This document shows, in pieces, positions 1 through 27,440 of a DNA stretch of 27,440 bases. A model generated the notes under the pieces. That model saw nothing but the letters and a program-made list of their open reading frames with translations. It had not been told where the DNA came from and made no database searches. The stretch comes from a virus. The stretch spans positions 1 to 27,440 of IMG/VR virus record IMGVR_UViG_3300020171_000111; one strand, 5' to 3'. The translations under genes were made by a program, and so were the position numbers. Each line of letters starts with the position of its first letter. Position 1 is the first letter of the stretch.

Positions 1-26
1 TTTCATTACGGTTTATCCCAATCCCT

Positions 27-308
27 TTATTCATATTTCTTTTTCTCCCGTGCAAGTCTATGCATTTCAATCCATGCTTCCATATTTTCTCTGGATTTCC
101 AGCATTTTAAATCGGCTTCGTTATAGAAATAAGCTGCGTAGGCTGGAAGATTTCGCATGTTTTCTTCGTCTGCTTTTCCTACAGCATCGGATAGATTGTT
201 ACATATTACCGCTGTTAGAAATTCTCCTGGTTTTATTCCATGTTCTATGTATCTTCGAATACCTCCCATCATTCTTTCCGGTATATAGAATTCGTTGAAT
301 GTGTACAT
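27..308 (-). CDS. Conserved small phage protein, function unknown (93 aa)
   Basis: The 93-residue product is soluble, with no membrane segment or nucleotide-binding motif. It looks like a widespread family of small phage proteins containing a stretch like IxxYIEHGIxPGxFLTAVICN, followed by an acidic turn and NLPAYAAYFYNEA. This family recognition is from memory, and no function is known to me. The ATG has a GAGAGG ribosome site about 7 nt upstream. Downstream in transcription an ATG lies at window positions 4-6 behind GGGATTGGGAT, so another gene probably starts at the left edge, but only two codons are visible. The tRNA-like element 332-479 lies directly upstream. Confidence 0.8.
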   Translation of the reverse strand: MYTFNEFYIPERMMGGIRRYIEHGIKPGEFLTAVICNNLSDAVGKADEENMRNLPAYAAYFYNEADLKCWKSRENMEAWIEMHRLAREKKKYE

Positions 309-331
309 AGCTTATCCTCTCTTCTTTTATT

Positions 332-479
332 TGGGGCAATGGGCAGGATTTGAACCTGCGAAGTGGGAGTTCTCATTTTTCATCCTCAACCACCATTTTA
401 GTGATGTTAGGCATCGTATAAATTTACCTAAGCAGAGCACAAAGTTGCGTATTCCAAAATAGTTTCCGCCACCATTGCC
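332..479 (-). tRNA. tRNA-like gene with about 60 extra nt (interrupted or decayed)
   Basis: Read on the minus strand, GCAATGG (478-472) pairs perfectly with CCATTGC (342-336), followed by C and an encoded CCA (334-332). A perfect T arm is present at 359-343: stem GCAGG/CCTGC with loop TTCAAAT. After the acceptor comes T-G and a D arm with stem GCG/CGC and a loop containing GG, resembling tRNA-Leu. Base 479 gives a G at -1 opposite C73, a tRNA-His trait. Between D arm and T arm lie about 87 nt where a Leu tRNA would have about 31. I cannot draw a convincing 5-bp/7-nt anticodon arm. CTTAGGT resembles a Leu(UAG) loop, but its flanks do not pair. It may be an intron-bearing tRNA, a decayed gene, or a tRNA-like 3' processing element. 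Confidence 0.45.
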
Positions 480-492
480 ATATTATTTCTAT

Positions 493-744
493 TTATCCTC
501 TCTTTATATCTTTTTCGAGATTCTTCAGTGTGGTTTTTACTTTCTTGGCTTCCTCGCCTTTCCATGTACTTAGGTTGCTCAATATATACGGAATTTGGTG
601 AAGAATTTCTATTGATGTAAACAGACCTAAACCGGCTTTTGCATAAGCCTTTCCGTAATTTAGCATAGCTCCGGGTTTGGTCTCTATATCCCTGATCTTG
701 TTGCAGGCTTCTTTAAATTCTCTTACTATCTCGGTATTCATCAT
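493..744 (-). CDS. Hypothetical protein (83 aa)
   Basis: Unrecognised. The product is Lys-rich and predominantly helical in appearance (many K/E residues at both ends), with a more hydrophobic centre (KAGLGLFTSIEILHQIPYIL) that is too polar in context to call a membrane helix firmly. Translation starts at one of two adjacent ATG codons behind GAGGAGG. That ribosome site is itself the coding end of the upstream 48-aa gene, so the two are translationally coupled. Confidence 0.7.
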   Translation of the reverse strand: MMNTEIVREFKEACNKIRDIETKPGAMLNYGKAYAKAGLGLFTSIEILHQIPYILSNLSTWKGEEAKKVKTTLKNLEKDIKRG

Positions 745-745
745 T

Positions 746-892
746 TTATTCCTCCTCTCTGTTTAATATGCACAACGGGAGTATTTCGAGGTTAAGTTCG
801 TCTTCGTCTTCGACTTTTTCAAATTCTAAATATCTGCGTTTGGCATCTTCGTTTAGATCGAAGAAGTATATTTCCATTATTCTGTAGGACAT
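746..892 (-). CDS. Small acidic hypothetical protein (48 aa)
   Basis: Begins MSYRIMEIYFFDL and ends NREEE. It is strongly acidic in its second half (EKVEDEDEL). The start ATG at 892 follows GAGGAGGAATAA, which is also the coding end of the 893-1264 gene. In turn the last codons of this gene, GAG GAG GAA TAA, form the ribosome site of the next gene downstream. This nested stop/Shine-Dalgarno arrangement recurs throughout the window and supports a real gene despite its size. The N-terminus recalls short phage proteins of the YRIIEIYF-DLTEEA type, but no function is known. Confidence 0.65.
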   Translation of the reverse strand: MSYRIMEIYFFDLNEDAKRRYLEFEKVEDEDELNLEILPLCILNREEE

Positions 893-1264
893 TTATTCCT
901 CCTCTTTTTGTAGTTCCGTTCTGGATACAAATTCTTCAAAGGAGCAGGCGTCTATACTGTTTATCTCGTTTGTTTCCGAATCGTATTTTATTTCTACTAT
1001 GGAAACTATTTGGTCTTTGCAGTTTATTTCTATGTAGTCCCAAACATCTCCGTGCTGGGCGCATCCTATTCCAAATCCAGTTTCGGTTCCGGTTTGGTCT
1101 CCTACCATCTCCTCGAAAATTATCCGTGCAAGATATTCTGGATCATTCCAGCGTAATCTCTTTGCCAATGCTCTTTTAACATCTTCAACCAGCGTTGATT
1201 TTCCCCAGTGAGTGTATAACCAAACTTTTACGTCTTTTATATGTACCTGTGCTCTATCTCCCAT
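893..1264 (-). CDS. Conserved phage protein of the MGDRA-VYLYTHW type (123 aa)
   Basis: The N-terminal MGDRAQVHIKDVKVWLYTHWG followed by RALAKRLRWNDPEYLARIIFEEMV matches a family of phage and bacterial proteins I recognise by these motifs, with no assigned function. A following Gly/Thr-rich turn (GDQTGTETGFGIG) and an alternating-hydrophobic C-terminal half suggest a compact alpha/beta fold. Length is near the family norm, so it looks complete. A ribosome site GAGAGGAAC precedes the ATG. Confidence 0.8.
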   Translation of the reverse strand: MGDRAQVHIKDVKVWLYTHWGKSTLVEDVKRALAKRLRWNDPEYLARIIFEEMVGDQTGTETGFGIGCAQHGDVWDYIEINCKDQIVSIVEIKYDSETNEINSIDACSFEEFVSRTELQKEEE

Positions 1265-1292
1265 TGCTTGTTCCTCTCTATATTAAGTTGTT

Positions 1293-1451
1293 CTATTTGA
1301 TTTTATTTGAGCGTAAGCTAATAATCTCTTTTACCAAACTATTAACTTTAGATTGAAGATTGTTTGGGATGCTATGAATATCTATCCCAAATTCGTCATA
1401 AAGCTCAGATACTCTTTGTAACAATTTTATTTTAGTTATACTTTCTCCCAT
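1293..1451 (-). CDS. Small hypothetical protein (52 aa)
   Basis: Begins MGESITKIKLLQRVSELYDEF and ends IISLRSNKIK. Heptad-like spacing of Leu/Ile/Val through most of its length suggests a helical, possibly coiled-coil or dimerising, protein. The ATG at 1451 has a strong AGGAGGAAC site upstream and the gene fills an otherwise empty 200-bp gap in the operon, which supports it. Function unknown. Confidence 0.65.
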   Translation of the reverse strand: MGESITKIKLLQRVSELYDEFGIDIHSIPNNLQSKVNSLVKEIISLRSNKIK

Positions 1452-1468
1452 TTATTGTTCCTCCTGTT

Positions 1469-1714
1469 TTACCAGCTTCCGTACCTAATTACTCCGGCAT
1501 TGTATAGAGCTTCTATACGTTCTTTTAACAGTTCTTGGGCTTTATTCCATACCTCTTTTGGTACGTCTCCGTAATTCCAACACCAGTTACCAAAAAATTT
1601 GCTTATTGGGTCTTTTAGTACTAAACCTGTGTCTTTTATCACGCTTTCTATCAGTGCGCCTGGACGCGCCATTCCTGGTGCGCAATCTAGTTCTATCGTT
1701 TGTTCCTTTTCCAT
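1469..1714 (-). CDS. Conserved hypothetical phage protein (81 aa)
   Basis: Contains Gly/Pro-rich DCAPGMARPGALIESVIKDTGL, then KDPISKFFGNWCWNYGDVP and a C-terminal helix. The motif CAPGxARPG is one I associate with small uncharacterised phage proteins. No catalytic motif is evident. The start has GGGGGAAC about 7 nt upstream. A different-frame open reading frame overlapping its 5' part (1587-1823) lacks a ribosome site and was discarded. Confidence 0.75.
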   Translation of the reverse strand: MEKEQTIELDCAPGMARPGALIESVIKDTGLVLKDPISKFFGNWCWNYGDVPKEVWNKAQELLKERIEALYNAGVIRYGSW

Positions 1715-1729
1715 TGTTTGTTCCCCCTT

Positions 1730-1903
1730 TTAAATTAAAAGGTAACACCAGTTTAAATCTATGCTTCCTGCCCAGTATCCGAAGTCTATGTTCGCTTGGT
1801 TTTTCATTGTTTGTAAGCACCACTCTCCGCTATTTAGATTTTTCTCTTTTATTTTCTTAATAAAGTTTATGAAGCGTAGCGAAAAATCTCTGTATTTTTT
1901 CAT
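1730..1903 (-). CDS. Small hypothetical protein, first gene behind promoter P1 (57 aa)
   Basis: Begins MKKYRDFSLRFINFIKKIKE and ends LNWCYLLI. The N-terminal third is strongly basic, the rest neutral and aromatic-rich (three Trp). ATG at 1903 is preceded by AGGAGGAAC at ideal distance, and lies about 47 nt downstream of the predicted start site of P1 (1957-1985). It is therefore the first gene of the transcript that continues to the left edge of the window. Function unknown. Confidence 0.65.
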   Translation of the reverse strand: MKKYRDFSLRFINFIKKIKEKNLNSGEWCLQTMKNQANIDFGYWAGSIDLNWCYLLI

Positions 1904-1956
1904 TTGCTGTTCCTCCTATACTTTTGTTGGGTAATTAATTTCCTTTATTATGTATA

Positions 1957-1985
1957 AATTTAACATAGGTAAAAATAATAGTCAA
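1957..1985 (-). promoter_or_regulatory. Promoter P1, sigma-70 type
   Basis: On the minus strand: -35 TTGACT (1985-1980), a 17-bp spacer, then TAAATT (1962-1957) preceded by TG (extended -10). It is one of five promoters here sharing TTGACT, the 17-bp spacing and a conserved CTATG/A just before the -10. It should start about 1950 and drive the genes from 1903 leftward. Confidence 0.75.
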
Positions 1986-2018
1986 CAGGAAAAGTTCGGA
2001 GAAAATTTCCTTCTTAGT

Positions 2019-2030
2019 GAACACGTGTTC
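2019..2030. promoter_or_regulatory. GAACACGTGTTC palindrome, copy 1 (LexA-box-like operator)
   Basis: Perfect 12-bp palindrome extended to AGTGAACACGTGTTCACT. It fits the Gram-positive LexA form GAAC-RNRY-GTTC. It lies upstream of P1, at roughly -70 from the expected start, which would suit an activator or a looping repressor better than a simple roadblock. The binding protein is unknown. Confidence 0.6.
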
Positions 2031-2153
2031 ACTCGAAAGCAAACAACATTATCGCCATTGCGGTCCAGCCCCCAGCCAAAACTGTTAGATATATTATATG
2101 TTCTACCGCATACTTATAGTTTTTCTTTATCAGTTCGTAGTAGTTTTAAACAT
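2029..2153 (-). pseudogene. Small membrane protein frame with an apparent 1-nt frameshift
   Basis: An ATG at 2153, behind AAAGGAAC inside the end of the 2146-2364 gene, reads MFK and then soon stops. One base off, the frame NYYELIKKNYKYAVEHIIYL continues to a TGA at 2029, with a clear hydrophobic segment (roughly IIYLTVLAGGWTAMAIMLFAF) behind a basic amphipathic stretch. Adding one A to the AAAA run after ATG TTT would join them into a 41-residue single-helix membrane protein. The same frame also follows the TAA of the upstream gene directly, so stop readthrough is a formal alternative. It could be a natural mutation, an assembly indel or recoding. Confidence 0.4.
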
Positions 2154-2364
2154 CGACTTCTGTTCCTTTCGCTATTTTCAAAGTATATTCATGTGCTTCG
2201 TTGGCTGTTTCAGCTAGCATCTCTAAGATAGCTATTGTTAAAACTTTTTCGCATACATCCGTAGCGTCCGGATAATTAATTCTGAATTCTGCTTCTCCTT
2301 TATTTGAAGTAAGCATATAGTCTCCTTCGTCTTCAATTTTTACAGTAATAGTTAATCTTTTCAC
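2146..2364 (-). CDS. Small hypothetical protein, GTG start (72 aa)
   Basis: Begins MKRLTITVKIEDEGDYMLTSN. Beta-rich N-terminal half followed by a helix (EMLAETANEAHEYTLKIA). It resembles small antiparallel single-domain phage proteins but is not recognised. The start is GTG at 2364, chosen because GGAGGG sits 6-7 nt upstream and no ATG is available. It follows the 2382-2603 gene closely and is likely co-transcribed from P2. Confidence 0.7.
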   Translation of the reverse strand: MKRLTITVKIEDEGDYMLTSNKGEAEFRINYPDATDVCEKVLTIAILEMLAETANEAHEYTLKIAKGTEVDV

Positions 2365-2381
2365 AGGTTTACCCTCCTTTT

Positions 2382-2603
2382 TTATGTTGGCATTTCAACT
2401 AAGTTTAAAGTGTCTTCTGTTAGATGGCCGAAGCATTTTAGCCCGCTCTTTATGGGCACTTGTACTTCGTTTGGTCTTGTCTTCCATGTTCTCGGTTTTC
2501 CGTTTACTCTCCAACGCTGAGGAGTACCGTCAGCATTTTTATTAATAGAATGGTGAAGTGTGTCTCCGTACTTTAACGCTTTTGCTTGTTCTAAAGTTAT
2601 CAT
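2382..2603 (-). CDS. Conserved hypothetical phage protein, MITLEQAKAL family (73 aa)
   Basis: Contains MITLEQAKALKYGDTLHH, then NADGTPQRWRVNGKPRTWKT and a closing LTEDTLNLVE. I recognise this pattern (small phage proteins with NxDGTPQRWRVNGK) but no function is established. I start at ATG 2603 because AAGGAG lies 9 nt upstream; the in-frame upstream ATG at 2630 has no site of its own and lies inside the preceding gene. The conserved Arg/Lys/Trp-rich middle would be compatible with nucleic-acid contact, which is inference. Confidence 0.8.
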   Translation of the reverse strand: MITLEQAKALKYGDTLHHSINKNADGTPQRWRVNGKPRTWKTRPNEVQVPIKSGLKCFGHLTEDTLNLVEMPT

Positions 2604-2619
2604 GGATTTTGTCTCCTTT

Positions 2620-2952
2620 TTATTTCCCATAAAGTTCGTAAAGTATTTCCATATCCGTTATTTTGGACATTCCTCTTGTTCTTCTTTGTTCCCTTTTTTG
2701 AATGTCTAAAGGTAAGTCCTTAAACTCTGGCTCCATATATAACTTATCGTTGCCGTTTTTGTCTATATACGGAACTTCGATAGGTGTGTAATAATCTACG
2801 ATGAAATCTTTGTGGGGTATCTCTAACTTTTTCCGGCTAATCGGTTTTGGTTCTTTGTCTATTGATTGAGCTATATGGATAACTGGACCGTTTTGTTTTC
2901 CCCGTGTTCTTCTCTTTTTATGTTTGTTTATAAAAGATGTTAAACTTTCCAT
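2620..2952 (-). CDS. Hypothetical basic protein, first gene behind promoter P2 (110 aa)
   Basis: Begins MESLTSFINKHKKRRTRGK, a strongly basic N-terminus, and later has a second KREQRRTRGM patch, then a short C-terminal helix. It is plausibly a nucleic-acid binder, but this is inference from charge only. The ATG at 2952 has GGAGG 5-6 nt upstream; an in-frame TTG four codons earlier is not needed. The leader between P2 and this gene contains a 7-bp AT hairpin (CAATTTT/AAAATTG, 2962-2983) directly abutting the GGAGG, which could modulate ribosome access. Confidence 0.7.
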   Translation of the reverse strand: MESLTSFINKHKKRRTRGKQNGPVIHIAQSIDKEPKPISRKKLEIPHKDFIVDYYTPIEVPYIDKNGNDKLYMEPEFKDLPLDIQKREQRRTRGMSKITDMEILYELYGK

Positions 2953-3000
2953 TTTGTCCTCCAATTTTTATTTGTTAAAATTGAATCTTTATTATGTATA

Positions 3001-3029
3001 AATTTAACATAGGTAAAAATAATAGTCAA
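3001..3029 (-). promoter_or_regulatory. Promoter P2, sigma-70 type
   Basis: Same sequence as P1: TTGACT (3029-3024), 17 bp, TAAATT (3006-3001) with TG ahead of it. Predicted start about 2994, some 42 nt ahead of the ATG at 2952. Confidence 0.75.
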
Positions 3030-3062
3030 CAGGAAAAGTTCGGAGAAAATTTCCTTCTTAGT

Positions 3063-3074
3063 GAACACGTGTTC
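3063..3074. promoter_or_regulatory. GAACACGTGTTC palindrome, copy 2
   Basis: Identical to copy 1 with the same flanks and the same distance to its promoter, because it is part of the 91-bp repeat. Confidence 0.6.
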
Positions 3075-3089
3075 ACTTTTTATGTAATA

Positions 3090-3365
3090 CTAAAATCGCC
3101 AAGGGTTGCCTGTATCAGTTTGATCCCCTTTTAATACTTTTCGTATCTCCTTGATTCTTTCTATTGCTCTCTTCTTTTCTGTGCGAGAAGAAAATCCACT
3201 GCCTATTCCTTTATTTATTAAGCGTATATGTTCGTTTATTAAATTTGATAGTTCTATTATTTTCTTCAAAGAAGATTCTCTATCTATATCGGATAACTCT
3301 TCTATAAACTCTATTTGTAGTTTTCTTCTTTCCGGATCTAAAGTTCCAGCCCTAAGGATTGTCAT
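3090..3365 (-). CDS. Hypothetical helical protein (91 aa)
   Basis: Begins MTILRAGTLDPERRKLQIEF, highly charged, with regular Leu/Ile spacing (LKKIIELSNLINEHIRLINKGI) and a second basic helix, ending NPWRF. Probably an all-helical dimer-forming protein; not recognised. TAGGAG lies about 9 nt upstream of the ATG. It ends just before the second 91-bp repeat, so the transcription unit it belongs to ends or is joined by P2 here. Confidence 0.7.
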   Translation of the reverse strand: MTILRAGTLDPERRKLQIEFIEELSDIDRESSLKKIIELSNLINEHIRLINKGIGSGFSSRTEKKRAIERIKEIRKVLKGDQTDTGNPWRF

Positions 3366-3375
3366 TTACTGACTC

Positions 3376-3636
3376 CTAAATTAGTATACTCGTTTTGGAG
3401 TTGGTTTTTACAAATCTATCTGTTTGGTCAGCATCAAATACGTCTATTATAAGTCGGGTGCCTGGAAACGATTTCTTTACTTTTTTCCTTCTATTGTTTA
3501 TTTGCGATATATCAATAATAGTTTGCTGGTTCGGATATAATCTATAAAATTTATCGCCTATTACTATTTCTATCTGTATAATATCGTTTAGATTTTCTCT
3601 TTTGTCTTTGCCTTTTCGTACTACGATTACTTCCAT
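3376..3636 (-). CDS. Hypothetical beta-rich protein (86 aa)
   Basis: Begins MEVIVVRKGKDKRENLNDII, with alternating hydrophobics through FYRLYPNQQTIIDISQI and a basic loop NNRRKKVKK. It is likely a small beta-strand-rich domain. I start at ATG 3636 because AGGAG lies 9 nt upstream; the in-frame ATG at 3666 has no such site. The gap to its right (3667-3880) holds an AT-rich leader and a hairpin terminator but no credible gene. Confidence 0.65.
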   Translation of the reverse strand: MEVIVVRKGKDKRENLNDIIQIEIVIGDKFYRLYPNQQTIIDISQINNRRKKVKKSFPGTRLIIDVFDADQTDRFVKTNSKTSILI

Positions 3637-3837
3637 TACGGTATCTCCTGTAGTATTGGAACACATATTTAGTTATTCTCTAAAGTCTATAAGGTTTGAC
3701 GTTGTGAGAGTTGATTTAAGAGGTTTAAAATTATAAGGTATAGATAGATGTGAAAAGTTAAAAAACATTGTTCAAATGATGATATAAGATAGAAATTTAT
3801 TATGTTTTGCATAATATGTGGAAGTAGTTTTATGGTT

Positions 3838-3878
3838 AAGGGAAGCCGGATAATAAAATTTATCAAACTTCCCTTTTT
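3838..3878 (+). terminator. Hairpin with T-tract, reading best on the + strand
   Basis: AAGGGAAG (3838-3845) pairs with CTTCCCTT (3868-3875), with an inner GATAA/TTATC stem, and is followed by T's to 3878. On the minus strand the hairpin ends in only two T's, so it is a rho-independent terminator mainly for + strand transcription or a weak bidirectional one. It sits right behind the stop of the 3881-3973 gene. Confidence 0.45.
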
Positions 3879-3880
3879 GG

Positions 3881-3973
3881 TTAGCAATTAATTAATATCA
3901 ATAAAAGTACCGATATCGCCCCTACCAGTGCCACTGTGTGCCTACTTATCATGTAGACTATTAGCCGTATCAT
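3881..3973 (-). CDS. Putative 30-residue single-helix membrane peptide
   Basis: Reads MIRLIVYMISRHTVALVGAI and ends LLLILINC: a short basic N-terminus then one hydrophobic segment long enough to cross a membrane. AGAAGGGAG lies immediately upstream of the ATG (spacing short), directly behind the stop of the 3985-4518 gene. Small membrane peptides are common in phage accessory regions, but this one is not recognised and could be spurious. Confidence 0.4.
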   Translation of the reverse strand: MIRLIVYMISRHTVALVGAISVLLLILINC

Positions 3974-3984
3974 GCTCCCTTCTC

Positions 3985-4518
3985 TTATGAGCTGAGAGGT
4001 GTCATATCCTGATCAGCCGCGGCTTTTGACAAAGCTACATACTGATCGAGTATCTTCAAGGCCCCTCCGCCTAACGGGAGGGTATAGCCATCGACTTTTG
4101 CCTCAAAGGTATCAGGTTTGATGTCGAGTTTGTGGGAAGCTAAAGTATAAACTCCAGTTTCGCCTTTTATCCATCCTCTCTTCTCCAAAGACGCGGCTAA
4201 TCTCGAAGTAGCGTATGTTTTCCGGGCATCGGAAGTCATAACTCTTGTTGATTTTCCTTCCGCTTTCATTTTTTCCTTAATTTCCTTGTTTAAGGCAGAA
4301 AGAGATTTTCCTTCTGGCGCTTTTTGGGAGAATTCGGTATCTTCCTCGGCATCAAAAGAGTCGGAAAGTTCACCGAGTTCCCTACTTTCGTCGGTCTCTT
4401 CGTCCGTTCCGGCCAATTCCTGGAAATCTTCCTCGGCTATGCCAGCCGGAACTTCAGGAATGGTTATTAAATTTTCTACTTTTTCGATCACTTGTTCTAT
4501 TCTGTTCTTTTTTCCCAT
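3985..4518 (-). CDS. Acidic-linker protein with a C-terminal domain shared with 9163-9462 (177 aa)
   Basis: Three regions are visible. A basic start (MGKKNRIEQVIEKVENL) leads into a very acidic, low-complexity linker (about residues 30-65, rich in E/D/S). Then comes a Lys/Arg-rich helix, and finally a C-terminal domain of about 65 residues with LAASLEKRGW near its start and LPLGGGALKILDQYV near its end. The 99-aa protein at 9163-9462 has the same landmarks (LIRALKKRGF, then VPLGKGAIDKLMEQV), so the two are paralogues in this domain. The linker resembles those of phage proteins that bind DNA or partners through a tethered domain. Function unknown. AGGAAAGGAAC precedes the ATG. Confidence 0.7.
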   Translation of the reverse strand: MGKKNRIEQVIEKVENLITIPEVPAGIAEEDFQELAGTDEETDESRELGELSDSFDAEEDTEFSQKAPEGKSLSALNKEIKEKMKAEGKSTRVMTSDARKTYATSRLAASLEKRGWIKGETGVYTLASHKLDIKPDTFEAKVDGYTLPLGGGALKILDQYVALSKAAADQDMTPLSS

Positions 4519-4578
4519 TGGTTTGTTCCTTTCCTGTTTTGGTTTAAGTTATTTATAATAATTCTACTTCACAAAACT

Positions 4579-4773
4579 TCAATCCTTCCAAAAGGATTCT
4601 GTTGTATCGGCGGGCACCTCCCCATATTTCTTCTTACATTCTTCGATCCATTCCCGCATTTCGCAAGGCCCTCCTTCTGTTACAAGTCCATATCCTCTGC
4701 CTTCTTTATTCCATCGAGGGTCCGAATCGCTATGGACTGTCCACGTACCTATCTTCGGCCCAAACATACCCAT
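4579..4773 (-). CDS. Small hypothetical protein (64 aa)
   Basis: Begins MGMFGPKIGTWTVHSDSDPRW and continues with KEGRGYGLVTEGGPCEMREWI. A Gly-rich N-terminal half is followed by a charged helix (REWIEECKKKYGEVP). It resembles small phage proteins with the SxSDPRWNxxG pattern, of unknown role. Ribosome site GAGGAG lies inside the coding end of the 4778-5050 gene, indicating coupling. Confidence 0.75.
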   Translation of the reverse strand: MGMFGPKIGTWTVHSDSDPRWNKEGRGYGLVTEGGPCEMREWIEECKKKYGEVPADTTESFWKD

Positions 4774-4777
4774 ATCT

Positions 4778-5050
4778 TTATTCTCCTCTTAGCGCATCCA
4801 TAACGTTTATCGGAACGTAAGGCATATATGGAATCAAACCACCTATTCCTTTGTACTGCTCCCCGAAGGCAACTATTCCTCCAACAGCGGCCATGTTATC
4901 GTCTATGGCCATTCCTTTTGGGGTAATTAATTTAACCCTGCCAAAGATTGGGTCGCCGTAAACTACAATTCCATCTTTTTCATACTTTTTTACCCATTCT
5001 GGCTTTTCCCCTCGGGCAATTCTTTCTATTCTTGTTTTTTCCTCTGCCAT
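4778..5050 (-). CDS. Hypothetical protein, first gene behind promoter P3 (90 aa)
   Basis: Begins MAEEKTRIERIARGEKPEWV and has beta-like stretches (IVVYGDPIFGRVKLITPKG) then a hydrophobic, Gly-rich end (AAVGGIVAFGEQYKGIGGLI) that is too broken for a clear membrane span. Not recognised. AAGGAGGG lies 5 nt upstream of the ATG, about 47 nt downstream of the P3 start site. Confidence 0.7.
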   Translation of the reverse strand: MAEEKTRIERIARGEKPEWVKKYEKDGIVVYGDPIFGRVKLITPKGMAIDDNMAAVGGIVAFGEQYKGIGGLIPYMPYVPINVMDALRGE

Positions 5051-5103
5051 TTTCCCTCCTTTTTGCTTTAAAAATTTTGTATAATAAATAAGGTTTATAG
5101 GTT

Positions 5104-5132
5104 CTTATAGCATAGGTAAAATTATAAGTCAA
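5104..5132 (-). promoter_or_regulatory. Promoter P3, sigma-70 type with extended -10
   Basis: TTGACT (5132-5127), 17 bp, TATAAG (5109-5104), with TGC directly before the -10. Start near 5097. The first transcribed bases (CCTTATTTAT, then TACAAAATTTTTA) nearly repeat those behind P4, so P3 and P4 share a leader as well as a promoter. Confidence 0.8.
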
Positions 5133-5151
5133 CAGGCAACTTTCTAAAAAA

Positions 5152-5325
5152 CTATTCCTCTTCTTTCAAAAAGAGAGTATTTTCTGCTTCTTTATATTTC
5201 CCATATAGACTGGAGCAGCAATGCGGACAGTCGAAGCCTACATAGCTTTCGGCGTCTTGGTCTGGTTCGTATACGGTCGGGTACATTTCGTTTCCGCAAT
5301 TACATATAACTATAGGTGCTCTCAT
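5152..5325 (-). CDS. Small zinc-ribbon-like protein (57 aa)
   Basis: Begins MRAPIVICNCGNEMYPTVYE and contains CPHCCSSLYG: the pairs CxC (residues 8-10) and CxxC (33-36) are spaced as in a small zinc ribbon. Such proteins often bind nucleic acid or partners, but no specific role is visible. The ATG at 5325 follows the TAA of the upstream gene with GGAGG inside that gene's end. The P3 -35 lies just behind its stop. Confidence 0.65.
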   Translation of the reverse strand: MRAPIVICNCGNEMYPTVYEPDQDAESYVGFDCPHCCSSLYGKYKEAENTLFLKEEE

Positions 5326-5631
5326 TTATGCCTCCATATCAGGATATTTTTCTTCGGTATTTTCCAGTTCTTTCTTTAAGAAAACGGGAGTTTTATTAGG
5401 AGACTTTGCTTTCGAGGAGCTCCCTCCGTTTTCGGTAAAAAGCCGCAGAAGTTTCATATATGCTTCCGCGCATACTTCCTGTACTTTCTCTTTATTAGGA
5501 AGAGGTAAGGAAGTATCGTAGACTGTTACCATAGCTGCGGATCCGTAAATTTTACCGTTTACGGAAACCGACATTCCTGTAATTGTTACTTTTTTAACAC
5601 GGGTTCTTTTTTCTCTTTTTGATTCTGTCAT
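5326..5631 (-). CDS. Hypothetical protein with beta-strand N-terminal part (101 aa)
   Basis: A basic start (MTESKREKRTRVKKVTITGM) precedes strands around SVSVNGKIYGSAAMVTVYDTS, then a helix (EVCAEAYMKLLRLF) and a Ser/Lys-rich tail. The strand pattern looks like a small single-domain beta fold. Not recognised. AAGGAG lies 9 nt before the ATG. Confidence 0.7.
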   Translation of the reverse strand: MTESKREKRTRVKKVTITGMSVSVNGKIYGSAAMVTVYDTSLPLPNKEKVQEVCAEAYMKLLRLFTENGGSSSKAKSPNKTPVFLKKELENTEEKYPDMEA

Positions 5632-5652
5632 TTTAAAATTCTCCTTTTTTGT

Positions 5653-6306
5653 CTAGTTATCGAACCAGAATACCAATCTTATATTGTTAGGGTCTCCTAG
5701 CTTACTCAGTTCATCTAATGTTTTAAACCAAGATTCCCCGACTGCCTCTCTGTATGAACAGTCCCAGCATACCTGAGTATAATAGTGCGTTTTTGTTTTT
5801 TCATCGCTGCTTAACAGGTCTTCCATTTCGGAATTTGAAATATTTTTTACAAATTTTCCGGATACTTCGCCGCTCCAACTCGATGGCCTTCCGTTCTTTT
5901 TAAATTCTATATACTCTCTTTTGTTTACGACTCCGATAAGTGTTACCGTTCGTATATCCCATCCATATTCAAGGAGTTCCTGTAGATATAACCACGAATG
6001 AGAATGAGCATCTACTCCCCAAATCTCCGCTTCTTCTTTTACCTCATCTGAAATATCGTCTGGAAGACCTCTAGGGAAGTCTATAGGAGCGAATCCTGCG
6101 GATGTGTTACACATGGCAAATCCATAACCGTTTCTCACGTTTGCCAATATCGAGAACAGATTGTAGTTTCTGCCTACATATAGCGGGTGGTTGGATAGCT
6201 CAGTATAGTAATCTTTATCTTCGCTCTGAAGATCCTTTTTCCAATCTATATACTTCCACTCGTTTCCTTCTTTTATTTCATAATGAAGATGTATGTCGCA
6301 ACCCAT
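5653..6306 (-). CDS. Conserved phage protein of the MGCDIH family (217 aa)
   Basis: The start MGCDIHLHYEIKEGNEW, the middle RNYNLFSILANVRNGYGF and the later PRGLPDDISDEV followed by HSHSWLYLQELL are hallmarks of a family found in many phages and some bacteria. I know it only as conserved hypothetical. The invariant Cys3/Asp4/His6 and the later HSHS could form a metal site, which is inference. Length is typical and the gene looks intact. Its start overlaps the end of the upstream coiled-coil gene by 29 nt, with AAGGAG upstream. Confidence 0.85.
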   Translation of the reverse strand: MGCDIHLHYEIKEGNEWKYIDWKKDLQSEDKDYYTELSNHPLYVGRNYNLFSILANVRNGYGFAMCNTSAGFAPIDFPRGLPDDISDEVKEEAEIWGVDAHSHSWLYLQELLEYGWDIRTVTLIGVVNKREYIEFKKNGRPSSWSGEVSGKFVKNISNSEMEDLLSSDEKTKTHYYTQVCWDCSYREAVGESWFKTLDELSKLGDPNNIRLVFWFDN

Positions 6307-6682
6307 TATAAATTTCTCCTTTTAATTCGTCTATTTCTTTTTCTTGGTTTCTTAGTTCTATCCCCAGTTGTTTATTGTCGTCTTTTATTTCTTTTATTTC
6401 TTTTTTAAGATCGGATATATCGGATTCAAGATCGTCTATTTCTCCTTGCAAATCCGAATTCTCGGACTCTAAATCCGCTATTTTATCTTCCGCTTCTCTA
6501 AGGTCATCTTTAGACACGTCGTAAGTTTCACACTTATCTGTCTCTTCTTTATATTTATCTACTAATTGCAGAATATATAGAGAAGTATCTCTCCTGTCGA
6601 GAGCCATATAATGTGCCCAAGATGGAAAATCGTTTGCTTTTAGGATATTTAAAACTTCGTCTATCTGTTTAGTATCGCTCAT
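6278..6682 (-). CDS. Coiled-coil protein (134 aa)
   Basis: Residues about 55-125 form a near-continuous heptad pattern rich in Glu, Asp, Lys, Leu and Ile (for example DLESENSDLQGEIDDLESD), a long two-stranded coiled coil. The first 50 residues are a separate, probably helical head containing FPSWAHYMALDRRDTSLY. It could be a scaffold or a dimerisation partner. No enzymatic motif is seen. GAGGG precedes the ATG. Confidence 0.75.
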   Translation of the reverse strand: MSDTKQIDEVLNILKANDFPSWAHYMALDRRDTSLYILQLVDKYKEETDKCETYDVSKDDLREAEDKIADLESENSDLQGEIDDLESDISDLKKEIKEIKDDNKQLGIELRNQEKEIDELKGEIYNGLRHTSSL

Positions 6683-6721
6683 AGTTATTCCCTCTAAAAC
6701 CGCTAAGTGTGGTGTTCCCCA

Positions 6722-7045
6722 TTAACTCTCCTTAGAGTTGATTATTCCGTGAGCTTTCTCTATTGCTCTAGCAAATTCAATTGTTAGAGCGCCTTGGGCA
6801 TCTCCAAACTCGAAGTAACCAAACTGCTCATTAAATTGTTTTATTCGATCTTCTTGTAATGGTTCTCTGCTACAACAAAACGGGGGTTTTCCAGGCGCAC
6901 CGCATTGGCAATCGAAAGAATAACCCATCTCGAATGGAATATGCTGATGTCGCTCGCATACCCATACTCCACCGGTATCCCATTTCTTGCCTTCCGCATA
7001 AGACAATAAAAGCTCTAACCATTCAATTTTCTCTACTGTCTCCAT
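6722..7045 (-). CDS. Cys-rich small protein, putative metal binder (107 aa)
   Basis: Residues around 30-60 carry VCERHQHIPFEMGYSFDCQC, then GAPGKPPFCC: several Cys and His at zinc-finger spacings, as in small phage proteins with an HxHxPFExG...CxCGxPGxPC pattern. Function unknown. I start at ATG 7045 because AGGAGAGG sits 4 nt upstream. In-frame alternatives are ATG 7102 (GAGGAGG too close) and TTG 7126 (AAGGAA at good distance), which would add a charged Lys/Glu-rich N-terminus of up to 27 residues. Confidence 0.7.
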   Translation of the reverse strand: METVEKIEWLELLLSYAEGKKWDTGGVWVCERHQHIPFEMGYSFDCQCGAPGKPPFCCSREPLQEDRIKQFNEQFGYFEFGDAQGALTIEFARAIEKAHGIINSKES

Positions 7046-7149
7046 TGTCCTCTCCTCATTTTTTAAAAGCTCTTTTTCTTCTTTTCGCATTTCTTCAGCC
7101 ATGCCTCCTCTTCTGCTTCCTTCCAATTTGCTTATTCCTTTTTTGTTTG

Positions 7150-7632
7150 TTATTTTATTTCTCTTGTTTTCTTTGTTCCAATAGTAATTTTATGTCCCTC
7201 TTTTCTCTCCTGTTCCAATTTATATTGGAAATCGGGCAGTTTTTCATCTATAGAACGGAGTAGTTCGATAATGGAAGCGGGAGCATCGGCAAGCCATACA
7301 GATTCTACAAGTGCTTTTTGTTCTTTTCTTAGCTGGTCGCCCACAAATTCCATCTTAGCCAACCTTCTGGATACTTCGTCATTTATATTGTTGTTATAAT
7401 TGCCGGCTCTGCTTTTTTTAGCATCTTTTAACTCTTCCAGTTTCAGTTCCGTAGCCGAAATTTTTGCCTCTAGATCGTATATCCCGAAGTCGAGCTTTAC
7501 TTGGTTAAGTACCTCCTCTTTTATTGGCTGGATAATACTCTCTGCCTCGCTGATAAGCGGATTAATTCTTCGATTAATCATCTCTACATATTTTTCCCTT
7601 AGTGTTACTGTCATCATTCGGTTTTGTGCCAT
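7150..7632 (-). CDS. Helical hypothetical protein (160 aa)
   Basis: Begins MAQNRMMTVTLREKYVEMIN. The middle (about residues 45-110) is predicted coiled coil (for example AKISATELKLEELKDAKKS). A Tyr/Asn-rich interruption (GNYNNNIND) breaks it. The basic C-terminus ends KKTREIK. It is not recognised and could be structural or a nucleoid-type binder. The ATG at 7632 has AAGGAGGAG about 10 nt upstream; the earlier in-frame start at 7659 lacks a site. It is the first gene downstream of the CRISPR-like mini-array. Confidence 0.7.
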   Translation of the reverse strand: MAQNRMMTVTLREKYVEMINRRINPLISEAESIIQPIKEEVLNQVKLDFGIYDLEAKISATELKLEELKDAKKSRAGNYNNNINDEVSRRLAKMEFVGDQLRKEQKALVESVWLADAPASIIELLRSIDEKLPDFQYKLEQERKEGHKITIGTKKTREIK

Positions 7633-7711
7633 TTTATTTACTCCTCCTTGTTTGTGCATTTGATTATTCTATCTTTAGCTATCTCATACATATCTTTATC
7701 TTTTTCTATTA

Positions 7712-7809
7712 GTTTCAATCCACGCTCCCGCGCTGGGAGCGACATAATACCAATATTTTAGTCATTATATCCCATTCGTTTCAATCCACACTCCCATTAG
7801 GGAAGCGAC
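7712..7809 (-). CRISPR. CRISPR-like mini-array: two type I-C-form repeats around one 34-nt spacer
   Basis: In minus-strand sense, repeat one is 7809-7778 and repeat two 7743-7712, each 32 nt, flanking a 34-nt spacer (7777-7744). Both begin GTCGCT and end GTGGATTGAAAC, the form of type I-C CRISPR repeats. The 7743-7712 copy has a perfect 7-bp stem CGCTCCC/GGGAGCG with loop AGCGC. The other has a different, imperfect stem that needs a G-U pair and a bulged U, and pairs well only in minus-strand RNA. The array lies 10 nt behind the ligase stop codon and ahead of the 7632 gene, so it is probably transcribed by read-through from P4. No cas genes are in the window. Repeat length, spacer length and orientation agree with a working or decoy crRNA unit. 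Confidence 0.8.
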
Positions 7810-7819
7810 TCTTTCGACA

Positions 7820-9091
7820 TTAGAGGTCTTCTCTCCATCTCACAAATATTGGAAATATTTTTGCCCCACGGCTTCCTTCTTTTTGAAACTTGATATCCAT
7901 CATTTTGCCTATGTATTTATCTTTGTTTTTCCATATTTCATCGCGCTGATCGTGAGAAAAGCCAGATCCTATTCTTGTAATAATACCTGTATCAGGGTCC
8001 TCTATAGCGATAGACTTCATAGTTTCGACTTCAATCATTCCTCCGGTTGCAGTATCTGCCCTTCTTTGTTCAGAACCCTCAATATCAACGCATTTTACAG
8101 CTAACGGTTCTTGTTCTGTATCCAATAACCAAGATTTTAACTTAATAAGATTATTTGTTCTCCCGTGTGCGTACGGAAAAGCCGGATTTCTAAAACAACC
8201 GCCTTCGTATCCTTGCTCTTCCATTTTCATAGCAAACTGTTCCATTCTTTTTGGAATGTTAGGTATTTTATAATGCGATACTGTTACAATATTTCCTATT
8301 CTTACGGTATCGCTTGATGGAATTATAATTCCAGTACCGCTTTGGTTTAAAAAGGATTTTACATCCCCAAAAGCAAACGTGTGATATTCGACGTGAGAAC
8401 AGTCTTCGCCTCCGTGTCGAAGAACGTCGCTCTGTAACTCTTCGAAGGTTGCTCCGTGGTTGTATCCTTCCCCATCAAGGAACGAAAAGCCATACTTCAA
8501 TCTAAAAGCCTCCAAATCTGGGAGTAGGTGCGGCATACGGCTTGTTATATCCTTGCCTGTTCTAGTGTATATTGTCCATCCTGGATTAGGAAATCCGTAT
8601 AAAGATACGAGACGGAGACCGTCCATCTTAGCGGACGCTTTCCATTGTTTTACAGAGTACTGTTTATCAGGGTCGTATCTTCCGGCAAGCATAACATCAA
8701 AGGTTGTAACGAGGCCAGAAAAGACTTTGTTGATTTGTTTAATTCCAAATCCTAATTTAAGATTTTTCCGTACTACTCCGAGAAACAATTCCTGTGTGTC
8801 TTTATTACACTGGCCGAGAAATGGAATCAGCATTTCTCTATTTTTCTGCGGAGTTGCCGAGTTTTCCATTATATCTAATATGCCGGTAAACTCTTCCCAC
8901 ATTTCCGATGCAGTTCTGGAACCGGAGTCGCGGAGATCAATCTTTGACATCATATGATATTGAACAAAGGGCTCGTAAGCCCTATATAGCAAGTCCTTTA
9001 GTTCGGGATATCGCTTGGCCGTATCTAATAGAATTTCTTGTTTATATAAAATTCCGTTTGTTGCCTTACATCGTTTTATTATTTCTTCCAT
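7820..9091 (-). CDS. ATP-dependent DNA ligase, phage type (423 aa)
   Basis: Seals nicks in DNA through a lysyl-AMP intermediate, for replication and repair of the phage genome. Motif I is AKMDGLR with the nucleophile Lys155. Motif III is seen as TRTGKDIT, then FLDGEG (IIIa), EGGCFRNP (IV) and IKLKSW (V). The C-terminal OB domain ends with a motif-VI-like FPIFVRWRED. The N-terminal 150 residues are a helical domain. Organisation and length fit small phage ligases of the T7 type but with a longer N-terminus. I start at ATG 9091 (GGAGGAAC upstream); a TTG nine codons earlier lies inside a hairpin. It shares a transcript with two small genes behind P4 and is followed by the mini-array. Confidence 0.93.
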   Translation of the reverse strand: MEEIIKRCKATNGILYKQEILLDTAKRYPELKDLLYRAYEPFVQYHMMSKIDLRDSGSRTASEMWEEFTGILDIMENSATPQKNREMLIPFLGQCNKDTQELFLGVVRKNLKLGFGIKQINKVFSGLVTTFDVMLAGRYDPDKQYSVKQWKASAKMDGLRLVSLYGFPNPGWTIYTRTGKDITSRMPHLLPDLEAFRLKYGFSFLDGEGYNHGATFEELQSDVLRHGGEDCSHVEYHTFAFGDVKSFLNQSGTGIIIPSSDTVRIGNIVTVSHYKIPNIPKRMEQFAMKMEEQGYEGGCFRNPAFPYAHGRTNNLIKLKSWLLDTEQEPLAVKCVDIEGSEQRRADTATGGMIEVETMKSIAIEDPDTGIITRIGSGFSHDQRDEIWKNKDKYIGKMMDIKFQKEGSRGAKIFPIFVRWREDL

Positions 9092-9110
9092 TTGTTCCTC
9101 CAGAAACAAC

Positions 9111-9141
9111 TCAGGCAAAGAGTTTTATTTTCTTTGCCTGA
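9111..9141 (-). other. 10-bp hairpin in the ligase leader
   Basis: TCAGGCAAAG and CTTTGCCTGA form a perfect 10-bp stem with an 11-nt loop, just before the ribosome site of the ligase. No T-tract follows on the minus strand, so it is not a standard terminator. It may protect or separate the ligase message, or act as a processing site. Confidence 0.6.
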
Positions 9142-9162
9142 TAGTTTGTAAGCTGTATTTAA

Positions 9163-9462
9163 CTATTTAGTATTCACCTGTTCCATCAGTTTATCAATGG
9201 CTCCCTTACCTAAAGGGACAGAAATATCGGTATCGGCCACAGTTACTTTGTCTGTATGAATTAATACAGTTGCAGGAATATCTGGGTTTTCAAATACGAA
9301 AGGATTTTCGTTGTTTGTCGGTTGAAATCCTCTTTTCTTCAAAGCCCGAATAAGCCCTGCCTGTGAAATATTGGGAGTTCCTACTTTTGCCTTTAAAGTT
9401 ACTTCTTTTGGAATTTCTGCCCCTTCTACTACGGTGTTTACTTTTTTCTTTTTTAGCGCCAT
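9163..9462 (-). CDS. Small paralogue of the 3985-4518 C-terminal domain (99 aa)
   Basis: Begins MALKKKKVNTVVEGAEIPKE, a basic tail, followed by the shared domain: LIRALKKRGF, then a variable strand region, then VPLGKGAIDKLMEQV. The same two landmarks and spacing occur in the 177-aa protein at 3985-4518. The domain might bind nucleic acid, given the basic N-terminal tail here and the acidic linker in the paralogue, but that is inference. ATG 9462 is chosen for the AGGAG upstream; the in-frame ATG at 9480 lacks one. Confidence 0.7.
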   Translation of the reverse strand: MALKKKKVNTVVEGAEIPKEVTLKAKVGTPNISQAGLIRALKKRGFQPTNNENPFVFENPDIPATVLIHTDKVTVADTDISVPLGKGAIDKLMEQVNTK

Positions 9463-9486
9463 CTGTCTTCTCCTTTTCATTATTAG

Positions 9487-9786
9487 TTATAAATCTTCGA
9501 TGTACTTGCTCGCATCTAAGTACTGTGCCCTTAATTCCCCTTTAAGTGTTTCGCGTTGTACCCCCGGAGGCGCCATCCTTAAAATTGCCCGCAGTAAAGC
9601 ACCTAAATCTTCATCATCGCCTTCGAGGGCAAAAGCTATCTCACTCAAATCTTTGGGCATTCCTACTATTATATAGGAGGCTAAGTTAAGTCTGTTTTTA
9701 AAAAATTCGCCTATTCCTGTGGCTAATTCCGAAGAACTCTCCGTTTGTTTGCCTGCAATGGATAAAGATGTTTTTCTGGTTGCCAT
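9487..9786 (-). CDS. Hypothetical protein, first gene behind P4 and the solitary repeat (99 aa)
   Basis: Begins MATRKTSLSIAGKQTESSSE, with a mostly helical, moderately acidic remainder (FALEGDDEDLGALLRAILRM) and C-terminus DASKYIEDL. Not recognised. The ribosome site TATAGGAAC lies in the roughly 34 nt that separate the solitary CRISPR-like repeat (9821-9851) from the ATG. A repeat-cleaving Cas nuclease would therefore cut this message just upstream of its ribosome site. Its position as first gene after a strong promoter suggests an early or abundant protein. Confidence 0.7.
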   Translation of the reverse strand: MATRKTSLSIAGKQTESSSELATGIGEFFKNRLNLASYIIVGMPKDLSEIAFALEGDDEDLGALLRAILRMAPPGVQRETLKGELRAQYLDASKYIEDL

Positions 9787-9820
9787 AATTTTGTTCCTAT
9801 AAAGTTTTTGTTATATGTTT

Positions 9821-9851
9821 GTTTCAATCCACACTTCCTGCAAGAAGTGAC
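9821..9851 (-). CRISPR. Solitary CRISPR-repeat-like unit in the P4 leader (31 nt)
   Basis: In minus-strand sense it begins GTCACTTC and ends GTGGATTGAAAC. The stem CACTTCT/GGAAGTG (7 bp including one G-U) closes a TGCA loop. The sequence differs from the other repeats in both stem arms, with pairing kept. It lies about 40 nt after the predicted P4 start and 34 nt before an ATG. No second repeat is near, so it is a single unit. Confidence 0.75.
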
Positions 9852-9896
9852 TGTAAAAATTTTGTAATATAAATAAGGTGTTATCTTTTATTGTTA

Positions 9897-9925
9897 AGTA
9901 TAGTATAGGTTAAATTAAAAGTCAA
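9897..9925 (-). promoter_or_regulatory. Promoter P4, sigma-70 type
   Basis: TTGACT (9925-9920), 17 bp, TATACT (9902-9897). Start near 9890. It transcribes the solitary repeat, two small genes, the DNA ligase and, by read-through, the mini-array. It lies in the gap behind the terminase stop codon. Confidence 0.8.
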
Positions 9926-9939
9926 CAAATATCGTTCTC

Positions 9940-11988
9940 TTAAATTAATCTACCTGAATTGTTTGTCCTTATCCTTCTGGAGTCTGTATCTTTTAGTCTA
10001 TTTCCTGACCCTTGGGGTCGGTTTCCAGCGTTGACCGGACGCCCTCCTGTTTGCCCATCGGTTCTATATGAAGTCCTTCTAGTAGAAAATCTATGGACTA
10101 TAGCGGCTACACAATCAGAAATGTCCTTGCTCCCGCGTCCTTGTGCAGGATGATCAATCTTATCTGTTCGAGGGTCGTGTATTAGGCTCTTTATTTCCTT
10201 TAATAGGACTGGACTATTTGGATACATTATTCTTTCGGTAAGAATCGCGGTCTTTAGGTCTTTATAGGGCTGGATAGTTCTGTCGACACTTTGGACTGTA
10301 CTAGAGATTCGATTGGTTCTAAACGACTGGAGCATCATAGCACTTTCGTACGAATCCATAGTGATAAACACTATATTTATATGCTTTTTTAGAAACAAAA
10401 TCAGATCTCTAACCGCAAACAAATCTATTTCTCTATTGGGAGTCGGTACTATCGAAGTTGCTCCGTCTATACAAAATATAGGTAGCGTTTCTTCAGTACT
10501 GTTCATCGGGTCTTGTGATCTAGATCTCGTGAATCCGAAAACTCTTCCTATTGCCAATCCTAAGCTGTCTCCCGTTAAAGCTAAATCTATGTGTCCGCCC
10601 ATTCTTGTATGAGGATCTAAATGATTCATAAGGTAATCCATATTTATCATGCTTTCGCTGGTATGGATTTTTCTTTGGTCTATTGTGTCGGAGATAAATA
10701 ACTGGTTACCTTCGAATATGTTGGTATGTTTTTCAGCCGCAAGGGTTATTTTTTCTATATTTCGTATAAACTTACTTATACTTCCTACAGAAACACCTGC
10801 TATATCTCTCAGAGAGCCATCGAAGTCTTTTTCAAAACTATCTTTATATTCAACGGGAACATCTTTAAGTTCCGCTCCTAATGTTGGCTCTTCATCTTTT
10901 TCTATTATTTTCCCATGTGTATTTTCGGAAGGCATTTCTATCTTAAAGGTTTCCCCACTGAATCTATTAGCAGGGAGGGATTCCCATTGAGCCATATTCA
11001 TAACGAAAGTAGTAACATTTTCACCCGCTGCTATTTTAAGTTCTGTCTCTTGTATTTTTCTATCTATAAAGTTTCCCGGATAGTTAGCAGAGCCGACCAA
11101 GAAAAGTTTACCGGGGATTTTTCCAAGTATCATGAACCGGGATTCCATACGGCGTTTTACTGTATTGTATAAAGTTTCGGCTTGGTCATATACTCCGCCT
11201 TCTCTTCCAATCTTCTTAGAGCCGGATATTACCGATAAAAAACTCATTTCGTCGATCACGCCGCCCCAGATGTTTAATCCAAGAGCTGCTGTATCTGTAC
11301 TGGACAGAGGCATAATTACCAAACCTCCAGGAAATCTCAGTTCTGTTTTGACTTTTTTATCAAAAGGGAAATTTTTAAGGAAATACGGATTTAGAGATAT
11401 TCGAGCTTTAAATTGTCCGTATAAAACGCTCTTTGCGAGTTTGATAGAAGCGGACTGCATCATAAGAACTATTGAGGAGCCTGGGGCCAAACCGAATTCT
11501 AACTGCGGGGAATGGTAACTAGATATATCATAAACTAGATAAGCAAGGGCCATATCCGCGAAATAGTTCTTCCCGGAACCAATTCCTCCGCCGAGCGTAA
11601 CCTCGTGATATTTATGCTTATCCGGTTCAAATAGTCTTTTTAGTTCGGAAAGGATTGCGGGTCGAACAAACTCTGCTTGCCCCATATAGTCAGAAGAGCA
11701 AACGAATGTTTCTATGTCTACGGGTTCAAATTTTCTTCCTGGCCGGGATCCAAAGTGTTCTATTCCGTGTTGTAACAGGTGTCTGAAGGCATATAATAGT
11801 TCGTAGGCAAATTCTTGCTCTACGGAATCCCCGGGGTATATTTCTAATCCTTCTACTATTCTGTCTAAAAGAACGTTTCTGAGTTTGTAGGATACTCCTG
11901 ATCGAGTTAAGGTAGTCTCTATTAGATCAAGAATCTCCGACTTCGATATATTCAACGGGTCGTTCAATTTCTTTTTGTTTTTGCTCAT
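9940..11988 (-). CDS. terL: Terminase large subunit (682 aa)
   Basis: The DNA-packaging motor that translocates phage DNA into the prohead and cuts it. The ATPase domain shows Walker A GGGIGSGKN (133-141) and Walker B VIDEMSF with Asp246-Glu247. The C-terminal nuclease domain has acidic residues in an RNase-H-like pattern: Asp468 in HIDLAL, Asp545 in FITMDSY and Asp622 or Asp625 in KDISDCV. The last 45 residues are basic, Gly/Arg/Asn-rich and probably disordered. Length suits large-phage terminases, and no intein or break is seen. Its ATG lies inside the end of the upstream gene (62-nt overlap). P4 follows its stop codon. Confidence 0.92.
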   Translation of the reverse strand: MSKNKKKLNDPLNISKSEILDLIETTLTRSGVSYKLRNVLLDRIVEGLEIYPGDSVEQEFAYELLYAFRHLLQHGIEHFGSRPGRKFEPVDIETFVCSSDYMGQAEFVRPAILSELKRLFEPDKHKYHEVTLGGGIGSGKNYFADMALAYLVYDISSYHSPQLEFGLAPGSSIVLMMQSASIKLAKSVLYGQFKARISLNPYFLKNFPFDKKVKTELRFPGGLVIMPLSSTDTAALGLNIWGGVIDEMSFLSVISGSKKIGREGGVYDQAETLYNTVKRRMESRFMILGKIPGKLFLVGSANYPGNFIDRKIQETELKIAAGENVTTFVMNMAQWESLPANRFSGETFKIEMPSENTHGKIIEKDEEPTLGAELKDVPVEYKDSFEKDFDGSLRDIAGVSVGSISKFIRNIEKITLAAEKHTNIFEGNQLFISDTIDQRKIHTSESMINMDYLMNHLDPHTRMGGHIDLALTGDSLGLAIGRVFGFTRSRSQDPMNSTEETLPIFCIDGATSIVPTPNREIDLFAVRDLILFLKKHINIVFITMDSYESAMMLQSFRTNRISSTVQSVDRTIQPYKDLKTAILTERIMYPNSPVLLKEIKSLIHDPRTDKIDHPAQGRGSKDISDCVAAIVHRFSTRRTSYRTDGQTGGRPVNAGNRPQGSGNRLKDTDSRRIRTNNSGRLI

Positions 11989-12604
11989 TAGGAAACCTTA
12001 TCTTTCTTCCCTTTAAGGAACTTAAAATAGTTCCAAGAGCTTCGACTACTTGGTCTTTCTCTGTTCCTATCTGGTCGGTTAATAGTGTATGGCCATCCGA
12101 TAAGTTACCGTGTAGAGAAGCTATACCTAAAGTCTTAGGCGCTCTGTATACAAAGCCCATACTCTGCAAAGACTCTATAAGTTCTTTTTCTATTTTCCAA
12201 GATGCAGCATAGCTGCCTTCCCTTCTTGCTTTTCTTGATAAATGTTGAGCGGTTTGGTAAAGACGTCCGGCTACTTCGAGCAGATTAAGTCCTTTTATAA
12301 TCTTAGTTCTATCTTTAGATAAGACCTCTAAATCGTCACCGATTGTCCTTACATTTACTTCAAATAGACGAGACATCTCTTCTTTAGAATAACCTTCGAG
12401 TCTTAAATAGGCTACTACTGGCCGTCTATCTTTAGCCTGTAATTCGGAGGCTTTAAGAGTTCCGTCCCTAATCATGGATAGAACTTCGGCGGCATTTTTG
12501 TAAGCTCTTTCTTCGTCAGGAGAATTTGGTTCCAAAAGTTTTCCATGTCGAGTTTGGGCTTCTGTACTAAATTCTCGCTGGGTCATAATATCCTTGTCGG
12601 ACAT
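11927..12604 (-). CDS. terS: Probable terminase small subunit, HTH protein (225 aa)
   Basis: Located directly upstream of and overlapping the large terminase gene, the usual place of the small subunit, which recognises the packaging site. Residues about 75-110 form a helix-turn-helix: a helix with VVAYLRLEGYS, a turn, then KEEMSRLFEVNVRTIGDDLE as recognition region. The rest is helical with a basic middle (SRKARREG) and a charged C-terminus. No enzymatic motif is present. The assignment rests on position and HTH, not on direct sequence recognition; it could instead be a regulator. It starts 10 nt after the ParB/PAPS fusion gene stop. Confidence 0.65.
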   Translation of the reverse strand: MSDKDIMTQREFSTEAQTRHGKLLEPNSPDEERAYKNAAEVLSMIRDGTLKASELQAKDRRPVVAYLRLEGYSKEEMSRLFEVNVRTIGDDLEVLSKDRTKIIKGLNLLEVAGRLYQTAQHLSRKARREGSYAASWKIEKELIESLQSMGFVYRAPKTLGIASLHGNLSDGHTLLTDQIGTEKDQVVEALGTILSSLKGRKIRFPNEQKQKEIERPVEYIEVGDS

Positions 12605-12614
12605 GGTATTACTC

Positions 12615-14072
12615 CTATATAAAATACGGTCTTGGGAGTTCTACTCCGCGTATTCTTTCAAGTTCACAAGTAAGTTCTTCATCAGACATAGCATACTGTT
12701 CATATATAGAGTCGGCTTTTACCGCTTCTTCTTGTATCTCATCTGGCAGAACTAAATATTTATCTACGAAGTTGGAAAATTTTCCAGACTTTCGGGATGA
12801 AAGACTGTGCCATTCCATTATCTGTTTATAGGATTCTGAATACCTTTCTTTTATTATATGCAGAAGAGTTGGCTTACTGCTTGGGCAGCACATACACCCT
12901 GCCCTTGGCGAAAACTGGTATACAGGATTTAATTTCATGCCGTGATCGAAGGTATATTTAGCTGTTTCGTCACCTTTCCATGCTATAATCGGGGAGCAAT
13001 AATTAAAAGGTGTTCCTTTAAGGGAGCCCCTTTCTGGATATTCTCTTTCCCTATTCTTAGATTCTTCCCATCTTATTGAGATTATTTTTAACCGTTTTTT
13101 ACCGTCGGCTTCTCTCCATCCCTGAGCTATTTCTGCCGCTTTCATACCGGTCAACTTAATAGAGCCCTGTATAAAGCACATGTGCGGTATCATGAAGCCT
13201 TTTTGGATTAATCCTTCTTCAAGTTGTGTAGTATCGTTACTGCCGCCGACAACTATTTTTTTATCCCAGCCGTATTTAGTTTTAAAGAAGTCGTTGGCGT
13301 AGTCTATATACTCTATAGACTGCGGCCATTCTACTCTCCAGCCAGGATTTACAAAAAGTAGATTTATTTTTCTCGGGTCGAAGTGTTCAAAACACCAAAT
13401 ACTTGAAGCAAGAGAATCTTTGCCACTCGAAAAGTTGATAATAATTTCGTCATGGTAGTTTACAAAGTCTTCCATAGATAGTTTGTATAACTCTTTGTCT
13501 TCGAGTTCGGAGATCATACTGGACTCCCCATAGAAAGGATTCCGTTCTCCGTCTGCATCGAACATATTCCCGCGGTTTTCTTCTCTTTTATCTTTTTCGG
13601 TTTTCTTTGGTATAGGAAGTTCCCCCAGCATATCTTCAGGTAAGATTTTATCGAGTCCCTTTAAGTCGAAACCTAAGTCCTGGATTGAAACCTCATTACC
13701 CAAAGATAAAATTTCATCTATCAGAAGACGAGGATCCCATTCGGATTCCGCTAATTTATTATCGGATATTATAAGGATTCTTTTTTCCCCTTCAGACAGA
13801 TCTATCCTCCGAATTACGGGAACTTGTTCCCTGCCCAAAAGTTTTAGAGCCTCCCATCTTCCGTGTCCTTTTAGTATCATAGAATCCTCATCTATTACCA
13901 TAGGTACATCGAATCCGTAGTTTCTAATCGAAGAAGCTATTTTTGATATCTGGAGTTTGGTATGGCACTTAGTGTTTTGTTGATACGGTTTTAGGCTGTT
14001 GATAGGGACAAGTTCATATTCTATCTTTTCTTCTCGTTTTTTATACTGTAGTTTTTCTGTTACATCTGGCAT
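12615..14072 (-). CDS. ParB-like / PAPS-reductase-like PP-loop fusion, intact motifs (485 aa)
   Basis: Residues about 18-140 are a ParB/sulfiredoxin-type domain: PINSLKPYQQNTKCH, the nucleotide motif GHGRWEA (69-75) and SDNKLAESEWD. Residues about 205-430 are a PAPS-reductase-family PP-loop domain: INFSSGKDSLASS with SGKDS (216-220), IRWEESKNRERE as the ES/R motif, and GCMCCPSSK (392-400). Members of this family adenylate substrates or reduce or transfer sulfur. As separate proteins the same pair occurs in the IbrB/IbrA prophage regulators and resembles DndB/DndC-type partners; here they are fused. The substrate is unknown; DNA or RNA thio-modification is a guess. Behind it lies the terminase; ahead lie a solitary repeat and a GAACACGTGTTC site. 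Confidence 0.85.
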   Translation of the reverse strand: MPDVTEKLQYKKREEKIEYELVPINSLKPYQQNTKCHTKLQISKIASSIRNYGFDVPMVIDEDSMILKGHGRWEALKLLGREQVPVIRRIDLSEGEKRILIISDNKLAESEWDPRLLIDEILSLGNEVSIQDLGFDLKGLDKILPEDMLGELPIPKKTEKDKREENRGNMFDADGERNPFYGESSMISELEDKELYKLSMEDFVNYHDEIIINFSSGKDSLASSIWCFEHFDPRKINLLFVNPGWRVEWPQSIEYIDYANDFFKTKYGWDKKIVVGGSNDTTQLEEGLIQKGFMIPHMCFIQGSIKLTGMKAAEIAQGWREADGKKRLKIISIRWEESKNREREYPERGSLKGTPFNYCSPIIAWKGDETAKYTFDHGMKLNPVYQFSPRAGCMCCPSSKPTLLHIIKERYSESYKQIMEWHSLSSRKSGKFSNFVDKYLVLPDEIQEEAVKADSIYEQYAMSDEELTCELERIRGVELPRPYFI

Positions 14073-14177
14073 ATTTAAGTATCCTTCCTTATTTATTATA
14101 TACTCTCAAAAAGGAGCAGCAACCGCTTCGTCTATCGTCTGATAGATATCGGTGCAGTCCCGTCCAGCCATTTCGTT

Positions 14178-14206
14178 GTTTCAATCCACGCCCCTTTCGG
14201 GGCGAC
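14178..14206 (-). CRISPR. Solitary CRISPR-repeat-like unit with GAAA tetraloop (29 nt)
   Basis: In minus-strand sense: GTCGCCCCGAAAGGGGCG followed by the invariant tag GTGGATTGAAAC (sharing one G). The stem CGCCCC/GGGGCG is perfect and is closed by a GNRA-type GAAA loop. It sits about 36 nt after a GAACACGTGTTC palindrome and a TATATT box, and 105 nt before the ParB/PAPS fusion gene. The intervening bases contain a second hairpin (TCTATC/GATAGA). The open frame across this region has no ribosome site and looks non-coding. Confidence 0.75.
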
Positions 14207-14242
14207 TCGGTTGTCCGCTCCTTTGTCAGAATATATAATTTT

Positions 14243-14254
14243 GAACACGTGTTC
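14243..14254. promoter_or_regulatory. GAACACGTGTTC palindrome, copy 3
   Basis: Shares the 20-bp context AAATGAACACGTGTTCAAAA with copy 4. A TATATT box follows 9-10 bp downstream on the minus strand, so the palindrome occupies the -35 region of a possible promoter for the solitary repeat and the ParB/PAPS fusion gene. Confidence 0.6.
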
Positions 14255-14269
14255 ATTTCTTTAAATTTT

Positions 14270-14566
14270 TTAACAACAATAATAGCCAGTATAAACAATT
14301 CCCTTTTCTATCGGTATTTCTCTTACTCTGCACTCTTTTTCTCTATAATTACATTCTGCGTATGTACGAGGTTTTGTATTTACGAAAACGATATTGGTTT
14401 CTGTATTCTGTCCAAATACTTTGGCTACCTCGGCTTTTGATTTATTTATAACTTCGATAGCTAATTGTTGTGCTTCTTCAATATTAAAGGCGATAATTAT
14501 ACTGCATTCCTCGCCCGAAGCTGTCTCTCCGTATTCTGCGATGTATAGAGCCGGTGCTTTTGCCAT
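14270..14566 (-). CDS. Hypothetical protein (98 aa)
   Basis: Begins MAKAPALYIAEYGETASGEE, an alpha/beta pattern with one helix (IEEAQQLAIEVINKSKAEVA) and Cys residues toward the end (YAECNYREKECR and the terminal YYCC). Not recognised. I prefer ATG 14566, about 9 nt from GAGGGAG; ATG 14572 overlaps the upstream stop as ATGA and is an equal possibility. Either way it is coupled to the 14569-14943 gene. Confidence 0.65.
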   Translation of the reverse strand: MAKAPALYIAEYGETASGEECSIIIAFNIEEAQQLAIEVINKSKAEVAKVFGQNTETNIVFVNTKPRTYAECNYREKECRVREIPIEKGIVYTGYYCC

Positions 14567-14568
14567 AC

Positions 14569-14943
14569 TCATACTCCCTCTTCTTCTATCAAGATCGGAT
14601 CTTGTTGCACATAAAATAAAAATGAAGCTATTTGTTCTTTATTTAATTCCCCGTCATTTGGAAATAAGCTTTCTGAGATATTAATTTCTCTATGTTTAAG
14701 CTTTCTCTTCTTCCAGTTTTGATTGCCGATTTTTCTTCCTTTTCCTCTTCCAGTCATTTTTACATTTTCTTTTATTAATTTCAATCTTAGAGTTTCTGGA
14801 TTTGTTCCGAGTTTTTCGGACAATTCTGCCAAAGATGGAAATTCTCTGTAAGCAGCTTTTAACCAAACTCTATGTAGAGTATAGTTTGTCCCGAATGTCT
14901 CGTTCCAGAAATCTAGTATTTCTATCCAATTTGTCGGTTTCAT
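14569..14943 (-). CDS. Putative DNA-binding HTH protein (124 aa)
   Basis: Residues about 35-60, FPSLAELSEKLGTNPETLRLK, read as a helix-turn-helix of the kind used to select DNA by many phage regulators. A basic stretch follows (GRGKGRKIGNQNWKKRKLKH). The C-terminal 30 residues are acidic and helical. It is probably a sequence-specific DNA binder or an endonuclease-associated binding module; no nuclease motif is visible. The ATG overlaps the stop of the RNA ligase gene (ATGA), so it is translated by coupling. Confidence 0.6.
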   Translation of the reverse strand: MKPTNWIEILDFWNETFGTNYTLHRVWLKAAYREFPSLAELSEKLGTNPETLRLKLIKENVKMTGRGKGRKIGNQNWKKRKLKHREINISESLFPNDGELNKEQIASFLFYVQQDPILIEEEGV

Positions 14944-15983
14944 TTTATCCCTGCATTACTGTCTAAAATCTGTATAAACCAAATTCTTGCTTTATTGGAT
15001 ACACTTGCTCCGATTTCTTTCGGAGTTATTTTATTTTCCTCTAATACATCGAGTTCTTCTTTTATTATATCGTGAAATACCCACCTCAAAAAATCTCCCG
15101 TTTTAGATATATCAGGTTCTATATTGTTAGAGGTGAAAACTTGTTCTATTCCTTGGGCTAATCTGTTCTCCGTTACTGCGTATTCTATAAAATCCTTTAT
15201 TGAATTTAACTTTTCAGTATCTACTGGGATAAGAGTTTTTACTTTGGATATAGAATGTTTTTCTCCTTTGGTTTTAAAGATATATCGGTTTCCTTTAAAT
15301 TCCGAACTCCAAACTATACCTTCCCCTATTCCTATTTTTCCGAAGTGTTTAGCTACGGGGCATTCTTTTTCTACTTCAGAGACAAACTCTATCATTTTAT
15401 TCTGGGATAATCCCGGAGTTTCAAAATCTATATCAATTTCGTAGGTTTTGAAATGCTCTATATTATAGATGTTCGATTCGTTGCAGCTAAGACAAATGCT
15501 ATCAATATAATATGGCGGGATATTTTCTGCCGCTGGTTTAATCTTTACCGCAAATATTACGAACATTTTCTCTAATTGGCTAATCGCAACTCCCTTTTGA
15601 ATACCTTTACCGCACCATTCTCCAAAAATTGTCACTATATCTTCTTCTTGCAGGTTTTCTGTTTTGTATACAGTATTACAAAGCGAAGCGAACTCGTTTT
15701 GTAATTGATTCGCAAAGAAAGCAAAGCCGGCGTTATCGTTGTCTATTGTTATTATATTACTTCTGCTTTGAAACCACATTCCGTCTTTTTTAGAGAAAGA
15801 CACTCCGGCATTTGTACCATGCAGTTTTACCGTCCCCTTAAAAATTAATTTAGGCATTTTTATAGTAGTATCATATACAGGTTCTCCTGCATCATCTTTT
15901 CCTATATATTGGTTATGCAGTCTGATAGCTTTTATTATATTCCTAAATTGTTTTATGTCTGTAAAAGGATTAAAATTTTTCAT
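14940..15983 (-). CDS. RNA ligase, Rnl2 type (347 aa)
   Basis: Joins RNA ends using ATP through a lysyl-AMP intermediate, typically to repair tRNAs cut by host defence nucleases. Nucleotidyltransferase motifs run in order: I as VKLHGTN with Lys53; a SRSN segment near 73; IIIa-like FGEWCGKG (120-127); IV as EGIVWSS (221-227); V as FKTKGE with Lys237/Lys239. KxHGTN and the GEW motif are characteristic of the Rnl2 branch. The C-terminal 100 residues are a helical domain. The start overlaps the stop of the second ParB/PAPS fusion gene (ATGA) with GGAGAG upstream. It sits between the two fusion genes, suggesting a shared transcript and possibly a shared RNA-directed role. Confidence 0.88.
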   Translation of the reverse strand: MKNFNPFTDIKQFRNIIKAIRLHNQYIGKDDAGEPVYDTTIKMPKLIFKGTVKLHGTNAGVSFSKKDGMWFQSRSNIITIDNDNAGFAFFANQLQNEFASLCNTVYKTENLQEEDIVTIFGEWCGKGIQKGVAISQLEKMFVIFAVKIKPAAENIPPYYIDSICLSCNESNIYNIEHFKTYEIDIDFETPGLSQNKMIEFVSEVEKECPVAKHFGKIGIGEGIVWSSEFKGNRYIFKTKGEKHSISKVKTLIPVDTEKLNSIKDFIEYAVTENRLAQGIEQVFTSNNIEPDISKTGDFLRWVFHDIIKEELDVLEENKITPKEIGASVSNKARIWFIQILDSNAGIK

Positions 15984-17308
15984 TGTTTAAAACTCTCCAT
16001 GGCAAATTCAGCAAACGGCAAAAGAGCTCTCGGGTCTATAGATTCCGCAATCATGTCTTTTAATACCCTATCAAAATTTTCGCTATATCGGTACGATCTA
16101 TTCCGTTTTGAATAGCCAAAATATTCGAGATTTGTAAGCCACGTCTTTAGCATATTATTTTTCATGTAAGCGAAGTCGGGGCTTTTGTACTGAGGGCAAC
16201 AACAACAGGAGATACTGGTGAAATGTCGATACATTGGATGCAGCCCTAGTACATCTGAAAGATTCTTCTCCAAGAAAGCATATAAATCTCCGTCTTTAAA
16301 CTCTATGAAGGGGTTAAAGTAAGTGTAGGATCGTTCAAACTTTCCTATCCTTCTGAAGTGTTCTGCTTGGTCAGAAGTAGCTCCGAGTACCATTACCGTC
16401 TTAGGAGTAGCAAGACCTTCTTTTCTAAGCCAATTTTCTATTGACGGAAGGACTATTCCTATCTCACACCATAGATTCTCCAAACTGGGGTATCCCTGCG
16501 TTGATATTCTTCCCCGAAATTCTGTATCATCTGGAGGACTTGCATTTATAAATTCTGCATCAAGCATTTTAGCGGCGTGTTCTAAATACGGAATAGTGTC
16601 CTCAAACTGAGGGGTTCCTGGATTTGAATAAATAAGCAGCATACGTTTAGAAGAATCTATTTGTCTAACTTTAAGCGCGGTAGCTATGGACATAGCTCCT
16701 CCGTTGGTAGGGATAACAACTGTATCAAACTCGAAAAGGACAAACTCGTCGTCTTTTTTATTGATATAAGGGTCTGGACTCCCAATTTTTCCGTCCTGTT
16801 GTCTTCGGTTCATAAACCCAACAAGTATCCCTTCTGTCCCATGCGGTATTTTATAATCTACCTCTTCTGTTTCCATCATTCCGGGAAGGAAACTCCTTAT
16901 TTCCATTTCGGAAAATCCTGTATCTGTGACGGGAAGATTAGGGTCGTCCAGTCCGTACAGAGCTTCGAGTTCTTCGATTAAGGCCGGCATATCCCAATAG
17001 GATTCCGCAACTTGGTTGTCGGCTATTCGAGCTGCCTTAGCTTGCTGTAGAGTAAGATTTCCTCTGACTATTATAGGTACTTTTTTCCATTTTAGTTTTT
17101 TGGCGGCGGCCATTCGAGCATGGCCTTTTATAATCACGTTGTCTTTATCCACAACTATAGGAACATCGAACCCGAACTTTTCAAAAGTATAGGCTAATTT
17201 TTCTATCTGTTCGGTAGTATGGATTTTAGGGTTCTTCTCATACTCGTGAACTGTATCAATATCCACCCATGTTATTACATTTAGTATTTTATCTATTCCT
17301 TCTGGCAT
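15980..17308 (-). CDS. ParB-like / degenerate PAPS-reductase-like fusion (442 aa)
   Basis: Same architecture as the 12615-14072 protein: ParB/Srx domain (about 10-140) with KGHARMAA (61-68) and ADNQVAESYWD, then a PP-loop domain. Here the signature is lost: the expected SGGKDS position reads TNGGAMS (201-207), without Lys-Asp-Ser, and the ES/R motif reads GATSDQAEHFR. Other landmarks persist: LLIYSNPGTPQFEDTIPYLE parallels the first protein's NPG region, and SCCCCPQYKSPD (367-378) parallels its Cys cluster. It is probably a non-catalytic or altered-specificity partner of the first protein. AAAGGGA precedes the ATG. Confidence 0.82.
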   Translation of the reverse strand: MPEGIDKILNVITWVDIDTVHEYEKNPKIHTTEQIEKLAYTFEKFGFDVPIVVDKDNVIIKGHARMAAAKKLKWKKVPIIVRGNLTLQQAKAARIADNQVAESYWDMPALIEELEALYGLDDPNLPVTDTGFSEMEIRSFLPGMMETEEVDYKIPHGTEGILVGFMNRRQQDGKIGSPDPYINKKDDEFVLFEFDTVVIPTNGGAMSIATALKVRQIDSSKRMLLIYSNPGTPQFEDTIPYLEHAAKMLDAEFINASPPDDTEFRGRISTQGYPSLENLWCEIGIVLPSIENWLRKEGLATPKTVMVLGATSDQAEHFRRIGKFERSYTYFNPFIEFKDGDLYAFLEKNLSDVLGLHPMYRHFTSISCCCCPQYKSPDFAYMKNNMLKTWLTNLEYFGYSKRNRSYRYSENFDRVLKDMIAESIDPRALLPFAEFAMESFKQ

Positions 17309-17329
17309 ATTCTATCCCTTTATGTTCCG

Positions 17330-17650
17330 TTATTTTTTGGTTATATATCGTTTAATATCTTTTAGTGCGGCTATGCATATTGCACCGTCGGTCAAGTTAT
17401 TGTCTCGATCATATATCAATTCTTCTGCGTCTTTGATAGCTGCCTTAACTTTATCTATGCACTCCTTTTGTTCTTGGAGTTCAGTGGCCATACAATAAAC
17501 TAAATTATCGCCTGTTAGATCTCCCCACGGTTTCTTATATCTTAAAGATTTTAGTTCGCCGCCTCTCTGAGGGATAGTAATTTTATATTTCCCATCGGAA
17601 ACAGTTACAGTTACATCTATATAAAGTTTTTTATCTATTCCTTCAGGCAT
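17330..17650 (-). CDS. Hypothetical protein (106 aa)
   Basis: Begins MPEGIDKKLYIDVTVTVSDG. It has a beta-rich first half (KYKITIPQRGGELKSLRY) and a helical second half (ECIDKVKAAIKDAEELIYDR). Not recognised. Its first seven residues, MPEGIDK, are identical to those of the next gene (15980-17308), and the DNA there matches in 19 of 20 bases, so one 5' end was copied onto the other. GAGGATAG lies upstream of the ATG, and a GAACACGTGTTC palindrome lies 22 bp before it. Confidence 0.7.
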   Translation of the reverse strand: MPEGIDKKLYIDVTVTVSDGKYKITIPQRGGELKSLRYKKPWGDLTGDNLVYCMATELQEQKECIDKVKAAIKDAEELIYDRDNNLTDGAICIAALKDIKRYITKK

Positions 17651-17672
17651 CTATATCTATCCTCACTGTTTT

Positions 17673-17684
17673 GAACACGTGTTC
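17673..17684. promoter_or_regulatory. GAACACGTGTTC palindrome, copy 4
   Basis: Lies 5 bp beyond the stop of the 17690-18451 gene and 22 bp ahead of the 17650 start codon. It shares AAATGAACACGTGTTCAAAA with copy 3. It could control the unit containing the second ParB/PAPS fusion and the RNA ligase. Confidence 0.6.
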
Positions 17685-17689
17685 ATTTT

Positions 17690-18451
17690 CTATTCAACCA
17701 TATCTGCTACTTCTTGGGACTCCCCTGAAGGGACAAGGGTAACTCCGTAGTTTCTTTCGACAAAATTTATTATGTCTTGCAGAGAGGTCTGACTTGTCTC
17801 CCCTTCGTTTGCTATGGTCCACTCTTGGCAAATAAATTCCAACGAGGCGCTCAAGCTTTCTGTGTTTAATCTACGTTTGGCTTCGTCTAAAGAATCGAAA
17901 ATAACCGTAGCTTCGGAAGCAGAGCAGTTAAATACTATTTTGGTAGTTTCCGGTAGTTGATTGGTAGCTATCCCGCTTTCTTTTAATTCCTCTTGAATTT
18001 GTCTTACGCTTCTGGAAGAAGCCATTTCGAGCAGTGAACCAACATTCCGGGCAGTTATATGGGGCAATATACTTCTAAGTCGTCCCCAGCCTAACTGTCT
18101 AGCCTGTTCCATAGATATGTTATGGCTTTTCATGGTGGAAATAATCTTGACCGAGTACATGGCCGATCTGTACCCTATTTCAAGTTCTGTTTCCACATAT
18201 TTCTCGAAAGAATCAAAGGCTTCAAACTCTCTCCATTTTTCACTTTGATAGATTTCATGTAAAACTTCCGCCAATTCTATAGCGGCCACATTTATTGTTC
18301 TCCGTAAATCCAGAGCTTTTGTTCTCAATTCTTCTCCGGACATAGAACCTACATCTATAAGTTCTTCTTCTTGTAAAGAGGCCGTAACTAAATTGGCTCC
18401 GGTTGATCTACTAATTTCTAATTTTTCTACTAATTCGGATGTTCCTTCCAT
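17690..18451 (-). CDS. Unidentified helical protein, possibly DNA-binding (253 aa)
   Basis: Residues about 70-150 carry WREFEAFDSFEKYVETELEI, then GYRSAMYSVKIIST and ARQLGWGRLRSILPHI. This Trp/Tyr-containing helical pattern resembles the helix-turn-helix-like region of phage and plasmid proteins in which a helix with lGxSRs is followed by lGwsKL. The C-terminal 100 residues include CSASEATVIFDSLDEAKRRL, resembling a ParB-associated or regulator dimer domain. Function unassigned. It is downstream of the AAA+ ATPase and a zinc-ribbon gene on the same strand. CGGAGGAAAG precedes the ATG. Confidence 0.65.
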   Translation of the reverse strand: MEGTSELVEKLEISRSTGANLVTASLQEEELIDVGSMSGEELRTKALDLRRTINVAAIELAEVLHEIYQSEKWREFEAFDSFEKYVETELEIGYRSAMYSVKIISTMKSHNISMEQARQLGWGRLRSILPHITARNVGSLLEMASSRSVRQIQEELKESGIATNQLPETTKIVFNCSASEATVIFDSLDEAKRRLNTESLSASLEFICQEWTIANEGETSQTSLQDIINFVERNYGVTLVPSGESQEVADMVE

Positions 18452-18499
18452 ATCTTTCCTCCGTTTTATTTAGATCTAAAGTTTCAAACCTATTATATT

Positions 18500-18715
18500 C
18501 TATTTAGTTATTAATAACGGATTAGGAATGCGTCTTATTGCGTCCCCGTAACGGTAATGGCAGCCTCGGCAACGATATTCGTTTCCGCTTTGAATTCGTA
18601 CAAAGTCGCATCCGTATCCTTCCACATATTCTCTGTTTGGGTTGATCGTCTTAAACAGCGGTATTTTTTCCCAATCATCTTTATAACAATGGGGACAACT
18701 TCCATATTTAGACAT
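18500..18715 (-). CDS. Small zinc-ribbon protein (71 aa)
   Basis: CPHC (residues 7-10) and CRGC (49-52) form a classic four-Cys zinc ribbon; between them is an aromatic insert (NREYVEGYGCDFVRIQSGNEY). Ribbons like this occur in small phage proteins that bind nucleic acid or act as adaptors. Its basic tail (RYGDAIRRIPNPLLITK) fits that idea. It lies 19 bp behind the AAA+ ATPase gene with CGGAGG upstream, so it may serve that protein. Confidence 0.7.
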   Translation of the reverse strand: MSKYGSCPHCYKDDWEKIPLFKTINPNREYVEGYGCDFVRIQSGNEYRCRGCHYRYGDAIRRIPNPLLITK

Positions 18716-18734
18716 AAAGATTTCCTCCGTTTTT

Positions 18735-20303
18735 TTATTTGTTTCTAACTTTTCTTGTTTCTTCTAAAATTTCTTTACCAGCTCCAATATTCCATTTGGG
18801 GCTGTGCTGTGACGATACAAGTCTTGTTCTGGTTGTTATCCAGTCTCTTATTGCAGATATTTTTTCTCTTTGAGAAGAACTTTGTGGGATAGTTTCTTTA
18901 ATGGAGGAGAGTATATCTTCGGTTGTAAATTCCCTGATATTGTCACTAAAAGCTGTCGCCATTGCATCGTCTATAGCAGCTTCTATTTCTGCGCCTGTGT
19001 ATCCCTCAGATTGTTCCGCCAATAGAGTAAGATCATAACTTAGTATATCCCTGTTTCGTTTTCTAATGTGTATTGAAAATATTTCCTCTCTTTCGTTTTG
19101 AACAGGTAAATCCACACCAAATACCTCATCAAACCTCCCCTTCCTTAATAATTCCGGAGGTATTGCTTCTACTTTATTAGCTGTGGCAGCTACGAATACA
19201 GCGGTCTGTTTATCATTCATCCAGGTTAAGATAGTCTGCATTATCCTTGCAGTTGTTCCAGAGTCGGTTTTACCTGAAGATTCTGTCCCTGCCATAGATT
19301 TCTCTAATTCTTCTATCCAAAGTATGGCTGGAGCTGCTGCATCTGCTACTCGAAGTGCCTGCCTTACGGCACTTTCTGATGACCCCTGCAAAGAACGAAA
19401 TACTTTTCCAATATCGAATTTAATTAAAGGTACACCAAAATAGGAAGCTAAAACTTTGGCACACAAACTTTTCCCTGCCCCAGGAACTCCTACCAATAAA
19501 ATACCACGCGGCGGGCGTAGTCCATAATCTAATGCTTCCTGGCTAAATCCATTAACTCTTTTTCCTACCCATTTTTTAAACTGATCAAAGCCCCCTAGAG
19601 TATCCAAACTCTCATGTGTGGGGATTAGTTCAAGTACATCGGACTGCTTGATGCAAGCTTCCTTTTCCGTATAGATGGTTTGGAGGTCGATGGTTCGTGT
19701 TTTTACTATTGATAACGCCATCGAACTTTCTCCCTGGATAGCATTCATTCCAAGGGCGGCGCTAGCGGCTTTTCCTATTAAGGTTGTTTTTTCTTCTTCG
19801 GCTGAAGGGAGTTCCATACTATCTTTATATTTTCCAACCATTTCTGAGAATATACCAGTAAAAAATTCTTTATTGGGCAAAGGGAAATCATAAACAGTAA
19901 CCAAATCTTTTATTTCGGGAGGAAATTCTATTTCAGCTCCAATTAAAATAATATAAGATCCCTTCACCCGGCAGACCATCAAACCGTCTTTTAGGTCTTG
20001 TATAACCATAAAATTAGAGATGAATTGTCTAATATTATGAATTATAAGAACTCCGGTATCTTCCGAAGATATAAGATAGGCTAAGGCTTTGCTTACCGTG
20101 TCTCTGTCTGTACGTTCCCCGTTTACAACTAATCCTTTATTTGCAGACCATTCTCCTATCCAACAGTCGGTAAGGTTTGCCTTGTTTACAGCTTCTAAAA
20201 TATGCTTCACTCCCCTGCTATCCTCAGAAGTTCGGACATAGATTAGAGGTACGCATGCTTTTAGATAATGAGATAAGGTCGTAGGTTCATTAATAGTTGC
20301 CAT
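18735..20303 (-). CDS. AAA+ ATPase, Ycf46-like (522 aa)
   Basis: N-terminal domain (1-230) begins with VPLIYVRTSEDSRGVKHILE, like the regulatory half of the Ycf46 group. The AAA+ module follows: Walker A GVPGAGKS (272-279), Walker B ILWIEELEK (327-335, second acid Glu332), sensor-1 ATAN (373-376) and arginine-finger region LLRKGRFDE (385-393), then a lid domain. FtsH-type metalloprotease motifs (HExxH) and membrane helices are absent, so it is not a protease. Such ATPases remodel proteins; the substrate here is unknown. Length fits the family. GGAG lies 5 nt upstream of the ATG. Confidence 0.85.
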   Translation of the reverse strand: MATINEPTTLSHYLKACVPLIYVRTSEDSRGVKHILEAVNKANLTDCWIGEWSANKGLVVNGERTDRDTVSKALAYLISSEDTGVLIIHNIRQFISNFMVIQDLKDGLMVCRVKGSYIILIGAEIEFPPEIKDLVTVYDFPLPNKEFFTGIFSEMVGKYKDSMELPSAEEEKTTLIGKAASAALGMNAIQGESSMALSIVKTRTIDLQTIYTEKEACIKQSDVLELIPTHESLDTLGGFDQFKKWVGKRVNGFSQEALDYGLRPPRGILLVGVPGAGKSLCAKVLASYFGVPLIKFDIGKVFRSLQGSSESAVRQALRVADAAAPAILWIEELEKSMAGTESSGKTDSGTTARIMQTILTWMNDKQTAVFVAATANKVEAIPPELLRKGRFDEVFGVDLPVQNEREEIFSIHIRKRNRDILSYDLTLLAEQSEGYTGAEIEAAIDDAMATAFSDNIREFTTEDILSSIKETIPQSSSQREKISAIRDWITTRTRLVSSQHSPKWNIGAGKEILEETRKVRNK

Positions 20304-20332
20304 CGTTTTCTCCTTTTTCTCCTATTATAGTT

Positions 20333-20542
20333 TCACGTCCGGTTAATTTCTTTGTTGTGCCTGGCGTTGAGTAAAATTAACACAGCAGCATAAATGATAG
20401 ACAATAAAAAAGCCCCGCCACAAGCATATATGACCCATTCAAATCCAGGCTTACGACTTACTTCCATGAATAATTGTGAAAGGAAAATTATACCAGTAAT
20501 CACGTTAAGGCTTCGTGCAATTGAATACTCATATCTTTTCAT
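20333..20542 (-). CDS. Two-helix membrane protein, possible holin (69 aa)
   Basis: Begins MKRYEYSIARSLNVITGIIF. Two hydrophobic segments (about residues 12-30 and 38-60, the second WVIYACGGAFLLSIIYAAVL) are separated by a short polar turn (RKPGFE), and the ends are charged (ARHNKEINRT). The size and two-helix topology are those of class II holins, but no endolysin lies nearby, so a superinfection-exclusion or other membrane role is equally possible. I start at ATG 20542 because GGAGATAGGG is upstream; an in-frame ATG at 20560 is less likely. Confidence 0.6.
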   Translation of the reverse strand: MKRYEYSIARSLNVITGIIFLSQLFMEVSRKPGFEWVIYACGGAFLLSIIYAAVLILLNARHNKEINRT

Positions 20543-20580
20543 CCCTATCTCCATTTGCATAATGATATAACTGAGCCGCC

Positions 20581-20775
20581 CTACTCTATATTAGATTTCG
20601 GCTCAGTAGTGTTGGTCGGTCTCAAGTGCTGGTTATATCTCGTCAACGCTTCATAAAAACAGCCTCTATTCCAGCATATATCTCGCATAGACGAAACAGT
20701 TAAGAATTTTTGGTAGTGCTTACATTGATGGCACAACCAAGATTTACAACCTATGTATTTTTTATTTTCTGGCAT
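20581..20775 (-). CDS. Cys-rich small protein (64 aa)
   Basis: Cys at residues 10, 15, 18, 34 and 39 with His16 and His20 (CKSWLCHQCKHYQKF, then CWNRGC) give several possible zinc ligands. The tail is polar and Asn/Thr-rich. Not recognised. TTGGAGG lies 5 nt before the ATG. It belongs to a run of small metal-binding genes (18500, 20581, 20815) around the AAA+ ATPase. Confidence 0.65.
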   Translation of the reverse strand: MPENKKYIGCKSWLCHQCKHYQKFLTVSSMRDICWNRGCFYEALTRYNQHLRPTNTTEPKSNIE

Positions 20776-20814
20776 TTAAACCTCCAAGAAACTAACCTAT
20801 AGATATACGACATT

Positions 20815-21054
20815 TTAGCCACATATCATTTTATCCAACTCTTTTAACGGAGTAATCTTTTCGAGTTTATAATAAACTCGAAAATAATTACCGCAAAAAC
20901 AACAATACCAAAGCTCAACTTTATTACAAATATTTGATAATGGGTCTGCATTTAAAGCATCGCTTCCCTGTATTCGTTCCATGCTAAAATTTTTATCATC
21001 AATCTTTTCTACAGAACCATCACAATCTGGACATCCGAAATTATCCCATGCCAT
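20815..21054 (-). CDS. Zinc-ribbon-like protein (79 aa)
   Basis: Begins MAWDNFGCPDCDGSVEKIDD; CPDC (8-11) and CCFC (51-54) form a four-Cys ribbon, with an aromatic strand (YFRVYYKLEKI) after the second pair. Similar to small phage or bacterial zinc-ribbon proteins, with no specific role visible. I start at ATG 21054 (AGAGGAAA upstream); the longer frame to 21087 has no ribosome site. Confidence 0.65.
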   Translation of the reverse strand: MAWDNFGCPDCDGSVEKIDDKNFSMERIQGSDALNADPLSNICNKVELWYCCFCGNYFRVYYKLEKITPLKELDKMICG

Positions 21055-21120
21055 TTTATTTCCTCTTACTGCCGTCCTTACTACCACTGCTCTATTGCCA
21101 TAATTTTTGTTCCTTTTTGG

Positions 21121-21750
21121 TTAGATGTTTGCTTTCTTCCAATTTACATATTCTTGCAGTGTTTTTGCTTTAAAATTTAATTTTTTTAACTTTTTAGTTT
21201 TTTCTGTGTACATAAATCTCTGCGGGCAAAATGTTGTCTGAAAAAGTCCGGTCTTTTTCTTATCTATAGGTATTACCTTTTGTACATATATACCATGCTT
21301 TGAATACATCCATTTAATGTTTATTGCTAACTCTCTCTGCATATTAAACATAGAGAAAGATGGTTTTATTTCCACAATAGAAAATAATTCGGTTTGTGCT
21401 ATATCAAAATTAACCTTTAGATTTGCTATAAAAGGTATTTCCCTTAAATCTATCTGTGATTTAAAAGTATCGAAAAAGATTCCGAGTGCTGTTTTATTCC
21501 ACTCTATCGTAAAATCTGGTGAATATATATGTTCTCTTAGCAGACTAATTCTTACTTCTTTGGTCTTTGTTTTAAGTGCTTTCAAGTATGTATACTTCTG
21601 GGGACCAGCTAACACATAAGCCTCTGGATGGTGTTCCCAGCTTTTGATATACCCTGCGTCAAAAAGTTCGTCTAAATAAAAGGAAAATAGCCACTCCTCT
21701 TCTGAGTCAAATCCTAATTTTTTATATTCTTTTATTTCTTTATTTTCCAT
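21121..21750 (-). CDS. PD-(D/E)XK-type endonuclease, leaderless start (209 aa)
   Basis: The pattern E...D...ExK of PD-(D/E)XK nucleases is visible: FDSEEEWLFSFYLDEL (Glu18-19), REHIYSPDFTIEW with Asp79, and FSIVEIKPSF with Glu127/Lys129, followed by a helix with NMQRELAINIKWM. This may be a resolvase or a structure-specific phage nuclease; the exact group cannot be told by eye. Promoter P5 has its -10 only about 9 bp before this ATG, so the message starts at or within a few bases of the AUG and lacks a ribosome site. The alternative start at 21768 falls inside the promoter and is rejected. Confidence 0.75.
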   Translation of the reverse strand: MENKEIKEYKKLGFDSEEEWLFSFYLDELFDAGYIKSWEHHPEAYVLAGPQKYTYLKALKTKTKEVRISLLREHIYSPDFTIEWNKTALGIFFDTFKSQIDLREIPFIANLKVNFDIAQTELFSIVEIKPSFSMFNMQRELAINIKWMYSKHGIYVQKVIPIDKKKTGLFQTTFCPQRFMYTEKTKKLKKLNFKAKTLQEYVNWKKANI

Positions 21751-21758
21751 GATAAAAA

Positions 21759-21787
21759 AGTGTAACATAGAGTATTTTAAAAGTCAA
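21759..21787 (-). promoter_or_regulatory. Promoter P5, sigma-70 type, probably leaderless transcript
   Basis: TTGACT (21787-21782), 17 bp, TACACT (21764-21759) with TG before the -10. The predicted start (about 21753-21750) coincides with the A of the nuclease ATG. Confidence 0.75.
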
Positions 21788-21801
21788 CAATTATGTTTCT
21801 T

Positions 21802-22035
21802 TTAGAGAGTAGCGTTCTTAAGTTCTACCGTTTTGGATTTTCCATATAAGATAGCTCTGTGTACCGAGTTAGGAAAACTTTTGTTTGCCTTTCTTGCTGT
21901 TTCCAGGGCTTCGGCTCTTGTTTTGGGTACTTTTTTCTTTTTTACTTCGTCCATTTTATAAAGAGCCGGCCCTGTGTGTCTTTCTCCAGGATTTTTCTTA
22001 GATTGCCACTCGATACAATAAATTGGTGTTGGCAT
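21802..22035 (-). CDS. Small basic hypothetical protein (77 aa)
   Basis: Begins MPTPIYCIEWQSKKNPGERH, then TGPALYKMDEVKKKKVPKTR and a C-terminal region with SVHRAILYGK. Lys-rich throughout. The IEW(Q/K)SKKNPxxRHTGPA pattern looks like a conserved small phage protein, with no assigned role. AGGGAG lies 8 nt before the ATG; it ends just upstream of P5. Confidence 0.7.
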   Translation of the reverse strand: MPTPIYCIEWQSKKNPGERHTGPALYKMDEVKKKKVPKTRAEALETARKANKSFPNSVHRAILYGKSKTVELKNATL

Positions 22036-22036
22036 T

Positions 22037-22339
22037 TTATTTCTCCCTTGTTTCTATAAAAGATAGATAATGTTGTCCAAAAATATTTATTCCGCCTGGG
22101 ACAAAAGATAATATTGCTATTGCTTTTGCTGTTTTATTAAAAATATCTGCGCATAATCCTTTGTCTTTTTTATTGTTGCTGCCGAAAAGAAGAATATCTC
22201 CTTTTTCGCCAAGAATATCGGAAGTTTCCTGTAAAGCAGAAAAATCTTCTTTTGTTGGGCCGCCTTTGTCTTTTAGAGATATAATATGTAAAGGAACAGC
22301 GGCGGACATGGCTATTGCTAATATGTTATTATCTTTCAT
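22037..22339 (-). CDS. Conserved hypothetical protein (100 aa)
   Basis: Begins MKDNNILAIAMSAAVPLHII, has Lys/Asp-rich loops and a C-terminal hydrophobic, Gly-rich part (AKAIAILSFVPGGINIFGQH). Alternating hydrophobics suggest a soluble alpha/beta fold rather than a membrane protein. Not recognised. The start lies 3 nt after the stop of the Cas4/RecB-like gene without a good ribosome site, pointing to coupling. Confidence 0.65.
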   Translation of the reverse strand: MKDNNILAIAMSAAVPLHIISLKDKGGPTKEDFSALQETSDILGEKGDILLFGSNNKKDKGLCADIFNKTAKAIAILSFVPGGINIFGQHYLSFIETREK

Positions 22340-22342
22340 TTT

Positions 22343-23209
22343 CTAAGCGCCTGCGAAATCGTTTCTATCCCCGTGCTCGTTACATTGTACTTTAAAGGGG
22401 CATTCTTTATTTTTACAGTTTACAAGTTTAGGAGGGATCATATCTTCGTCTACTCCTCTCTTTACCTGCATATAGAAGTTCATTAATGTATCTTCTATCT
22501 CTCGGGTTAAAGTTACTTTTATTGTTCTTACAGGAGCTTTAAAGGACATTTTCTTAGAAATATAAAACAAGTATCCTGTGGTATGGTCTACTTCTTGCGG
22601 CATTGTATCGTCGTATTTTGAACATAGGAGATAGGAAGCTAGTTGCATTATATCTCCTCCTCGCGGTTCTGTTTTATCGTCCGCTACTCCTTTAATATCT
22701 GCTATTCTATATCTAACGGGATTCCCTACCGGCAGAAATAGATCTATCTTACCTGTTGCATAAAAAGGATCGCTCATTGTGAAGTAGTGCTCTTTATATC
22801 TAAAGAGGCTATTGTCTGCTCCGCATTTTGGACAGTTTCCTAGCGGTCTTACTCCAAAGGAAGATATGTACTGACAATTTTTACATTTCCATTCCCCGAC
22901 TATATTGGGGAATAATACCGTACTGTTTTGATAATACTTGTGTATAGCACTTCCTATACCGAAGACCATAAGAAGCGGAAAGTGTATGAATTCTGTTCTT
23001 TTTAGGTCGGAGGTAATTCCAAATACCCATTCCCGCGCACAAGATCCATCGATAGAGGATGCTCTCGGATATTTATATCCGGATTCCCGTACTGTTCCAC
23101 TTGTTTTACACAAAGCTCTGGTCAAGGCTATTGGGTCGTTTATATTGTCTATGGAAAGCGGTGGAAATTTTATATCATCTACCTTTAACATCCTACTTAG
23201 GATTTTCAT
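22343..23209 (-). CDS. Cas4/RecB-like PD-(D/E)XK nuclease with Cys cluster (288 aa)
   Basis: RecB-family nuclease motifs: Cys57 in SCAREW, FGIGSAIHKY (motif I His90), ATGKIDLFL with Asp156, IADIKGV with Asp171/Lys173, and QLASY (189-193). Cys57 with Cys265, Cys270 and Cys276 near the end form the four-Cys set that holds an iron-sulfur cluster in Cas4 and AddB. A separate zinc ribbon (Cys109, 112, 126, 129) is inserted ahead of motif II. Phage members of this family act as single-strand exonucleases in recombination. It follows the RecA gene and the zinc-finger nuclease, so recombination is the likely role. Cas4-like does not imply CRISPR adaptation here. Confidence 0.82.
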   Translation of the reverse strand: MKILSRMLKVDDIKFPPLSIDNINDPIALTRALCKTSGTVRESGYKYPRASSIDGSCAREWVFGITSDLKRTEFIHFPLLMVFGIGSAIHKYYQNSTVLFPNIVGEWKCKNCQYISSFGVRPLGNCPKCGADNSLFRYKEHYFTMSDPFYATGKIDLFLPVGNPVRYRIADIKGVADDKTEPRGGDIMQLASYLLCSKYDDTMPQEVDHTTGYLFYISKKMSFKAPVRTIKVTLTREIEDTLMNFYMQVKRGVDEDMIPPKLVNCKNKECPFKVQCNEHGDRNDFAGA

Positions 23210-23713
23210 TTATATTATCCTCTGTTTTCTAAATAGTTCCTTCATCCAATATGGTATTAATATTATTGGTTCGTCTATTGTTAGAACTGCCTCGTTGAAC
23301 TTCTTTCTGCCGCCCAATGCCCAGACTCCTTTTACTTCCACAAAAGTACTATATTCTGGAAAATAAAAATCAGGAGTCCAGTGTCGAGTTCCTTTAAATA
23401 GTTCTAATGTAACAGATTCGTATAGATATTCTAATTTGTGTTTTGTAAAATACTCGGCTACTAATACTTCAAATTCTGATCTAAACGGTTTTCCTAGAAT
23501 GGTTGAATAATTCAAATAGAATTCAGATACTATCGGTTTCTTTGTAGCTTTTCTCTCCGAAATATCTAATATATCTGAGTTATTCCGTATAGCCTTTACT
23601 ATACATTCTGGAGAGCAAAACACATCTGCATTTCCGGGAGTATCCTTCCAAAGATCGGGATGTATAATTATGCGTCCTCGGCATATACTGCATATTTTTG
23701 TTGGCGATTTCAT
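23210..23713 (-). CDS. Zinc-finger PD-(D/E)XK endonuclease (167 aa)
   Basis: An N-terminal zinc finger (Cys8, Cys11, Cys33, Cys37: CSIC and CSPEC) precedes a small nuclease domain: FRSEFEVLVAEYF (Glu80), HWTPDFYFPE (Asp115) and FVEVKGVW (Glu126, Lys128). Order and spacing match PD-(D/E)XK nucleases of the type found in phages and TnsA-like or very-short-patch-like enzymes; the precise family is uncertain. Its ATG overlaps the stop of recA (ATGA), so it is made with RecA. It could cut branched or foreign DNA. Confidence 0.75.
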   Translation of the reverse strand: MKSPTKICSICRGRIIIHPDLWKDTPGNADVFCSPECIVKAIRNNSDILDISERKATKKPIVSEFYLNYSTILGKPFRSEFEVLVAEYFTKHKLEYLYESVTLELFKGTRHWTPDFYFPEYSTFVEVKGVWALGGRKKFNEAVLTIDEPIILIPYWMKELFRKQRII

Positions 23714-25689
23714 GGTTTACTCAATGCTTTTCGTTTCTTTTCTTCTATAATTCTCTTTTGTAGAGAATAGTAAACTTGATCGTTTCCTTGAAATAAGGAT
23801 AATAAATCTGCTTTGACATAAAGTGTATTGTTAAACATATAAGAGTTTTTTGTATCTGTTTCCTGAACAAATCCTTCTTCAAGAGCGTAGGCCAAAACAC
23901 TATCATGATCTAATACTGTTCCTCTGGTAAAGGCGCTTGCGGATGATAGAGATACATTAAACTGGCAACTGCCGGCCAATACTAAACACTTTTTCTTGCT
24001 CATAGAAGAACCTAAAGATATTGATATTGTAGTGTGTTCTGGCATATCGTCCGAATCTTTTTTAGTTACTGATCTTTTTCCGGCTCTGGCAGATAAAGTA
24101 AAATCATGTTTGCTTGCATTTCCTCCCGGAGCTTCTTCTGTGGGACCAAAGGATGCCGGTTTTGCCCTGACTTGGTTCAGCATTAAAACAGTCACATTAT
24201 GCCCTGCTTTTCTCTCCTTCATAAGAAGCGTCTTACCTTTTCGTACCATATATGAAACAAGCCTTGCCTGTGTCATAACATAATTGTCTTCCGCACTTCC
24301 TGCCATTTCTGCATTTGGAGTTAAGGCTGCTATCGAATCTATTACTATAAATCCTACGTCGTCTGCTCTAAGTGCAGAATGGTAAATATCCACATACTCT
24401 TCGCCAGTTAGACCATAGATTACATCTAAGTCGTCAGAAATTCCAAGGTCTTCCGCCCATCCCCAGTCAAATGATCCTTCACAATCGAGTAGCAGAGACT
24501 TCATTTTCTTAGGGCCTTCTTTACATTGGCAGTCCCACTCATACTCGTAGCATCGGTGGCAAAGATAGGTTGCCTGTACTATAGTTTTTTGGGCTATATA
24601 TGTCTTCGCACTATTGTGAACAATAAAGCCATTGGCTACAAAATTTCTATAAGGGTCTTCCATTATTATATCGTATGTATTTTCTATGCCGTAATACTCG
24701 ATAGATTCTATTTCCTTTTCCATAGTATTACGATTTGGAAACATTGTTGGTTTCCAGTGTAAACGACTATGTTCTATGCAGGTTAGTATCTCAAGGTTAT
24801 CTAAATCATTGTTAGTGAGGTCTTCGTCTATATGGTGAATTTGTAAATCGATAGGTAAAAATTTAAGTCTTTTGGATATATCCTCTTCTGTTTTTAGAAT
24901 TGATATAAAAGTATCGATATCCATATTGTTCATATCTGCTTCTACTACTAATCTTGAGTATACCAATCTTTTGTAGTCAGTTTCAGATACTATCTTTTTC
25001 CAAGCATATGGATGGTATTTAATTCCGCTTACGCTTTTTCTACTTGGTCTATAGGAACAATCTGTCCCGTACGGTATATTTCTTTGGCATAGTATTGTGT
25101 CTCCTACTGATAAATCTTTTAATTCTATAAAACCATCCTGGTCTGCTCCTTTAATATTATTAGGAACTTTAAAAGGATGTGTTTCGGTTACTCTTATTTC
25201 TAATCCGTCATGTGTTCTTACTATATATGTCTCTTGCTTGCCGCTATATATAACGTCATGTATATTATGGTAGCCTATAAATCCGTCTTCTTTAAGGGAA
25301 GGAACTCTGGACGGAGAGTTTCTATCCCATTTCTGATAATTTCCTTTACCTTTTACATTTAATCCGTGAAATTTCAAAAATAGATTCTCTATTGTATAGA
25401 CTCTGCCTCCTCCTCTTTTTCCTCTGTTTATAAGAATTTCGGTATCTTGCGATAAGCAACCCCAACTGCCCCAGATTGAAGATACAGAATGAATAGGGAA
25501 TCCGCCGGCAAAACATACGTCTAGAGGAAAAATTCCTGTGGGTATTCTCTTAAAATCTCGTGGAGCAGAGGAGGCCTTTAAGAAACTTCCGGCTCCATAT
25601 TTTTTACCTCCCGCTCTAATTATTTTGGCCAAATTAGGAGAGCCTTTTTCTGTGGGAGTTGTGCCTTCTGATAATTTTGTCATTCTCAC
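23710..25689 (-). CDS. recA: RecA-family recombinase interrupted by an intein (659 aa precursor)
   Basis: After splicing it gives about 377 residues of a RecA/UvsX-type strand-exchange ATPase. The intein (residues 78-359) splits the P-loop: GSWG before it and SAKT after, so the mature loop is GSWGSAKT. Walker B is VGFIVIDSIAAL, and VTVLMLNQVRAKP marks the next core strand and DNA-binding loop. A small Cys-rich insertion (LCHRCYEYEWDCQC) follows the P-loop helix, possibly a zinc site. The start is GTG 25689 or ATG 25683; the first is better spaced from AAAAGG. The gene overlaps its neighbours on both sides and leads the nuclease genes. Confidence 0.88.
   Translation of the reverse strand: MRMTKLSEGTTPTEKGSPNLAKIIRAGGKKYGAGSFLKASSAPRDFKRIPTGIFPLDVCFAGGFPIHSVSSIWGSWGCLSQDTEILINRGKRGGGRVYTIENLFLKFHGLNVKGKGNYQKWDRNSPSRVPSLKEDGFIGYHNIHDVIYSGKQETYIVRTHDGLEIRVTETHPFKVPNNIKGADQDGFIELKDLSVGDTILCQRNIPYGTDCSYRPSRKSVSGIKYHPYAWKKIVSETDYKRLVYSRLVVEADMNNMDIDTFISILKTEEDISKRLKFLPIDLQIHHIDEDLTNNDLDNLEILTCIEHSRLHWKPTMFPNRNTMEKEIESIEYYGIENTYDIIMEDPYRNFVANGFIVHNSAKTYIAQKTIVQATYLCHRCYEYEWDCQCKEGPKKMKSLLLDCEGSFDWGWAEDLGISDDLDVIYGLTGEEYVDIYHSALRADDVGFIVIDSIAALTPNAEMAGSAEDNYVMTQARLVSYMVRKGKTLLMKERKAGHNVTVLMLNQVRAKPASFGPTEEAPGGNASKHDFTLSARAGKRSVTKKDSDDMPEHTTISISLGSSMSKKKCLVLAGSCQFNVSLSSASAFTRGTVLDHDSVLAYALEEGFVQETDTKNSYMFNNTLYVKADLLSLFQGNDQVYYSLQKRIIEEKKRKALSKP
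24613..25458 (-). mobile_element. Intein with HNH homing endonuclease in the RecA P-loop (282 aa)
   Basis: First residue Cys (CLSQDTEILI, block A), block B with TETHPFKV, a C-terminal block with TYDIIMEDPYRNFVANGF, and end HN before extein Ser (block G). All residues needed for self-splicing are present. Between blocks B and F lies an HNH nuclease motif: IHHIDEDLTNNDLDNLEILT, then a later His in EHSRLHW. This is a full-size intein with its own homing endonuclease, and the target is the most conserved part of recA. Confidence 0.92.
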
Positions 25690-26012
25690 ACCGCCCTTTT
25701 CGCCGCTTCCAGCTCATCTAATTTTTCGGAAATACGATTATCTACCCATTCTGAAAGTTGCTTTTCTACTGCGGACATTTCTTCTATATAGCACGGAACT
25801 TCAGCTCTAACTTCAAGTCTAAGGCTTTCAAAGTTACCCTGGTTTTTGGTCACTCCTACAGCTACCATAATTCTGGCTGTATCGGTTTCAAATTTTCTAA
25901 CATTAATAGTCTCTTCGTCCATAGATTCCTGTAGAACTCGGTCTATCCGAGTCCGTCTGACTGATATGGTGGCTTTCCCCTCTTGTAGTGTTTTGGTTTC
26001 CTTCTCATTCAT
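25686..26012 (-). CDS. Conserved phage protein next to RecA (108 aa)
   Basis: Contains KFETDTARIMVAVGVTKNQG, NFESLRLEVRAEVPCYIEEM and a charged C-terminal helix. I recognise the pattern FETxxARxxVxxGxTxNxGNFESxRxxVxxxVPCYxEE as a conserved phage family often encoded near recombination genes; no function is assigned. Its C-terminal stop overlaps the RecA start, showing coupling. AAGGAG lies 8 nt before the ATG. Confidence 0.75.
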   Translation of the reverse strand: MNEKETKTLQEGKATISVRRTRIDRVLQESMDEETINVRKFETDTARIMVAVGVTKNQGNFESLRLEVRAEVPCYIEEMSAVEKQLSEWVDNRISEKLDELEAAKRAV

Positions 26013-26097
26013 TAGTTATTCTCCTTATCTTAATGATTTAGGTTTTCCTTTTAGTATATACAGTGCCTGTTCTCCGCGGTGTCTCCTAAATTAATGT

Positions 26098-26451
26098 TTA
26101 CCATTGGCGTCTGTCCTCTCCCACATATCGTTTTTGCTGGATGCGTCTTTCTACAACTGGCATTTTCCAAATTCTATTTGTTATTCGAGTTGAGACTGTA
26201 CCATCTGCTTTTAGAAGATCTCCTATTGCTATCCATTTCCATACTCCGTTATCATTTATTAAATCCCTTTTTCTTATGAGCATTTGTTTTCCTCCGGGTG
26301 CCCAACCGGCTATAGGGACGACATCATTTACAAAATGTGGATGAAACTTAATCACCATTCTTGCTATTAAAGTTTCCGTTTCTAAAGCTAGAGAATGTTG
26401 TGTATCTTCGATTTCCTTTATTTTATTAAAATAATCTTCTATAGATTCCAC
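26098..26451 (-). CDS. Hypothetical protein, GTG start (117 aa)
   Basis: Begins MESIEDYFNKIKEIEDTQHS; a helical first part is followed by strands with Gly/Pro turns (VVPIAGWAPGGKQMLIRKRD) and a basic tail (RRIQQKRYVGEDRRQW). Not recognised. The start is GTG at 26451; the only upstream ribosome-like site is a weak AATAGG, so the start is uncertain. It is separated from the next gene by 85 bp that hold no convincing gene. Confidence 0.6.
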   Translation of the reverse strand: MESIEDYFNKIKEIEDTQHSLALETETLIARMVIKFHPHFVNDVVPIAGWAPGGKQMLIRKRDLINDNGVWKWIAIGDLLKADGTVSTRITNRIWKMPVVERRIQQKRYVGEDRRQW

Positions 26452-26461
26452 GATAGAATAC

Positions 26462-27103
26462 CTATTCTTTTAATTGGATTTGTTTAGTTCCAGCGTTGGT
26501 TTTCTTCTCCATTGCTTTCATAGCTATTTTTAATATCCTATCTGAATCTAAGGTCATTACCGCTTCTGGGTCGTTCCAGAAACAAAATAGAACGGCCTGT
26601 GTCCTATTAGGATTTGTATACTGATGGTAGTATATCATCGCTTTCTTGAGAAGTTTTATCTGCCCAGCAGAATATAGTCTCCAGCCGGAAGGGCTTTTAA
26701 AGGAAGCATCCGGTATTATCCCTTTTCTTATAAGGTCACGAAACCATGCAACAGAAAAACCTATAGCATTGGCCGCATGGTTTATACTGTAAAGTCTCTG
26801 TCCGTCTTGGGCGGTCATAATGGTTCTGTTGCGGGCTCCGGTTTTTACTCTATGCCTTAGATAATATTCGTTGGATTTCTTTCTGTGGTAATCCCTGAGA
26901 GTCGGGGAATCCTTATATCTTTCTTTTTTCTTCGCTGCTAGTTTTTCTTTGTTACGCTGATAATATTTAGAATAATAAGTATGCCTCGCAGAGAGATATC
27001 CTGTTTCCGCCCGGAATTTAGGAGATCTTGCTGGATGTCCTCCCTTTTTAGGATGTTCAATGTTCTCCACTATTTCGTTTGCCAAATTTTCTTTTTCTTC
27101 CAT
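26462..27103 (-). CDS. DNA-binding protein with MerR/excisionase-like domain (213 aa)
   Basis: The first 90 residues are strongly basic (KKGGHPARSPKFRAETGY, then NKEKLAAKKKERYKD), typical of a DNA-contacting tail. Residues about 100-160 form a winged-helix-like domain of the MerR or excisionase type: LYSINHAANAIGFSVAWFRD, GIIPDASFKSP, then GWRLYSAGQIKLLKKA. The C-terminal 55 residues are helical. It could be a transcription regulator or recombination directionality factor. ATG 27103 has AAGGAG 8 nt upstream; a longer frame to 27151 has no site and runs through a palindrome. Confidence 0.7.
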   Translation of the reverse strand: MEEKENLANEIVENIEHPKKGGHPARSPKFRAETGYLSARHTYYSKYYQRNKEKLAAKKKERYKDSPTLRDYHRKKSNEYYLRHRVKTGARNRTIMTAQDGQRLYSINHAANAIGFSVAWFRDLIRKGIIPDASFKSPSGWRLYSAGQIKLLKKAMIYYHQYTNPNRTQAVLFCFWNDPEAVMTLDSDRILKIAMKAMEKKTNAGTKQIQLKE

Positions 27104-27135
27104 ATAAAACTCCTTCGAATATAAAGATATAGTTA

Positions 27136-27150
27136 TGCGGGAGTCCCGCA
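27136..27150. promoter_or_regulatory. 15-bp palindrome TGCGGGAGTCCCGCA, possible operator
   Basis: Perfect inverted repeat around a central base, 33 bp upstream of the 27103 gene and close to an AT-rich TATATC/TATATT stretch that could be a -10. Its position suits autoregulation by the downstream DNA-binding protein, which is inference. Confidence 0.4.
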
Positions 27151-27180
27151 CATTGGACAGATTTGCCCTTTTTCTATTTA

Positions 27181-27208
27181 ACGCCAGAAATAATCGGCGT
27201 ATTTTTTT
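27181..27208 (+). terminator. Small hairpin with T7 tract on the + strand
   Basis: ACGCC (27181-27185) pairs with GGCGT (27196-27200), followed by A and seven T's. On the minus strand no T-tract follows. A rho-independent terminator for + strand transcription, though no + strand gene is evident nearby. Confidence 0.4.
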
Positions 27209-27228
27209 TACGTCCGGTCTAATATATT

Positions 27229-27318
27229 GTTATGTGTCGCCCCCACTTCGGAATCAAACCGATAGGTTGAAGCCATGGACAGCCAACCCGCCCACCAGGG
27301 ATCAGGAGGGCACATAAC
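27229..27318 (-). ncRNA. tRNA-like cloverleaf RNA, extended acceptor stem
   Basis: In minus-strand sense, GTTATGTG and CACATAAC form a perfect 8-bp closing stem, continued by CCCTC with GGGGG across a 3-nt bulge. Inside lie a CCC/GGG hairpin with a GG-containing loop, a GGTTG/CAACC arm with a 14-nt loop, and a T-arm-like hairpin (TCGG, loop TTTGATT, CCGA). The layout is that of a tRNA, but the anticodon loop is twice normal length and no CCA follows. It may be a decayed tRNA or a tRNA-like processing or regulatory element. Its 5' end overlaps the stop of the right-edge gene. Confidence 0.4.
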
Positions 27319-27440
27319 GATTAAGCTGAGAGGCGCTGCTTTTTGGCGTCCTCTCCAGCGTATGGTTATAAGGGAATAGCTCAGGATGATGCTTTAATAT
27401 TGCTGCCCAGTCTTTTGGCCCCTGTTTCGGGCAATTGTAG
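27302..27440 (-). CDS. C-terminal fragment of a gene entering from the right edge (45 aa visible)
   Basis: The open frame runs from the window edge to TGA at 27302 and contains CPKQGPKDWAAILKHHPELF followed by a polar tail ending NRYVPS. CP-xx-G-x-KDW-xx-L-xx-HPELF resembles the C-terminal part of PAPS-reductase-like PP-loop proteins (Cys-Pro then Trp and a helix before PELF), which would make a third member of that family near this window, but the fragment is too short to decide. Confidence 0.55.
   Translation of the reverse strand, partial: YNCPKQGPKDWAAILKHHPELFPYNHTLERTPKSSASQLNRYVPS

Follow-up and report, generated by a model that had tools for sequence, protein, structure and literature searches.

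The window analysed here, the whole 27,440 bases of IMG/VR virus record IMGVR_UViG_3300020171_000111, carries four minus-strand units that, by sequence and predicted fold, are mimics of type I-C CRISPR repeats. They are probably virus-encoded RNA anti-CRISPRs (Racr-like) that work by fold and handle. The anti-CRISPR role put forward in the original prediction is thus kept as the best reading, on the strength of the I-C repeat anatomy of the units, the RacrIC1 precedent and the recurrence of such units in other viruses. The units, and the stretch that separates two of them, are as follows.

7712..7743, minus strand: U1, 32 nt, GTCGCTCCCAGCGCGGGAGCGTGGATTGAAAC (5'->3', 7743-7712); stem CGCTCCC/GGGAGCG, 7/7 paired, loop AGCGC; -13.4 kcal/mol; covariance model E=8e-11.
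7744..7777, minus strand: stretch between U2 and U1, 34 nt (the I-C spacer length), sequence GAATGGGATATAATGACTAAAATATTGGTATTAT.
7778..7809, minus strand: U2, 32 nt, GTCGCTTCCCTAATGGGAGTGTGGATTGAAAC (5'->3', 7809-7778); stem CGCTTCC/GGGAGTG with two G-U pairs, 7/7 paired, loop CTAAT; E=4e-9.
9821..9851, minus strand: U3, 31 nt, GTCACTTCTTGCAGGAAGTGTGGATTGAAAC (5'->3', 9851-9821); stem CACTTCT/GGAAGTG with one G-U pair, 7/7 paired, loop TGCA; E=1e-7.
14178..14206, minus strand: U4, shortened to 29 nt, GTCGCCCCGAAAGGGGCGTGGATTGAAAC (5'->3', 14206-14178); stem CGCCCC/GGGGCG, 6/6 paired, GAAA (GNRA) loop; E=4e-8.

The layout common to the four units (GTC, one arm of a 6-7 bp stem, a loop of 4-5 nt, the other arm and the invariant TGGATTGAAAC) is that of the type I-C CRISPR repeat. 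The window contains exactly four copies of the 12-mer GTTTCAATCCAC, on one strand only (plus strand, at 7712, 7778, 9821 and 14178); with up to two mismatches allowed there are 9 matches against 2.2 expected, a number reached by none of the shuffles. A covariance model built from the units of other viruses, with these four left out, finds all four, and the next match in the window has E=0.013. The 12-mer count and the model search thus bear out the placing of the four units, each with 5' GTC and the fixed 3' tag, and the search finds in all of them the I-C repeat fold with handle by which solitary repeat units are defined. U3 and U4 have no neighbouring repeat within ~100 bp, and U1 and U2 lie 34 nt from each other, an exact separation that is absent from the original prediction. 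A fifth tag-like 11-mer (13681-13691, plus strand) lies inside a gene, lacks a hairpin and is put down to chance.

Stem pairing across the four units is complete (27/27 positions). The U2 stem had been described as imperfect; in the canonical register, CGCUUCC/GGGAGUG, it pairs fully with two G-U pairs. These pairs and the single G-U pair of U3 can form only in minus-strand RNA, as had been proposed, and the fold of U2 is -10.1 kcal/mol on the minus strand versus -5.4 kcal/mol on the plus strand. Relative to shuffles U4 is the most stable of the four (fold z=-3.2). Three stem pairs are changed on both sides among the units, and their covariation score is equalled in 32 of 500 shuffles, a modest result; covariation from the four window units alone is only suggestive and becomes strong only once units from outside are added.

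The genes of the window include those for terminase, DNA ligase, RNA ligase and a UvsX-like recombinase together with many small genes, nearly all of them on the minus strand. Features around the units are listed here.

7820..9118, minus strand: ATP-dependent DNA ligase gene (phrog_114, E=2.8e-61), on the same strand as U2 and U1 and upstream of both.
9487-9786: gene for a 99-aa protein; U3 is located 34 nt upstream of it.
9897..9925, minus strand: sigma-70-like promoter TTGACT-17-TATACT, 45 nt upstream of U3; weak taken alone, since the count of promoter-like sites as a class is not above that in shuffles.
9940..11988, minus strand: terminase large subunit gene (tblastn, 33-36% identity to annotated Vibrio phage TerL), on the same strand as U3 and upstream of it.
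12615..14072, minus strand: ParB-N/PAPS-reductase-like gene, on the same strand as U4 and downstream of it.

All four units lie between genes (gaps 7660-7819, 9787-9939 and 14073-14269), and all are oriented in the sense of the neighbouring minus-strand genes. U2 starts 10 nt past the stop codon of the DNA ligase, U3 stands between the terminase and the 99-aa gene, and U4 between a 100-aa gene and the ParB/PAPS-reductase-like gene; a 69-aa ORF that runs across U4 has a TTG start, overlaps the next gene and is not judged to be a gene itself. The units do not look like intrinsic terminators: the minus-strand terminator-like sites listed coincide with none of them and no T-run follows the hairpins. 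No anti-CRISPR or defence gene of known type is recognised next to the units, no Cas effector gene is found among the window genes examined, and an Rfam search of the window returns no family at cut-off. The window has no DNA match among 50,697 phage records and its terminase no relative in IMG/VR; a search with the AAA-ATPase leads to two distant contigs whose whole records are free of units.

Other viruses have comparable units. When IMG/VR is scanned for the tag and GTC at the right distance, with the stem left unconstrained, at least 119 stretches are returned, and among the matches listed pairing is bimodal, with 53 of 137 units paired at 7/7 positions where chance would give ~0.1% [(6/16)^7 for two random 7-base arms]. 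Well-paired units among these matches fall mostly between genes (48 versus 24 inside) and unpaired ones mostly inside them (33 versus 10 between). The stem sequences of the viral units are very diverse, and a set of 32 units has a covariation score of 0.75 (shuffled 0.22, slid registers <=0.20); because pairing was the basis on which these units were chosen, the bimodality of pairing is the less biased evidence. Plain MAFFT misplaces 5'-arm gaps in units of mixed length, and N was inserted in the loop to bring the units to one length. The bimodal pairing, the stem changes on both sides and an excess of stable tetraloops bear out the proposal that the RNA hairpin is under selection.

The excess concerns four-base loops: of the 28 distinct viral units, solitary or paired, that have such a loop, 6 carry GNRA and 2 UNCG, in all 8 of 28 against ~1.3 expected (P ~3e-5, assuming equal base frequencies and in a test chosen after U4 had been seen). 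Units of the shortened 29-nt length make up 8/109 of the paired solitary units and 0/103 of the array units, the arrays coming from only 13 loci. Both the tetraloops and the 29-nt length indicate that a stable RNA hairpin was selected for, and not that array repeats were copied.

The presence of several units in one genome, which the original prediction saw as a notable extension, is shared by other viral contigs. A model search of 157 whole viral records identifies at least 17 others with two or more dispersed loci, gathered partly by structure-favouring patterns and a structure-scoring model; stems are non-identical in 15 of these and show two-sided compensatory changes in 11. The dispersed set with diversified stems is therefore a recurring arrangement and not peculiar to this phage. 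Three records are close parallels.

IMGVR_UViG_3300034989_000084: three loci with stems CGCCTCA, CGACCTA and CGCTTC.
3300037313_001148: three loci.
3300048611_000204: four loci.

Within-genome comparisons of stems over 18 records, the window included, give 176 unchanged pairs, 33 changed on both sides, 35 changed on one side and still paired, and 13 broken, comparisons from the same record not being independent of one another.

After Cas5d processing the 5' handle is 11 nt long and the 3' handle, which bears the hairpin, 21 nt (PMC5965380); this division falls where the units divide, the 11-nt 5' handle being their invariant part and the hairpin-bearing 3' handle their variable part. RacrIC1, an I-C unit on a bicistronic phage mRNA, restores phage infection (Camara-Wilpert et al. 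2023, PMC10651486). The matching handle split and this precedent make the following course the most likely: transcription in operons, binding and cleavage by Cas5d, and Cas proteins loaded on RNA that offers no useful guide. The units would be transcribed with the surrounding minus-strand operons, U3 shortly after the promoter-like site, and each hairpin would be a binding site for host Cas5d, with cleavage at the 3' base of the hairpin. Cutting would yield an RNA that opens with the normal 11-nt handle UGGAUUGAAAC and runs into phage mRNA, as well as a hairpin held by Cas5d, and these products may occupy Cas5d, Cas7 and Cas8c in complexes that lack a useful guide. In the place of a guide they would carry phage sequence from downstream, and this should not direct targeting of the phage, since the handle, not a PAM, stands beside it. 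What Cas5d requires is a short stem together with the handle, whatever the sequence of the stem, so the stem of each copy could drift freely provided pairing is kept; the different stems are most simply explained as drift under selection for pairing, and their divergence may also reduce recombination between copies. A broader proposal can be offered only tentatively: that the units are sets of repeat decoys in which selection (against recombination or stem-discriminating host systems) diversifies the stems and preserves handle and fold, and that they form a multi-copy class of RNA anti-CRISPR missed by identity-based searches.

The four units share with RacrIC1 and the viral solitary repeat units (PMC10651486) that they are virus-encoded, intergenic, of I-C fold with handle and outside a recognised CRISPR-Cas locus. 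The published units can be embedded in phage mRNA, as those of the window would be. This phage differs in having four units with four stems in one 27-kb fragment, one of them shortened and with a GAAA loop. With the type I-C CRISPR repeats, the substrates of Cas5d, they have in common the GTC start, a ~7-bp stem, a loop of 4-5 nt and the handle, but they stand outside any array, with no Cas effector among the genes inspected, and U4 is shorter than array repeats. Repeat-mimic decoys are already known; what is new is that several stem variants occur in one phage genome, and also in at least 15 other viral contigs. No mention of multi-unit sets with diversified stems is found in the portions consulted of the primary paper (PMC10651486) and of a review or in the literature searched. 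SRUFinder (PMC10651486) keeps only matches at least 90% identical to a known repeat and drops units with repeat-like flanks, rules by which such sets would be largely filtered out. If the reading is correct, it is fold and handle that define an RNA anti-CRISPR and not identity to a host repeat, so that current surveys count too few of them and little about the host can be read from a stem. Sets found in nature, in which four stems share one tag, would then also be ready variants for testing how Cas5d and the I-C complex read a repeat.

The original prediction had each stem copy the repeat of a different host, which would make the set a panel of host-specific RNA anti-CRISPRs. The stem of U1 is indeed a common natural one, and a U3-like stem forms a three-repeat array in a Methanomassiliicoccus MAG. 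However, of 84,980 species genomes only 2 contain the U3-type stem, in one case as a prophage-like unit where the array of the host itself has another stem, and none of the 103 array units has the 29-nt GAAA form seen in U4. The Methanomassiliicoccus MAG has cas5d and two stem types among its arrays; in one viral contig two stem types share a single array. A Desulfovibrio MAG has cas5d and an array with GTCGCTCCTACACAGGAGCGTGGATTGAAAC on one contig (C140) and a single unit, GTCACTTCCTAACCGGAAGTGTGGATTGAAAC, on a prophage-like contig with a tail-fibre gene (C11); the array combines GTCGCTCCTACACAGGAGCG with the tag and the prophage-like unit GTCACTTCCTAACCGGAAGTG with the identical tag, so the stems differ, in a comparison of one pair in which binning errors are possible. 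A scan across the Desulfovibrionaceae finds mainly arrays. These cases argue that one I-C system may tolerate several stems; stem identity seems not to define specificity, because one host, and even one array, holds two stem types with the same tag. Moreover, one I-C system should accept all four units, because a stem of 3 bp with a tetraloop is reported to suffice as a Cas5d substrate (PMC7064716, citing Nam et al. 2012). A panel matched stem by stem to hosts is therefore a poor candidate. The 34-nt stretch raises a different alternative, in which U2, spacer and U1 are a one-spacer mini-array, turned by host I-C machinery into a crRNA against a competing virus or a host locus, with U3 and U4 as separate decoys or relics. 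The exact I-C spacing of two repeats counts against the decoy reading, as it looks more like a mini-array than two decoys; some viral contigs carry two identical repeats spaced 34-35 nt, and virus-borne mini-arrays that attack related viruses are on record (PMC11656645). The likeness to these ends with the one-spacer layout: U1 and U2 differ at 7 of 32 positions (~78% identical) and are not near-identical repeats, and no convincing target of the stretch is found in IMG/VR (27-nt core), species genomes (24-nt core), phages, plasmids or the window, these collections being incomplete and two of the scans requiring exact matches. The stretch also folds weakly by itself (-2.5 kcal/mol, z -1.2). We regard a mini-array as unlikely, although of appreciable weight, and for U2-U1 it would be compatible with a decoy role of U3 and U4.

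The units could instead be cis-acting sites at which host Cas5d, or a Cas complex recruited by the phage, cleaves polycistronic mRNAs where genes meet or represses the gene that follows, any decoy role being secondary. Their intergenic position and sense orientation fit this, as does the placing of several viral units, each followed after 13-60 nt by a co-oriented gene that has a ribosome-binding site, and Cas-dependent repression by other repeat-like sequences is on record (PMC10651486). In other viruses, however, the sense bias is weak (13 units with and 6 against co-oriented flanking genes, by crude gene calls), and reliance on host CRISPR for mRNA processing would confine the phage to such hosts, which leaves a primary cis-acting role improbable. 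Host repeats could also be acquired by phages through recombination, and the units might be non-functional, decaying relics captured in this way from host arrays. Decay would break stems and tag alike, yet the tag is invariant and every stem position is paired, and the wider viral set has compensatory changes and stable tetraloops; an origin as relics is accordingly very hard to credit.

Variation of the hairpin arms next to a constant tag (the invariant 3' handle sequence of type I-C repeat-like units) also occurs outside the window. A single CRISPR array on the viral contig L258 (IMGVR_UViG_3300031901_000009) contains two repeat types, one with the stem CGCCCCC and the other with CGCACCC, and the tag is identical in both. 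In a Desulfovibrio MAG, the stem of the host array differs from that of a solitary I-C unit (L228, contig C11, 3362-3393), which lies between genes for a tail fibre and a regulator. The viral solitary I-C units L042, L046, L094, L013 and L035 are capped by GAAA, UUCG, GUAA or GCAA tetraloops.

Upstream of U4, the 29 nt repeat-like unit at 14178-14206 (-), lies a perfect 12-base palindrome, GAACACGTGTTC (window about 14243-14254), which is possibly an operator. Two genes of the window (12615-14072 and 15980-17308 (-)) encode a ParB-like N-terminal domain fused to a PAPS-reductase-like domain; both have weak similarity to SspD, and 12615-14072 alone is also weakly similar to BrxP. The Cas4-like PD-(D/E)XK exonuclease encoded at 22343-23209 (-) matches phrog_2506 and phrog_1706 ('CRISPR/Cas system associated') and has in addition a rubredoxin-like zinc-ribbon match. 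The UvsX/RecA-like recombinase gene at 23710-25689 (-) is split by an intein that contains an HNH nuclease.
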